In this document: positions 1-64,000 of the stretch, one piece after another
Position numbering within the stretch: position 1 is the first letter of the stretch
How the letters are laid out: each line of letters begins with the position of its first letter
Assembly (NCBI RefSeq): GCF_000186865.1
Contig: NW_008705562.1
Coordinates: forward strand, 2,706,821 to 2,770,820
DNA: 64,000 nt
Origin: Aureococcus anophagefferens
Taxonomy: Eukaryota; Sar; Pelagophyceae; Pelagomonadales; Pelagomonadaceae
Reading direction: 5' to 3'
Notes under the pieces: model-generated
Told to the model about the DNA's origin: nothing
Seen by the model: the letters and a program-made list of their open reading frames with translations, nothing else
The model's database searches: none
Translations under genes and position numbers: made by a program

Positions 1-3000
1 CCGAGCGCCGCCGCGTGGCCCTCGGCCGCGGCCTCGACCTCGGCCTCGTGGAAGGCGATGAGCTCGGCCTCGGTCCGCGCGAGCTCGGCGGCGTGCGCGT
101 CGACGCGGCTCGCGAGCTCCTCGCGGTGCCGCGCGGCCGCGTTCTTCGCGAGCGCCTCGTGCCGCGCGGCGTGGGCCGTCGCCGCGTCCGCGCTCCGCCG
201 CCGCTCCGCGGCCGCGGCGGTCGCGCCCGCGTCGTCGAGCGCCGCGGCGTGCGCCTCGCGGCGCGCGGCGACCTCGGCGTCGCGCGCCTCGCGCTGCGCG
301 GCGACCTCGGCGTCGTGCGCCTCGCGGAGCCGCGCCGCCTGGTCTTCGAGCGCCGCCGCGGTCGCGGACGCGGTGCGCGCGTCGTGCTCCTCGAGGAGCC
401 GCGACTCCTGGTCCAGCAGGGCCGCGTCGAGCGCCGCAACGTGCCGCGCGCGCTCCCGCGCGAGCGCGTTCTCGCCGTCGTCCAGGGCGCCCGCGACCGC
501 GGCCTCGCGGTCCGCGGCGAGCGCCGCCTTGACCTCCGCGAGCTCCGCGAGGTGGGACGCGCGCCGCGTCGACCGGTCCTCCGTGTGGTAGTCGACGACG
601 GCGTCGCGCTCGGCGACGTGGGCCGCCCGCTCCCGGGCGAGGAGCGCCTCGTGGTCCGCCGCCGTTTTTTCGAGCGCGGCCTCGTGCTCCGCGACGAGCG
701 CGGCCTCCGCGGACGAGTGCGCCTCCGCGCGCTCCGAGAGCAGCGCGCCGTGCTCGGCGGCCTTGATGGCGAGCGCGGCCTCGTGCTCGGCGAGCAACGC
801 GGCCGTGTTCGTCGCGTGCGCGTCCGTCAGCGCCGCGAGCGTCTCATCGTGCGCCGCGACCTTGGTCGAGAGCGCGGCCTCGTGCTCGGCGAGCAGCGCG
901 GCTTCCGCGGACGAGTGGGTCTCCGCCTGCTTGGACAGGACCTCGGTGTGCTCCGCGAGCTTCGTCGAGAGCTCGGCTTCGTGCCTGGCGATCAAAGCCG
1001 CCTCCGTGGTCGAGTGGGATGACGCCTGCTCCGAGAGCTCGCCCTGATGTTCGGCGACCTTCGTCAGGAGATCGGCCTCGTGCCGCGCGATCAACGCGGC
1101 CTCGCCCGTGGCGTGCGCCTCCGACAGCGCGGAGAGCGCGTCCGCGTGCTCCGCCACCTTCGTCGAGAGCTCCTCTTCGTGTCGCGCGACCAACGCGGCT
1201 TCCGTGGACGAGTGCGTCTCCGCCTGCTTCGATAGGAGGTCCGCGTGCTCGGCGACCTTCGTCGAGAGCTCCTCTTCGTGTCGCGCGACCAACGCGGCTT
1301 CCGTGGACGAGTGCGTCTCCGCTTGCTTGGACAAAGCGCCTTGGTGCTCGGCGACCTTCTTCGAGAGCGCGCCCTCGTGCTCGGCGATCAGCGCGGCCTC
1401 GCTCGTCGCGTGGGTCGTTTTCAGCGCCGACAGCGCCGCCTCGTGGTCCGCGGCCGTCGTCGAGCGCGCGGCCTCGTGCGCGGCGACCAGCGCCGCCTCC
1501 GTCGTCGCGTGCGTCTCCGTCAGCGCGGCGACCGCCTCCGCGTGCGCCGCGGCCTTCGCCGAGACCTCGGCCTCGCGCTCGGCGATCCACGCGGTCTCCG
1601 ACGACGAGAGTCGCGCCTCGTGCTCCGCGACCGTCGTCGACAGCGTGGCCTCGTGGCGCGCGGCGAGCGCGGCCTCGCTCGAGGCGTGGGTCTCCGCGAG
1701 CGCTGCCAGCGCCGCCTCGTGCTCGGCGACCGTCGCCGCGACGACGGCCTCGTGCTTGGACACGAGCGCGACGACCGCGGTCGAGTGGGTTTCCGTCTGC
1801 TCCGAGAGCGCCCGCGTGTGCTCGGCGACCGTCGTCGCGCGCTCGGCCTCGCGCCGGGCCTCCGACTCGGCGACGGCGGCCGCGTGCTTCCCCGAGAGCT
1901 CGTCGCGCGCCTCGGAGACGGCCGCCGCGTGCCGGGCGGCGAGGGCCTCGACGTCGGCCTCGTGCCGCGCGGCGAGGGACGCGCGCGTCGACGCGTGGGC
2001 CTCCGTCTCCCGGGACAGCGCCGCCTCGTGCCGCGCGACCGCGGCCTCGTGGTCGGCGACGAGCGCCGCGCGCGCGCCGTCGTGGCCCTCGCGGAGCGCC
2101 GACGCGCGCGCGTCGGCCTCCGAGAGCGCCGCCGCGTGGCCCTCGCGGAGCGCGGCGACGGCCGCCGCGTGGTCGTCCGCGGCCGCCGCGAGCGACGCCG
2201 CGTGGGCCTCCTCGCGCGTCGCGAGCTCGCCGGCGTGCCGCTCCGCGAGCGCCGCCGCGGGCGTCGCGGCCGCGCGGCGGACCTCCGCGAGCGCGTCCTC
2301 GTGCGAGCTCGCGCGGCGCCGGAGCTCCTCGCCGTGCGACGCCGCGAGGGACCGCAGCGCCTCCGCGTGCGCGGCCTCGGCCTCGAGCGCCGCCGCCCGC
2401 GTCTCGCGCAGCGACGCCTCGTGGGCCTCGCGCGTCGACGCCAGCGCCTTCGCGTGGGCCAGGTCCCGCGCCTCGAGCGCCTCCCCGTGCGCGGCGGCGA
2501 AGCCTTCGTCGTCGTCGGGCGCCTCGCGCTCCGCGAGGTCGTCGTCGTCGTCGTCGCCGGCCATCGTCGCCATCGGCGCGGCCGCGGCGGCGCCGTCGGG
2601 CGCCGCGGCCTCCCGGGGCCCCGCGTCGTCGGACTCGACGGACCCCGCGCGCTTGCGGTCCTCCTCGAGCGCCGCGAGCCAGCGCTCGACCTTCGCGAGG
2701 TCCGGGTCGCGCCCCCCGACGGCGCGGAGCTCGCGCTCGCGCGCCTCGAGGGCCGCGACGAGGTCCGCGATGGCGACGCCCGTGTCGATCATGCCCCGGA
2801 TGGCCTTGGGCGGCGCGCCGAGGCGCTCCTCGAGCTCGCGGAGCCGGCTCTCGACCAAATTCGCGGCGACGTCCGCGCTCACGCGCACGGACGCGCGCCG
2901 CGCGGCCTCCTTCTCCTCGCCGGCCTCGACGGCCCGGCGCCAGCGGTGCTCCAGGGGCCCCGCGGGCCGCGGCTCCGCCTCGGGCGCGCCGAAGAAGAAG

Positions 3001-4112
3001 GACGACGCGCGCCGCATCGCCCGCGCGACGCGCGTCTCCCCGGGCACCGCGTCGGCGTCCTCCTCGGACGGCCGCGCGATGTCCTCCTCGGCCCGCGCGG
3101 CCGCGGCGCGGTGGGGCAGGGAGCTCTCGAAGGGGCCCTCGTCGACGTAGGAGTCGAGCGTCATGACCGGCGCCGGCGGCTCGCAGACGTCGTTCTCGAG
3201 CGGGTGGCTCTCGTGCGTTTGTTCCGCCGCCGGCGGCGGCGCGTCTTCCTCGGGGGGCGGGGCGGACTGCGCGGGCGCCTCGTCGTCGCCCGCCGTCGTC
3301 GTCGGCGCGGCGGCCGCCGTCTCCTCCGCCGGCTCGCCGTCCGGCGCGAGCGCGAGCTCCGCGACGTCGAGAGGCGTCGGCGCCGGCGGCGGCGGCGCCT
3401 CGTCCTCGGGCGGGGCGCTTTCGGCGAGCCCGTCGTCCTCGTCGCCGGCGATCATCGCGAGAGGCGGCGGCGGCGCCTCCTCGGGAATAGCGGCCTCGTC
3501 CTCCGTCGGCGCCGCCTCCGGCGGGGCGGCCTCGGCGGGCGTCTCGTCGCCGGCGGTCTCGGCCTCCGCGGAACGTTCGCGCGGCCCCTCGTCGTCCGCC
3601 GCGGCCTTGCGCGGCGGCGGCGGCGGCGGCTCCGCGGCGGAGAGCTGGTCCGTCGAGCTCCGGGGCGCGTCGGACCTGGGCGACGGCGGCGCCTGCCGCC
3701 CGACCTCCCGGAGGCGGCGCTCGCCGATGGACGGCGGCGAGTCGGCGAAGCGGCCGTAGCGCCACTTCGCGTGCGCGTCGAGCTGGACGGCGTCGGCGAA
3801 GTCGCGCGCGGGCGCCGCCCGCCCGGGCATCTCGGGCCCGCTGCCGCACCGCGGCGTGACGCGCGTCGGCGTCGCGGGCGGGGACAGGCGCTCGAGCTTG
3901 TCGCCCTCGAGGGTCGAGCCGCTAATCACGGCGTCCCAGAGGTCGGCGGGCGGCGGCTTGGCCTCGAACTCGACGGGCTCCCGCGAGCTCCCCCGGCTCC
4001 GGATCTGGCGGTCCCGCTCCTTGGAGACGTCGGAACAGCAGAAGCAGTCGAGGCCGCTCAGAGGCTGCTGCCGCGGCTGCGGGGGCAGCCGCTCGTCGGG
4101 ATAGACGCTCAT
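1..4112 (-). CDS. Giant hendecad coiled-coil protein (3' end outside window)
   Basis: I do not recognise this gene. The minus-strand frame opens at the ATG at 4112 (MSVYPDERLPPQPRQQPLSG) and stays open to the window edge, about 1370 codons, so the C-terminus is missing. Residues 1-480 are low-complexity, rich in Pro, Ala and acidic residues, with an early Cys cluster (CFCCSD). From about residue 480 onward the chain is almost continuous helix. Its central part is built from 11-residue units that nearly always end in His, for example STEAALVARH, then EEELSTKVAEH, then ADLLSKQAETH. Three units make a 33-residue (99 bp) super-repeat. No stop or intron signal is visible. A structural or scaffold role is likely by inference only. 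Other frames of this region are open merely because of base composition; only this frame gives a heptad/hendecad protein. It is divergent from the dehydrogenase gene, with a 187 bp shared upstream region. Confidence 0.75.
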   Translation of the reverse strand, partial: MSVYPDERLPPQPRQQPLSGLDCFCCSDVSKERDRQIRSRGSSREPVEFEAKPPPADLWDAVISGSTLEGDKLERLSPPATPTRVTPRCGSGPEMPGRAAPARDFADAVQLDAHAKWRYGRFADSPPSIGERRLREVGRQAPPSPRSDAPRSSTDQLSAAEPPPPPPRKAAADDEGPRERSAEAETAGDETPAEAAPPEAAPTEDEAAIPEEAPPPPLAMIAGDEDDGLAESAPPEDEAPPPPAPTPLDVAELALAPDGEPAEETAAAAPTTTAGDDEAPAQSAPPPEEDAPPPAAEQTHESHPLENDVCEPPAPVMTLDSYVDEGPFESSLPHRAAAARAEEDIARPSEEDADAVPGETRVARAMRRASSFFFGAPEAEPRPAGPLEHRWRRAVEAGEEKEAARRASVRVSADVAANLVESRLRELEERLGAPPKAIRGMIDTGVAIADLVAALEARERELRAVGGRDPDLAKVERWLAALEEDRKRAGSVESDDAGPREAAAPDGAAAAAPMATMAGDDDDDDLAEREAPDDDEGFAAAHGEALEARDLAHAKALASTREAHEASLRETRAAALEAEAAHAEALRSLAASHGEELRRRASSHEDALAEVRRAAATPAAALAERHAGELATREEAHAASLAAAADDHAAAVAALREGHAAALSEADARASALREGHDGARAALVADHEAAVARHEAALSRETEAHASTRASLAARHEADVEALAARHAAAVSEARDELSGKHAAAVAESEARREAERATTVAEHTRALSEQTETHSTAVVALVSKHEAVVAATVAEHEAALAALAETHASSEAALAARHEATLSTTVAEHEARLSSSETAWIAEREAEVSAKAAAHAEAVAALTETHATTEAALVAAHEAARSTTAADHEAALSALKTTHATSEAALIAEHEGALSKKVAEHQGALSKQAETHSSTEAALVARHEEELSTKVAEHADLLSKQAETHSSTEAALVARHEEELSTKVAEHADALSALSEAHATGEAALIARHEADLLTKVAEHQGELSEQASSHSTTEAALIARHEAELSTKLAEHTEVLSKQAETHSSAEAALLAEHEAALSTKVAAHDETLAALTDAHATNTAALLAEHEAALAIKAAEHGALLSERAEAHSSAEAALVAEHEAALEKTAADHEALLARERAAHVAERDAVVDYHTEDRSTRRASHLAELAEVKAALAADREAAVAGALDDGENALARERARHVAALDAALLDQESRLLEEHDARTASATAAALEDQAARLREAHDAEVAAQREARDAEVAARREAHAAALDDAGATAAAAERRRSADAATAHAARHEALAKNAAARHREELASRVDAHAAELARTEAELIAFHEAEVEAAAEGHAAAL
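1158..1355. repeat. 99-bp tandem repeat within the coiled-coil gene
   Basis: Two near-identical 99 bp copies (from 1158 and 1257) lie inside a longer run of diverged copies. Each encodes 33 residues, three 11-residue units. The near identity of these two copies suggests recent unequal exchange, while the flanking copies are older. Confidence 0.8.
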
Positions 4113-4299
4113 GGCTGCTGCCCCAGGTCGGGCCCAGCCGCTCGATTATTCGCGGCAACCGGGGGTTATTGATTCTTGAAGGCCTTGTTGACGCTCGCTC
4201 TCTGCCACAGTGAGCGTATGCTCTCTTGCCATCGAACCAAGTAACTGCGCATACGCTGCCACCGGCGCAAACTCGAGCGCAGCACCATACAACAACGAG
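4113..4299. promoter_or_regulatory. Divergent intergenic region
   Basis: This 187 bp stretch separates the starts of two divergent genes and must hold both promoters. It is less GC-rich than the flanking genes. It contains a TTGAA at 4176-4180, a motif that recurs upstream of many starts in this window. No TATA box is obvious. Confidence 0.45.
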
Positions 4300-6211
4300 A
4301 TGCGCGTCGTCATCACCGGCGGCGCGGGCTTCCTGGGCCAGTCGCTGGCGCGCAGCCTCGTGCGCCGCGGCGCGCTGCTCACGCACCGGCACGACGGCGA
4401 GGAGTCGACGGCGAAGATCCAGAGCATCGTGCTCGCCGACGTGCATCGGCCCGAGCTCCTCGACGGCGCGGGAGGCGTCGCGACGTCCGTCGCCGTCGGC
4501 GACGTCGCGGACCGCGCGTTCTGCGACGCGTTGGTCGGCGACGGCGCGGGGCCGCTGTCCGTCTTCCACCTCGGCGCGGTCATGTCCGGCCAGGGCGAGG
4601 CGGACTTCGACCTGTGCCTGGCGACGAATTTGGCGGGCACGATGCACATGCTCGAGGCCGCGCGCCGGAGCGGCGCGCCGCGGCCGCGCTTCGTCTACGC
4701 GTCCGCGGGCGCGACGCTCGGCGCGGGCGCGCCGACGGACTGGGTCGCGAGCGACGGCGAGGTGTCCGACGCGACGCGCGCGACGCCGCACACGACCTAC
4801 GGCATGACCAAGGCCTGCGGCGAACTGCTGCTCGCGGACTACTCGCGCCGGGGCTTCGTCGACGGCCGCGGCGTGCGCCTGCCGTCCGTGGTCGTCCGCG
4901 CGGGCGCGCCGAACGCGGCGACGACGGGCGTCTACAGCGGCGTCGTCCGCGAGACGCTCGCGGGCGTCGACACGGCGAGCCCCATCGCCGGCGGCGTCAA
5001 GCACGCCGTCGCGGGCGCGCGGAGCGCCGTCGCGTCGCTCGTCGCCGCGCACGACGCGCCCGCGGCGACGGCGGACGCGGTGCTCGGCTACGACCGCACG
5101 GTCTTCCTGCGGTCGACGGCCGTGTCCATCGACGAGCTCGTCGCCGCGGTGCGGCGCAACGTCGACCCGGCGTCCGCGGGCGAGCTCGGCCGCGTCACCT
5201 TCGCCGTCGACGACGCGCTGTCGGCCGCCGTCGGCAGCTTCCCCGTGCGCGTCGACGCGGCGCGCGCCGAGAAGCTCGGCTTCCCCGCGCCCGGGAGCGC
5301 CGACGACCTCGTGCGGGAGTACATGGAGGACTTTCCGGAAGCTCTCGCGGCGGGCGTCGCGCCCGCGCCCGCGGCACCGCCGGCGCCACTGGTCCCCGCG
5401 GACGCGCGGCGCGTCGCGCTCGTCACGGGCGGCGGCAGCGGCATCGGCCGCGCCGTCGCGGTCCGACTGGCCGCGGGCGGCTGGACGGACGCCGCGCCCG
5501 TGGTCGTCGTCGCGGGCCGGCGCCGCGCGCCCCTCGAGGAGACCGCGGCGCTGGCGGAGGCGGCGCACCCGGGCTGCGCCGTCGTCGTCGCGCCCGCGGA
5601 CCTCACGGACCCGAAGGACGTGGAGCGGCTCTTCGCGGAGCTCCCCCGCTGCGACCTGCTCTTCAACAACGCGGGCGTCAACGTGCCGCCGACGTCCGTC
5701 GAGGACATGTCCCTCGACGCCTGGCGCTACGTCGTCGGCACGAACGTCGACGCCGCGTTCCACGCGACGATTCCCGCGTCTCTTTTCGCGCGCGCGGAAC
5801 TCGACGACGCTTTCGTAGGTCGCGCGCGAGGCCTTCCGGCTCATGAAGGGCCACGGCGGCGGGCGCATCGTCAACAACGGCTCCGTGTCCGCGCAGACGC
5901 CGCGGCCCGGGTCGTGCGCGTACACGGCGTCGAAGCACGCCGTCTCCGGCCTCACCAAGTCCCTCGCGCTCGACGGCCGGGCCCACGGGATCGCCTGCGG
6001 CCAGATCGACTACGGCAACGTCGTCTCGCCCCTCTCCGCGGCCATGGCCACGGGCATGCCCCAGGCCGACGGCTCCGACCGGCCCGAGCCCCGCATGGGC
6101 ACCGACGACGCCGCGGACGCCGTCTTCTACATGGCGCAGCTGCCCCTCTCCGCCAACGTCCTCAACATGACCGTCATGGCGACGAACATGCCCCTCGTCG
6201 GGCGCGGATAA
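4300..6211 (+). CDS. Fused DenD-like dehydrogenase and classical SDR
   Basis: Two NAD(P)-dependent short-chain dehydrogenase modules in one 618-residue chain. Residues 1-360 resemble D-erythronate dehydrogenase (DenD, extended SDR): GGAGFLG at 7-13, active-site Tyr167/Lys171 in TTYGMTK, and the family segment ADYSRRGFVDGR. Residues 370-618 are a classical SDR: TGGGSGIG, NNAG, then NGSVSAQ and YTASK with Tyr523/Lys527, followed by GQIDYGN. The coding sequence is joined from 4300-5763 and 5819-6211. The 55 bp intron starts with GC and ends with TAG, and its removal restores the helix GTNVDAAFHVAREAFRLMK. The ATG at 4300 directly precedes the Rossmann strand; upstream in-frame codons lack an ATG. 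Both catalytic sets look intact, so a bifunctional oxidoreductase acting on a sugar acid or related polyol is likely. The substrate is unknown. Confidence 0.8.
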
Positions 6212-6453
6212 TGCTCGCGTGGGAAGCTTGGGGCAACGTCGCTTCAAGCTTGATGCGAAGCGAGGTCGACGCCGTGACGCGGCATCCACTGCAAGTTGAA
6301 GATGCTTGAACTCGTCAACGACGAGCGTTGAGTCGGAGCACTCTCAGCCGCAAGCTCACGCTTTGCACGCGTCGCCGCAGCACTTGACCTCGCCGTCGAG
6401 CTGTGTCATCGGGCCTGACCCGTCACCCGCGAGTCTCCCAGCGCCCCGCGCCG

Positions 6454-7260
6454 ATGTTCTTCTTCGTCACGGGCGCCTACGGCGCCGCGGCGCTCATGTC
6501 GCTGCTGTCGTTTGCGGGCGCGGTGACCTACAGCGCCTTCGGCGCGCTCTTCCCGAAGCGGCCCGTGAGCTCGTTCCTCGACTACACGTGCCTGACCGTC
6601 GCCGCGGCGGCGATGATCGGCGACGCGTGCCTGCACATGATCCCCGAGACGTTCGAGGGCGCGGACGCGGCGCGCGCGGAGACGTACGGCCTGCTCCTCA
6701 TCGCGGGCGTCGTCGCGGTGCTGGCCTTCGAGGGCCTCTGCGACGCGCTGCGGGGCGCCGACGCGACGATCCGGCCCTTCGGGGTGGCGAACTTGCTCGT
6801 CGAGGGCCTGCACAACTTCGCGGACGGCATGGCGCTCGGCGTCGCGTGGCGCCTGTCGCCCGAGGCCGGCGCGGCGACCACGGTCGCCGTCGCGGTCCAC
6901 GAGCTGCCCCAGGAGCTCGGCGACTTCGCCGTGCTCAAGCGCGCGGGCTTCTCCGTGCCGGGGCTCCTCGCGGCCAACTTCCTCGCGTCGCTGACGTGCT
7001 TCGGCGGCGTCGCGTTCGCGGCCGCGCCGCTCGTCGTCGAGCGCGAGGACGAGCTCGTCGCCTTCACGGCGGGCACCTTCCTCGCCCTCAGCCTCTACTC
7101 CCTCGCGCCCCAGGCCCTCGAGACGCTCCGCGACATCCGGGGGACCGCGGCGCGGTCCCTCGCGTCCGCGTGGTGCCTGCTCCTCGTCGCGAGCGTCGTC
7201 CGGTTCCTCCTCTTCATCACCGAGCTCGAGTCCGCCGTGCCGGCCCACACCGAGCTCTAG
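6454..7260 (+). CDS. ZIP-family metal transporter (SLC39-like)
   Basis: A 268-residue membrane protein that should move zinc or another divalent metal into the cytosol. The two signature helices are clear: HNFADG (His120) in the presumed fourth helix, and HELPQELGDFAVL (His149) in the fifth, the HExPxExGD motif of the LIV-1/GufA-type ZIPs. About eight hydrophobic segments are visible. There is no long histidine-rich loop, so it is a compact ZIP. The start is the first ATG in frame, just before the hydrophobic segment FFFVTGAYGAAALMSLLSF; the upstream frame offers only GTG. Intronless. Two TTGAA motifs lie about 150 bp upstream of the start. Confidence 0.88.
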   Translation: MFFFVTGAYGAAALMSLLSFAGAVTYSAFGALFPKRPVSSFLDYTCLTVAAAAMIGDACLHMIPETFEGADAARAETYGLLLIAGVVAVLAFEGLCDALRGADATIRPFGVANLLVEGLHNFADGMALGVAWRLSPEAGAATTVAVAVHELPQELGDFAVLKRAGFSVPGLLAANFLASLTCFGGVAFAAAPLVVEREDELVAFTAGTFLALSLYSLAPQALETLRDIRGTAARSLASAWCLLLVASVVRFLLFITELESAVPAHTEL

Positions 7261-7574
7261 TGGGCTCTCGTCCGGCGTTTAAGACGCGCATTTTGTCGCT
7301 AGTGCTGTGGCGCGCGCGTCTGGCGCTTCCTTTCGGACGTTCTCTCGCGTCATGTTGGGGAGGCGCACGGCGCGCGCCCCGACCAATACCCGAGTGCCTT
7401 ACTTCGTCGCGTCGAAGCACACCTAGTAGTCTCGCTTCAAGCATATTCAACAAGCGTTCAATTTGCTTTCAATGACGAATTCACAGAGTTTCAAACAGGG
7501 CATGCCCCGCGCGCCCGTGCTCTCCCACTGAAAACTAGCCGCCAAAGCTTGCCAAAAGGGCTAGAGAAAAAAAA
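7261..7574. other. Intergenic region of 314 bp
   Basis: Between the ZIP gene and the Tudor-like gene. The second half is AT-richer and carries at least three TTCAA motifs (7436-7440, 7446-7450, 7457-7461). An A-run immediately precedes the next ATG. No coding frame or repeat is seen. Confidence 0.6.
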
Positions 7575-8071
7575 ATGATGCAGCGCTCCCACACGATCAC
7601 GCCCCAGGCGTCCGCCGAGCGCGCGCGCCCGGCGACGCTCGAGGACTGCGTCGCGGGCCTGGCCTGCGAGATGCAGTTCGACGGCGTCTGGCACGGCGGC
7701 GCCATCAAGTCGGCGCGCGACGTCGAGGGCGGGCGGCGCCAGGTCAGCTTCGCCTACCGGCGCCACAAGGGCGTGCAGCAGGACCTCGTGCTGCCCGACG
7801 ACCTCGACGTGCTCCGCGTCCCGACGGCGGCCGGCGCCGCGAAGCGGCCGCGCGGCGCCGCGGCGCCGGCGCCGCGCAAGAAGCCGCGCGTCGCCGTCGG
7901 CACCGTCGTCGAGAAGGCCTTCAAGGCCGTGAGCGCGACGCGGAAGTTCCGCGGCGCCGTCGTCGGGCCCGCCGCGAAGCGGAGCGGATCGCGGCGGTGG
8001 CGCGTGCGCTACGACGCCGACGGCTACGTCGAGACGCTCACGGAGGCGGCGATCCTCAAGCTCGCGCCGGC

Positions 8072-8111
<40 letters not shown>

Positions 8112-8543
8112 TGCTACTCGGAGCCCGAGGCCGAGGGCTCGGACATGGGCTCGGTGTGCGCCGAGGAGCCCGACGCGCTCGACGCGGCGCAGGAGGCGGC
8201 GTCGCCGGCGCCCGCGGCGGAGGCGCCGGCGCCCGAGCCGGCGCCCGCGTCGCCGCGCGCCGAACCGCCCGGAGAGGCGCGGCGGCGCCTGACGACGGCC
8301 GCGCGCGAGCCGTCGACGCCGCGCGACGCCGCCGCGGCCAAGGCGACGAGCTGCTCGCCCCTCGACATCATCCGCGTCTCCACGGAGATCGCCGCGCTGT
8401 CGCCCGCGGCCGGCGACGACGGCATCGCCGTCGCCCAGCTCAAGAGCCGCCTCGCGTCGCTCCCGGATTTCGACGCGGTCCTCAAGGAGCTCGAGCGCAG
8501 CGAGAAGGTCATGTGCGACCAGGACCGCATCTACCCCATCTGA
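7575..8543 (+). CDS. Tudor-like protein with MCM-type C-terminal winged helix
   Basis: A 322-residue, probably nuclear protein. Residues 25-83 and 112-165 look like two Tudor/SH3-like barrels (GVWHGGAIKSARDVEGGRRQ; then FRGAVVGPAAKR with RRWRVRYDADGYVETL), the type that reads modified histone tails. An Asp-only run from a GAC microsatellite follows (about residues 168-179), then a Pro/Ala/Glu-rich linker. The last 60 residues (SPLDIIRVSTEIAALSPA to KVMCDQDRIYPI) resemble the winged helix that ends MCM3-type replicative helicase subunits; no ATPase domain is present. The start is the first of two adjacent ATGs. A link between chromatin and replication is inference. Confidence 0.65.
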
Positions 8544-8601
8544 GGGTCGGCGCTTCGCGAACTACCCATGTATGTAAAGGCACGCGGTGTTTACTGCTCT
8601 G

Positions 8602-9546
8602 TCACGGTGTAGGAGGTTCCTCGTCGACTGGGACCCAGCGGCCGTCGACTCGGACCCAGTTGGCGCGGCCAGCGTCTTCGAGCCGACGCGCCTGTTCCGC
8701 GCCTGTTTCGAAGCGTCCATGACGCGCCAGTTCATCAACACGGTTCCAGGGGGCGTCCCGAGGGCCTCCCGGTCGCTGTGAGCCCACCTTCTCAAACCAT
8801 GTCGCGGCGTAGCGGTCGAGATGTTCCTCGAGGGTCAGACCCGATGGCACGGCTGTACGGTGGAAGGCGGGCTCTGGGCCGAGCTGGGATGCAATCCTAC
8901 TGCCGTGGAGTGCTCCGCAGTGGCGCAGGATCTCAGTGGTAGGATGATCGGTCCCCAGAAACGTAATAGCCCAGTCCAATGGAGTATCTGCATTGTTACC
9001 TTCTTTGTTCACGTCAATGCCAGGGACTGATAGAAGCAATTTGAGCATTTTAATCTCATGATCCCAAGGCAGGTCGGATGCACCACAGCCCAAAGCAAAG
9101 TGTAGCGGCGTACGTCCCATCGTAGGACAGCCCGCGTTGATGATTTTGGATGCGTCGGGGCACGATACGAGCAAGGCGAGCATGTCGAGATCCGCGCTAA
9201 GACATGTGTGATGAAGCGCGGTCCAGCCTTTAATGGTGAAATCGAAGTTGTATTTCCCCGAAGCAATGATCGCGCGCACTCGCTTAATGTTGCGATCATG
9301 CTTTTTCAAGCTTCGCGCACCGTACGCCATCTCCAGCCGGCCAATCACGAGGACGCCACCGTTGTCGTACTTCTTTTGCTCCTTCTTTAAGCTCTCGATC
9401 ACGCTCAAGCGGAGGTCTTTCAGATCGCGCTGGCACAACGAAATGGCGAGCTCAGCTGACTCGTCTAACAGAAGGAAGGGCACCAGGTGCGCCGCGACGC
9501 TCGGAACGAGAGCGCTTAGCGGCGAGCCGCGAGCCGCCTGGGCCAT
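8602..9546 (-). CDS. Ankyrin-repeat protein in a low-GC island
   Basis: A 314-residue, apparently intronless ankyrin protein. Repeats are visible as KGWTALHHTCLSADLDMLAL, MGRTPLHFALGCGAS with KMLKLLLSVPGIDVN, and NADTPLDWAITF. The N-terminus has the segment LVPSVAAHLVPFLL, comparable to the C-terminal AAHLASFLW of the other ankyrin gene at 47134. The C-terminal 90 residues are polar and rich in Arg and Trp. The start is the ATG at 9546 before MAQAARGSPLSALVPS. Much of the coding sequence is near 45-50% GC, estimated by eye on sampled lines, against about 70% or more in neighbours. This points to a distinct origin or family expansion. Partner unknown. Confidence 0.75.
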   Translation of the reverse strand: MAQAARGSPLSALVPSVAAHLVPFLLLDESAELAISLCQRDLKDLRLSVIESLKKEQKKYDNGGVLVIGRLEMAYGARSLKKHDRNIKRVRAIIASGKYNFDFTIKGWTALHHTCLSADLDMLALLVSCPDASKIINAGCPTMGRTPLHFALGCGASDLPWDHEIKMLKLLLSVPGIDVNKEGNNADTPLDWAITFLGTDHPTTEILRHCGALHGSRIASQLGPEPAFHRTAVPSGLTLEEHLDRYAATWFEKVGSQRPGGPRDAPWNRVDELARHGRFETGAEQARRLEDAGRANWVRVDGRWVPVDEEPPTP

Positions 9547-9968
9547 TTGGCACCGACGCCGCGGACCGGCCGAGCGCCGCCGCGGACCACGCGGGACCCG
9601 TAGGGCGCGAGGGACACGTCGACGCGCCCCCAGCGGCGCAGCGCCGACGCGCGGACCGGCTGGTGGACGCACCGACCTTGAGCAGCGGTCGACGGCGCAG
9701 CGCGACCGCCGCGGCGACCTGGGCGACGCGCCGCTGCGTGCGGTCCTCGGGCAGGCACTAGGCGGCGCGCGAGCTCTGCGCGCTCCCGAGCGCACGAGGC
9801 GACGCTGCGCGAGGCTCGGCGCCGCAGGCCACTTCGATGCTCCGCATGCTCGAGTCGCAGTCGGGCCGCCGCAATCGCCGCAGCGCTTGTGGACTTCGGC
9901 GAAGCTCGACGAGGGCGAGGCGTCGAGGGCCGCCCGAAAGCCGCCGGCCGTGCCGCAGGAAATCGAGA
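9547..9968. other. Divergent intergenic region of 422 bp
   Basis: Lies between the ankyrin gene start and the sulfotransferase start. It is GC-rich with many CGC-type triplets and has open but featureless frames. No recognisable protein, RNA gene or inverted repeat is seen. It probably holds both promoters, and possibly an untranslated or very short first exon. Confidence 0.45.
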
Positions 9969-10898
9969 ATGAATCCCTCCATCCTCCTCGCACTCGCACG
10001 AATAGCGACGCTCGCCGCCGACGACACCCACATCCGTAAACCGCTCTTAGTGATGCACACCATGAAGGCCGGCGGCACGGCACTGTGCAGGGACGCCTGC
10101 CGCACATTCTACGGGTCGTCGGACGCGCCGGCGACGCGGCCCAGGGTCAACTGCCGCGTCGACGAGAAGACCGCGACGTATCGCAGCTACGTCGCGGCGC
10201 TCGGACGCGACGCCGTCGCGGCGGAGGACGTCGCGCCCGCGGCCGCGGCCGCGGCGATGGCCGCGCACCGCGGCCTCTGCGGCACGATCATGGTCGAGCC
10301 GGGCTACCGCCTCGACGCGACGGCGCGGAGCGCCCTGGACGCGCCGCCGGGCGGCGCGTACGCGACCGTGCTCCTCTTCCGCGACCCCGTGGCGCGCTTC
10401 CTGTCGTTCGCGGCGATGAACCAGCGCAAGGCGCGGACGCTCACGCCAAAGGAGCTGCGATCGCTGCTGCGCGGCGAGTGGCGCCGGGCGCCGCGGCGCT
10501 ACGAGGTCCAGCTCCGCAACTTCCTCACGCGGCACCTGCTCCCGAGCGCGGACTTCGGCGCGGCGGAGCCCTGCACGGACGCGCGGCTCCGGGCCGCGCT
10601 GGACCGCCTCGGGCGCTACGACGTCGTGTTGAACCTCGCGGACCGGCGCGACGAGTCCTACTTCCTCATGGAGAAGGTCCTGGGCGTCGCCGCGAACCGG
10701 ACCCGCGCGCGCGGCGGCGACGACGTCGCCGCGGGCGACGCCGCGGCCTACGCGCGCGCGCGCGGCTACGCGCTCTCCGAGGACGACCTCGCGCGCCTCC
10801 GCGCGGCGAACCGGTGCGACCTCGAGGTCGCCGCGCGCGCGAACGCGCGCATGGACGGCCTCCTCGCGGAGCACGGCTACGCGGGGCAGCCTCGATAA
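9969..10898 (+). CDS. Secretory-pathway sulfotransferase
   Basis: A 309-residue enzyme predicted to transfer sulfate from PAPS to a carbohydrate or protein in the Golgi lumen. The N-terminal segment MNPSILLALARIATLAADD is a short signal peptide or anchor. The 5'-phosphosulfate loop is HTMKAGGTALC (Lys33) and the 3'-phosphate loop is FRDPVARFLSF (around residue 139), the two PAPS-binding motifs of the Sulfotransfer_2-type family. The ATG at 9969 is chosen because it places the signal peptide at the N-terminus; an upstream in-frame ATG at 9837 would add a basic tail. Its stop lies 15 bp from the stop of the convergent GST gene. Confidence 0.8.
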   Translation: MNPSILLALARIATLAADDTHIRKPLLVMHTMKAGGTALCRDACRTFYGSSDAPATRPRVNCRVDEKTATYRSYVAALGRDAVAAEDVAPAAAAAAMAAHRGLCGTIMVEPGYRLDATARSALDAPPGGAYATVLLFRDPVARFLSFAAMNQRKARTLTPKELRSLLRGEWRRAPRRYEVQLRNFLTRHLLPSADFGAAEPCTDARLRAALDRLGRYDVVLNLADRRDESYFLMEKVLGVAANRTRARGGDDVAAGDAAAYARARGYALSEDDLARLRAANRCDLEVAARANARMDGLLAEHGYAGQPR

Positions 10899-10913
10899 GC
10901 GACGTTGTAGTCC

Positions 10914-11591
10914 TTAGGCCGCCTTCGCGACCTTCTCGGTGGCGACCTTGCCCGACGTCGCGTACGCCCAGTTCGGCATCGTCGACACCGTCGCCCACCA
11001 CGCCTTGAGGTTCGGGCGGTCGTCGCGGAGCTCCGCGATGCCGAGCGCGTCGAACTGGTGGAAATAGGGCATGTAGGAGATGTCCGCCATGGTGAACTTC
11101 GGGCCGGCCATGTAGGTCTTGCCCTCGAGGAGCGCCTCGACGACGTCGAGCACGGGGCCGAGCGCCTCGATCGCCGCCGCGACCTTCGTCTCGTCGGCCT
11201 CGAGGCCCTTCTTCTTCTTGAGCATGCGCTCGACGTAGACGGGCATGAAGGCCGGCGTGAAATAGCTGTACTCGACGCTGATGGCGCTCTCGACGGCGGC
11301 CATCTCTTTCGCGTCGCCGGGGCAGAGCGGCGTGCCGGTCAAAACGTACTTCATGATCGCGCGGCTCTCGAAGAGCGTGAAGTCCCCGTCCTGGAGCACG
11401 GGCACCTTGCCGAAGGGCTGGATCTTGAGGAATGCCGGCGACTTGTGCTCGCCCTTGGCCATGTCGACGTGCACGTACTCGAAGTCCTGGCCGCTTTCGA
11501 GGAGCGCCATGATGACGCGCCGGCTGCACGTCGTGTGGTGGCTGCAGTGGATCTTCAGATCCTTCTTCTGCCCGAACATGCGCGCAAACAT
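10914..11591 (-). CDS. Glutathione S-transferase-like protein
   Basis: A 225-residue cytosolic GST-fold protein for conjugating or reducing electrophiles. Residues 10-85 form the thioredoxin-like N-domain (LKIHCSHHTTCSRRVIMALL, then KVPVLQDGD and the glutathione-binding FESRAIMKYV). Residues 95-220 form the helical C-domain with TYMAGPKFTMADISYMPYF, the usual D-containing folding motif. The Cys/Ser-rich active-site loop leaves the class open (phi/omega-like). The ATG at 11591 is the first in frame. Upstream lies a run of CTG/GCTG repeats in the presumed 5' leader. Confidence 0.82.
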   Translation of the reverse strand: MFARMFGQKKDLKIHCSHHTTCSRRVIMALLESGQDFEYVHVDMAKGEHKSPAFLKIQPFGKVPVLQDGDFTLFESRAIMKYVLTGTPLCPGDAKEMAAVESAISVEYSYFTPAFMPVYVERMLKKKKGLEADETKVAAAIEALGPVLDVVEALLEGKTYMAGPKFTMADISYMPYFHQFDALGIAELRDDRPNLKAWWATVSTMPNWAYATSGKVATEKVAKAA

Positions 11592-11796
11592 CGTGTCGCA
11601 GCGCTGCTGCTGCTGCTGGCTGCTGCTGGCTGGCTGGCTGCGCGCGGGCGGCGGCTCGCGGCTCCTGTGCCAATCAGCGAACTGCAAGTGAGCCGCTGTT
11701 GCCCTCAATTCATGTTCGTGTTGCCTGAGGCTGCCCGCTTGAATTCACAGCCTGGTACCGGCCGTCGCACCGACCGCTGCTGCCGGCGGCGGCGAG

Positions 11797-14700
11797 ATGA
11801 AGGCGGCGTCGGATGGCGGGGGCACGCCCGGCGCCCCGAACCAGCAGGGTGATAGCATCATCCTGGAGGTGGGTTTTCGGCTGCCGCGCGCCGCGGCCCG
11901 ATCCCGCGCCCCCCGCAGGAGGAGATCGACCCGAACTACGTGCCGAGCCAGGAGGAGGTCATGGAGTACGCCAAGTGGCTCGGCATGGACCTCGAGAAGG
12001 ACGTGGACATGTTCTGGATCGCGCGCGAGGGCCTCAAGGCGCGGCGCCGGCGCGCGCGCGACGCGACGGCGCGACCGACCCGAGACACGTAGGCGCCGCT
12101 GCCCGAGAACTGGAAGCCCTGCAAGACGACGGACACGGACGAGATCTACTACTTCAACTTCGCGAGCGGCGAGAGCACGTGGGACCACCCCTGCGACGAG
12201 TACTACCGGAACCTCTACGAGGAGCAGCGGAAGAAGAAGGCGTCGGGCGAGGAGGAGAAGAAGGACGCGAAGAAGAAGCAGGCCAAGGAGGACGTCAAGG
12301 TGCTGCTGGGCAAGAACGGCAAGGACGAGAAGAAGAAGAAGGCGTCGTCGTCGTCGAAGATGCCCAAGGCCGAGGGCCCCGGCGCGCTCGGCGCGCTCGG
12401 CGGCGGCGGCGGCGGCGGCAAGGGCTCCATCTTCGACCGCAAGCCCCTGCCGGGCATCAAGGGCATGGGCGGCGGCGGCGGCGGCGCGTCCCTCGGGGGC
12501 CTGAGCCCCCTCAAGTCGAGCGCGCCGGGCCCCGCGCGCGACCGCGACGGCGACCGCGGCGGCCGCGACCGCGACTCGTCGACGGAGTCGCTGCGCCGCG
12601 ACGACCGGTCGCGGTCGCCGTCGAGCTCGCGGAGCAAGGTCGAGAGCCTGCGCAAGGTCGAGGCCGACCGGGCGCCCGCGGCGAGCCTCCGGCCCGCGTC
12701 CGCGGAGTCCGAGGACTCCGCGCCCGCCGTCCGCAAGAAGTCGTCGCGCGCCGCGGGGCGCCTCGCGACGGCGCTGAGCGCGAGCGACAGCGACATGGAG
12801 GGGTCCCTGACCCACCGCGGCCCGAGCCGCAAGGACGACGACGCGGGCCGCTCCGACGACGACGGGCCGCGCGACCGGCGGAACCTCGGGAGCCGCGGGT
12901 CCGAGTCGTCCGGCGGCGGCGGCTACGCGGCGAAGCGGCGCCAGTCCCTGGGCTCGGCGAGCGACGCGCACCGGTCCAGCGACCGCGAGGACGGCGCCCT
13001 CAAGGAGCGCGTGCGCGAGCTCGAGCGCGAGCGCGACAAGCTCCGGGGCAAGGTCGAGGCCGCCGAGTTCGCCGCGCGCGACGCCGAGGCCGCGGTCGAC
13101 GACGCGCGGGCCCAGGCGAAGAAGGCGGAGCGCGACGCCGGCGGCGAGCGGGACCGCGCGGACCGCCTCGAGCGCGACCTCGAGGAGGCGAAGCGCGGCG
13201 GCGGCCGCGAGTCCGACGAGGCCAAGCGCGCGCGGACCGGGGCAGCACAAGAGAGCGACATTCCCAACGTCAAAGGCTCCGATCTCGGTCGTTTTCCACT
13301 CGTTTCGGCTGATTCTTGGACGAGCGATCATCCCTCGGAACAGTCTCGACGCGTGGATGCTTTTTCCGGAACGCGCGCGCGCGGAACACTCACGTTGAAG
13401 CGAACTTGAATCACTCTTTTCCTGCCCAGGCGCGGACGCGCGCCGAGGACGCGGCGAACATGGCGCGGCTCCGCGCCGAGGAGGCCGAGGAGAAGGAGAA
13501 GCGCGCCGGCGAGCGCCTGGCCAAGGCCGAGGACGACGTGCGCAAGCAGCGGGACCGCGCCAACGCCGCGGAGGACCGCGCGCGCGACGCCGACGGCCGC
13601 GCCAAGTCGTCCGACGACGACGCGCGGCGGTTCAAGGACCGCGCGGCCGCGGCCGAGGAGGGCGCGAAGACGGCGCGGGACCGCGCCGTCGCCGCCGAGG
13701 ACGACGCCCACGCCGCCCGGGCCGAGGCCCAGGCCGCCAAGGACGACGCGGCGGCCGCGCGGCGCGACGCCGCCGCGCGGCCCGCGGCCGCGGCCGCGGC
13801 GCCCGACACCGCGCAGCTCGACGAGCTGCGCGAGAAGATCGAGATCCTCGAGGCGGAGAAGCGCACGCTCCAGGACGACGTCGCCGCGGAGCGCGCGAAA
13901 CGCGAGGCCGCCGAGGCCGCGGCGGCGCCCAAGGAGCCGCCGCGCCTCGTGCTCTACTCGAGCGACACGCCGGACAAGGAGGACTTTCTGGGCATGGTCA
14001 AGACCCACAAGGTCGGCTACGACTTCGACACGTCGACCGTCGAGGACATCCTGGAGAAGGTGGACTGGGAGCGGAAGACGCACGCGCCCGGGGGCTTCGA
14101 ATCCATCTGCTTCGCGTGCCACGGCCCGCCCGGCACGGCCGAGGACGCGGCGAGCGCGCCCTTCAAGTGGGCCCTGGCGAAGCACATCGTCATCACGGAC
14201 CCCGCGGCCTTCGACGAGGAGGACAACGGCGTCCGCCGCGTCATGTTCGGCCTCGCGGCCGCGGTGAAAAAGGGCGGCCGCGTGGATTTGCTCGCGTGCG
14301 CGCTCCTCAAGAAGGAGGCGGGCCGCAAGCTCTTCGCGGAGATCGAGGACGACACGAAGACGAACTTCGCCGCGTCCGACAACCTGAGCGGGAACCCGAC
14401 GAACCCGGACGCGGACTGGGTCATGGAGTCGGACAACATCGACATCAAGGACTTTTACTTCTACGCGGACAAGATGGCCGCGTTCGACGGGACCTTCGCG
14501 GCCACGGAAGCGGCGGCGACGCAGTCGACCGTCGCGAAGACGGAGCTCGAGCTCAAGGACGCCCAGGCGGAACTGGTCAAGGTCAAGGGCGAGGCCGCGG
14601 CCGCGCGCGACGCCGGGACCAAGGCCGCGCGCGCCAAGGAGGCCGCGGAGGCGGACCGGGACCGCGAGGCGCGGCGCGCCGCCGCCGCCGAGGAGGGCCG

Positions 14701-17632
14701 CGACGCCGCCGACGCGCGCGCCAAGGCCGCCGAGGACCGCGCGGTCGCCGCGGCGCGCGCGCAGGACGCGAAGGAGGGCTCGGAGACGCGGAGCCTCGTC
14801 GCCGCCGAGGCCGCGGAGCGCCGCGCGGCGGAGAAGCGCGCCGGCGACCTCGAGCGCGATCTGGGGCTGGCGAAGAGCGACGCGTCGGCGTCGGCGGCGC
14901 GCGCCGACGCCGCGGAGCGGCGCTGCGCGGACGCGGAGCGCGCGCGCGAGGTGTCGGCGCGCGAGCTCGCGGACGCGGAGCGGCGCGCGGCCGCCGCGGA
15001 CCACGAGGCCACCAAGGCCAAGGATCTGTACGAGGTCAAGAGCCGCGAGTGCGAGGCCGCCGTCAAGCTCGCGAAGCCCGTCGCCGCCGCGCCGCCGGCC
15101 GACGACGGCGCGCGCGCGCTCGAGACGGCCAAGAAGGACGCGTTCGACGCGCGGCTCGAGCTGGCGAAGATCGAGAGCCGCGCCGCGGCGCTGCAGGCCG
15201 AGGTCGACGCGAGCCGGGCCGAGACGCGCGACGCGCGGCGCCTCGAGGGCGACGCGCGGCGCGCCGCGACGGATTTGGAGGTCAAGGTCCGCTACCTCAC
15301 GGAGGAGGTGCAGCGCGCGGCGACCAGGGCGCCGCCCGCGGTCGACGCCGTCGACGACGGCGACGCCCGGGCGCTCGAGGCCGACGTGGCGCGGCTGAAG
15401 GACGAGGCCGCGAAGGCGGACCGCGCGCGCGCGGACGAGGCCCGCGCGGCCGACGCGGAGCGGCAGGCCGCGGCCGCGGCCCGGGCGCGCCTCGAGGCCC
15501 AGGTCGCGGCGCTCGAGGACGAGGCCGAGCGCCAGCGCGCCAAGGCCGAGGCCCTGGAGAGCGCCGCGGACCGCGAGCGCGCCGCGCGCGCGCGGGCCGA
15601 GGCCGCGCGCGCGGACGCGGCGCCCGCCGAGCAGGCGCGCGCGGGCGAGCTCGCGGCGCTCCGGAGCCGTTTAGGCGCCGCCGAGGACCGGGCGGCCGAC
15701 GGCGAGCGGCGCCTCGAGGAGGCCGCGACGCGCGCCGCCGACGCCGCGCGCGACCGCGACCGCGAGGCCGCGAGCGCGCGCGACGACGCGGCGCGGCGCG
15801 ACGCGGCGCGCGACGACGAGCGCGCGCGGCTCCAGCGCGAGGCCGACGCCGCGAAGCGCGATGGCGACGCCGCGCGCGCCGACGCGCGCAACGCGCGGCG
15901 CGACCTCGAGGCCGCGCTCCGCCAGAAGGAGAAGGCCGAGGCGTCGACGGCGCAGCTCCTCGGCGCGGCGCGCGCGCCCGCGGGCGACGCCGCGCGCGAC
16001 GCCGAGGTCGAGGCGCTCCGCGCGTCGTCGAAGCGCGCGTCGGACGAGGCCGCCGACGCGCGGAAGCGGCTCGCGCTCGCCGAGGACGCCGCGGCGCGGG
16101 CCGCGGACGACGCGCGGACGCGTCGCGCCGAGGAGGAGCGGCTCCGCGCGGCCGCGGAGCGCGGCGACCGGCGCGCCGAGGCCGCGGAGCAGGCCGCGCG
16201 CGACGCCGCCGCGGCCCTCGAGGACGCGGAGCGGTCGCGGTCCGAGCGCGACGCGGAGCTGCGGGCCGCGCGCGCGGAGCTCCGCGACGCGAAGCGCGCG
16301 GCGAGCGACGCGGCGCTCGCCTTGGACGAGTCCAAGTCCGAGGCGGACTGGCACGCGTCGCGCGCCAAGGCCAAGGAGGACGAGGCGTCGGAGGCGCGGC
16401 GCGCGGCCGACGACGACCTCCGGTCCGCGCGCGCGGACGCCGCGGACGCCGCGGACCGCGCGGACCGCGCGGAGCGCGAGGCCGCGGCGTCGAAGGACGC
16501 CGAGGCGCGCCAGAAGGCGGCCTACGACGACCGCGTGACGCGCCTCGAGGCCGACGCCAAGGCCGCGGCCGCGCGCGCGCTCGCGGCCGAGGCGACGGCG
16601 TCGGACGCGCAGCAGCGGCTCCGGGGCGAGGAGGCGCGGAGCCGGTTGCTGAGCGAGGCGGCGACGCGGAGCTCCGGCGGCGCCGAGGCCGCCCTCGAGG
16701 TCGAGCGGGGCCGCGCGGCCGCGGCGGAGCGCGACCGCGCGGACGCCGCGCGCCGCGTCGCCGAGGCCCTCGACGACCAGCGGCGCAGCGCCCTCGACGC
16801 CGAGGCCGCGGGGAGCCGCGCGACGGCCGCCGAGGCCGAGCTCGCGCGCGTCCGCGCGGACCGGTCGGAGCTCGAGGCCAAGCTCGCGGCCGCGCTCCGC
16901 GCGCCGCCGCCCGCGCCCGCGTCGACCGCGACGCCGCCGCCGGCGGCGGCGACGCCGCCGGCGCCGGCGCCGGCGCCGGCGCCCGAGGCGACGGCGGACC
17001 GGTGGCAGGAGAAGCTCGCCGTGGAGCACGACGCGCTCGCGCGCGCGCGGGACCTCGTCAAGCGGCAGCGCGACTGGCTGCGGACGCGGCAGCGGACGCT
17101 CGAGGACCGGCGCGAGGAGTGGCGCCGGAGCGCCGGCGGCCGGGGCCGGCGCCGCGGCGGCGACGGCCTCGAGCCGGCCCAGCGGCGCGCGCTCGACCGC
17201 GAGACCGACGACCTGAATCGCCTCGTGCGCCAGCTCCGGTCCATCCAGCGGTGGCTCGGCGACCGCGAGGCGAAGATCCGCCGCGCGGAGACCGCGCTGG
17301 GCCGGGAGCGGCGCGCGCCGCTGGCGGACCTGGGGCGGAGCCCGTCGGGCGGCGACCTCGCGTCGCTCGCGCTCGACGACGACCGGCTCAGCGAGCTCGA
17401 CGCGCTGAGCTCGGAGCTCGAGAGCGACACGCGGTCCTTCAGCACCATGTTCGACGCGTCGCCGCGGCCGCGCCACCGGTCCTCCGGGCGGCGCCACCGC
17501 GTCTCCGACGCGCCGGTGCCCCGCGAGAGCCGCGAGCCGCGCGCGCCGCCGCCGTACTACGTCGTCCACCAGCCGTACCAGCAGGCCTACGCGCCGCCCT
17601 ACGCCTACCAGCAGGCCTACGCGCCGCCCTAC

Positions 17633-17663
<31 letters not shown>

Positions 17664-17977
17664 GGCCCAGCGACGCCTTCTACGACGAGTCGCAGGCCAA
17701 CTGGGAGAACTTCCGCGGCGGCGCCTACGGCCGCGAGGCCTGGGCGCCGCCGCCGGAGCCCGCGGCGCCCCGCGAGGGCCTCGGCGCCCAGCTCAAGGAC
17801 TGGACGCGGAACCGCTCCCAGGCGCGCCACGCCGTCGCGAACCACGTCAAGTGGCTCGAGAGCCTCAAATCCGAGCTCACGAGCCACTGCTACGGCATCC
17901 CCGCGGCGGGCGCCGAGAACCCGCCCGTCCCGAAGGACGCCGCCGCGGGCCGCCGCCCCCGCGCCCAGGACGTCTAA
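11797..17977 (+). CDS. CEP164: CEP164-like centriolar protein with embedded DUF4347-like domain
   Basis: Four exons (11797-11868, 11919-12038, 12093-13229, 13430-17977) encode 1958 residues. Residues 25-105 match the N-terminus of CEP164, the distal-appendage protein needed for ciliary docking: [20 protein letters not shown], then a WW domain [12 protein letters not shown] with [21 protein letters not shown] Lys/Gly/Ser-rich linker and long Ala/Arg/Glu coiled coils follow. Interrupting the coil at about 613-787 is a globular domain resembling bacterial DUF4347, with FACHGPPG (His about 673) and [13 protein letters not shown] (Cys about 733). The C-terminus has Tyr/Pro repeats (QQAYAPPY) and ends [19 protein letters not shown]. 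Introns: 11869-11918 (GT-AG), 12039-12092 (GC-AG) and 13230-13429 (GC-AG, an introner). All joins keep frame. Tail to tail with the 2OG oxygenase gene. Confidence 0.82.
13238..13429 (+). mobile_element. Introner element, family A, forming a CEP164-like intron
   Basis: A 192 bp insertion flanked by the 8 bp direct repeat GCGCGGAC (13230-13237 and 13430-13437). Its ends are imperfect inverted repeats: CGGGGCAGCACAAGAGAG against CTGGGCAGGAAAAGAGTG on the other strand, 14 of 18 matching. The right end supplies the acceptor (CCTGCCCAG). The first two bases of the left target copy supply a GC donor. Splicing of 13230-13429 restores the pre-insertion reading frame (KR|ARTRAED). A close relative lies at 53960-54150. 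Confidence 0.88.
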
Positions 17978-17995
17978 CCACGCGCCCCGACTTAC

Positions 17996-18997
17996 GGCGT
18001 CGAGCCACAGCTGGAGCGCCCAGCGCGGCGCGGACGTCGGCATGACCTCGTGGCGCGTCGTGCGGCTCAGGAAGACGACGAGGCGCCCGGCCCTGGGCGC
18101 GACGTCGCCGTCGGGGTCGTAGAGCCGCAGGGCGCCCGACGCCTCGTCGTTGCCCGCGGCGTAGAGGAGCAGCGTGAAGAAGCGGTCGTTCGTGCGCTCG
18201 GCCTCCGTCCAGTCCCTGTGCGCCGCGTAGCGCGACCCGTCCGGCGGGTAGCACGACGCCCGCGCGACGCGCGGCACGCCGAGCTCCAGGCCCGCCCAGC
18301 GCGCGAGGCTCTCCGCGGCGCCCGCGAGCACCGCGGCCGCGGGCGCGACGGCGGGCGCCGCGTCGAGCACGTCGACGGCTGCGCTCCGGCAGCCGCCGTT
18401 GCAGGCGTCGCGCGACACGTCGCAGGTGCGGAAGCGCGCGTCCAGGTGGGCGCGCAGGCGCCGCGCCTCCGCCCCCGTGAGCGCCCCGTCGACGACGCAG
18501 CGGCCGCGGTCCCCGAGGCGGGCGAGCGGCGCCCCCGCGAGGAGCGCCGCGGCGCGCGGGCTCGCGACGGCCGCGGGCCGGAGCCGCGGCGCCGGCCGCG
18601 CGAGGGCCGCGGCCTCCTTGAGCAGGAGGGCGACGAGCACGGCCGCGATCTCGTCGAACTTGGCGGCGAAGGCCGCGCCGCTCCAGCGCTCGTCGCACCC
18701 CCGCAGCACGCCCGTCTTCGCCATCATCGCGCGGCCGCTCTCGGACCGCGCGAGCCGCCGGGCGACCGCGAGCCGTTCGGCGACGACGGCGCGGCAGCCG
18801 TCCTCGAGCGATGCGCCGGAGGCGAGGAAGACGGCGCGGGAGACCTCCCGGTCCGTGAAGCTGCGGGTGGTGATGGGCAGCAGCGCGCGCCAGCCGCGGT
18901 GCCACTCGCCGCTGTGCTCGAGGCGCGCCCGCGTCGCAATCGTGGGGTCATCGTCGCTGGTGTGGACGCACGCCTTTGCGAGGCGCAGGGCGGCCAT
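17996..18997 (-). CDS. 2OG-Fe(II) oxygenase, prolyl-hydroxylase-like (3' end unresolved)
   Basis: An iron/2-oxoglutarate-dependent hydroxylase. The C-terminal half carries the metal triad and cosubstrate Arg: HRD in SRYAAHRDWTEAERTNDRFF, distal His in TRHEVMP, then RWALQLWL. ASGALRLYDPDGDVAPRAGR fits the core of EGLN/P4H prolyl hydroxylases. The N-terminal 190 residues are not recognised. The ATG at 18997 begins MAALRLAKAC. No in-frame stop occurs before the frame runs into the antisense of the CEP164-like gene. Right after LWLDA the sequence is GTAAGT, a textbook donor on the minus strand (intron starting at 17995), so the last exon probably lies inside the CEP164-like 3' coding region. I cannot place its acceptor. 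Confidence 0.68.
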
Positions 18998-19163
18998 GCG
19001 GGGCTGGCCATCATCCGCCCATGGTGCAGTTTGCACTGCCGCAGTGCCCGACGTTGCATGAGCAAATAATCGATCACCTCGGCCGTCGCTTACAGCACGG
19101 GGCTGCCACTTTAGTCTAGCCGCGGACTCGCGAGTGAAGCCAGCCCGGGCCCCCGGGCGGTGA

Positions 19164-21797
19164 ATGTCGTCGGTCCTCGGCCAGTTCTGCGATATCAACC
19201 CCTGCCAGAGACCCTGCGAGGCCAGGGAAGACCTGACCGTCGACTCGTGCCACGAGGAGTTTCTCCCCATGGCCGACGACGAGGAGAGCGCGGCGCCGCT
19301 CGTCCGCGGCGACGAGCCCGACTACGCGGACGTGCCCGAGGAGCTCGCGCTCCGGAGCGGCGAGGGCCTCCTGCCCGCGCCGGCGCTGAGCGTGAACGTG
19401 AACGTCAACGTCAACGACCGGTCCGCGTCCGTGTCCGTGTCCGCGGGCGTCGGCTCGGCGTCCTCCGAGCCGTCGAGCCCGCCGGCCGTCGAGCTGGCCC
19501 CGCTGCCGCCCGTGCCCGCGGTCCAGTTCCACCCCGAGGCCAAGGACGAGCACCCGCGGCCGACGCCGCCGCCGTCCGCGCTGTCCGAGGAGGACCACCC
19601 GTCCGCGCGGTCGTCGCAGCACAAGCGGCGGAGCAGCCTCCAGCGCATGATGAGCTCGGGCAGCCCGCGGAAGAAGATGTCCCTCGCGGACCTCATGGGC
19701 CCCGTCGACGAGCCCGACGACGACGACGGCGGCGACGACCTCGACGACCGGCGCGACGACGTCTTCCCCTACCACCTGGCGCCCTACGGCGTCATGAACC
19801 CGCTCCTCGACTGGCGTTTGGGCTGGGACATCTTCATGATGGTGCTCATCTTCTTCGTCATGATCGTCACGCCCTTCGAGCTCGCGTACGTGTCCGGCGG
19901 GCCCTTCAAGTCGAACTTCGACCGCGACACGTTCCGGAAGGGCTACGTGATCCCCAACAAGCACACGGGCCTCTGGTTCTCGAACATGATCGTGAACTTC
20001 GGGTTCATCATCGACATCTCCTTCAACTTCTCCACGGCCGTCTACGACGAGAAGCGGAACGAGTGGGTGCTGTCGTACGGCGGCATCGCGTGGCTCTACG
20101 CCAAGTCCTGGCTCCTGCTCGACGTGGGGTCCATCCTGCCGCTGGAGTACTTCTTCGCCGAGGCGAAGATCGTGCGGCTCCTGCGCCTCTTCCGCCTCTT
20201 CAAGCTCGCCAAGGTGCTCAAGAGCCAGAAGCTCGTGGGCAACGTCGCGAAGCACGTCGACATGTCGACGAAGATGCAGACCATCATCACCTACTGCATC
20301 TTCCTGCTGTTCATGATCCACTGGTCCGCCTGCGCGCTGCGCCTCGTGACGGACTACAACCTGGGGGACTGCGAGATGGCCGCGGGCCAGTACTCGGACT
20401 GCCCGAAGACGGTGCTCACGGAGACGGGCAACTGGGGCGAGGGCATCTGGGCCGTCTACGTCGAGGCCTGCATCTGGGCGCTCATCGCGCTCAACGGCGA
20501 GGCGGACACGATCACGCACGCCGAGTGCGTCCTCGGGCTCATCATCATGCTCATGGGCGTCATCATCCTCGCGTTCCTCATCGGCGACATGTCGAACATC
20601 ATGTCGAACCTGGACCCCGTCGCGAACGAGTTCAAGCAGACGCTGGACAACCTGAACGACTACATGGCCAAGAGCGGCTTCCCGAACGCGCTGCGCCTCA
20701 AGCTCCGCGAGTACATCATGCTCAGCGAGCCCGTCTACCGCGACCACTTCAACAAGGACATGCTCTCGAAGCTGTCGCCGTCGCTCATCGCCATCGTCGC
20801 GCGGCAGAACCTGGGCCGCGTCGTGAACCGCATCCCCTTCTACGCCTACACGATCCAGTGCGTCCACGGCTACCGCAAGGGCTCCAAGGTCTACGTGAGC
20901 TGCCCCGCGCCGGAACCCGAGGGCGCGAGGCCCGACGACGACCCGCCGCCGCCGGTCATCAAGGAGGGCGTCGTGACGGGGCTGCCGGCGCTGCTCCGCT
21001 ACGACGTCGCCTACGCCGACGGCACGAGCGAGCAGAACGTCAAGTTCACGCGCATCATGCAGATGCAGGACCGCGAGACGAAGCTCACGCTCTACAAGCT
21101 CAACTTCCAGCGCGACCTCTTCGTCGCCAAGGTCGCCCACCTCTTCACGACGCAGCTCTTCATGACCTTCGACAAGGTCATCCACCAGGACCTGGACCAG
21201 AACGACGTCATGTACGTCATCGAGTCGGGGAAGATCTGCCTCTTGAACTACGACACGCAGAAGGCCTACGGCATCTGCCTCAAGCAGGACAACGAGTTCT
21301 TCGGCGACGACATCGCCATGCTCGCCTGCGGCGACCGCCAGAAGAAGCTCCGCCACTACAGCGCCCACGCGACGGCCGTGACCCAGCTCCACGCGCTCAA
21401 CTCCGACGAGTTCCTCGAGCTCTTGGACTCGAACGTCGCGCTGTCGCTCTTCGCGCACCACTTCCGGGTCTGGGGCTGCTGGCAGCGCCTGAAGCGCTGC
21501 TTCGCGGGCGGCCGCGAGGAGAGCACGCGCCTGCGCAAGGCCATCAAGGACGCGGAGGCGGATATCGAGGAGGAGGAGGAGCGAGAGAAGCACCCCTCGC
21601 TCTTCGACACGTCCGAGCCCGCCGCGCTCGAGGCGACGGACACGGCCGCGCTCCTCGCCCTCGTCTCCGACGCCTCCCTCCACGGCCTCGCCGAGTACTC
21701 CGTCGCGCCGCGCGAGCACGGCGCGCGGTCGCCCCACGCCTCCCCAGAGGCCCTCGCCCACCTCCGCAAGCTCGTCGCCGCGCTACGGGCGGCCTAG
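19164..21797 (+). CDS. Six-helix cation channel with cyclic-nucleotide-binding domain
   Basis: An 877-residue plasma-membrane channel of the EAG/HCN/CNG superfamily. Residues 1-210 are a disordered acidic tail. S1 starts near 220. S4 is the basic IVRLLRLFRLFKLAKVLK near 335. The pore is near 436-455 and S6 is LGLIIMLMGVIILAFLIGD. The selectivity filter is odd: WALIALNGEADTITHAE has no GYG or GFG. Between C-linker and CNBD (about 570-630) sits an extra Tudor/SH3-like piece (GSKVYVSCP, then GVVTGL and YDVAYADGTS). The CNBD follows (about 650-760) with FFGDDIAML in the phosphate cassette, though the usual Arg is not clear. The first ATG is 19164; the ATG at 19270 has a better context and is an alternative. 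Intronless. Confidence 0.82.
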   Translation: MSSVLGQFCDINPCQRPCEAREDLTVDSCHEEFLPMADDEESAAPLVRGDEPDYADVPEELALRSGEGLLPAPALSVNVNVNVNDRSASVSVSAGVGSASSEPSSPPAVELAPLPPVPAVQFHPEAKDEHPRPTPPPSALSEEDHPSARSSQHKRRSSLQRMMSSGSPRKKMSLADLMGPVDEPDDDDGGDDLDDRRDDVFPYHLAPYGVMNPLLDWRLGWDIFMMVLIFFVMIVTPFELAYVSGGPFKSNFDRDTFRKGYVIPNKHTGLWFSNMIVNFGFIIDISFNFSTAVYDEKRNEWVLSYGGIAWLYAKSWLLLDVGSILPLEYFFAEAKIVRLLRLFRLFKLAKVLKSQKLVGNVAKHVDMSTKMQTIITYCIFLLFMIHWSACALRLVTDYNLGDCEMAAGQYSDCPKTVLTETGNWGEGIWAVYVEACIWALIALNGEADTITHAECVLGLIIMLMGVIILAFLIGDMSNIMSNLDPVANEFKQTLDNLNDYMAKSGFPNALRLKLREYIMLSEPVYRDHFNKDMLSKLSPSLIAIVARQNLGRVVNRIPFYAYTIQCVHGYRKGSKVYVSCPAPEPEGARPDDDPPPPVIKEGVVTGLPALLRYDVAYADGTSEQNVKFTRIMQMQDRETKLTLYKLNFQRDLFVAKVAHLFTTQLFMTFDKVIHQDLDQNDVMYVIESGKICLLNYDTQKAYGICLKQDNEFFGDDIAMLACGDRQKKLRHYSAHATAVTQLHALNSDEFLELLDSNVALSLFAHHFRVWGCWQRLKRCFAGGREESTRLRKAIKDAEADIEEEEEREKHPSLFDTSEPAALEATDTAALLALVSDASLHGLAEYSVAPREHGARSPHASPEALAHLRKLVAALRAA

Positions 21798-22018
21798 GCC
21801 GCCCCGCCGCCGCCGTCGTTTCCCCGCCCGCCCCCCACCCCACTTGTCCCACCCCAACCACGACCCAGCGCGGCACCTCTCGTCCGGTCACGGCGCCTAG
21901 CTCTAATGCGCCCACGAGTTCAGCCGAGGCTCTTTTTCGCTTCAACGCCGATGATCTTGAACGGCAATTGCAAGCACTCCGCGGCCTGCTGCTGCTGGGA
22001 CGGGCTGGCCGGGCAGCA
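21798..22018. other. Intergenic region and GC shift
   Basis: Between the CNBD channel stop and the first plausible ATG of the LRR gene. It starts GC-rich with C-runs and drops in GC toward the LRR gene. The LRR frame is open upstream of the ATG and reads protein-like (ADDLERQLQALRGLLLL), so the true start may lie further 5' or in an upstream exon. Confidence 0.4.
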
Positions 22019-23752
22019 ATGGCCCAGGTCTTCGCAGCGCAGGCGGGCCGGGCGCGCCGCTGCGTGTTCGAGAGCAGCCTCATATGTACCATGTCCAAGT
22101 GGCTCACCACCATCGAGTTCTTCCGCCTCGCCCGGAGTACGTCTCGTTCCCTGCGAGAGGTGGAAGCGAACCTCGACGAGTTGGACGCGAGCCAATACGA
22201 CGAGGCTTATGGCAGCGGTGTCGAGTCCAAACTCGCTGACAAGGATGTGGCGGCTATTGTGCGACGATTTCCTGGTCTGCGTTCGCTGGACCTCTTCGGA
22301 CATGATCTCGTCACCGACGCGGCCGTCGTCGAATTGGCGCATCTCTCGAAGCTCCGCGAGCTCAACATCTATGAGTGCAGCATCACTGCTACCGGAATCG
22401 CCGCGTTATCGCAGGACTTGGAAAAGCTCACACTCGATGATAATGCGATCCATGACCGGCGGAAACGACTCCGAGTCCGACGACGAGTCGACGACGGCAG
22501 TATACGCAAGACCAGCGTCGTCACACGGCATCTCGCGCCGACGGGCGTCTACTTCTACCATGACGGTGACACGGGCGAAACGACGTGGGAGCCGCCGCCG
22601 AACTGGAAAGAGGAACCTTCGTTTGATGAATGCGTCGTCGCAGCCGCGCGACGGTGCCCCCGCTTGCGCACCTTGAGACTCATAAGCGATGACCTGACCG
22701 ACGACACGCTCATAGAGGTCGCGAGTCGATGCTCTCATTTAAAATCACTCTATCTGGCTTGCGGTGGCATCACTGATCGAGCCATCATCTACGTTGCCGA
22801 GCATTGCGATCTGGAGTCATTGGAACTAACACCCCATTTTAGACGGGCGGAAGAATGCGGCGCGGCGATTGGAGCAAACTGTCCCAATTTGAAGACGCTC
22901 AGTCTCCATTCATTACGCTCCGAAGCGGCAGTCCGGGCACTCGCTCAGTGCACTCGCCTCGAGACGCTGAGATTGTCCACACGGTATGTCACGGATGAGT
23001 CAATTGCGCTACTCGTGGCACGCAACTGCAATCTAATCGACTTGTTCCTCGCATGCTATTCCATCTCCGATGTGGGCGTCATGGCGATTGCGCGCAGCTG
23101 TCCTATGCTGAAAAGTCTAGAGGTTCGGAGACGCTCCCCGGATCCGAGCGCCATCCGTGACGAGTCCGTCGTCGCGCTCGCTTCCGGTTGCCCACGTCTG
23201 CAGACTCTGGAGTTGGAAATCGGGTCTGAACACATCACCGACGAGTTTCTTCCAGCGTGCGACGAACCGAGCGTCTCTTTTCTATTCTGGAGCGCGCGCC
23301 CATTTAGGTCATTCATGGCCCTCGCTCGCTGCTGCATCGACCTGCGAGAGTTCAAGAGTACCAACTGCCAACTCAAGATCACGGACGCTGGGCTTATTGC
23401 AATCGGACAACGATGCTCTCTTCTGCGCAGGCTCGATCTGAGAGCGCTGGGTATCACCGACGCGGGCCTTGCGGCGTTGTCGCGCCTCGAGTTTTTTGCG
23501 CTACAAGATAACTTCTGCGTCACGGCATCCGCCGCCGTTGCTCTCATGAAGCGCTCGCCTAGCCTGACAACGTTGCATTTCAGGGAGTGCGGGAATTTCG
23601 ATTGTATTCAAGACAAAGACGGATATCATCTGTCCGCTGCCACGATTCTTCTTGGCGAGATCGAAGCCGCTGGCGAAGCCGATGCATTCAGAAAAAGCCA
23701 CCCAGGGCTCATGAAGTACTGGGAAGATTCCGTGTGTCCCCGACCAGCCTAA
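22019..23752 (+). CDS. Leucine-rich-repeat protein with WW-like insertion, low GC
   Basis: A protein of about 577 residues built mostly of cysteine-containing LRRs, as in F-box/AMN1 proteins: ITDAGLIAIGQRCSLLRRL, DDTLIEVASRCSHLKSLYL and ISDVGVMAIARSCPMLKSL. After about 140 residues the array is interrupted by a basic stretch and a WW-like module (GVYFYHDGDTGETTWEPP), after which the LRRs resume. No F-box is evident. The first ATG is 22019, with a second at 22091 (MSKWLTTIEFF). GC is close to 50% on sampled lines, far below the flanking channels, and codon use is correspondingly less biased. A role in substrate recognition is plausible by analogy only. Confidence 0.72.
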   Translation: MAQVFAAQAGRARRCVFESSLICTMSKWLTTIEFFRLARSTSRSLREVEANLDELDASQYDEAYGSGVESKLADKDVAAIVRRFPGLRSLDLFGHDLVTDAAVVELAHLSKLRELNIYECSITATGIAALSQDLEKLTLDDNAIHDRRKRLRVRRRVDDGSIRKTSVVTRHLAPTGVYFYHDGDTGETTWEPPPNWKEEPSFDECVVAAARRCPRLRTLRLISDDLTDDTLIEVASRCSHLKSLYLACGGITDRAIIYVAEHCDLESLELTPHFRRAEECGAAIGANCPNLKTLSLHSLRSEAAVRALAQCTRLETLRLSTRYVTDESIALLVARNCNLIDLFLACYSISDVGVMAIARSCPMLKSLEVRRRSPDPSAIRDESVVALASGCPRLQTLELEIGSEHITDEFLPACDEPSVSFLFWSARPFRSFMALARCCIDLREFKSTNCQLKITDAGLIAIGQRCSLLRRLDLRALGITDAGLAALSRLEFFALQDNFCVTASAAVALMKRSPSLTTLHFRECGNFDCIQDKDGYHLSAATILLGEIEAAGEADAFRKSHPGLMKYWEDSVCPRPA

Positions 23753-23878
23753 ATCCGACGCTATTTAAATCCCGAATAATCACCTCAACGATTAAGTGTT
23801 GAAGGTCTCCTTGAATTGGGCAATAATTGAGGCATGATGGCGAGACGAGCAAGAGCTTGCTCGTAGGCTGCCCGCGCC

Positions 23879-26800
23879 ATGGACGGTCCGGGCGGCGATG
23901 GACGGTTCAGCGAGCAGCGTTCGTCGTCGCCGGCGCCGCTGCCGGAGGGCTTCAGCGAAGAGCCGACGCTGGACAGCGCGAGGCTGCCCCGGCTGTCCGT
24001 GTCCTTCGACGCGGCGAGCGCGCTCGAGGACGAGAAGGAGGGCGCGCCCGCGGGCGACGCGACGCCGGCGTCGAACCTCGGGCGGCACCGCGGCGGCGAC
24101 CCGCGGCCGCCGGTCGTGCGGCGGCGCCACGTGCCGACGTTCCTGGACGCGGAGCCGTGGGACCTGGACCTCGGCGAGCGCGTCGCGCGGCTCGAGCGCC
24201 GCGACGACGCCGCCGCCGCCGCGGCGGCGCCGCCCGCGGCCATGGCCCTCGACGGCGCGGCGCTGGAGTGGTGGCGCGCGGCGTCGCACCAGGAGCGCCG
24301 GGGCGCGGAGGAGCGCGCGGCGGCGTCGGACCTCGACGACGTCGCGGAGCTCGCGTGCTGCTGCGTCGGGCGGGACAGCGCTGTGCGCCTCTGGTGCCTG
24401 CGCACCGTGCGCCACCCGCTCTTCGACCGGGCCGTGCTCGTCCTCATTCTCGTGAACTCGCTCATCATGGCCGCGCAGGACCCTCGCGAGGCCGAGACGG
24501 CGCTGACGACGGTGAGCGAGATCGTCTTCAACGTCGCCTTCACGTGCGAGATGGCGCTGAAGATGGTGGCGACGGGCGTCGCGTCGGGCGAGTCGGCCTA
24601 CTTCCGGGACCCCTGGAACCGCTTCGACTTCGTCACCGTCGTCTGCGGCTGGCTCCCGCTCGCGATCGAGACGGCCTACTGCGCGGCGTCCCTCGACGGG
24701 TCCTGCTTCGCCGTGGAGGAGGGCGGCGGGCCCAACCTCACGTTCCTGCGCGTCGTGCGCGTCGTCAAGGTGCTCAAGACCGTGCAGCGCATGCCCGGCA
24801 TGCGGTGCCTCGTGCTCTCGCTCGTCAAGTCGACGCCGCTCCTCATCCAGGTCATGGAGGTGCTCCTCTTCATCTTCTTCGTCTTCGGCGCCATCGGCGT
24901 CCAGCTCTTCATGGGCAAGCTGCGCCAGCACTGCTTCGACGAGGCGTCGGAGACGCTCGTGTCGTCCGAGGGCGTCTGCTCCGAGGAGACGGGCGCGCTC
25001 GGCGGCAACGCGTGCGGCGACGGCCAGGCCTGCCGGGACCGCGACTACGACGGGAGGCCCAACGACCGGGACACGACGCTGAACCGCTACATCAGCTTCG
25101 ACAACATCCTCCTCGGCTTCGCGACGGTGCTGACGACCGTGAGCCTCGAGGGCTGGTCGAGTACGCTCTACGCGCTCATGGACGCGCTCGGGCCCGCCGT
25201 CGTCGTCTACTTCGTGCTCCTCGTCCTCGTCGGCGCCTTCTTCGTCGTGAACCTCATCGTGGCCGTCATCTACCAGGCCTACGTCACCGAGGAGGCCGGC
25301 GCGGAGACGGCGGCGATCCACGAGACGAAGGCGCACTTCGTCCTCGAGCCGCCCGAGGACGCCGGCGGCGCGGACTCCATCGACGCCCACGCCTGGCGGA
25401 AGCGGCCGCCGTCGGCGAGCCTCGCGCTGAACTTGTACGACGTCCTACTGCCGGACCGGAGCGAGGACCTGGCCGCGTACGGGCCCGCGACGGCCGCGCG
25501 GCGGCGCGCGACCGCGGCGTGGTGGCGCCTGCGGGACGTGTGCTGCTACGTGGCGACGACGACGGCCTTCTCCCACTTCATCATGCTCTGCATCGTCTTC
25601 AACACCATCATCCTCATGGCGGAGTACGAGGGCCAGTCGGACGCGCACCGGCGTTTCAACTGCGCCGCGAACGACTGGCTCACGTGGATCTTCGTCTGGG
25701 AGATGGTCGTCAAGATGCTCGGCACGGCCTACGTCTTCGACGAGGCCGACGGGCGCTTCAATTTGTTCGACTGCGTCATCACGCTCGGGTCCATCGCGGA
25801 CCTCGTCGTCGCGCACGCGACGGGCGGTGGCGACTGCCGCCGGGGCGGCGGCGACGCGGACGACGACGACCAGGACTCGAGCTCGGGCACGTTCCAGGTC
25901 CTCAAAATCGGCCGCGTGCTGCGCCTCGTGCGCATCTTCCGGTCGCTGCGCATGGTGCGGAACTGGAAGTCCATGGCGCACATTTTGAGCGCGGTGCTCC
26001 GGTCGGGCCCGGGCCTCGTGAACTTCTCGTGCCTGCTCATGATGTTCTCCTGGGTCTACGCGCTGGCGGGCATGCAGATGTACGCGGGCGAGCTTAGCGG
26101 GTACGGCCTCGCGGGGTCGCGGCCGCGCATGAACTTCGACTCCATCGACTCGGCGCTGCTCACGGTGTTCATCGTCGTGTCGGGCGAGAACTGGGACACG
26201 GTCCTCGACTACGCCTTCCGCGCCAACGGCTACGTGGGGCTGCTCTTCATCGTGTCCATGTACCTCGTGGGCAACTTCATCGTGCTGAACATCTTCCTCG
26301 CGATCCTCCTCTCGAACTTCGAGATGGCCGTCGACTCGACGAACGCGACGCTCTACGACGAGCTCGAGCAGTCCAACGAGATTTTAGTGCTGCTCAAGAC
26401 GGTGGCGCACTGGGCGAAGCGGTTGCTCATCACGGCGCAGCTGCGGGCGGCGAACTCGAAGCTCTGCGTCCGCGTCTTCGGCGCCGCGGGCTGCGGCTTC
26501 GGCTCCGGCGCGGGCGCGGGCGGGCCGAGCCCCAAGGGCTCCGGGTCGCCGTCGTCGTCGAGGGGCGGGTCGAGCCGCGTCACGGACGCGGCCCTGGCCT
26601 GCTGCGGGCGCGTGCGATCGGCGGCGCACCGGCCCCTCGCGTCCGCGCAAAAGTCCGCGCGATCGCTCGAGCTCGGCGTCGAGCATCTGTTGGAGGCGAC
26701 GGGCATCCTCGGACACGACGACGACCACTGGGAGCGCACGGTCGACGGGCGCCTCGAGGACATCGTGGAACAGATGCAGGAGGAGCTGCCCACGGGCACG

Positions 26801-29800
26801 CACCACCGGGGCCGCCGCGAGTACCACGACTGCTTCCCCGGGTCCGTCGCCGTGGACTGGGCGCTCGAGAGCGGCACGGCGCGCACGGTCTCGGACGCCA
26901 CGGACCTCGGGCAGAAGCTGTTGGACGAGCGCCTCATCGCGCCGACGGACGTCGACGTGACGTCGAAGTTCCAGCGCATGCTCGCGGACCTGAAGAACTC
27001 GCCGTCGTCGCGGGCGAACCGCGCGTACGCGACGAGCGCGTCCGCGGGCGACGGCGGCGCGTCGCCGCTGAAGACGCCGAGCCAGGCGCAGCGCCTGAGC
27101 ACGCGGTCCGAGTCGACGCTGCGGGGGCTCGAGCTCCAGGAGGTCGAGGAGACGTGCACGCGCCAGCTCGCGGCCGAGGTCACGTCGACGTCGCGCGCGG
27201 CGCAGGCGGCCATGACCTTCCGGGACAACCACCAGCTCTACCGGTTCTGCGCGCGCCACATGCATCGCCTGAACATCGTCGGCGACCCGGAGCTCCTCGC
27301 GAGCCGCCGCGCAACGCAGAGCGTGCGCGACCGCGCGGCGCTCCGCGCGCGGACGCTCCGGGGCCGGTCGCTGGGCGTGCTGAGCCGGCGCAACGCGCTC
27401 CGCAAGAGGGCCGTGGACGTCGTGACGCACCCGTCCTTCGACATGCTCGTGGGCGTGCTCATCGTCGTGTCGTCGGGGGTGCTCGCCGCGTCGGACCCGG
27501 ACGGCGGCGGGTCGCGGGGAAAGCGGGACGCGCTCGCGGCCGCGGACGTCGCGCTGACGGCCTGCTTCTGCGTGGAGCTGCTGCTCAAGGTCGTCGCCCA
27601 GGGCCTCGTGCCCTACCTCGCGAGCGGCTGGAACGTGCTCGACGCCTTCATCGTCGCCGTGTCCGTCGTGTCGCTGTCGCTCGGCGGCGCGAACCTGGGC
27701 TACCTCAAGGCGCTGCGAGCGCTCCGCGCGCTGCGGCCCCTGCGCATGATCCAGCGCTACCCGGCGATGAAGACGGTCGTCGACGCGCTGATGGAGGCCG
27801 TGCCCGACGTCGTCAACGTCGCCTTCGTCGTCGTCGGCTTCTTCTGCATCTTCGCGGTCGCGGGCGGCACCTTATTTCGGGGCCTCCTCAAGTGGTGCCA
27901 CGTGTCGCGGAAGTCGCGGAGCGACTGCCGGCGCTGGGACATCGCCTGCGACTACGACGTCACGGGCGGCGACCTCGAGTACGCGGTCCACTTCGGGCGC
28001 TACTTCGTCGACGAGCGCGAGTGCAAGGACTACTGGCGCGGCCGGTCGTCCGCGGACGGGGGCCTGCCCTGGAGCCGCTTCGACGCGGACAAGCTCGAGG
28101 GGAACTGGAACGCGAGCTCGCCGCTGCTCGCGGAGTGGCGGAGCACGCAGCCCCACTACGACAATCTGGGCGAGGCGCTGCTCGCGCTCTTCGAGGTCGC
28201 GACGCTCGAGGGCTGGCCGGCCCTCATGTACGCGGCCATGGACGTCACGGAGGACCGGCACGCGCACCCGCAGCGCAACGCGACGCCGGCCCACGCCTTG
28301 TTCTACGTGATCTTCGTGGTCATGGGGTCCTTCTTCGTCATGAACATCTTCGTCGGCGTCGTCGTCCACAAGTTCCAGATGGCCAAGGAGCGCACGGACG
28401 GCGCGTCCATCTTCCTCACGGAGCAGCAGCGCGGCTTCGTGGACCGCGTCAAGGTGCTCCTCGACGCGGGCCGGCCGAAGCGGCTGCGCGTGCCGCGCGG
28501 CGACTGCCGGAGGGCCGTCTTCTACGTCGTCGTCTCCGAGGGCTTCGAGCTCGCGGTCATCGCCGCCATCGTGCTGAACATGGGCGCCATCTCCCTGAAC
28601 CACTACGACCAGGCCAAGGCCTGGGACGACGCGGACCTGGGGCTGAACCTCTTCTTCACGGTCGTCTTCCTGCTGGAGCTCGTGCTCAAGTGGGTCGGCC
28701 TGGGGCCGCGGCAGTACTTCGCGGACCCCTGGAACCGCTTCGACGCCTTCATCGTGCTCACGTCGCTCGTCGACAACGCGTCCGAGTTCATGGCCACCTT
28801 CTACCACATCCCGCTCCTCAACGCGATGAACCTGTCCCTCTTCCGCATCTTCCGGCTCGCGCGCGTCGTCAAGCTCGTCAACGTGAACCCGGGCCTCAAG
28901 ACGCTGCTCCAGTCTCTGATCGTGTCCCTGCCGTCGCTCTTCAACGTCGGCTCGCTGCTCGTGCTGCTCATCTTCGTCTACGCGTGCATCGGCGCGAACC
29001 TCTACTACGACGTGGAGGTGTCGGGAGAGAACATCACGAAGTACAACAACTTCCAGACCTTCGGGTACGCCATGCTGACCCTGTTCCGGTGCCTCACGGG
29101 CGAGGACTGGCACAAGGTCATGCAGGAGATCGTCGACGACGGGAACCGCGTGTCCGCGTACCCGTTCTTCGCGACGTTCGTGATCCTGGGCAACTTCATG
29201 ATGCTGAATTTGTGCGTCGCCGTGATCCTCGAGGCCTTCGCGGAGTTCATGAACGCCGACAGCGAGGTCGAGAAGCAGCGGGGCGAGCTCCGGAGCCAGG
29301 TGGCGGCGTTCAAGGACACGTGGATGGCCCACGACCCGGAGAACACGATGTTCATCCCGTCCTACCGCATCGTCGCTTTTTTGCAGGACCTGCCGCCGCC
29401 CCTGGGGCTCCCCGCGCCCGACGACCCGGCGAGGAGGCGCCGGAGCCGCCACTTCTCGCTCGGCGACGCGCCGTCGTTCGCCGGCTCGGCGTCGACGGCC
29501 GGCGGCGCGTCGCCGCCGACGCCGTCGACGCCACTCTCCGCGCCGCCGTCGCCCGAGGACGCCTCCGCCCGGGACCTGCGGCCCAGCGGCGACTACCGCT
29601 TGGACGCGCAGCAGCGGTTCCTCATCGAGTTCGTGCGGTCGATGCGCATCAAGGTCAACGAGACGCAGGACCTCTTCTACCTCGACGTGCTCATGGCCGC
29701 GATCCACAACGGCCGGGAGGTGGACCTGAGCTCCATCCGCGACGACTCGACCATGGAGCTGAACATCATGCTCCTCCGGTGCATGGACGCGGGCCTCCGG

Positions 29801-30094
29801 AACAAGATGCGGACGCACTCGTTCCGCCACGACCTCCCGGAGCTCGACCTCACGCACACGATGAACGCCGCCGTCACGCTCCAGGAGATCTTCCGCGCGA
29901 AGCGCGCGCGGCGCGAGGCGCGCGCGGGCGAGGCGGCCCTCGCCGACGCGCTCGGCGGCGCGCGCGACGACGCGCCGCCGCCGTCGCCGCCGGGGACGCC
30001 GGAGGCTTCGCCGTCGGGGACGCCGCCGCGGACGCCGAGGGAAGAGGACCACGCGTGGATGCAGATGGACGCGCGCACCCCGGCGACGCCGTAA
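23879..30094 (+). CDS. Four-domain voltage-gated calcium-type channel with DEP domain
   Basis: An intronless 2071-residue pore-forming alpha subunit with four six-helix repeats, starting near residues 180, 562, 1184 and 1544. Each repeat has a basic S4 (for example GRVLRLVRIFRSLRMVRN in II and ALRALRALRPLRMIQR in III). The pore loops read SLEGW (about 421), SGENW (768), TLEGW (1441) and TGEDW (1740): a glutamate in all four, the EEEE ring of calcium-selective channels. The II-III linker holds a DEP domain at about 953-1037 (HDCFPGSVAVDWALE, then GQKLLDERLIAP). After IVS6 comes the Cav-type segment DPENTMFIPSYRIVAFLQDL with PPLG, and an IQ-like LQEIFRAKRARRE near 1998. It should carry depolarisation-gated calcium entry. 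Confidence 0.93.
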   Translation: MDGPGGDGRFSEQRSSSPAPLPEGFSEEPTLDSARLPRLSVSFDAASALEDEKEGAPAGDATPASNLGRHRGGDPRPPVVRRRHVPTFLDAEPWDLDLGERVARLERRDDAAAAAAAPPAAMALDGAALEWWRAASHQERRGAEERAAASDLDDVAELACCCVGRDSAVRLWCLRTVRHPLFDRAVLVLILVNSLIMAAQDPREAETALTTVSEIVFNVAFTCEMALKMVATGVASGESAYFRDPWNRFDFVTVVCGWLPLAIETAYCAASLDGSCFAVEEGGGPNLTFLRVVRVVKVLKTVQRMPGMRCLVLSLVKSTPLLIQVMEVLLFIFFVFGAIGVQLFMGKLRQHCFDEASETLVSSEGVCSEETGALGGNACGDGQACRDRDYDGRPNDRDTTLNRYISFDNILLGFATVLTTVSLEGWSSTLYALMDALGPAVVVYFVLLVLVGAFFVVNLIVAVIYQAYVTEEAGAETAAIHETKAHFVLEPPEDAGGADSIDAHAWRKRPPSASLALNLYDVLLPDRSEDLAAYGPATAARRRATAAWWRLRDVCCYVATTTAFSHFIMLCIVFNTIILMAEYEGQSDAHRRFNCAANDWLTWIFVWEMVVKMLGTAYVFDEADGRFNLFDCVITLGSIADLVVAHATGGGDCRRGGGDADDDDQDSSSGTFQVLKIGRVLRLVRIFRSLRMVRNWKSMAHILSAVLRSGPGLVNFSCLLMMFSWVYALAGMQMYAGELSGYGLAGSRPRMNFDSIDSALLTVFIVVSGENWDTVLDYAFRANGYVGLLFIVSMYLVGNFIVLNIFLAILLSNFEMAVDSTNATLYDELEQSNEILVLLKTVAHWAKRLLITAQLRAANSKLCVRVFGAAGCGFGSGAGAGGPSPKGSGSPSSSRGGSSRVTDAALACCGRVRSAAHRPLASAQKSARSLELGVEHLLEATGILGHDDDHWERTVDGRLEDIVEQMQEELPTGTHHRGRREYHDCFPGSVAVDWALESGTARTVSDATDLGQKLLDERLIAPTDVDVTSKFQRMLADLKNSPSSRANRAYATSASAGDGGASPLKTPSQAQRLSTRSESTLRGLELQEVEETCTRQLAAEVTSTSRAAQAAMTFRDNHQLYRFCARHMHRLNIVGDPELLASRRATQSVRDRAALRARTLRGRSLGVLSRRNALRKRAVDVVTHPSFDMLVGVLIVVSSGVLAASDPDGGGSRGKRDALAAADVALTACFCVELLLKVVAQGLVPYLASGWNVLDAFIVAVSVVSLSLGGANLGYLKALRALRALRPLRMIQRYPAMKTVVDALMEAVPDVVNVAFVVVGFFCIFAVAGGTLFRGLLKWCHVSRKSRSDCRRWDIACDYDVTGGDLEYAVHFGRYFVDERECKDYWRGRSSADGGLPWSRFDADKLEGNWNASSPLLAEWRSTQPHYDNLGEALLALFEVATLEGWPALMYAAMDVTEDRHAHPQRNATPAHALFYVIFVVMGSFFVMNIFVGVVVHKFQMAKERTDGASIFLTEQQRGFVDRVKVLLDAGRPKRLRVPRGDCRRAVFYVVVSEGFELAVIAAIVLNMGAISLNHYDQAKAWDDADLGLNLFFTVVFLLELVLKWVGLGPRQYFADPWNRFDAFIVLTSLVDNASEFMATFYHIPLLNAMNLSLFRIFRLARVVKLVNVNPGLKTLLQSLIVSLPSLFNVGSLLVLLIFVYACIGANLYYDVEVSGENITKYNNFQTFGYAMLTLFRCLTGEDWHKVMQEIVDDGNRVSAYPFFATFVILGNFMMLNLCVAVILEAFAEFMNADSEVEKQRGELRSQVAAFKDTWMAHDPENTMFIPSYRIVAFLQDLPPPLGLPAPDDPARRRRSRHFSLGDAPSFAGSASTAGGASPPTPSTPLSAPPSPEDASARDLRPSGDYRLDAQQRFLIEFVRSMRIKVNETQDLFYLDVLMAAIHNGREVDLSSIRDDSTMELNIMLLRCMDAGLRNKMRTHSFRHDLPELDLTHTMNAAVTLQEIFRAKRARREARAGEAALADALGGARDDAPPPSPPGTPEASPSGTPPRTPREEDHAWMQMDARTPATP

Positions 30095-30198
30095 TTCAGT
30101 TCAATGAACACAACTTGAAGCCTTGTCGCTGCTCAGACGCAGCCCCAGTTTGCTTGCTGGCCGCCAAACGTGCTGACCGTCGCGGCGGGCAGCCCACC

Positions 30199-31246
30199 AT
30201 GGCGGGCCTCAGCGCCCAGGCGACGGGCGCCTTCTTCGTGCTCGTCTTCATGCAGACGACGGCGATCCTGCTGTTCAAGCTGTGCCAGGAGGAGGGCGCG
30301 TACACGTTCAGCCCGGCGTCGTCCATCGCCATCACGGAGTTCGCGAAGCTCGCCATGGCGTCGGGCCTCCACTACCGCGCCGTCGACGGGGCGAAGCTCT
30401 TCGAGGGCCTCGACGCGCGCATCGTGCTCAACTACGCGGGCCTCGCGCTGCTCTACACGACGAACAACTACATCACGTTCCACGTGCACCTCGTCGCCGA
30501 CCCGGGCACGTACACGCTCGGCAAGTCCGTGACGCCCTACCTCGTCGCCGTGCTGCTGCGCCTCAGTGGCGACCGGCTCCACGAGCTCCAGTGGCTCTGC
30601 ATCGTCATCCAGTGCTGCGGCATCGCGTCGACGCAGTACGACCCGTGCGCGAGCGCCAGTTTGCTACCGTTGTCGACGTACGCGCTCATCGCCTTCAGCG
30701 CCTGCATCACGTCGACCTGCGGCGTCTGGAACCAGAAGGTCATCAAGGGCTTCGGCACGCCCGTGAACCTCCAGAACAGCGTCCTCTACTTCTTCGGGTG
30801 CCTGCTCGCTCTGGCGGCGTACGCGGTGCCGCCGGCCGACGGGTCCACGCGCGTCGGCTTCCTCACGGGCTATTCCCTGTTGCCCGTCGTCCTCATCTGC
30901 TTCCAAGCCTTCCAGGGCCTCGCCGTCGCCTGGGTGCTCAAGCGCGGCGCCGGCGCCGCTTTTTTATTCCTCGCGCGGTTCGCGTCTCCCGCTTTGTTTC
31001 CTCCGCGTACCCCGCCGCTCCCGCAGGTTCGCGGACGCCATCGTCAAGAACTTCGCCGGGTCGGCGACGATGGCGCTCCTCGTGCTCCTGTCGTCCGTCC
31101 TCTTCGGCCTCAAGACGACGCCCGTGACGTGGCTCGGCGTCGTCGTCGTCCTCTGCACGACCTACACCTACATGACCATCGCCACGAAGCTCCCCAGGGG
31201 CCCCGCGCCCGAGAAGGACGTCGAGGCGGCGCCGCCCAAGGGGTAA
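30199..31246 (+). CDS. Nucleotide-sugar transporter (SLC35A-like)
   Basis: A 320-residue Golgi membrane antiporter exchanging a nucleotide sugar for the nucleoside monophosphate. About ten hydrophobic helices are visible. Family segments include ALLYTTNNYITFHVHLVADP, GTYTLGKSVTPYLVAVLLRL and GVWNQKVIKGF. Exons are 30199-30941 and 31027-31246. The 85 bp intron 30942-31026 begins with GC and ends with CCCGCAG, and joining gives WVLKFADAIVKNFAG, matching the conserved KYADN-type helix of this family. Reading straight through loses the last helix, so the intron is needed. A TTGAA lies 80 bp upstream of the ATG. The sugar cannot be assigned. Confidence 0.85.
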
Positions 31247-31306
31247 GCTTCGACGCAAAGGGGCGTTACGACGGAGGGGGAGTCGGGGCGGCGCGGCGGC
31301 GGTCCC

Positions 31307-32189
31307 CTACGTGCAGATGAGGCCGTAGCACGTGAGGTCCTCGGACGCCTTCACCATGGGCTTGAAGAGCATGTCGTCCGTGTTGCCGTAGAGGAGGTAC
31401 TGCGTGACGAAGCCGGCGAAGGCCATCATCGCGAGGCGGCCGTTGTTGAGCTCCTTCTCCTGGTAGTTGATCCAGAGCTCGTCCTCCTCGTCGGCGACGT
31501 AGTAGGCGGCGCCGAGGAGGTCGCCGGGCTTGTAGTTGTCGCCCTTTTTAATGTAGTACGTGAGCGCCTCGACGCCCGCGCAGAAGCCGAGGATCTGCGC
31601 CTTGCCCGCGAAGTTGAGCTCGACGCCCGCGAGGATCGGGTCCGTCGGGTGCGCGACGTGGCACGAGTCCGCGAGGGGGTGGAAGCGCGGCTCGACGATG
31701 ATGCCGAAGACCGCGGCCATGGCGACGCGGCCGTGCTTGAGCTCGTACTCCCGGAGCTGGTTCATGTCCGCCTCGCTCTTGCCCTTGCTCAGCTGCAGGG
31801 GGTCGAAGTACGACACGACCGTTCGGGAGCTCTGGCGCGCGGGCGCCGACGCCTGCGGGGGAGTGAGGGTCGGGCGTGTGCGCGGCGTCGCGTAGGGTCG
31901 GGCGCTTGCGTGGCGTCGCGCGCGCGCGAGACGAGGCGATTCGGGACGCGTCCGCGGGCGCTTCGGGCGGACGCGCGCGCGCGCGGCGCGAAACGTGCTT
32001 CCTGGTGCGACGCGGGCGCGCACGAGCGGCGCCTTGGCCACAAAGGCCGCGATGGGCGCGAGGGCGAGGAGCGAAAGGACGGCGCGCCTAAGAACGGAGC
32101 CAGCGGTGAAAATCGGCGCAAAAAGCGGCGCGCAGCGCGCGGATGTTCGAGATTTTCGGGTCGCCGAAGCCGCAGCCGTCAGCGGTCAT
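31307..32189 (-). CDS. Chlorophyll a/c light-harvesting protein (FCP/LHC family)
   Basis: A plastid thylakoid antenna protein. The mature part (exon 31307-31852) has helix 1 with ELKHGRVAMAAVFG and helix 3 with KELNNGRLAMMAFAGF, the Glu/His/Asn/Arg chlorophyll-binding motifs, plus GVEALTYYIKKGDNYKPGD between them. The leader is modelled from two small exons, 31988-32087 and 32137-32189. The piece RAVLSLLALAPIAAFVAKAP is a signal peptide followed by a Phe-containing cleavage motif, typical of four-membrane plastids. Both proposed introns (31853-31987 and 32088-32136) would be GC-AG. The mature part is sure, the leader exons less so. The stop lies 60 bp from the stop of the nucleotide-sugar transporter gene. 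Confidence 0.8.
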
Positions 32190-32427
32190 TCGACCACGCT
32201 CTCACGACACGCGCTAACCCCCGAACACGCCCACACGCCCTGTTTACGCCGGCTAATCGCATCGTGTTGGAGCTAGAGATCGGGCAAGCAGGGCGCCCCC
32301 GTCGCCGGGGGTAAATTGCGCGCCGCCGTCGCCGTCGCACGCGTACAGTGTAGCCATCCGCCGCGGCGGCAGGAAGTGCGGCAGGTCTCCGTGCTCTCGC
32401 GCCGGATACTATTACGCGCGCCCGCTC
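32190..32427. other. Intergenic region upstream of the LHC gene
   Basis: A 238 bp stretch between the LHC start and the stop of the kinase gene, both on the minus strand. It should contain the LHC promoter. I see no strong TATA box and no light-response element I can name. Confidence 0.4.
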
Positions 32428-33798
32428 CTACAGCAGGCAGCAGCCCGCGCACATGTCCTGGGCCTCGGCGTCCTTGTCCTTGCGCTTCTTCGGCGCGTCG
32501 ACGTGCGCCGGCGCCGCCGGCGCGGCCGCCTTCGCGCCGAAGCCGCACGCGCGCTTCAAAGCGAGAACGATCGCACCGTCCCCCAGCTTGGCGAACTGGC
32601 CGAGGAGGCGCGTCGCGGGCTGGGCGGAGACGAGGACGTAGGGGTCCGGGTTCGCCGCGTACGCGTGCGCCGAGTTCAGCACCGTCTGCGCGTTCCGCGT
32701 CGCGACGAGGACGGGCAGCGCGGCGACCTCGGCCTCCGCCAGCGGGGTCGCCGCGTGGTAGGCGCCGACGAGGCGCGCCGCGCGGTCGAGGACCGCCGCC
32801 TCGCCGTCGACGGCGTCGCCGCCGCCGTCGAACAGGGCGTAGGCCAGAAGGATCGCGAGCTCGAAGACGCGGCACGTCCGCGCGAAGTCGCCGAAGTCGA
32901 GCACGGCGACGGCCCAGGCCCGGTCGCGGACCGCGTCGAACTCGCAGTGCACGTTCTCGTCGTTGATGTCGCCGTGGATGAGCTGGCGCGGCAAAGTTTC
33001 GAAGGCGGGCGACGCCGTCAGCGCGTCGAACGCGTCGAGCGCGGCTTCGACGCGTTTCCTCAACGTGGCGTCGGTCAGCTCGGGCAGGTAGGGCCGGCCG
33101 AGGCGGCTCGCGTTCCCCAGGTCCCAGGCGAGGTCCCGCGTCTCCGCGTCGCCGCCGTCCGCGCGCGGCGGCAGCTTCGCGAGCGCGCCGTCGATTTTCG
33201 CGGCCGCGGCGCCGAGCGCCTCCGCGAGGCCCGTCGGCGGCTCCTTCCGGAGCTCCGAGAGCGGCGTGCCGGGCACGAAGGTGACGACGCGCGCGAGGCA
33301 GGCCACGCCCCGGCTCGAAAAGGCCACGACGGCGTCGCCGGTTTTCGACGGCACCGCGCGGGGGCAGCCGACGCCCGCGGCCGCGACCGCGGCCATCATC
33401 GCGTGCTCGCAGCGCAGGTACGCCAAAGTCTCGGCCTCCGTGGCGCCGCCGCGGCACTCGGCGCCCGCGGCGGCGATCTTCAGCACGAGCTTCTTCGACG
33501 CGAGCGTGAGCAGCCAGTTCTGGTCGTCGTAGGACGGCAGCGCGGCGACGGTCGCCGGCGCCGAATCCCAGTGCTTCGCGAAGAGCGCCAGCGCGTCGTC
33601 GGCCGTGCACCGCGGCCGCGCCTCGAGCACGGCCGGGAGCGCTGCGGGCGCCGGCGGCGCCGGCGGTCGCACCAGCAGCGAGACGTGCGTCGGCGCGGAC
33701 CACGCCGGCGTCACCGTTTCGATCGGGCGCAGGCGCGTCGTGGGCTGCGCCATGTGGTCGGCACTTTTGCTGTGGGACCATCCTGCCGGCCACGACAT
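32428..33798 (-). CDS. HYKK: Hydroxylysine-kinase-like phosphotransferase (APH fold)
   Basis: A 456-residue kinase of the aminoglycoside-phosphotransferase fold, closest to hydroxylysine kinase (HYKK/AGPHD1). LPSYDDQNWLL in the nucleotide loop and KLVLKI fit this family. The catalytic loop is LIHGDINDENVH (Asp, Asn) and the metal-binding motif is VLDFGDF. The expected reaction is GTP/ATP-dependent phosphorylation of 5-hydroxylysine or a related amino compound. The C-terminus is unusual: a basic stretch KKRKDKDAEAQDM followed by CAGCCLL, which could act as a CaaX-type lipid anchor. The start is the ATG at 33798; a second Met at residue 16 is possible. It diverges from the TPR gene over 175 bp. 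Confidence 0.8.
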   Translation of the reverse strand: MSWPAGWSHSKSADHMAQPTTRLRPIETVTPAWSAPTHVSLLVRPPAPPAPAALPAVLEARPRCTADDALALFAKHWDSAPATVAALPSYDDQNWLLTLASKKLVLKIAAAGAECRGGATEAETLAYLRCEHAMMAAVAAAGVGCPRAVPSKTGDAVVAFSSRGVACLARVVTFVPGTPLSELRKEPPTGLAEALGAAAAKIDGALAKLPPRADGGDAETRDLAWDLGNASRLGRPYLPELTDATLRKRVEAALDAFDALTASPAFETLPRQLIHGDINDENVHCEFDAVRDRAWAVAVLDFGDFARTCRVFELAILLAYALFDGGGDAVDGEAAVLDRAARLVGAYHAATPLAEAEVAALPVLVATRNAQTVLNSAHAYAANPDPYVLVSAQPATRLLGQFAKLGDGAIVLALKRACGFGAKAAAPAAPAHVDAPKKRKDKDAEAQDMCAGCCLL

Positions 33799-33973
33799 GG
33801 CTGTGCCGCAGCGCGCCGCGAGGCTGGCGGCGAACTAAGTGGAGCTCGCGATCCAGCTCAACATGAGCTGCTTCGAGCGTTCAACAACATCTCGTTTCCC
33901 TCCCAGCCCACCACACACCAAGGGGATATAAATCTAGACTATTTATTACCCCTTGCACACACAGAAGTCTGTG
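33799..33973. promoter_or_regulatory. Divergent promoter with TATA-like box
   Basis: 175 bp between two divergent starts. A TATA-like TATAAAT lies at 33927-33933, about 41 bp before the ATG of the TPR gene, and a TTCAA lies at 33880-33884. The 3' half is AT-rich compared with the genes. The TATA assignment is by pattern only. Confidence 0.45.
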
Positions 33974-36247
33974 ATGAGTCGGCGGTCCGCCCGCGATGGC
34001 GGCCCGCCCGGGCCCAAGCCGTCGCCGAAGCTCATGTCGGAGCTCGAGGACATCTGCAAGCAGACGGGCGCGGAGATCCTGAAGCCCGGCGAGAGCGTGA
34101 ACCTCGAGAAGATCCAGAGCAAGGACGGCGTGCAGCCCAAGAACCGGCACCAGCAGTACGACCAGGGCTGCCGCATGGAGGAGCAGGCCGACGAGGCGCG
34201 GGGCGGCCTCAGCCTGCTGACGCTGGACCGGCGCATCGAGCACAGCCTCCTCTTCAAGGCGCGCGGCAACGACGCGTTCGCGGCCGGCGACAACGGCAAG
34301 GCCCTGAAGGAGTACCTCGGCGCGTGCTGGCTCCTGCGCCGGAAGACGGGCCAGTTCCCCAAGTCCATCACGCCCGCGTCGCCGGACCTGCCCCGGGGCG
34401 TCGACGCCATCGCCATCGTCGACTTCGACTTGGACGACGCCGCGAACCACGACGACTGGGCCTTGGTCGCGCGCGTGACGGACCTGCGGCGCCTCGCGCA
34501 CCTCAACATCGCCGCCGCCGCCGTCAAGCTCAAGGACTGGGACCTCGCGGAGCACGTCTGCACGCGCGTCCTCGGCTCCGACGGCGTCACGGCCGTGCAG
34601 CGCAACAAGGCGCGGTTCCGCCTCGCGAAGGCGCGCGACGGCAAGTCGGACCTCGCGGGCGCGTTCAAGCAGCTCAACGCCGTCTGCGCCGACGCGGACT
34701 GCGGCCAGGGCCAGTACCGCGAGGCGCGCAAGCTCGCCGACTTCCTGCGGAAGCGCGAGTCGAAGCAGCGCAAGGAGTGGGGCGGGTTTTTGGCCAACTA
34801 CGCGTCCTTGTGCGAGGAGGAGCCGGACTACATCCGGAGCCCGCCCGTCAAGGCGCCCCACCCCTACCCCGTGACCCACGTGCGCCGCGCCGGCGACACG
34901 CGGCCCCTCTACGAGCCGCCGAAGCGCACGGAGGAGGAGAAGCGGCGCATGGTCCGGCCGAAGCGGAAGCCCGGCGAGTCGGACCTCGAGGCCGAGCTCC
35001 GCGAGCTGAAGAAGGGCGTCGACATCACCAAGCCCAAGCCGCCGCCCCCGGAGAAGGTGCCCTACAAGGGCAAGGAGCTCTACCCCGAGGAGGAGATGCG
35101 CACCACGCGCGCCGAGGCGCGGTCCGACCGCACGGGCCGCGACCAGCGCGCGCACCACATCAACCTCGCGGAGATGAACGAGCGCGACGCCAAGGAGATG
35201 TACGACGGGCTCCACGCCGAAAGTTTAGAAGCGGAGAAGGACTCGAACCAGATCGACGAGATGATGAACAAGATCTCGCCGCTCGCGCGCGCGACGCTCC
35301 AGGCGCTCCACGTCACGGGCGCGTCCAAGGTCCGCATCCGCGAGGTCTACGAGAAGGCCCGCGAGGAGGAGATCAAGCGCGTCCAGCACTGCATGGCCCC
35401 CGACGAGCGCGAGTTCATCAACGACCTCGTGCGGCGCCAGCACGAGTTCGACGACGAGGCGCTCGACCTCGCCTTCGAGGAGATCCGCGGCGACGTCCTC
35501 TGCCGCGAGGCCGCCGCGGAGGCGAAATCCGAGAAGCGCGACGTGCTCAAAAAGGCCCAGGAGGACGCGCGCAAGGCCGCGGACGACGCGAAGCTCGCGC
35601 ACGGCTCCGACGCGCGGAAGAAGCTCCGCTTCGAGTTCATCGCGGGCGCGTGCGCGCCCTGCGAGGAGGAGCGCGACTGGCTCGTGGAGAACGTCACCAA
35701 GATGCGCAAGCGCAACGACCCGGAGAGCGAGGTCGAGGACTACATCCGCGAGCGCGTCAAGAAGCTCCTCGAGCCCGCGCTCGCGGCGACGGGCCAGATG
35801 TGCGACATCCCCGTGGACATCCCCAAGAAGCCCAAGCCGCCGCCGCCGTCGGGCAAGCCCGCGTCCAAGCTCAAGGGCGGCTTCTTCGGCAAGCCGTCGT
35901 CCAAGTCGAAGCTCGGCGACGCGCCGCGGCCGCCGAAGCCGCCGCCCGCGGCCGCGAAGGCGCCCCAGATCAAGTCCGACATCAAGCAGGCCTGCCGCAC
36001 GGAGTCCCAGTTCAAGATGGCCGAGGAGGTCCAGCGCATGCGCGACGCGGGCGTGCCCCAGGACGAGATCACGCGCCGGCTCACGGAGTCCATGCAGATC
36101 CAGGGCGACCCCGTCACCAAGGGCGCCGCGGCCCTCGCGGCCCAGATGAAGAAGGACGCCAAGTCCAACGAGGAGATCCAGGCGGCCCTCAAGGACTACT
36201 TCGGCAAGCACGGCGTCGCGCTGCCCAACACGGACGAGCGCGAGTAA
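33974..36247 (+). CDS. TPR co-chaperone-like protein, long charged C-terminus
   Basis: A 757-residue protein with a TPR block at about residues 90-260. ARGNDAFAAGDNGKALKEYL, HLNIAAAAVKLKDWDLAEHV and NKARFRLAKARDG are successive TPR helices of the FKBP/CNS1 co-chaperone type. No peptidyl-prolyl isomerase domain is present. The rest is highly charged helix with Pro/Lys-rich linkers (KPKPPPPEKVPYKGKELYP) and a Gly-Phe-Phe-Gly-Lys patch. The ATG at 33974 is the first in frame. The stop lies 4 bp from the convergent membrane-protein stop. Function is unknown beyond probable binding of a chaperone tail. Confidence 0.7.
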   Translation: MSRRSARDGGPPGPKPSPKLMSELEDICKQTGAEILKPGESVNLEKIQSKDGVQPKNRHQQYDQGCRMEEQADEARGGLSLLTLDRRIEHSLLFKARGNDAFAAGDNGKALKEYLGACWLLRRKTGQFPKSITPASPDLPRGVDAIAIVDFDLDDAANHDDWALVARVTDLRRLAHLNIAAAAVKLKDWDLAEHVCTRVLGSDGVTAVQRNKARFRLAKARDGKSDLAGAFKQLNAVCADADCGQGQYREARKLADFLRKRESKQRKEWGGFLANYASLCEEEPDYIRSPPVKAPHPYPVTHVRRAGDTRPLYEPPKRTEEEKRRMVRPKRKPGESDLEAELRELKKGVDITKPKPPPPEKVPYKGKELYPEEEMRTTRAEARSDRTGRDQRAHHINLAEMNERDAKEMYDGLHAESLEAEKDSNQIDEMMNKISPLARATLQALHVTGASKVRIREVYEKAREEEIKRVQHCMAPDEREFINDLVRRQHEFDDEALDLAFEEIRGDVLCREAAAEAKSEKRDVLKKAQEDARKAADDAKLAHGSDARKKLRFEFIAGACAPCEEERDWLVENVTKMRKRNDPESEVEDYIRERVKKLLEPALAATGQMCDIPVDIPKKPKPPPPSGKPASKLKGGFFGKPSSKSKLGDAPRPPKPPPAAAKAPQIKSDIKQACRTESQFKMAEEVQRMRDAGVPQDEITRRLTESMQIQGDPVTKGAAALAAQMKKDAKSNEEIQAALKDYFGKHGVALPNTDERE

Positions 36248-36251
36248 GCCG

Positions 36252-37055
36252 TTACTGGGGATAGGCCGCGAGCGCGACGACGGCGGCCGGCGCCAGCGCG
36301 AGGACGTAGGGCGCCGCGCCGAGGCGCAGGCCCCGGCACAGCATCGTGCCGACGTCGACGCCGTCGACGAGCTTCGCGGCCGTCTCGGCGTCGCGGAGCA
36401 CGCACGTCCGCCGCGCGGCGCCCGCGGCTTGCCACGCCGCCTCCGCGGCGACCGTCGCGGCGAGGGCCGCGACGAGCGCGACGGTCGCCGCGCGCCGCCG
36501 CGCGACCGCGACGGTCGCCGCGGTCGTCGCGGTCGCGGTCGCGGCGACGGCGGCGGCCGCGGCGACGGCCGCGGCGGCCGCGGCGAGCGCGAGGACCGCG
36601 GCGCGCGCGGCGGTCCGCGCGCGGGCGATGTCGTCGCAGAAGCCCGCCGCCGGCGCGAGGCCGTAGTTCCTCTCGTCGGCCTCGTCGCCGCAGAGCGCGG
36701 CCGCGCGCGCGTCGACGTCCGTCTCGCCGACGACGTTGAACCGCTTCCGCGTGACGTGCGCGTACGACACCGCGTCGAGGCCCACGCGCAGGCGCAGCTC
36801 GTGCGCCTCGCCGTCGTTCTTGAAGCTGACGGTCTCGTCGGCGACGATCCAGTTGCGCGATCCCGCGGCGTAGGCCGCCAGGCCCAATGCGACGACGGCG
36901 CCGGCGCACCGGGGCCACCAGCCGGCGCGGCGGCGGGTCGCGCCGCGCGGCGTCCCGGGCTCGTCGGTGGCCGCATCCGCGCCGAGGAGCGCCTCCCCGT
37001 CCTCGTCCACGACGCTGCGTCTCGCTGTCATTTCCATGCTCGGATCTCCCACCAT
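36252..37055 (-). CDS. Alanine-rich multi-pass membrane protein
   Basis: Not recognised. 267 residues with about four hydrophobic segments. TM1 is near 50-66 (GAVVALGLAAYAAG). A polar, probably extracytoplasmic loop with Cys follows (FNVVGETDVDARAAALCGDE, then GFCDDI). Two very Ala/Val-rich segments come next, and a last one near the C-terminus (PYVLALAPAAVVALAAY). The layout recalls tetraspan (claudin/SUR7-like) proteins, but no signature motif supports a family call. The ATG at 37055 is chosen, with another Met at residue 7. Divergent from the next gene over 96 bp. Confidence 0.6.
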   Translation of the reverse strand: MVGDPSMEMTARRSVVDEDGEALLGADAATDEPGTPRGATRRRAGWWPRCAGAVVALGLAAYAAGSRNWIVADETVSFKNDGEAHELRLRVGLDAVSYAHVTRKRFNVVGETDVDARAAALCGDEADERNYGLAPAAGFCDDIARARTAARAAVLALAAAAAAVAAAAAVAATATATTAATVAVARRRAATVALVAALAATVAAEAAWQAAGAARRTCVLRDAETAAKLVDGVDVGTMLCRGLRLGAAPYVLALAPAAVVALAAYPQ

Positions 37056-37151
37056 CCCATGGGAGGAGGCTGCCCCGAAGGTAAACTTTGGTCACTTGAC
37101 GTTTTTTTGGCCATACTCGTTATTTCCCCGCCAGGGCAGCGGCGCGACACG

Positions 37152-38375
37152 ATGGGCGGCTACCTGGACGACATCTTCGGCCCGCTCCAGCCGAAGCCGG
37201 ACCCGTCGATGCAGCCCCTCTGCGCGCGGCCCGTGTCGCCCGTGCGGGCGCCGACGCCGTCCGGCGGCCGCGGGCTGCCCCGCGTCCCGGCGAGCGCCGA
37301 GGGCAAGGGCCGGGGCAAGGCGGCGCGCGGCGCGCCGGCCGCGGCCGCGCCGGCGGCGCCGGCGCCGGAGCCCTGGAGCGCGACGCCGCCCGGCGCGCCG
37401 AAGCGGCGCATCGCCGGCCCGCCCCGGGAGAAGCGGCCCGCGACGATCGCGAGGGGCCCGCGGTGCGCGAGCCCGCAGAAGGAGCGGTCCGGCGGCGCCG
37501 AGTCGGCGCTGCTCAAGCGCGCGTCGAAGCTGAGCTCCGTCGCCGCGGCCCTCGACAGCATCGACCTCGAGTCGCTGGCCCTCGCGCACGTCCGCGCGGG
37601 CGGCTCGTCCGTCGACGCGGCCGCGACGGCCGCGGCGGCGATGAACGCGGCCATCGCCTGCGCCGTCGCCGGCGACGCGACGAGCCCCGACGAGCTGCGC
37701 CGGCGCGCGGCGGCCGTCGCCGCGCGGAAGCGCCGCGAGGCCGCCGCGGAGCACATGCGGACGGAGCGGCGCGCCGACAGCCGCGCCGCGGAGCTCCAGC
37801 GCATGCAGGCCGGCGCGGCCCTCGACGCTTTGCGGGACGAGGCGTCGAAGCGCCGCGACCAGTCCGTCGCCGCCGCCGCGGACCGCGCGCGCGCGCTCCG
37901 CGAGGAGCGGCAGCTCGCGGTGTCGACGCGCCGCGACCTCGCGAACGCGCGGAGCCGCCTCGGCTTCGCCAAGAGCGGCATGCGCCGCGACCCCAGCGCC
38001 TTCGAGAACCCCTACGCGGCCTTTCTGCCGGCCGCGGACCGCTTCGAGCAGCGCTGCCTCAAAGACGACCCGCTCCTCCGCCGCGCGCGCGCGATGTGCG
38101 AGGCGGCCACGAAGATCACCGACGACCTCGAGGCGTCCCTGCCCCGCGCGGCGTCGGCGCCGCCGAAGAGCGCGCCGCCGGCGCCGCCGCCGCCCCTCGT
38201 CGTCTCCGACGAGGAGGCCCAGCTCATGGCCAAGGCCAAGGCGCTCCTCGCGGACTACGACCCGGCGAACGCCCAGCCGTCGAAGCCGTCGAACTACGAC
38301 CCCTACCGGTCGTCCATCCTCGCCAAGCAGCGCGCCAACACGGCGAAGAAGAACGCCGCCCGCGGGAAGAAGTAA
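37152..38375 (+). CDS. Uncharacterised basic helical protein
   Basis: Not recognised. 407 residues. The N-terminus MGGYLDDIFGPLQPKPDPSM is followed by an Ala/Pro/Arg-rich disordered region to about 115, then a long Ala/Arg helix (about 120-310; AAAEHMRTERRADSRAAELQ) likely to form a coiled coil. The C-terminal tail ends basic (KQRANTAKKNAARGKK). The segment AFENPYAAFLPAADRFEQRC is the most globular-looking. The ATG at 37152 is favoured because the frame upstream lies over the opposite-strand gene's start. Its 3' end overlaps the open frame of the convergent gene. Confidence 0.6.
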   Translation: MGGYLDDIFGPLQPKPDPSMQPLCARPVSPVRAPTPSGGRGLPRVPASAEGKGRGKAARGAPAAAAPAAPAPEPWSATPPGAPKRRIAGPPREKRPATIARGPRCASPQKERSGGAESALLKRASKLSSVAAALDSIDLESLALAHVRAGGSSVDAAATAAAAMNAAIACAVAGDATSPDELRRRAAAVAARKRREAAAEHMRTERRADSRAAELQRMQAGAALDALRDEASKRRDQSVAAAADRARALREERQLAVSTRRDLANARSRLGFAKSGMRRDPSAFENPYAAFLPAADRFEQRCLKDDPLLRRARAMCEAATKITDDLEASLPRAASAPPKSAPPAPPPPLVVSDEEAQLMAKAKALLADYDPANAQPSKPSNYDPYRSSILAKQRANTAKKNAARGKK

Positions 38376-39267
38376 CGTTATCTAGGTTCCCAGGTCGCCC
38401 TCCGAACGCGAATTGGAGCGTAATAAGGTCGGTTTGCGCGGCTCTGCCGTACGAGGCGGGCGTTCTCGGCCGATACGCCATGGCCTCGGGGTGCTTGTAA
38501 TTGAGGAACCGGGCTTTGATGCCCTTGGGCTCGAGCGTTTGGTTCACGTCCGCGAGCCATTGGTGCATCGCGGCGTGGTAGGTGCCCCAGCAGCAGGGCA
38601 GACACGTGCCCATTTCGGCGCTCGACAGCGGGCAGAGGACAAGCCAGCAGGAACCGGTGAGGATGGGGCAGGCGATACAACATAACCAGACGGTGAACCC
38701 GCCCTTGGGTTGTTTGTTGTTTTGGATCCAGCGCAGCGACTCCATCCACGACCTCCACTGATCCAAGGACACGCCGGCCGCTTGTATTTCGGGCGGCAGG
38801 TCATTCACGACGACGGCGTCGACGCCCCGGCCGCCCCCGCAGCATGTGATCACGTCGAGGTCATAGACGAGCCGGCCGCTGCCCACGATCCGCACGCCGC
38901 CGGCCAGCGGGGCCGGCGCGATTCCCCCCATCGGCATCGGCGCGACTTGGTTCCCGCCGTACTGCGCGCCCGCCATGTGATGGGCCATCATTTGCGGCTG
39001 CGGCGCCATGTTCTGCGCCCCCCAAGCCATTTGAGGCTGCGTCGGCATCCCAACGTGAAAGGTCCCGCCGGCAGTTACCCCTTCCGGGACTTGCACTGCC
39101 ATCATCACCCCATTCGGGGCCGTCACATGCAGTTGCGTCCCCGGCCCCGCGCCGGCCGGCACCGTCACGGGAAACGACTGGGGCTCCAGAACCTGCCCGA
39201 CCACAAACGCCTCGACCGGCGCCGACTCGACCGGCGCCACTTTGCATGCCGTAGGAGGAAGCTCCAT
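38224..39267 (-). CDS. Uncharacterised Cys/Trp-rich protein with Pro-Gly beta motifs
   Basis: Not recognised. The N-terminal part has two copies of a beta motif: VTVPAGAGPGTQLHVTAPNG, then VQVPEGVTAGGTFHV. A Met/Gln/Gly-rich stretch follows. The C-terminal part has a Cys/Trp-rich hydrophobic core (FTVWLCCIACPILTGSCWLV, then LPCCWGTYHAAMHQWLADVN) that may be membrane-associated or lipid-modified, and ends FLNYKHPEAMAYRPRTP and QTDLITLQFAFG. Past that point the frame runs to 38224, overlapping the neighbouring gene's 3' coding end by 152 bp. These last residues look non-native, so the real end may be near 38390 through a missed splice. The ATG at 39267 is the first in frame. Confidence 0.55.
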   Translation of the reverse strand: MELPPTACKVAPVESAPVEAFVVGQVLEPQSFPVTVPAGAGPGTQLHVTAPNGVMMAVQVPEGVTAGGTFHVGMPTQPQMAWGAQNMAPQPQMMAHHMAGAQYGGNQVAPMPMGGIAPAPLAGGVRIVGSGRLVYDLDVITCCGGGRGVDAVVVNDLPPEIQAAGVSLDQWRSWMESLRWIQNNKQPKGGFTVWLCCIACPILTGSCWLVLCPLSSAEMGTCLPCCWGTYHAAMHQWLADVNQTLEPKGIKARFLNYKHPEAMAYRPRTPASYGRAAQTDLITLQFAFGGRPGNLDNVTSSRGRRSSSPCWRAAWRGWTTGRGRSSTASTAGRSPGRSPRGAPWPWP

Positions 39268-39346
39268 CGAATGTCCAATGCAGCAGCCCAAGCAAGATGC
39301 CCAACGCGTTAAAGTTGAAGTCAACGAGCCGTGCTTTCCCGCACCC

Positions 39347-42110
39347 TTACTCCGCGGTCTCTTTCGCGTAGGCGCGGTACGCCTGGGCGGTCTTGTCGTG
39401 CTTCGTCGTGTTGCCGGCCGCGGTGTTGGCGATCTCGGCCTTGAGCGCGTCGAGGAGCCCGTCGAGCTCGAACTTGAAGCGCTGGAGCTGGTTGTCCTTG
39501 GCGTGGAGCTCCTCGGCGTGGCGCGCGGCGGCGCGGGCGAGCTCCATGCGCGCGGCGACCTTGGCGTCGTGGACGCAGCGCGCGACGTCGTCCTGGCGCC
39601 GCTTCGCGCGCGCCTCGAGGTCCTCGACCTGCGCCGCGAGCGCGGCGACGGCGACCTTCGTGGGCGTCTCGGGCTTGCGGAGCGCGTCGAGGCGCTCGAG
39701 GCGCGCGGCGTCGTCGGCGGCGAGGCGCGCGGTCTCGCGCGCGGCCGCGAGCTCGCGCGTCGCGCTCTCCAGGAGCTTCCGGAGCCGCGCGGTCTCCGCC
39801 GCGTGCGCCGCCGGGTCGACGCGCGGCGCCGCGGCGGCGTCGGCGGCGGCGAGGCGCGCCTCGAGGTCGAGGCGCGTCGCCTCCGCCGCGCCCGCGGCCG
39901 CGTGCGCCCGGTCGAGGTCCGCGCGGAGGCCCGCGACGTCCTTTTCCAAGGCCTCGGCCTTCTCCTCGGGCGCGTCGCGCGCGGCGCCGAGCACGCGGTT
40001 GATCTCGCGCTCGCGCTCGAGCTCGACCTCGAGGGACCGGATGCGCAGCGCGTCGGCCGTCATGGGCGCGTCGCCGCGGCTCGGCGACGGCGGCGGCGGC
40101 GCGGACGGCGGCGGCACGGAGTCGACGGACGCCGTGAGCGCGGACCGGCGCAGGGGCGACGACCGGCGCGGCGACGCCGGGCCCGCGCCGTCGGCGAGGC
40201 GCTTCTCCGCGGCGCCCAGGCGCGACGTGACGTCGCCCAGGGCCATCTCGAGGTACGCGACGCGGTCGCGCGCCTCCCGGAGGTCCCGCGCCTTCGCCTG
40301 GTCCTCCGACTTGCCCGAGCTCCGCCCGAAGGCGACGTCCGTCGACCGCGCCGTCTCCCGCGACGCGCCCGCGTCGCGGGACCGCCGGAGCTGGTCGGCC
40401 TTGACCTCGAGCAGCTTCCGGTCGTGCGCGGCGCGGAGCTTCTCGAACTCCTGGCGCAGGGACCGCACGCGGAGCTCGTGCTCGTCGCGCTGCGCGTCGA
40501 GCTCCTTCTCCAGGGCGCCGCACCGCGCCTCGAGCTCGACCTTGGCGACCTCGACGGACGTCCGCGGCTTCGTGAGCCGCGGCGGCGGCTCGCGGGCCTC
40601 GAGCGCGCGCTCCGCGTCCGCCGCGCGCCGCTCCGCGTCCGCGAGCTTCGCCCGCAGGTCGCCCGGCGCGAGCTTGCCGTCGACGGCCCGGCGCAGGTCC
40701 GCGAGCTCGCGCTCCTGGCGCCGGACGACGTCGACGTGCTCGTCGACGAGGCGCTGGTTCTCCGCGAACCACGCGAGCCGCTCGCCGGCGGCCGCGAGCT
40801 GCGCCTCGAGGGCCTCGGCGCGGCCGTCGCCGCCGGGGAGCGCCGCCGCCGGGGGCGCGGCCGCGCGCGCCGCGGCGGCGTCCGCGGCCTGTTGCGCCGC
40901 GGCGACGCGGGCCTTGAGCTCCGCGGCGTCGTCGCGCGCGGCGCGCCGGACGGCCGCGAGCTCCTCGGCGAGGGCGTCGCGCTCCGCGGCGACGGCGAGG
41001 GACGCGCGCAGGCGGCTCGCGTCCGGCCCGCCGCCGCCGGGGCTCGGCCTCCGTCTCGGCCTCGCGGATCCGCGCGGTCAGGGTCGCCCTCTCCTCCTCG
41101 GCGGCGCGCTCCTGGGCCTCGGCGCGCTCGTAGGCGGCCTTGAGGGACGCGCTCAGGCGCTCGTTGTCGCGTTGGAGCTCCGCGATCAGCCGCTCGGCCT
41201 CGTCGCGCGGCCGCGGCAGCTCGCCCGAGTCGGGCCGGCCGGCGCTCCGCCGCGCGGGCGGCGACGGCGGCGCGTCGTCGTCGCTCTCCGCCGCCGCCAG
41301 CGCCGCGAAGGCCGCGGCGGACGCGGACGGCGACGCGCGGCCGCGCGGCGACGACTCGGCGGCCTTCGACTCCCGGAGCCAGGGGTCCATGTCGCCGTAG
41401 GAGAGCTTCGCGCACGCGGGGCTCGCGACGACGTCGTCGCGCGGCGACGGGCCCGACGCGCCGCCGAGGCGCGCCGCGGGGAGCGGGCTCGCGGCCTCGG
41501 ACTCGCCGGGCGGCGAGTAGACCGACGTCGCGTCCGTCGGCAGGCCGCCCGGCTGCTCCGGCGACGCGGGCGACGCGAGGGGCTGCGGCACGCCGAAGCC
41601 CGGGCCCTCGCGGCTCCGCGCGGGGCCGCCGCTCCCCGCGGACTCGCCGCCGGGCGACGGCGCCGCGGCGCGCGGGACCGCGCCGTCGCCGCGCATCGTG
41701 CCGAACTCGACCTCCGCCGTCCCGTCGAGGCCGTCGCGCGACGCCACGACGACGCCGTCGTCGCGGTCGGCCTGCTCCAGGGACTGGCCCGGCGGCGGCA
41801 GGCCCGCGCCGAAGTCCACCACCAACGAGTCGTCGGCCGACGCGCCCGGCGCCGGCGCCGCGGCGTCCTCGAGGCCCGCCTCGCGGAACGCGTCGCGCAT
41901 GGCGCCGAAGTCGCCGCTCGTCGACGTCGTGCCCGGCGCGCGCCCGAAGGCCGCGCTCGAGCTCGAGTTCGTGTCCGCGCCGTAGGGGTCGTAGGACGTC
42001 GAGCTCCGGCCCCCCGAGCTCCGGCTCTCCGCCGTCTGCTGGCGCAGCGTGCCGAGGATGTCGTCCTCCTCGTCCGACGACAGCTCGAAGGAGTTGTCGC
42101 CGGCGGACAT
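39347..42110 (-). CDS. Coiled-coil protein, two exons
   Basis: Not recognised by name. About 901 residues. The N-terminal third is acidic and Ser/Gly/Pro-rich (MSAGDNSFELSSDEEDDILG). The rest is coiled coil with Arg/Glu/Ala heptads (RLIAELQRDNERLSASLKAA and LEVELEREREINRVLGAARD), ending KTAQAYRAYAKETAE. The coiled coil changes frame near 41050. Removing a 58 bp GC-AG intron (41016-41073) joins ERATLTA to RLRASLAVAAERDALAEE and keeps the heptads in phase. The acceptor lacks a pyrimidine tract, so a sequencing frameshift is the alternative. A centrosomal or cytoskeletal scaffold is possible. Divergent from the Band-7 gene. Confidence 0.68.
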
Positions 42111-42332
42111 GGTGCGGTGTTATTGCCTTCTCGTTCGTCAAAACTCAAAGAACTTGGGCACCATCACGCGTTTGAATCTCTGGCCGGGGGTAAGATGGCC
42201 GTAATGAAGGAAACGTGCAGGATTAGGAATTCCTAGTAAACGCGGCTTGCTGCACAAGCTGCGAGCATTCTCCAAAAGCTCTCCCGACGCTGCCCAAAGC
42301 ACACACAACACGCACACACACACACGCTGGAG
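42111..42332. promoter_or_regulatory. Divergent region with CA microsatellite
   Basis: 222 bp between divergent starts. A CA-rich microsatellite (about 42299-42326) ends just before the Band-7 ATG and probably lies in its 5' leader. A TTGAA is at 42172-42176. Confidence 0.5.
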
Positions 42333-43916
42333 ATGAAGATGGATCCGCAGAGCCCGCTCCTCGAGGAGATGTCCCGCGACGCCCCGGACCAGGAGGATCA
42401 CTCGTTTTACGAAGACACCCCGGCGTACAAAGCCCTCAAGGACGCCAACGTGCTCGAGACCAAGTACCGGCGCTCGAGCGTCGAGGACATATTCACGGGC
42501 ACGGACGTCGTTGCCCGCGCAAACAAGGCGTCGAACCTCGCGGCGCGCTGCGCGCACGGCTACTTCTGCCTCCCGGGCCTCGGCTGCTGCCTCTACCACG
42601 CGACGCACATGGAGCTCTTCGTGCCCGCGGGCCACGTCGGGCTGTTGATGGACGGCGAGAACCGCTACCTCTTCGCCCAGCCGGGCATGCACAACATCCA
42701 GTCCATCTTCATCCGCAGCGTCGGCACGAAGCCCCTGCGCGGCCTCATCCAGCACGGCAACCGGACGATCGTCGTCGTCGAGCAGGGCTACCTCGGCTAC
42801 GCGCGCGACAACGGCCAGCCCGTGCTCCTGCCGCCGGGCATCCACGTCTGGACGTCCGAGTCGCTCGAGTTCGTCGAATCGAAGCCCCTCGACGACCACC
42901 TCTGCCACTTCGGGCCCTACACCTTGGTCACGGTCGACGAGGGCTACGCGGCGGTGACCCAAAACAACGGGCGCCAGCACATCCTCGACGGGGGCTTCAC
43001 GCACTTCCTCAGCCACAAGAACTGGCGCTTCGAGAAGTTCATGACCCTCAAGATCCAGACCGACGAGCTCGAGCGCATCGAGGCGACGTCCGCGGACAAC
43101 ATCAACATGACCGTGACGAGTACTGTGAACTGGCGCATCAAGGAAGTGAGGGTCGCCGCGACGATGGCCGCGGAGACCATGAACTCGTCCGGCACGGGCA
43201 CGGTCTCCGCGGACATCTCGAAGCTCCGCCGCGACGTGCTCAAGCAGGCCATCGCGTCGCTGGCGGGCTTCATCGGGTCGGTGAACTACTCGAACAGCTT
43301 CCACGTCGCCGCCGCGGCCCAGGCGTCGCGCGAGGCGCCGCCCCTCGCCGAGGCGGTGCCCGTCGCTGACGAGGAGACGCCGCCGGCCTTCAACGACAAC
43401 CCTTTGTACGACGAGGAGAAGATGTCGTCGGCCGTCGAGCACGCGAACAAGGTCACGCGGACCTACGGCGTCGAGATCATGTCCATCAACATCATCTCCG
43501 CGACGCCCTGCGACCAGGCGCTCACGCGCGCGCTCGCGTCGGGCGCCGTCGCGTCCGCGGAGGCGCTCCAGGCCGAGACCGCGGCGCGCGGCCAGGCCCG
43601 CGCGATCTCCATCGCCGCCGAGGCCGAGGCGTCGCGCTGCAAGATCGCGGCCGAGGGCGAGGCCAACGCGAAGCTCGTCCACGCGCGCGCCGACGCCGAG
43701 GCCGAGCGCACGCGCGCCGAGGGCGCCAAGCAGGCCGCGGACCTCATCGCGTCGTCGGAAGTCGCCGTCGACCTCGCGAAGATGGACCGGTCCGCGAAGA
43801 TGCTCAGCGGCGGCGAAAAGTACTTCTTCGGCCAGGAGCCGAGCATGCTCTCCAACATCGTCCTCCGTGAGGGAGACGCTCAAGGGCGCGGTCTAGCGAG
43901 CGCGGGCGTCGTCTAA
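42333..43916 (+). CDS. SPFH/Band-7 protein (stomatin/flotillin-like)
   Basis: A 527-residue membrane-scaffold protein. The SPFH domain spans about residues 90-320 (FVPAGHVGLLMDGENRYLFA; LGYARDNGQPVLLPPGIHVW; RIEATSADNINMTVTSTVNW). It is preceded by a Cys-rich hydrophobic patch (FCLPGLGCCLY) that may be acylated or inserted in the membrane. After an insertion of about 40 residues (PPLAEAVPVADEETPPAFND), the usual Ala/Glu coiled coil follows (AISIAAEAEASRCKIAAEGE). Such proteins organise lipid microdomains or hold proteases. The start is the ATG after the CA repeat; a second Met is at residue 3. The stop lies 9 bp from the next convergent stop. Confidence 0.85.
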   Translation: MKMDPQSPLLEEMSRDAPDQEDHSFYEDTPAYKALKDANVLETKYRRSSVEDIFTGTDVVARANKASNLAARCAHGYFCLPGLGCCLYHATHMELFVPAGHVGLLMDGENRYLFAQPGMHNIQSIFIRSVGTKPLRGLIQHGNRTIVVVEQGYLGYARDNGQPVLLPPGIHVWTSESLEFVESKPLDDHLCHFGPYTLVTVDEGYAAVTQNNGRQHILDGGFTHFLSHKNWRFEKFMTLKIQTDELERIEATSADNINMTVTSTVNWRIKEVRVAATMAAETMNSSGTGTVSADISKLRRDVLKQAIASLAGFIGSVNYSNSFHVAAAAQASREAPPLAEAVPVADEETPPAFNDNPLYDEEKMSSAVEHANKVTRTYGVEIMSINIISATPCDQALTRALASGAVASAEALQAETAARGQARAISIAAEAEASRCKIAAEGEANAKLVHARADAEAERTRAEGAKQAADLIASSEVAVDLAKMDRSAKMLSGGEKYFFGQEPSMLSNIVLREGDAQGRGLASAGVV

Positions 43917-43925
43917 CTTGAAGAG

Positions 43926-44945
43926 TTACGCGAGGAGCTGCGCGGAAGCGTCCGCGAAGAAGGGGAGCTTCGCGCTTTCGACGGGCACGTGGCGCCGCGC
44001 GCCGCCGACGCCGAGGTCCGCGTCCTCCAAGCGCAGGCGCTGGAGCTGCATGTTCGACTCGCTCCGCCAGTAGACGACTTTGTTCTTGTGATCCCAGACG
44101 ACGCCCCAGTGCGTCCGGCCGCGCGTCGCGTCCTTGCCTGGTTGAAATCCGCGGGGCACTGTGACCGTGTTGAGCACGGCGACGGCGTCGGCGACGGCCT
44201 GGCGGTACGTCGTCGCGCGCGGCACCATCGTCGACTTGTGGAGCCAGAGCCGCAGGAAGCGCGCGTCCGGGTAAAAATCGCCGGGGATCGACAGCGCCGG
44301 CGTGTCCTTGCGCCCGAGCTTCCACTGGGCGTGTTTGACGTTCTGGACCTGCCAGGGCCATTCGGGCTCGTTCGTCATGATGCCGAAGCTATTTTCGCCG
44401 TCGTTGTCGTCGCGGTAGACGTTCGCGGCCCCGGCGACGAACTCGACGACGGCGCCGCGGCCGTCGCGGTCGTGGAACGCGTAGTGGCCGTCGAGGAACT
44501 CCGGGTCGTGCTTCGCGACGACGACGTTCACCGTGGGGATCGCGGCCTCGACCTCGGCGACGGAGCCGAAGGACTCGAGCGCCCAGCGGCAGAGCAGCGC
44601 CGCGTCGAGGTCGCGGGCCGTCCCCGCCGGCGCGAAGCGCGTCTCCGGCTTCAGCGTCTGCTTGTCGCAGCTCAGCCCCGCCTCGTTCATGCCCGCCTTG
44701 AGCCCCTGCGACGCGTTCAGCGCCATGGGGAAGGCGCCCTTTAGCCCGAGGAAGCCCACGAAGCCGTACTTGCTCTTTTCGCCGTCGACCGTGGCGCGCC
44801 CGCGCGGCTGCGTCACGAGCACGAACTCGTAGTCGACGTCGCCCAGGTCCTCCGTGCGGATCGACAGCCCGAAGGCGTCCTCCATGGCCGCGTTGCTGCA
44901 GGCCGTTGCATGCGTGGCCGCGAGGAGGACGAGACAGGCGCGCAT
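43926..44945 (-). CDS. Secreted choloylglycine-hydrolase-family amidase (Ntn)
   Basis: A 339-residue secreted or lysosomal linear-amide C-N hydrolase of the penicillin V acylase/bile salt hydrolase superfamily. A signal peptide (MRACLVLLAATHATA) precedes CSNAAMEDAFGLSIRTEDLG. Cleavage before that Cys would expose it as the N-terminal nucleophile, with the family Arg and Asp downstream. Also present are GFVGFLG, a region with MNEAGLSCDKQTL, FGIMTNEPEWPWQ carrying the conserved Asn, and a C-terminal Arg (YWRSESNMQLQRL). The substrate could be N-acyl amino acids or amines. The ATG at 44945 is the only one placing the signal peptide first. Confidence 0.82.
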   Translation of the reverse strand: MRACLVLLAATHATACSNAAMEDAFGLSIRTEDLGDVDYEFVLVTQPRGRATVDGEKSKYGFVGFLGLKGAFPMALNASQGLKAGMNEAGLSCDKQTLKPETRFAPAGTARDLDAALLCRWALESFGSVAEVEAAIPTVNVVVAKHDPEFLDGHYAFHDRDGRGAVVEFVAGAANVYRDDNDGENSFGIMTNEPEWPWQVQNVKHAQWKLGRKDTPALSIPGDFYPDARFLRLWLHKSTMVPRATTYRQAVADAVAVLNTVTVPRGFQPGKDATRGRTHWGVVWDHKNKVVYWRSESNMQLQRLRLEDADLGVGGARRHVPVESAKLPFFADASAQLLA

Positions 44946-45151
44946 TTTTTTACCGGAGTCGCGCGACGTCGCGACGGCAGAACTCGCGAGTCGGGGCCGG
45001 GCAGCCTTCGCGTCGAATCGCGTCAATCACAACTGCACTATACGGAGCATATCCAGGGCTGCCGACCGAGCGCCATCAACGCGAGCTAGAGCGCACTCCA
45101 CCCCAGCCCCCAGAGAGCGCGCGCCGCGGCGCGGGGCCCGCGCCGGCAGCC

Positions 45152-46794
45152 ATGCCTTCGGCGCAGCTCTCGTCGTCGGATCGGCTCTACGCGGCGCACC
45201 AGCAGGCGCTGGGCAAGATCAAGCAGCGGCGGCCCGGGAGCGACAGGAAGGGCCTCGACTGTTCCCGCCGGCGTCGCTCTATTTCGCGCGCATGTCGGCG
45301 CGCCGTCCCGCGGAGACCGCCGCCGGACGGCGCCGGCCGTCTCCTTCGTTATGCTCACGCCGCGCGCGCCGCGCAGGTTCGGAGCCGGGCACGATGCGCA
45401 TGACGCACCTGAAGGTGAAGCTCAAGTCGAAGCAGCTCCAGGAGAACCGCTTCGAGGAGATCCGCAAGGACAACACGCTCCTGCTGCGGAAGATGGCGTC
45501 CATCATCACGACGCCGAGCCTCGGCGCGGCGGCGGGGCCCTTCCAGCTCTCCAAGTCGCTCAACTCCATCGGGCGGAAGCGGCACCTCCAGCGCATCGAC
45601 AGCGAGAACGCGGCGATCCTCGACCGCATCCACGCGGCCAAGCCCACGTACCAGACCAAGGTCTGGGCCAAGGACCGGAGCCACCAGGAGACCATCATGA
45701 AGCGCCTCGTCAAGGTGCCCTACCACCGCAACGACGACGAGGAGGAGCGGAAGGCGCTCGAGACGCTCTCGCAGCTCCGGTCCGAGTACAGCGCCACGGA
45801 GGCGTCGGCGGCGGAGGCTTCCGCGCGCGCGTCCGCCGAGGAGGACTCGCGCTGCGCCGAGGCCGTGCGCCGCGCGAGCCGGCGGTCGAGCCAGAAGCTC
45901 GCGGGCTACCGCCGGTCCGGGCGGTCCGGCGGCGACGGCGACTCCGCGACGGCGGGCACGGCCCAGTCCCAGCTCGACGACGCGAGCCTCGGCTCCTCGA
46001 ACTGCTCGTCCGCGGGCTCCTACGGCGGCGGCGCGCCGCGCCAGCCCACCGCGCGGTCCGCGCCGCGCGACGCGGCCGCGCGCGGCGGCAAGTCCCAGCG
46101 CCGCGGCGGCCCCCTCGACGCCGGCGGCGGGTCCGGCGCGCCGCGGTCGCCCGGCGGCAAGCGGTCGACCTTCAAGATGAGCGGCGCCAAGGACCGCGAG
46201 GACCGCGCGCGCGAGCGGAGCACGCTCCTCGCGAAGACGGAGAAGCCCGCCGACGCGGCCGAGTCGTCCGACGGCTTCACCGTGGAGCCGCCGGACCTCG
46301 ACGCGTCCGACGGCACCTACGTCTTCCGGCCGGGGCGCTTCCCCATCAAGCCCCCGGACAAGGTGAGCGACGCGGACGCGCTCGACCGCGAGCTGCCGGA
46401 GATCCGCCTCGCGGTGAAGCGCGACCACCTCCAGCTCGTCGACCGCGAGGGCCGCGCCTGCGCGACGACGTCCCTCACCATCGAGGCCGCCACCAAGGGC
46501 GAGAACGTCGAGATCACCATCGAGGCCTTCGTCGACGGCTCCGACGCGCCCCACAAGGCCGCGATCGTGACCAAGCTCCCGACGCTCGCGACCATCGACC
46601 CGGACGCCGCGCGCAACTTCGTCAAGGCCATCACGTCCCGCGTCGCGCGCGCCGCCGCCGCGGACTACGACGGCAAGCTCCACTCCGACGTCAACCGCCA
46701 CGCGCTCGCCAAGGCCCTCCGCGGCTACCTCGCCTTCCAGGCCACCTTCGTCATCGACGAGGAGGAGGCGGAGGAGGACCCGAAGAAGAAATAA
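45152..46794 (+). CDS. CFAP97: CFAP97-like ciliary protein
   Basis: Two exons (45152-45260, 45377-46794) give 508 residues. The N-terminal 150 residues carry the CFAP97/Hemingway family pattern: RLYAAHQQALGKIKQRRPG, then after the splice MRMTHLKVKLKSKQLQENRF, EEIRKDNTLLLRKM, and the hallmark RIDSENAAILDRIHAAKPTY and HQETIMKRLVKVPY. The family works in axoneme assembly. The middle is Ser/Gly/Arg-rich. The C-terminal 170 residues form a separate globular-looking domain (AVKRDHLQLVDREGRACATT) that I do not recognise. The 116 bp intron is GT-AG and the codon split across it encodes Cys. No introner features are seen in it. Confidence 0.8.
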
Positions 46795-47133
46795 AAAACA
46801 GTTGCCGGCTTCCAGGGGTGTGGTGTGGCGACCCAAGCCTCGGGGCGCTCTCGGCCCGAGACACGGGGGCGGCAATCGCTGAAAAATTACCCAAGGCAAA
46901 ATAATGGAGAAGGTTTTTTTACGTGAAGGACTTTGAAAAGAGTGCGTTCGATAGTTTTGGTGTGACAGTTTTTGACGAAACTCATCATCTTTCAGCAAAC
47001 GTGTTTTCTCGTGCAAATGTATGAAAAAAATGCATTTCACGTTTTGAGGTCATTATTCTCACGAAAATGGCCTAAATTTGCTCGAAATTGCTTGTTTTTT
47101 TGGTCAATTTCTTAGTAATGTGTGGAGGAGGCG
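46795..47133. other. AT-rich intergenic region of 339 bp
   Basis: Distinctly AT-rich (about 40% GC by eye) with several T-runs and A-runs, unlike the rest of the window. It follows the CFAP97-like stop (ATAAAAAA right after) and precedes the low-GC ankyrin gene. No coding frame, RNA gene or inverted repeat is recognised. Confidence 0.6.
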
Positions 47134-47919
47134 ATGGAGAACGACGCAGAGCGCTTATTTCGGGCCGCCCATATCGGCGATGTCGAATCGCTACGGGCGC
47201 TCATTGAGAGTGGGGTCGATGTGATCGTGCGCCAACATATTGAAGGAACCGCTTTGCAGGAAGCGGTGAAATGGAAAGGAGACGAGCGTCATGGCGTCCC
47301 AGAAGAGCGCCACGCCGAAGCGATAGAACTCTTGTTGGAGAACGGAGCCGACCCCAACATCGCTGACTATCGGGGGCTAACGCCGCTTCATTGCGCGGCG
47401 CTCAAAGCTGACAAGTTTCTTGTCCGTCGCTTGCTCGACGTGGGCGCCGACCCGAACTCGTCGAAGATAAATGCTTGCGGGTGGGGTGATGCTCCACTGC
47501 ATGAGGCGTGTACGCTGAAAAAAAAAGAAAGTGCGGCGTGTGTCCAGATGCTGATCCAAGCAGGCGCACGCGTCAATGAACGTTGCGGGATCGGGTACAC
47601 GCCATTCTCTCTGGCCATGGAAAGGACTCCCAGGCTGGTCAAACTTTTACTCCGAGCGGGCGCTGACATCGATATGGCACGTCAAGATCGTAAAGGACCC
47701 CGCCGCAACTGGAGCCGTGCCAATCTCGATCTGATTGCCGCGGTCGAAAAGGCGGGCGGCTGGCCCGCGTTCGTCCTCGCGCATCGGCGCGTCGTCGTCG
47801 GCCTCGTCACCAAGTGCGCGCCCCTGCCGGCCGATGGCCTCGTCACCAAGTGCGCGCCCCTTCCCACCGATGCCGCGGCGCATCTCGCGAGCTTCCTCTG
47901 GCCCGAGGGAGGCTTCTAA
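47134..47919 (+). CDS. Ankyrin-repeat protein, low-GC 5' part
   Basis: A 261-residue intronless ankyrin protein with five repeats (AAHIGDVESLRALIESGVDV; IELLLENGADPNIADYRGLT with PLHCAALKADKFLVRRLLDV; WGDAPLHEACTLKKKESAAC; YTPFSLAMERTPRLVKLLLR). The last 30 residues contain a duplicated GLVTKCAPLP and the tail AAHLASFLWPEGGF, reminiscent of a motif in the ankyrin gene at 8602. GC rises from about 50% at the 5' end to typical values at the 3' end. The ATG at 47134 is the first in frame. Only 1 bp separates its stop from that of the convergent TLDc gene. Confidence 0.78.
   Translation: MENDAERLFRAAHIGDVESLRALIESGVDVIVRQHIEGTALQEAVKWKGDERHGVPEERHAEAIELLLENGADPNIADYRGLTPLHCAALKADKFLVRRLLDVGADPNSSKINACGWGDAPLHEACTLKKKESAACVQMLIQAGARVNERCGIGYTPFSLAMERTPRLVKLLLRAGADIDMARQDRKGPRRNWSRANLDLIAAVEKAGGWPAFVLAHRRVVVGLVTKCAPLPADGLVTKCAPLPTDAAAHLASFLWPEGGF
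47800..47871. repeat. 36-bp tandem duplication in ankyrin gene
   Basis: Two 36 bp copies (47800-47835, 47836-47871) differing at a few positions keep the frame and duplicate 12 residues, GLVTKCAPLPAD and GLVTKCAPLPTD. Confidence 0.8.
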
Positions 47920-47920
47920 A

Positions 47921-48826
47921 TTACCGATGCGGCCGCAGCGCGTAGATCTCCACGTCGGCGACGGCGTCGCCGCCGCCGCCGTGGAGCCGCGGGCTGCCGA
48001 AGAGGGGCGACGGGTCCGACGACGCGGCCGTGAGGCTCGCGTCGAGGCGGAGCGCGGCGCCCGCGGACGCGGCCTCGAGGCCCACGCCGAGGAACGCGTC
48101 CGTCCGCGCGGCGACGACGAACGCGGCGTCCGCGGCTTTGTCGTTGGAAATCCAGGCGCCGCCCGACGGCCCGAGGCGGAACACGGCCGCCGTCGGGTCC
48201 GCCCGCGTGTCGCGCTTCCGGGGCACGTGCGACAGGAAGCACCCGAAGACCGCGCCGTCGTCGGCCTCCACCGCGACGACCGCCGCCGCGTCCGCGGGCA
48301 CGGCGTCGAGGGCGCGGCCGAGGTCGTAGCCGTCGCTCGAGGCGGCGTGGACGAGCGCGAGCGTCCGTTCGCGGTGCGTCGCCGGCGCGGCCTCGGCGAC
48401 GCGGGTCCTGCCCGCGGCGTCCGCGAGGAGGCGGCCGCGGCCGGCGAGCGCGAGCGGCGCGACGGCCGCGGCCGCCGGCGCCGTCTCCGGTTGCCGCGCG
48501 GCGCCGGCGGCGAGGGCCTTGAACTTCGTGCCGTCGACGACGAGCTTGGCGCGGGAGAACGCGCCCTTGACGCGGACGTCGAGGTTGTGCGCGCCCGGGA
48601 CGGTGGTGGAGTGGCGGCTCTTGAAGGCGTCGACGGTCTCGCCGTCGATGACGAGCGACCGCTTCCCGGAGACGAGGCTCACGGTCACGTCGACGCGGTG
48701 CGTGTTCGGCCCGATGGCGACCTCGTAGCCGTAGCGCATCTTCGTCCAGCGCAGGCGCTTGCCCAGGCGCGTCTTCGACGACGCGACGGCCGTCGGCGCG
48801 GCGCGCCGCAGCTGCGACTCGTCCAT
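47921..48826 (-). CDS. TLDc-domain protein with FAIM-like N-terminal domain
   Basis: 301 residues. The C-terminal half resembles the TLDc domain, known from oxidative-stress proteins and V-ATPase regulators: TLALVHAASSDGYDLGRAL, GAVFGCFLSH, GPSGGAWIS, and the closing PLFGSPRLHGGGGDAVADVE. The N-terminal half has a beta-rich segment (THRVDVTVSLVSGKRSLVID, then GAHNLDVRVKGAFSRAKLVV) that resembles FAIM-type domains, with less certainty. The ATG at 48826 is the first in frame. Divergent from the membrane-protein gene at 48984 over 157 bp. The TLDc call rests on pattern only. Confidence 0.62.
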   Translation of the reverse strand: MDESQLRRAAPTAVASSKTRLGKRLRWTKMRYGYEVAIGPNTHRVDVTVSLVSGKRSLVIDGETVDAFKSRHSTTVPGAHNLDVRVKGAFSRAKLVVDGTKFKALAAGAARQPETAPAAAAVAPLALAGRGRLLADAAGRTRVAEAAPATHRERTLALVHAASSDGYDLGRALDAVPADAAAVVAVEADDGAVFGCFLSHVPRKRDTRADPTAAVFRLGPSGGAWISNDKAADAAFVVAARTDAFLGVGLEAASAGAALRLDASLTAASSDPSPLFGSPRLHGGGGDAVADVEIYALRPHR

Positions 48827-48983
48827 CAGTGATATTGTTGCAGCGCGCGAAGGTGCGCGAGGCGGTGGTGGTGGTGCACGAGGCGCCGAGCGAACGCCGG
48901 CCCCGGCTCGAGCTCGATTGCCACAAGGCCTCAATGTGCACTGAAAGTGCCGCTCACTCGAGGCGCTGCCCCTCGGCCGTCGC

Positions 48984-51125
48984 ATGGTCGTTGTCGGCGC
49001 GCGCGCCGCGGCGGCCCTGGGCGCCGCCGCCGTCGTGGTGGGCGGCCTGCCCATCGCGCTGCCGGCGCAGCTCCGGGCGCTGGGCGGCAGCGTCGCGCGC
49101 GTCGACCGGCGCCTCCAGGCCGTGGAGTCCATGGACATCTTGGGCACGATCCAGCAGGAGAGCGTGGCGCCGAACCCGGAGAACGTGCGGGCGACGTGCT
49201 ACATGGGCCTCATCGAGGAGGTGACGACGAAGTGCAACCTCCTCGACGACGACGGCGAGGAGGTGCCGCCCGGCGTCTGGTACTACGAGAAGACCGAGGG
49301 CTGGAACATGAGCCCGCGCGGCGAGTCGGACGTGCTCTGCCTCCAGTGCTGCAGCCAGCTCTACGACGAGCCCAACGAGCGCATCCACGAGGAGTGGAAC
49401 TTCGACTGCGCCGTCGACGCGACGGTCCGCACGAAGTTCGACACGGGCTACTACGGCTACGAGTTCCGGTCTGTGTGGAAATCAAATCTTCAACCCGGAT
49501 TCAATGTGAGCGTAATTGAACGGTTTGGACCAGACTCTCTGGCCGTGCTTCGAGAACTGAACGAGAGCAATCGATTCGTCCAAAAATCAGCCGAATCGAC
49601 TTCGATTTGACCGAGCTAGAGAGTTCTGAAGTTCAGTGGTTGATTTCCACACAGGTTCCGGTTCGCGCGGAACCGCGACGAGAAGGACGACAAGATGGTG
49701 CGCTGCGCCATGGGCCGCATCGGCTGCGAGTACGAGGGCATCTTCGGCGAGTACGAGATGGACGGCCGGCCTCTATCGTGCACGTCGAAGCAGGCCGACG
49801 GCGACTACGGGAGCTGCTCCGCGGACAACAGCTCGTGCGTCTGCGAGATCCCCGGCTCCCAGCGCGGCGGCACGGGGCCCCACCCGGACACGAACGCGCG
49901 CAACGACTACTTGGACGGCGTGCGGAGCCGCGTCGACGAGCAGAGCTGCCGCTACCGGTCCGCGCGCGAGCGCGAGGACGGCAGGAGCTGGTACCTCCAG
50001 GGCTACGAGCTCACGGTCTACGTCGAGGAGCTCACGGAGAACGACGGCTCCTACTGGCGGTCCGTGACGGGCTGCCACGTCAAGACCTACGAGACGGAGA
50101 CTTTGCGCGCCGGCGACAAGTTCTTCCAGCGCATCGTCATGAAGGGCAACAAGGACCCGCGGCCCTACAACTGGCTCGCGGGCGCGCACGGGCTGCCCTT
50201 CGTCGTCTGCGCCGTGCTGCTGGCCTGCGTCGTCGGCGCGCTCCTCGTGCGCTGCGCGCGGGACACGCCCTGCCCGACCTGCGGCTCGAAGCTCATCTTC
50301 ATGCCCACGCAGTGCTTCTATTGCTCGCTCTACGGCGCGCCCATGCCCGACCCCGTGCTCCTCGCGCGCATCCGCGCGCGCGGCAAGTTCGTCTCGGGCC
50401 AGGGCTTCGTCGCGCACACCTTCCGCAAGCGGCCGGGCTCGGAGCAGACGCGCGCGGGCTGCGCGCGCCTCTACGCGGGCCGCGCGTGCAAGGCGACGGG
50501 CACGATCGCGGGCCGCCACGTGCTCGCGCTCCTCAAGTGCCTGGGCAAGGGCACGCTGCACTGCGGCGACGCGCTGCTCCACTTCTTCTATAGGTGCGTG
50601 CTCCGGCGGCGGCGCGGGCCGGGCCCCGTGTGCCTCCGGACCTTCGTCGCCGACGAGTCCGAGTACGTCGAGCGCGACCCGCCCGTGCCGACGAAGATCT
50701 ACGTCGCGGACCCGGCGCTCCGGTCGCAGAACGCCTTCGAGGCGCTCACGCGGCCCATGCCGCCCAAGGAGCGCGAGCTCGTCGCCGCGGAGCAGGACTA
50801 CGTCCGCAAGTTCCGCGAGGAGAAGCGCGCGAAGCGCCTCGAGTCGAAGCGCCGCCGCGAGACCTACTACGCGGCCGCGAGCGCCGCGCTCCCGGCCAAG
50901 GTCGCGCCCGCGAACGCGCTCGAGGCCGGCGTCGCCGCGGGCGCCGAGCGGGCCCTCGCGGACGCGGGCTCCGTCGCCTCCAAGGGCTCGAAGAGCTCGA
51001 AAAAGCGCGGCGGCTCGCCGCGGCCCCAGCTCGAGGACGGCGACGCCGCGTCCGTCGCGTCGTCGCTCTCCGCGCGGTCCGAGAAGACACCCGTGCTGCC
51101 CATCGAGCAGGAGCCGACGGGGTAA
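48984..51125 (+). CDS. Two-pass membrane protein split by an introner
   Basis: Not recognised. Exons 48984-49468 and 49655-51125 give 651 residues. TM1 lies at about 5-27 (AAAALGAAAVVVGGLPIALP). A Cys-rich, presumably lumenal or extracellular region follows (CYMGLIEEVTTKC; CLQCCSQLYDEP; CAMGRIGCEY; SCSADNSSCVCEI), then TM2 near 343-363 (FVVCAVLLACVVGALLV). After it comes a CPTCG...CFYC pair that could bind zinc, and a basic coiled tail. The intron 49469-49654 is GT-AG and is formed by an inserted element. Splicing leaves a two-codon duplication, reading EFRFRFARN. The upstream half alone would stop inside the element. Confidence 0.75.
49471..49654 (+). mobile_element. Introner element, family B, with perfect TIRs
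   Basis: A 184 bp element with perfect 15 bp terminal inverted repeats, CTGTGTGGAAATCAA (49471-49485) and its reverse complement (49640-49654). It is flanked by the 8 bp target-site duplication GTTCCGGT (49463-49470 and 49655-49662). The GT donor is the last two bases of the left target copy; the AG acceptor is the last two bases of the right inverted repeat. The internal sequence is about 45-50% GC and unrelated to the family A elements. It is too short to encode a transposase, so it is non-autonomous. Confidence 0.94.
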
Positions 51126-51289
51126 GGGTTTGTGATGTTGTTGAATCCGACGGAGCAGCTCGGTGTTGTTGAATCCGCGGGAGCAGCTCGAGCATGCTCC
51201 GCCGCGCACTGCGCTTCATTAGCTGAGGCCAGCAGAGCGCGGAGCAGGGCATGGGCCAGCTCGTGCCTGCGCGTCCACTGCACTGAACG
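51126..51289. promoter_or_regulatory. Leader region with duplicated start segment and uORF
   Basis: Contains a roughly 28 bp tandem duplication (TGTTGTTGAATCCG followed by GGAGCAGCTCG, twice, from about 51135). Further on, at 51194, a copy of the next gene's first 21 coding bases (20 of 21 identical) forms a 10-codon upstream reading frame, MLRRALRFIS, ending at 51226. Confidence 0.6.
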
Positions 51290-52480
51290 ATGCTCCGCCG
51301 CGCGCTGCGCCCGGCCGCCATCGCGTGCAGCGGCTTCTACGTCACGCGCAACGACGGACCGCGCGACGACGACGCGCGCGTGAAACAGCTGCTCAAGCAG
51401 ACGGACAAGGCGCGGCAGCACGCGCAGGAGCGCGTGCCGCACGCCGGCACGTTCATGATGGGCGTGGTGCCCAAGCAGTGGCTCGAGGTGCTCGACGAGA
51501 AGCACCGCTACGGCTCGATCCTCTACCCGTACTGGCAGCGCTGGGAGACGAGCCGCACGCGCATGTCCTTCTTCATGTGGCTCGACGAGGGCCGCGGCTG
51601 CCTCGTGGACCTGCCCGACTGCCCGCGCCGTTTCCTCGAGGAATGCGAGGTGCTCTACCTGACGCGCGACGAGCTCCGGCTCTTCGAGGTCGAGATCCGC
51701 GACGGCCTCCTCGTCTGGCTCGCGGACGGCGAGCCCGTGGACCTGCACGACGGCGCCGCGGCGGCGGCGCCGACGCTCCGGGCCGCGGCGGCCGCCGCCC
51801 TCGTCGACGCGCAGCTCGTGCGGTCCGCGCGGCGCGAGAGGCTCGTCGACGCGGCGCGCGAGGCCGCGGCCGCGGCCGCGGCCGCCGGCGTCGACACCGT
51901 GTCGCGCGAGGACCGCGAACGCATCCTCGCGCCGCTCGTCGCCGAGGGCTGCCTGAGGAAGCTTCGAGATCCCTACCACGCGCTGCGCAGCCAGGCGAAG
52001 CCCTCCGACGACGAGCTCCACGAGTACGACCGCCTCTGGGACGCGTTCAAGGTCCGCGACGCGGCGGAGGCGCGCTACGGGCTGCCGTCGGAGCTCCCGG
52101 AGGCGACGTGGGGCGCCGTCGCGCGAGCGCTGGACCACGACGACGGCCTCGCGGGGTCGCCGGGGCGGAAGCGGCCGCTGCCGCGCGTCGCGGACCGCGC
52201 GCGCAGCGGCATCTTCGTCGTCGACCACTTCGGCCACATGTACGCCGCGCGCAAGGTCAGCGGCGCGTTCCACCACAGCTCGTTGACGCGGGGCCACTGC
52301 TGCCGCTTCGCCGGGTCCGTCGAGGTCCGGGGCGGCGTCGTCACGAAGCTGAGCCCCCACAGCGGCCACTACATCCCGACGCAGGACGAGTACGACGCGC
52401 TCCTCGCGGACTGGCGCCGCCTCGGCCTCGACCTCGCGGCGACGGAGATCGGCGGGCTACTGAAAGAGAATAAGTTCTAG
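51290..52480 (+). CDS. IQM-like protein
   Basis: A 396-residue protein resembling plant and fungal IQM (IQ-motif calmodulin-binding family) proteins in its conserved core. RYGSILYPYWQRWETSRTRM and FFMWLDEGRGCLVDLPDCPR open it. IFVVDHFGHMYAARKVSGAF, HHSSLTRGHCC and KLSPHSGHYIPTQDEYDALL close it; the SGHY-P-T motif is the family hallmark. A clear IQ motif is not seen. An Ala-rich helix lies in the middle (about 160-205). The ATG at 51290 is used; an upstream duplicated start at 51194 terminates early. The stop codon overlaps that of the convergent methyltransferase gene. Confidence 0.68.
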   Translation: MLRRALRPAAIACSGFYVTRNDGPRDDDARVKQLLKQTDKARQHAQERVPHAGTFMMGVVPKQWLEVLDEKHRYGSILYPYWQRWETSRTRMSFFMWLDEGRGCLVDLPDCPRRFLEECEVLYLTRDELRLFEVEIRDGLLVWLADGEPVDLHDGAAAAAPTLRAAAAAALVDAQLVRSARRERLVDAAREAAAAAAAAGVDTVSREDRERILAPLVAEGCLRKLRDPYHALRSQAKPSDDELHEYDRLWDAFKVRDAAEARYGLPSELPEATWGAVARALDHDDGLAGSPGRKRPLPRVADRARSGIFVVDHFGHMYAARKVSGAFHHSSLTRGHCCRFAGSVEVRGGVVTKLSPHSGHYIPTQDEYDALLADWRRLGLDLAATEIGGLLKENKF

Positions 52481-53217
52481 TCGTCGTCGGCCGCGAAGCC
52501 GCCGGCTTCGCTCGCGAACTCGGCGGCGTTCGTGAACGCGCGCAGGGGCGTCGCGAGCTTCGACGTGAACTCGAGGTCGAAGGCCGTCAGCCGGAGGCCC
52601 CCGAAGGCCGGCGTCTCGAGGAGCCAGTCCCGGTTCACGACGGACGTGAGGAAGAGCGCCCGCGGCGGCGCGGCGGCGTCGCGCGCGAGCCAGGTCGCGA
52701 AGGCCCAGAACGCGTCGACGGCGTCGCGGGACACGTAGGGCGGGTCGAGGACGACGAAGTCGAACTGCGACTCGAACGCCGCGGGGATCGTCGCGCGGAA
52801 GTCGGCGTTGAAGTCGTACTTCGCGAAGCGCCCCGCGGGCAGGTGCGCGCCGCAGCGCTCGTCGAACTCGAAGAGCACGGAACGCTCGTCGCCCGCGCGG
52901 CAGAGCGCGCGGTGCACCGAGGGGCAGCTCACGACGGCGACGCGGCCGCCGCGCGCGCCCGCGGCGCAGGCCCGGGCCAGCGCGTCGCTGCAGGCGTCGC
53001 TGTACCAGAACTGGGACAGGCCAAAGTCCTCGGCGACGGCGCCGTCCGTGGCCTCGGCCTCGAGCGCGACGGCGTCCTCGCGGGCGCTGCGCACCTCGAG
53101 CAGCGCCGCCAGCGCCTCGGGCCGCAGGCCTTCCAGGCCGATCTCCGGCTCGCCGTCGCTGCTGGACGCGTCGTCCTCGTCGATCGGTGCTCCGCTGGCG
53201 TCGACCATCGATGCCAT
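52477..53217 (-). CDS. EEF1AKMT1: eEF1A lysine methyltransferase 1-like
   Basis: A 246-residue SAM-dependent methyltransferase expected to methylate a lysine of translation factor eEF1A. EDFGLSQFWYSDACSDALAR is the family signature (LSQFWY), followed by the SAM-fold strand RVAVVSCPSVHRAL, YDFNADFRATIP and the catalytic FVVLDPPYVSRDAVDAFW (DPPY near residue 157). The length matches the family. The start is the ATG at 53217 (MASMVDASG); a non-ATG open extension upstream is ignored. Divergent from the YHYH gene over 125 bp. Confidence 0.88.
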   Translation of the reverse strand: MASMVDASGAPIDEDDASSSDGEPEIGLEGLRPEALAALLEVRSAREDAVALEAEATDGAVAEDFGLSQFWYSDACSDALARACAAGARGGRVAVVSCPSVHRALCRAGDERSVLFEFDERCGAHLPAGRFAKYDFNADFRATIPAAFESQFDFVVLDPPYVSRDAVDAFWAFATWLARDAAAPPRALFLTSVVNRDWLLETPAFGGLRLTAFDLEFTSKLATPLRAFTNAAEFASEAGGFAADDD

Positions 53218-53342
53218 GCTTCCTTCCTCGATCGCTGAATAATGCACGCAAGCGGCATCTTTGCCAAAAGTTTACTGGGCAGCCCTCGATCGGCGCGGCC
53301 ATTCCCATCCATCGAGAGAGGCTTCGTCGCACAGAGAGAAGG

Positions 53343-54809
53343 ATGAGCGGCCCGCCCAACGCCAAGTACGAGCCGGCCATCGGTCACCTCACGTGGCGCG
53401 CGCTGACGCCGGCCGACGCGAAGAAATGGCCCACGGCGGGCATCCTCTCGGAACTCGATCCGTGGGCTGCCCGCGCCCCGCTGAACCACCGCCGCGGACC
53501 CGACCCGCGCGCAGGTCCACAACGCTCGCCATCCCCGGCATGACCAAGGACAAGAAGAAGGCCGACCTCCACGCGAGCGTCAAGCTCAAGGTCTGCGAGA
53601 GGCCGACGCCCTACCTCCTCGTCGAGAGCGCGCGCCGGGGCGGCGAACGCGGAGACGCGCCGAAGCCATCGAACGATCGTAGGCAACGGCGTGCCCGGCT
53701 ACATGCCGAAGACGGAGAGCGAGGCCAAGGCCGGCGACTGGGGCGTCACGGCCGAGGGCAAGTGGTACAAGGTGCGGTCCAAGAACGGGCGCCTCGACAA
53801 GAATCCGAACGTCATCGGCGAGCAGAACTACAAGTTCGTGCTGCCGCTGGAGCCCAAGCCCTACGACCCGCCGGCGGGCGAGCGGCCCATGCCCACGCCC
53901 ATGGGCCCCATGGCCGTCGCGGCGAACGGCGTGCCCATCTACAACGCCTTCGCCACCGACGGCGAGGACAAGAGAGCGAAATTCCAAACTTCAAAGCCTC
54001 ATATCTCGGCCGTTTTCCACTCGTTTTGGCTGATTTTTGGACGAGCGATCATCTCTTGGAACGGTCTCGAAGCGTGGATACTTTTCCCGGGACGCGCGCG
54101 CGCGGAACACTCACGTTGAAGAGACGTTGAATCTCTCTTGTCCTGCCCAGGCCACCGACGGCGAGGACGGCATCGACCTCGAGGCGTTCGACAACTGCTG
54201 CGGCCACCCGGACGGCGGGAGCCGATAGCGCGTCCGCCCGCGCCGTTCATCGCGGCGTCCTGTACTCATCCGTCCCCCCCCGCGCGCAGCCACTACCACC
54301 AGTTCCCGCGCTGCGTCCAGGGCGCGTCCGCGCTCGGCCTGCAGGCCGCGGACGTCGTCGCGCCGTCGCTCTACGGCGCGAACGCGGAGCTCGCCGGCGC
54401 GCTGCGCGACGCCATCGCCGCGGGCACGCCGTCGGCGGCCTGCGGCGTCGCCTTCGACGGCTTCCCCATCCACGGGCCCCTCATCGAGAAGGACGGCGAG
54501 GTCGTCTTCGCCAAGAGCAGCTACACCGGCGCCGCGGGCCACCTCGGCCACCCCACGTTCGTCGCGGGGAGCGGCGACCTCGACGTCTGCAACGGCCTCA
54601 TGACGCCGGCGGGCTACCGCTACGTCCTGACCTGCGAGCTCAACGGCGACGAGCTCGTGCCCACCTACCCCTACACGATCCCGGCCTACCGCGGCAAGCC
54701 CGAGCTCCTCAACTACCCCGAGCGCATGCGCCAGCCCAACGGCGTCAAGGACTTCATCAAGCAGAACGAGGAGGGCAAGGTCACGAAGGACGCGTGCGCG
54801 CTCATGTAG
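53343..54809 (+). CDS. YHYH-domain protein, five exons
   Basis: Exons 53343-53461, 53515-53627, 53683-53951, 54151-54227 and 54290-54809 join into 365 residues. The YHYH domain is recognised by NGVPIYNAFATDGEDGIDLE, FDNCCGHPDGGSRYHYHQFP, VAFDGFPIHGP and PAGYRYVLTC. An upstream related segment reads LLVESNGVPGYMP. YHYH proteins are usually extracytoplasmic and of unknown biochemistry; the Asp/Cys/His set suggests metal binding. Introns: 53462-53514 (GT-AG), 53628-53682 (GC-AG), 53952-54150 (GC-AG, introner) and 54228-54289 (GC-AG). The last one splits the first Tyr codon of the YHYH motif, and splicing with the GC donor recreates it exactly. No signal peptide is evident. Confidence 0.85.
53960..54150 (+). 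mobile_element. Introner element, family A, in the YHYH gene
   Basis: About 191 bp, roughly 85% identical by eye to the element at 13238-13429. Terminal inverted repeats share GGACAAGAGAG exactly. The right end ends CCTGCCCAG and provides the acceptor; the donor GC comes from the left target copy (GCCACCGA, 53952-53959). The direct repeat around the element is longer than 8 bp: 18 bp (53952-53969 and 54151-54168). Removing 53952-54150 gives NAFATDGEDGIDLE in frame. Confidence 0.88.
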
Positions 54810-54953
54810 GACGCGATAATCGGTCGAGGTGCAACACAAGTTCAATTTTCATAATGTTGAATTTATTGTGGGGATGAGGGCTGCTCAAGCAGGCTTGGAA
54901 GAAGACGTCGACATCGTAGTGGCCTAACTCGACCAGAAAGTGGGACGGCACCC
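54810..54953. promoter_or_regulatory. Intergenic region with TTCAA/TTGAA pair
   Basis: 144 bp between same-strand genes. An AT-rich core carries TTCAA (54841-54845) and TTGAA (54857-54861), forming a small imperfect inverted repeat about 100 bp upstream of the next ATG. Confidence 0.45.
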
Positions 54954-56576
54954 ATGGTGCTCTTCCCCTCGCCGCGGCAGTACGTCGTGAAGAAGAAGGG
55001 CGCCGTGCTGCGCCAGGCCGTGCTCATCGCGAGCGAGGAGATCTGCATCCTCGAGGGCGGGACGACGGTCCTCTGCGACCGGAGCGAGAGCCTCGTCGAG
55101 GACGACTCGGAGAAGGTGCGCATGCACGTCTACGAGCCCCTCGACGGCTGGCTCACGCTCAAGTGCCTCAAGGGCGAGGGCCTGCCCCACCGGGACGCGA
55201 GCCACACGTGCTACGCGCGCCTCGAGTCGGCCGCGGCGGTCGCGGGCGTCGTGCGCCCCCTCGGCGCGGCGTGGTGGATCCTCGCGGAGGCCTGCACGGT
55301 CGTCGACGCGCCGTCGGCGCGGGGCCGGCCCCTGGGCTTCGTGGAGCGCGGCGCGGCGGTGCTCGGGGACCACCCGGAGAACCGGACCGACGGCGCGCGG
55401 TGGCTCCGGCTCGCGGCGCAGGAGCGGGCCCACTGGTTCTTCCAGAGCGGCGCCGGCGAGGCCTGGCTCCAGATCGCCGCGGCGTCGCCGCGCTTCCCCC
55501 GGGAGGCCGAGGCCAAGCCGGACCGGCTGCGGCCCGCGAAGGCCTGGGAGGCGACGTCGCTCGACGCCGTCGTCGGCGCGCACCCGGACCGGCGCCTGTC
55601 CGCGGGCGACGTCCTGCCCTTCGAGCTGACGCCCGCGCGGACCTGCGCGGCGCGCTTCGCCTTCACGCCGTCGGCCATCGGCGAGTGGGGCTGGCCCATG
55701 GGCGAGGCCATCGCGGGCGACAACCTGGGCCACGTCAACTACGTGCGCTGCGACGAGACGGAGGCCGCGACCCAGTTCGGCTCCGAGCTCTGGGACAACG
55801 ACGCCAAGGCGCGCCACTGGCTCGACCCGCCGGAGGTCGGCTGCTGGCTCGTGCCCACGGTCGGCGGCGCGGCGATCGCCATCGCGAAGCAGCGCGCGCG
55901 CCTCGAGGGCGCGGGCTGGAGAGTGTTGACCTGCGACGCGGACGTCATCGAGGAGCTGGACAACAAGGTGCGGTTGCGGGGCCGCGCGGAGCGCCTGGGG
56001 CTCCTCGAGTTCCTGCCCGCGCACTACGAGGCCATGGACGCCGCGCGGTACCCGTGCGTCGTCAAGCTCCCGACGGGCGAGTACGGCAAGACCGTGCGCC
56101 TGGCCAAGACGCCCCGCGACGTGCCGGCCATCTTCGACGAGTTCCGCATCGACGAGGACCATATCGGCGACAAGTTCCTCTGCCAGGAGCACCTGCCGGG
56201 CTGCGTCGAATACTCGACGTCGCTCCTCGTCAAGGACGCGGAGATCCTCGACGTCGTCCGCACGGCCTACACCTACAACCACGATTTGTACTGCTGGCCC
56301 CACCGCGTCTGGGAGCGCAAGGAGCTGCGCGAGTGCGACAGCGCGGTGCCCGACGCGCACCTGGCCGTCATGTCGAAGATGCTCGCGGGCTTCTCGGGCA
56401 TCTGCAACTTCAACTACAAGGAGCGCCGCGACGGGTCGCTCTGCATCTTCGAGGTCAATGTTCGACTGGGCGCGGACCTCGCCTGCGACGTCGACCGCGA
56501 GCGCTTCCGCCTCGTGCTCGAGCGCCTCGACGGCGCGCTCCCGCTCGCGCCGCGCTTCGCGGAGGCCTCGGAATAA
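54954..56576 (+). CDS. ATP-grasp-fold protein with SH3-like N-terminal modules
   Basis: A 540-residue putative carboxylate-amine/thiol ligase. The C-terminal half (about 275-535) has the ATP-grasp pattern: PCVVKLPTGEYGKTVRLAKT (nucleotide-binding Lys), KFLCQEHLPGCVEYSTSLLV, and the metal-binding end LCIFEVNVRLGADLACDVDR (Glu, Asn). The N-terminal half has two SH3-like beta modules (KVRMHVYEPLDGWLTLKCLK and a second around RARGRPLGFVERG) that may bind the substrate or the cell wall. The actual ligation reaction is unknown. The ATG at 54954 has a good context (CCCATGG). Intronless. The stop lies 26 bp from the next convergent stop. Confidence 0.75.
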   Translation: MVLFPSPRQYVVKKKGAVLRQAVLIASEEICILEGGTTVLCDRSESLVEDDSEKVRMHVYEPLDGWLTLKCLKGEGLPHRDASHTCYARLESAAAVAGVVRPLGAAWWILAEACTVVDAPSARGRPLGFVERGAAVLGDHPENRTDGARWLRLAAQERAHWFFQSGAGEAWLQIAAASPRFPREAEAKPDRLRPAKAWEATSLDAVVGAHPDRRLSAGDVLPFELTPARTCAARFAFTPSAIGEWGWPMGEAIAGDNLGHVNYVRCDETEAATQFGSELWDNDAKARHWLDPPEVGCWLVPTVGGAAIAIAKQRARLEGAGWRVLTCDADVIEELDNKVRLRGRAERLGLLEFLPAHYEAMDAARYPCVVKLPTGEYGKTVRLAKTPRDVPAIFDEFRIDEDHIGDKFLCQEHLPGCVEYSTSLLVKDAEILDVVRTAYTYNHDLYCWPHRVWERKELRECDSAVPDAHLAVMSKMLAGFSGICNFNYKERRDGSLCIFEVNVRLGADLACDVDRERFRLVLERLDGALPLAPRFAEASE

Positions 56577-56602
56577 CAAACTCGCGTCGAATAAACACGT
56601 CG

Positions 56603-59600
56603 CTACGCGTCGAACGCGTCCCGGGGCTTGGGCAGCGCGTCGGGCTCGTGGATGGGCAGGTGGCCGAAGGGCAGCTCGGGCGGCGCGGCGGCCGCGGCGG
56701 CGATCGCGAGGCCCGGGATGGCCACGGCGCCGCCCGGCGGCAGCCCGAAGTCGACGACGGTGTCCAGGCCCCGGGGCGCGGCGCCGAAGGTCGGCGGCGG
56801 GCCCCGGGCCGGCGGCGGCGGCAGCTTGAGGGGCGCGGCGTGCCACGTCACGGGCGGCGGCGGCGCGGCGGCCGGCGNNNNNNNNNNNNNNNNNNNNNNN
56901 NNNNNNNNNNNNNNNNNNNNNNNNNNNNNNNNNNNNNNNNNNNNNNNNNNNNNNNNNNNNNNNNNNNNNNNNNNNNNNNNNNNNNNNNNNNNNNNNNNNN
57001 NNNNNNNNNNNNNNNNNNNNNNNNNNNNNNNNNNNNNNNNNNNNNNNNNNNNNNNNNNNNNNNNNNNNNNNNNNNNNNNNNNNNNNNNNNNNNNNNNNNN
57101 NNNNNNNNNNNNNNNNNNNNNNNNNNNNNNNNNNNNNNNNNNNNNNNNNNNNNNNNNNNNNNNNNNNNNNNNNNNNNNNNNNNNNNNNNNNNNNNNNNNN
57201 NNNNNNNNNNNNNNNNNNNNNNNNNNNNNNNNNNNNNNNNNNNNNNNNNNNNNNNNNNNNNNNNNNNNNNNNNNNNNNNNNNNNNNNNNNNNNNNNNNAC
57301 GAGGGGCTGGGGCGTCGGGGGCAGCCCGAAGAAGGCGTCGGGCACCCCCGGCTCGCTCGCGGTCCGCGGCGGCGGCGGCGCCTTCGCGGGCGCCGCCGCG
57401 GGCCGCCGCGGCGGCTCCGGCGCCGTCGCCGCGCGCTCGCGCGGCGGCGCCGGGGGCGGCAGCACCTCGGGCTTCGGCGGCGACGGCGCGGGGCCGAAGA
57501 GGTCCGCGGCGCAGCGCAGCGCGGGCTCCGGCGCCGCGGGGTCCGGGTCGGGCTCCGGCTCGCCAAAGAGCCCCGCGGCGGACCGCGGCGCGTCCGGCGG
57601 CGCGACGGGCGGCGCGCGCGGCGTCGCGGGGAGCCCCGCGAGGGCGCAGAGGTCCGCCGTCGACGGCGCCTCCTCCGCGAGCGCGCGGAGGTCCGCCGCC
57701 GACGGCGCGTCGTCCCCGTCGTCCGCCGGCGCGGCCTCCGGGAGCTCCGCGCGCGCCGCGGCCGGCTCCGGCGTCGGTTCGGGGACCGCCACGGACGACA
57801 CGGGCGCGGCGGGCTCCGACGCGAGGCCCTTGAGGCGCTCGCCCTCGAGCCGCGCGGCCTCGAGCTTGGACCGGAGCGCGTCCATCTCGTCCTCCTGCTC
57901 CACGAGCTGGTCGTGGATCTTCGAGTTGCGCCGCTTGAAGGCGTCGAGGTCGATGGGCGCCGCCGGCGGCGTCGACGCGGACCGCGGCCGCCGCGGCGTG
58001 TCGCGCTTCGGCGCGTCCGCGGGCGTCTCGGCGACGCGCGTCGGCGACGGCTCCGAGTCGTCGAGCGCCGCCGCGGCCTCGGCCTCGAGCCGCGCGACGA
58101 GCGCGTCGGCCTCCGCGGCCGCGCGCGCCTCCGCCGCCGTCTCCGCCGCCGCGGCCTCGGCCGCCGCGGCCTGCTCCGCCGCGCGCGCCTCCGCGTCGGC
58201 GCGCGCGCGCGCCTCGGCCTCGAGGCGCGCGGCCTCGGCGGCGTTGGCCTCGGCCTCGGCCTCGAGCGCCGCGACGCGCGCCCGCAGCCGCGCGACCTCG
58301 GCGGCCTCGGCGTCCGCGCGCGCGCGCGCCTCCGCCGCGTCCGCCTCGGCCTTTTCGCGCGCGGCCGCCGCGGCCGAGGCCTCGGCCTCGGACGCCTCGC
58401 GCGCCTCGAGCGCCGCCGCGGCGTCCGCCTCGGCCCGTTCGCGCGCCGCGGCCTCCGCCGCGGCGTCCGCCTCGGCCCGTTCGCGCGCCGCGGCCTCCGC
58501 CGACGCTTCGGCTTCGGCCCGCTCGCGCGCCGCGGCCTCCGCCGAGGCTTCGGCTTCGGCCTTTTCGCGCGCCGCGGCTTCCGCCTCGGCGACGGCCCGC
58601 GCCTCGGCCGCCTCGCTTGCCGCCGCGGCTTCCGCCTCGGCCCTCGCTTCCGCCTCGGCTTCGGCCTTGGCCGCGGCCTCGGCCTCGGCCGCCTCGCGCG
58701 CGAGGTCCTCGGCCGCGGCCTCGAGCACGGCGTCGGCGACGTCGCCCGCCGCGCGCGCGAGGCCCGCCGCGCGCGCCTCGTCGAGGCCCTCGTCGAGCGC
58801 CGCGGCGACGAGGGCCTCGACGACGGCGTCGCCGCAGTCCTCGACGGTCCGCTCCGTGCCGAGGTCCTCGAGCGCGGTCTCGACGACCGTCGCGCAGATG
58901 TCGTCCGCGAGGCACGCGTAGCACGCCGCCTCCTCCGCCTCGATGTCGTCGGTGGCGTCGCTCAGAGCGCTTTTCACGATCTCATTTGCCAGGCTTTCGT
59001 AGCAGGCTTCGGCGAGAGCTTCGTGCTCGGCTTCGATGTCGTCCGTCGCGCTCGACAGGGCGCTTTGCACAATTTCATCGGCGACACTTTCGTAGCAGGC
59101 TTCGGCGAGAGCTTCGTGCTCGGCTTCGATGTCGTCCGTCGCGCTCGACAGGGCGCTTTGCACAATTTCATCGGCGACACTTTCGTAGCACGCGTCCGCG
59201 AGCGCCTCGTGCTCGGCTTCGAGGTCGTCCGTCGCGCTCGACAGGGCGCTTTGCACGATTTCATCCGCGAGGCTTTCGTAGCACGCGTCCGCGAGCGCCT
59301 CGTGCTCGGCTTCGAGGTCGTCCGTCGCGCTCGTCAGAGCGCTTCGCACGATTTCATCGGCGACACCTTCGTAGCAGGTCTCCGCCAGAGCCTCGCGCTC
59401 GGTTTCCAGATCCTCCGTCGCGTCGTCGAGGGCGCTCCGGACGATGTCCTCGGCGACGACGTCGTAGAGGACCCGCGCCGCGCCGTCGGCGGCGCCGCCC
59501 GCGCCCTGGGCCTCCTCCTCGAGCGCGGCCTCGGCGAGGAGGTCGTCGAGGAGGTCGTCGCCGTCGTCGTCGTCGGGCGACCGCGGCCGCGAGTCCTCCT

Positions 59601-59904
59601 CGCCCGAGTCGTCGTGCGCCGCGAGGTCTTGCGGGCTGAGGATGGGGATGCCGCCGCCGTCGCCGCACGCGCCGCCGTCGGGCGCCGCCGCGCCGCCGAA
59701 GGGCGAGTCGAAGAAGCCCGGGTCCGGCGACGCCGCCGCGCCGCGCGCGCAGGCCGCGTCGCCGCCGGCGTCGTCGGCGCCGCGCGCCGCCTCCTCCGCG
59801 GCGGCCTCGTCCTCGAGCAAGTCGTCGAGCAAGTCGTCGACGAGCTCGTCGCTCCGGCCGTCGTCGGAGCCCTCGAGGGCCGGCGCGTCGCACGCCGACG
59901 CCAT
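56603..59904 (-). CDS. Alanine-rich repeat and coiled-coil protein (interrupted by N gap)
   Basis: Not recognised. The ATG at 59904 starts MASACDAPALEGSDDGRSDE. An acidic N-terminus is followed by five to six copies of a 31-residue helix repeat (CYESVADEIVQSALSSATDD then IEAEHEALAEA), then a very long Ala/Glu/Arg coiled coil (AEAEASAEAAARERAEAEAS) and a short conserved-looking stretch (FKRRNSKIHDQLVEQEDEMD). A Pro-rich C-terminus is broken by 421 N. The sequence on the other side of the gap continues Pro/Ala-rich and ends HEPDALPKPRDAFDA. Frame across the gap cannot be checked, because the N count is probably only an estimate. A scaffold role is inference. Confidence 0.65.
56878..57298. other. 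Assembly gap (421 N)
   Basis: Undetermined bases inside the Pro-rich C-terminal part of the repeat protein. The flanks are extremely GC-rich with short CCG/GGC-type repeats, the likely reason the assembly failed here. Confidence 0.99.
58995..59180. repeat. 93-bp tandem repeats
   Basis: Two essentially identical 93 bp units (from 58995 and 59088), within a longer run of diverged units (about 58900-59450). Each encodes one 31-residue helix repeat. Their identity suggests very recent amplification. Confidence 0.85.
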
Positions 59905-60032
59905 CCGCGTCGCGTCCGACGGCGCGCGCGCGGTGTTCCAGTGCCCGACTATGTACGCTGCCCCGGGAATCCGTTCCAGCGTCCCGTTTCGGCTAACGTT
60001 GAAGCTGCTTGCGAAACCCCACAAAAAGGAGC

Positions 60033-60944
60033 CTACCAGCCCGGTCTTAGGTCGCCGCCGCTGTCCGCCTCGCGCGCGTGGTCCGACGCGAAGGAGCTCA
60101 CGAAGACCGTGTGGTCGTCGAGGTTGAGCGTCGCGTGCCACCAGAGCGGCGGGAAGTAGAGCAGCTCCCCCGGCCCGAGGACGCAGTCGTGGGCCGGCAA
60201 GTCGGCGCCGCGCAGCGTCGGCAGCACGTCGTCGACCCAGCGCCGCGTCGGCCCGTCGGGGTCGAAGCCCGGCGGCGCCGCGTCGCCCGGCGGGTAGAGG
60301 ATCCACCGCTTCCGGCCGTGGAGCACCTCGCCGAAGCCGCTGCCGTGCGTGTGGAAGCTCACGCCGCTGCGCGCGCCGGCGAGGCCGAAGGACGCGGCAA
60401 AGGCGTCGCGCGCGCACCACGCGCCGCCGCAGGCCGGGTGCGCGTACGACTCGACGAGGGCCTCGAGCGCGGCGTCGAACTGGGGGCCGAAGAGGTAGTA
60501 GGACTCGTTCGCGGCCGCGTCCGACGCGTGGCGCGGCACGTGGTCCTCGACGTAGGCCCGCAGGGTCGTCGCCAGCTCGTGCTCGCTGTAGCTGTTGCTG
60601 CTCGTGAGGACGACGCGCGACTCGCCGAGGCGCTCGAGGAGCGGCGCGCGCGCGGTCCGCCGCCGGAAGCCGTCGTTGGCCGCGAAGGGCGCGAGCACGA
60701 CGGGCCGCGGCGGCGGCCGGCGCCAGCGCAGGGCGGCGCTCGCGGGCAGGCGCTCGAGGCCGCAGGGGTCGGCCGTGTCCGGGGTGGCGTCGCGGGACGC
60801 CCAGGCGCCGGCGGCGAGCGCTGCGGCGACGACGAGGGCCTCTTTGAGAGTGGGCGGTTTGCTCGCGGGCGCGTGCATCGAGCGCTGTTCGGCGCGTTCG
60901 TCCGGCAGCGCCGCGACGCTCGACGCAGCCTGCTTCGCCCTCAT
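60033..60944 (-). CDS. JmjC-domain protein (JMJD8-like)
   Basis: A 303-residue protein with a hydrophobic anchor near 28-45 (KEALVVAAALAAGAWAS), so probably in the secretory pathway. The cupin core has the JMJD8-like signature GVSFHTHGSGFGEVLHGRKR with WILYPPGDAAP, and then LGPGELLYFPPLWWHATLNL. The first metal motif is His-Thr-His (about 196-198) instead of HxD/E; the distal His is near 268. JMJD8 is a lumenal ER relative with a degenerate site, so hydroxylase activity here is uncertain. The ATG at 60944 is the first true start. The next minus-strand gene begins 128 bp downstream. Confidence 0.78.
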   Translation of the reverse strand: MRAKQAASSVAALPDERAEQRSMHAPASKPPTLKEALVVAAALAAGAWASRDATPDTADPCGLERLPASAALRWRRPPPRPVVLAPFAANDGFRRRTARAPLLERLGESRVVLTSSNSYSEHELATTLRAYVEDHVPRHASDAAANESYYLFGPQFDAALEALVESYAHPACGGAWCARDAFAASFGLAGARSGVSFHTHGSGFGEVLHGRKRWILYPPGDAAPPGFDPDGPTRRWVDDVLPTLRGADLPAHDCVLGPGELLYFPPLWWHATLNLDDHTVFVSSFASDHAREADSGGDLRPGW

Positions 60945-61054
60945 GCTTTGCCACAAGGCGATGTTAACCAATTATTGAAGGGGGCGTTGCCGCAAGGTGG
61001 TGTTGCATGTACACCGTATCCCCAAGGTGAGCCTCGGGGCGCTAGGGCTGCCTG

Positions 61055-63727
61055 ATGGAGGAGCCCGACGCGCCGGAGGAACCGGCGGCGCCGGACCCGG
61101 CGCCGGAGCCGGCGCCTGCGGAGGAGGCTCCGGAGGAGGAGCCGGCGCAGCCGGCGCCGGAGCCGCCCGTCGATGTCGATGGCGGCGGCGGCCTGGGCGA
61201 CGGCCTGGCCAAGTCCGTCGGGCTGGCCTTCACGGGCCCCACGCAGAACATGCAGAGCGTGTTCAAGCTCGTCTTCGACGTCGTGCAGAAGCAGCAGGTC
61301 GTCATCTCGACGCTGCGGGAGGAGGTCAACGACATGCGGGACGAGTACCCGCAGCGGCTCTCGGCGCTCGAGAACGAGGTCGCGGAGCTCAAGGTCGCGC
61401 TCGCGGACGCCGCGGCCCTCGGCGCCGCGCCGGCGCCGGCGGCGGCGCCGGAGCCGCCGCCCAAGTACAGCGTCTTCGTCGGGAACCTGCCCCTCGACGT
61501 CGACACGAACGACACGCAGTCGCTGCTCGACGACAAAACGTTCGACGACGCGACGCACGCGTCCGTCGACCCGCCCATGTCCTGCGACAAGTGGTCCTCG
61601 GCGCACCAGGTCATGCACTTCGACGACGTGTCCACGGCGGAGAAGGTCGCGGAGACGCTCGACGGCGCGGAGGTCGACCTCGGCGGCGGCCAGGAGGTGA
61701 AGGCGGCGACGGCGACGGTGCTCGGCGCGAGGCCCGAGAGCCGCTTCGAGCGGCAGATCCTCGTGCGCCACGTCAAGGGCGAGCACGCGCACAACGAGGT
61801 GCTCGCCATCGTCGACGAGTTCATCCCCGAGCCCGAGCCCTGCGACCTCGACGGCTACGGCCTCCGCCTCGTCCGGTTCCCGTCGAAGATCGAGGCGTTG
61901 AAGGCCGCGTCGGCGCTCACGGGCCTCGAGGTCGACGGGTCGAAGATCGAGGCCGGCGTCGTCGGCTCCGTCGACGAGGTCCGGACCCTCTACAGGGCGC
62001 TCCACGACCTCGTGCCCCTCGACGAGGCCACGCGGCACCGGACGATCGTCGTCTCGTCCGCGTCCGCGGACGCCGAGGTGAGCTCCTACACGCTGGGCCT
62101 CGAGTTCGACGACGTCGCCGAGGCGAAGCTGGCGCCGGCGCCCGCGGGCACGTTCCAGATCGGCCGCGTGACCTTCAACTCGGACGCGGGCTTCGAGAAG
62201 GGCCGCGCGGTTTTAGACGCGGGCCTCCGCATGGGCGGGTCGTCCGTGAGCGGGCTGGCCATCGAGCTGCCGCTGGCGGAGGTGCTCCAGAAGCGCGTCG
62301 CCTTGTTGTCGGACACGCTCGACGAGCTCGTCCAGCCCCAGCTGAAGCAGGCGACGGCGACCGTCGAGGTCCACGACCGCAAGCTCGAGGAGGAGCGCGA
62401 GGCCGTGCTGGCGCTGCACGTGCGCCTCGACGCCATCGAGGAGATCGCGCGCGCGTTGGACGCCAAGCCCAAGCACCGCGAGGGCGCGGACCAGGGCCTC
62501 GTCGACGACCTCGTGACGCGCGTCGACGCCGTCGAAAACCGGCTCGACAAGGTCGAGCGGCGCGACCCGGGCGAGTCGCGGCCCGTCGAGGTCGCGCCGG
62601 CGGGCGGCGGGCCCGACGCGGGCGAGCTCGCGTCGACGGTCACCGAAACCATCATGGCCGAGCTCGAGCGCATCGGTCTGTTGGTCGCGAAGGAGTCGGA
62701 GACGATCGGCCGCGTCTACGAGGTCAGCGACGAGTGCCTCGCGTCGACGGCCATCAAGCACGTCGACGACCTGAAGAAGACCGTGTCGGCCCACTCGGAG
62801 GAGCTCAAGGACGCGCTCGCCAAGCTCGCGGCGAAGCTCGGCAAGGACGAGTTCGCCGCGCTCTGCGAGCGGCACGGCGACGCCGACAACCCGCTCCGGC
62901 CCATCTTCGCCTACATGCGGTCCCTCGTGAGCCCGCTCGAGGAGCACAAGGCGGACCGCAAGGAGCTCGACGCGCGCATCGTCGGCCTCGACACGATCGT
63001 CACCGCGCGCTACGAGGAGGCGCTCGCGTCGGAGCGGAAGCGGACGTTGAAGTTGTTCGCGGACGTCAACTCCAACATGGACCTCGTCGTGGGCAAGGTC
63101 GACGTCGCCGAGCGCGACGTCGCGGCCATGAAGCAGCAGTTGCTAAACGACAAGCTCGCGCTCCACGTCGCGGCGCAGAAGGTCGTCGACGACGACATCA
63201 ACGGCAAGATCGACGCGCAGCACGAGACGCTCAAGAAGATGGAGGACGCCCTCGAGGACGCGCTCAAGGCGCTGGAGGGCACGCCCAACGAGACGACGGT
63301 GCGCGCCATGCTCAGCAGCCTCCAGGACCGCATCGTGTCCAAGCTCGGCGGCGCGAACGCGGCTCTTTCGGGCGAGATCGCGTCGATGAAGCGCGAGCTG
63401 CCGCGCAAGGTCGCGCGCGAGGACGTGCTCCGCATGCTCGCCAAGGGCATCCGCGAGGTCTCGGAGAAGCTCAAGTCGCCCGACGACGCCATGATGGTCG
63501 GCCGCGTGCCCTACCGGTGCATCGCGTGCAACAACACCTCGGGCATGCACGACAAGCAGGCCGCCAAGGTCGTCCACGCGGGCCTGAGCCCCGTGTCCGC
63601 GACGCTGCCGCCGGACGCGCGGGGGCACCACCCCGTCATCGTCCAGGCGGCCTACTCGACGGGCCGCGCGGGCGCGCTCCGCCCGCTCCAGCGCCAGGGG
63701 CCCGCGGGCATCCCCGTGTCGCGCTAG
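61055..63727 (+). CDS. QRICH2/DUF4795-like coiled-coil protein
   Basis: 890 residues. The N-terminus is Pro/Ala/Glu-rich. The first 130 residues include a coiled coil (MQSVFKLVFDVVQKQQVVIS), then one or more RRM-like folds (about 137-300; KYSVFVGNLPLDVDTNDTQS) and long coiled coils (about 410-800). The C-terminal region resembles DUF4795 of QRICH2, a flagellar protein: ELPRKVAREDVLRMLAKGIR, then a PYRCIACNN zinc-knuckle-like motif near 820. The ATG at 61055 is the first in frame. The last 12 codons and the stop are inside a tandem duplication that continues downstream. Ciliary function is inferred from DUF4795 similarity. Confidence 0.68.
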   Translation: MEEPDAPEEPAAPDPAPEPAPAEEAPEEEPAQPAPEPPVDVDGGGGLGDGLAKSVGLAFTGPTQNMQSVFKLVFDVVQKQQVVISTLREEVNDMRDEYPQRLSALENEVAELKVALADAAALGAAPAPAAAPEPPPKYSVFVGNLPLDVDTNDTQSLLDDKTFDDATHASVDPPMSCDKWSSAHQVMHFDDVSTAEKVAETLDGAEVDLGGGQEVKAATATVLGARPESRFERQILVRHVKGEHAHNEVLAIVDEFIPEPEPCDLDGYGLRLVRFPSKIEALKAASALTGLEVDGSKIEAGVVGSVDEVRTLYRALHDLVPLDEATRHRTIVVSSASADAEVSSYTLGLEFDDVAEAKLAPAPAGTFQIGRVTFNSDAGFEKGRAVLDAGLRMGGSSVSGLAIELPLAEVLQKRVALLSDTLDELVQPQLKQATATVEVHDRKLEEEREAVLALHVRLDAIEEIARALDAKPKHREGADQGLVDDLVTRVDAVENRLDKVERRDPGESRPVEVAPAGGGPDAGELASTVTETIMAELERIGLLVAKESETIGRVYEVSDECLASTAIKHVDDLKKTVSAHSEELKDALAKLAAKLGKDEFAALCERHGDADNPLRPIFAYMRSLVSPLEEHKADRKELDARIVGLDTIVTARYEEALASERKRTLKLFADVNSNMDLVVGKVDVAERDVAAMKQQLLNDKLALHVAAQKVVDDDINGKIDAQHETLKKMEDALEDALKALEGTPNETTVRAMLSSLQDRIVSKLGGANAALSGEIASMKRELPRKVAREDVLRMLAKGIREVSEKLKSPDDAMMVGRVPYRCIACNNTSGMHDKQAAKVVHAGLSPVSATLPPDARGHHPVIVQAAYSTGRAGALRPLQRQGPAGIPVSR

Positions 63728-63860
63728 TCCTAAGGAAGCGACCGGCTTTACGCGTCGCCGATGGCGGCGTCGCCAGCGCCAGGGGCCCGCGGGCATCCCC
63801 GTGTCGCGCTAGTCCGTAAGGACGCGACCGGCGTTACGCGTCGCCGATGGCGGCGTCGAC
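63691..63860. repeat. 85-bp tandem duplication across two gene ends
   Basis: Copy 1 (from 63691) and copy 2 (from 63776) differ by a few substitutions and one inserted base. Each copy contains the last coding bases and stop of the plus-strand gene and the last codons and stop of the minus-strand gene. As a result each gene has one used and one spare terminus. Confidence 0.85.
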
Positions 63861-64000
63861 GACGGGCACGCCGAGGTACCAGGGCACGGCGAACGTGTCG
63901 TGGTCCGGCACCGCGTCCCAGCCCTCGTCCCGGCGGACGAGGGGGAGCGGCTCCGTCTGGCCGACGTAGCGGGAATAGTAGCGCACGAGGCCGAGCGCGA
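63834..64000 (-). CDS. 3' end of an unidentified gene
   Basis: The minus-strand frame ending at the TAA (63834-63836) reads ALGLVRYYSRYVGQTEPLPL, continues through DEGWDAVPDHDTFAVPWYLG and finishes VPVVDAAIGDA. This is protein-like in composition, but only about 55 residues are in the window and I do not recognise it. The 5' part lies beyond the window edge. Confidence 0.5.
   Translation of the reverse strand, partial: ALGLVRYYSRYVGQTEPLPLVRRDEGWDAVPDHDTFAVPWYLGVPVVDAAIGDA

Follow-up and report, generated by a model that had tools for sequence, protein, structure and literature searches.

The element at 49463-49662 of the window (the whole stretch of Aureococcus anophagefferens DNA that was analysed, 64,000 nucleotides long) is, judged from its sequence, a genuine introner and a textbook example, for which an earlier note appears to have misassigned the donor by six bases. 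The copy very probably uses the donor at bases 1-2 of the duplicated target, which would define a 192-nt intron at 49463-49654 on the plus strand, the form best supported by the family data, and would restore the protein without a scar. It offers a clear example of a transposon-made intron, in which the donor that survives would leave no trace, contrary to the lesson that had been proposed.

The MITE-like element itself occupies 49471-49654 (184 bp, no strand assigned). Its left terminal inverted repeat (TIR), CTGTGTGGAAATCAA, covers 15 bp at 49471-49485 on the plus strand, and the right TIR, a perfect reverse complement of the left, lies at 49640-49654 on the minus strand, the plus-strand reading ending in ...TTCCACACAG; 154 bases separate the two. 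The element is flanked by an 8-bp target-site duplication (TSD), GTTCCGGT, of which the left copy stands at 49463-49470 and the right copy, which forms the first bases of the downstream exon, at 49655-49662 (both plus strand). The AG of the 3' splice site (49653-49654, plus strand) comes from the right TIR and is terminal in the element. The perfect inverted repeats, the 8-bp duplication and the acceptor taken from the repeat end had all been described in the earlier note, and each was recovered here; its broader proposal, that a TIR/TSD DNA transposon of the introner kind gave rise to a spliceable intron in a coding gene, is likewise supported, with the AG supplied by the element and the donor by the duplicated target. 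The target word GTTCCGGT holds GT twice. The first, at TSD bases 1-2 (49463-49464, plus strand), is the best-supported 5' splice site, GT or GC being found there on the coding strand in 85/85 sampled copies of the family, and the second, at positions 7-8 (49469-49470, plus strand), is the donor chosen by the earlier note, which would add six bases.

Several observations set this locus apart within the window. The window was scanned for inverted ends that match exactly over 6 bp or more, lie 60-400 bp apart and are bordered by identical 8-bp repeats; the locus at 49463-49662 had inverted ends of 15 bp, and all other hits had ends of 6-8 bp. The TIR was matched twice in the window with at most three mismatches, against 0.12 matches expected, and none of 100 shuffles reached two. 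In addition, G+C content is 49% at 49431-49660 versus 71% for the window as a whole. The window copy is probably recent, because its ends and its duplication are intact. The two element ends are predicted to pair as a stem in the RNA (z -3.36), a pairing that may place the splice sites close to each other, and TTGAT inside the right TIR is a possible branch point.

The host gene, delimited by reading frame and homologs, comprises exon 1 from the ATG (48984-49462) and exon 2 (49655-51125), both on the plus strand. Removal of 49463-49654 yields a 649-aa frame in which EFRFARN is restored exactly, removal of 49469-49654 yields 651 aa with FR repeated, and retention of the intron leads to a stop after 208 residues. 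The last of these outcomes bears on the reading that the element is an ordinary transposon insertion, unspliced and disruptive to the gene. The full MITE anatomy is present, as such an insertion would have it, but retention would end translation after 208 residues, and the strand-matched donor rule that holds over 85 copies of the family (see below) is unexpected without splicing; on these two grounds the reading was rejected, and we consider it hardly credible. As regards the spliced forms, the frame alone cannot pick the donor, because both candidates, at positions 1-2 and 7-8, keep it.

The host protein is of unknown function, and eight relatives of it were found among the 7990 best word-sharing candidates that were scored. 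The closest, P0001 (source JGI), is 99% identical and 649 aa long, which is the clean-join length; another is 66% identical and the other six, which include a protein of Pelagophyceae sp. CCMP2097, are 38-43% identical. A search of viral contigs for relatives of the host protein found none. The FR-FR duplication is absent from all eight homologs, each of which carries the motif YGYEFRFARN with single substitutions and no insertion, and the alignment shows no added residue along Y-G-[YF]-E-F-[RQ]-F-[AST]-R. To judge from these alignments, the homologs show the ancestral protein and are by themselves silent on the donor used by the filled allele. P0001 looks, at the protein level, like the empty or cleanly spliced form, and may represent an empty allele or a transcript. 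The earlier note had also proposed a comparison with an orthologous empty site lacking the element plus 8 bp; such a site cannot separate the donors, as it would be the starting point for either.

The element belongs to a large family. Exact matches to the 15-bp TIR number 394 + 380 = 774 in the 49-Mb genome and the reversed control pattern gave 0; a genome search for the repeat had been recommended in the earlier note. Other copies are 85-94% identical over the aligned part (from 40 scored of 1699 candidates, which together span 85-100%). Copies were drawn from the first 100 exact-TIR places and 40 scored matches, a sample that favours elements with at least one near-exact end and that lacks 20 of the regions requested. 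Among the 96 copies collected, the commonest element length was 203 bp (exactly so in 66), the window copy being shorter at 184 bp, and the two TSD copies matched at 8/8 bases in 73 and at 7/8 in 12. The 11 of 96 with fewer matching bases were left out, which gives a sample of 85 copies, including that of the window, whose TSDs match at 7-8 of 8 bases. Relative to the gene, 49 of the 85 lie one way and 35 the other, with one unassigned. Both element ends read ...CCACACAG outward and, because they read the same, either end can serve as acceptor; the occurrence of copies in both orientations implies that, with its symmetrical end, the element can become an intron whichever way it lies. Several features of the TIR/TSD introner class were found in this family, namely many near-identical copies, TIRs and a TSD of fixed length, together with, at the sequence level, one splice site that is carried by the element and another that derives from the TSD. 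The exact TIR 15-mer also occurs in 43 stretches of a viral collection and in at least 118 of a prokaryote collection, matches that were presumed to be chance occurrences of a 15-mer. A search for the hAT dimerisation domain (PF05699) gave zero matches in the genome and zero in the control genomes too.

The family also indicates which donor is constrained. Coding strand and frame were called from codon usage in the 240 bases on each side, and the calls were repeated with the target bases excluded. On the coding strand, TSD positions 1-2 read GC in 46 copies and GT in 39, that is 85/85, and the counts were the same when the TSD was excluded from the score. In comparison, GT or GC was found in 10-25 of 85 copies at fourteen shifted control positions, where strand agreement was at most 23/34. 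In 55 copies the TSD permits a donor on one strand only, and in 55/55 that strand is the coding one. Coding phase on both sides fits exact removal of the element plus one target copy in 82/85, the other 3/85 fitting no single coding phase. The best-frame coding score was negative in 9/85 copies, for which the strand calls are weak. These family data point to TSD 1-2 as the constrained donor site, from which splicing is predicted. The strand rule, at 85/85, provides sharp evidence that splicing, besides the taste of the transposase, decides which genic insertions persist.

Two further observations concern the composition of these sites. GC donors outnumber GT donors (46 versus 39 of 85), and if every copy is spliced, the proportion of GC-AG introns would be unusually high. 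Genome-wide, the TIR end is followed by GT at 223 of the 774 ends and by GC at 280, and only 6/774 have neither G at position 1 nor C at position 8, a count that covers this one way of lacking a donor and no other. The rule should not bind intergenic copies, and with 6/774 exceptions either such copies are rare or the transposase itself favours such targets.

In the earlier note, the donor was the GT at TSD 7-8 (49469), the intron 49469-49654, and the gain of six bases, seen in this gene as FR-FR in EFRFRFARN, a rule for the family. The junction, 49468/49655, would then read GAGTTCCG-GTTCCGGTTC, versus 49462/49655 for the clean form. At this position GT is present, the frame is kept and there is a G at +5. 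By donor consensus, GTCTGT, in which the GT is followed by CTGTG with its G at +5, is arguably better than GTTCCG. As a family rule, the 7-8 donor was nevertheless rejected and is very unlikely: GT occurs there on the coding strand in just 3/85 copies, the window copy among them, and at 23/774 ends, and it cannot be the donor of the family. If 7-8 were the donor, GT or GC at 1-2 would be needless, yet 22 of these 23 ends carry one (GT in 15, GC in 7). In addition, eight of eight homologs lack an insertion at YGYEFRFARN. The GT at 1-2, which the earlier note left unmentioned and which is constrained in 85/85 copies, argues against its choice of donor, and the consequences that it drew are not supported either: the homologs have no duplication, a donor at 1-2 would give exact restoration of EFRFARN and of the ancestral sequence where splicing had been said to fail to restore it, and a protein scar in every member is at odds with the 3/85 copies and 23/774 ends that have GT at 7-8.

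For the window copy alone, the GTCTGT context means that the 7-8 GT could be used by itself or additionally, and minor use of it is possible. Use of both GTs of GTTCCGGT would produce a clean and a two-codon (+6) isoform, here and in the few copies with GTNNNNGT, and would be compatible with the clean form as the main product. In its favour, of the 23 ends that have GT at 7-8, 15 carry a GT at 1-2 as well, and the six-base spacing is frame-safe; against this, the homologs of the host gene show the short form only, though they are no test of isoforms. We regard such dual use as unlikely. If it were true, an intron would have alternative splicing from the moment of its gain, at 15/774 ends including that of the window copy.

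A donor might also lie inside the element end (CTGT/GTGG...), which would add 12 bases, as PMC9860276 describes for one Aureococcus sp. family. The end sequence CTGTGTGG does have a GT four bases in, and 8 + 4 = 12 keeps the frame. An element-borne donor would leave the target free, yet TSD 1-2 is GT or GC in 85/85, a constraint on which this reading was rejected; moreover, the example printed in that paper, at scaffold 3289-3365, is 77 bp long, versus about 203 in the present family (PMC9860276). A donor of this type is exceedingly improbable here, and the donor at TSD 1-2 is retained in what follows.

Clean joins at TSD 1-2 were also considered in independent genes. Twelve joined stretches were picked by eye from 20 that were translated; four were aligned to solved structures, and eight, together with the host protein, were compared with Pfam. 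CTP synthase, aspartyl aminopeptidase and prolyl-tRNA synthetase, all with a GC donor, each align to a solved structure without gaps across the junction, and a YjiA-like GTPase has gaps near the join. In the Pfam comparison, a domain above the cut-off crosses the join in four of the nine proteins (Sel1, DOT1, 2OG-FeII oxygenase and RSN1_7TM); for the remaining five, the join is crossed below the cut-off only in one, and four have no crossing or no match. Restoration of the ancestral sequence is what is found in the coding phase of the copies (82/85), in the host-protein homologs (8/8) and in the gapless joins (3/4 genes).

The window contains two more introners, both of a sister family whose ends resemble CTGGGCAG...CTGCCCAG. 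One spans 13230-13437 (element 13238-13429), with the target word GCGCGGAC on both sides, an AG at its right end and a GC donor at positions 1-2. The other spans 53952-54158 (element 53960-54150), with GCCACCGA on both sides and, again, a GC donor. In this latter copy the inverted repeat on the left seems to have changed (CGGCGAGGACAAGAG), so that the match between the two flanks extends to 17 bases or more instead of 8, and the clean join reads through in frame as ANGVPIYNAFATDGEDGIDLEAFDNCCGHPDG. Both target words, GCGCGGAC and GCCACCGA, begin with GC and neither has GT at 7-8. A 17-base core, GGCTGATTTTTGGACGA, has 2110 exact occurrences in the genome, some of them in the sister family with its other ends; in the window it is exact at 49576-49592 and 54028-54044 and has one mismatch at 13307-13323. 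This interior core (2110) is more widespread than the 15-bp family end (774), and is common to two introner families with different ends. Elsewhere in the window, a run of 421 N at 56878-57298 is either an assembly gap or a withheld stretch, and long reading frames across it are unreliable.

These data are consistent with a mechanism in which an abundant non-autonomous DNA transposon, the introner, would insert into a gene, a transposase presumably acting in trans and cutting the target with an 8-base stagger, which would duplicate GTTCCGGT. The same inverted repeat stands at each end and reads ...TTTCCACACAG outward, such that the downstream end would give the AG acceptor in either orientation and might also supply a branch point. 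The donor would come from the left target copy, whose bases 1-2 are GT here and GT or GC in other copies. With the acceptor directly next to the second target copy, the message stays unchanged only if the donor is at base 1 of the target; excision of 49463-49654 would leave one target copy, with the ancestral frame and EFRFARN intact and no scar. Insertions whose coding strand lacks GT or GC at these bases presumably do not persist, as their absence from the sample suggests.

Huff et al., in Nature in 2016, reportedly described the introners of A. anophagefferens as short non-autonomous TIR transposons with a TSD and perfect splicing, and these are said to carry one splice site and to co-opt the other from the duplicated target. 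In the present family 46/85 copies have GC donors, a point of difference from those introners. The elements of A. anophagefferens always have direct repeats and TIRs that do not vary in length and canonical splicing motifs, according to PMC7789003, and their characteristic length is given as ~210 bp in PMC9481584, which the present family resembles with 203 + 8 = 211. More generally, introners with a TSD-derived donor have been described, most families leaving mRNA length unchanged, in PMC9860276. Those of Symbiodinium are alike in their TIRs, their element-borne 3' splice site and their TSD-derived 5' splice site, but differ in having a TSD of 4 bp in place of 8 (PMC9860276). The introners of Amoebophrya, as PMC7789003 presents them, share hairpin-capable inverted repeats and border direct repeats, but the direct repeats are of 3-5 nt and the splice motifs highly non-canonical.

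A further comparison is with introner family 4 of Aureococcus sp. (TARA MAG), which is of the same genus and has an 8-bp TSD; in that family both splice sites belong to the element and 12 bp are gained, the addition to the protein being shown by an ortholog, whereas the present family would take its donor from TSD 1-2 and add nothing (PMC9860276). A scarring introner with both splice sites of its own should leave its target unconstrained, and in the present family TSD 1-2 is, at the level of sequence, constrained in 85/85 copies. Introner scars are themselves already in print with this +12 bp Aureococcus family (PMC9860276), and the element of the window, from what its sequence and its family indicate, is of the scarless introner kind that is in print as well.
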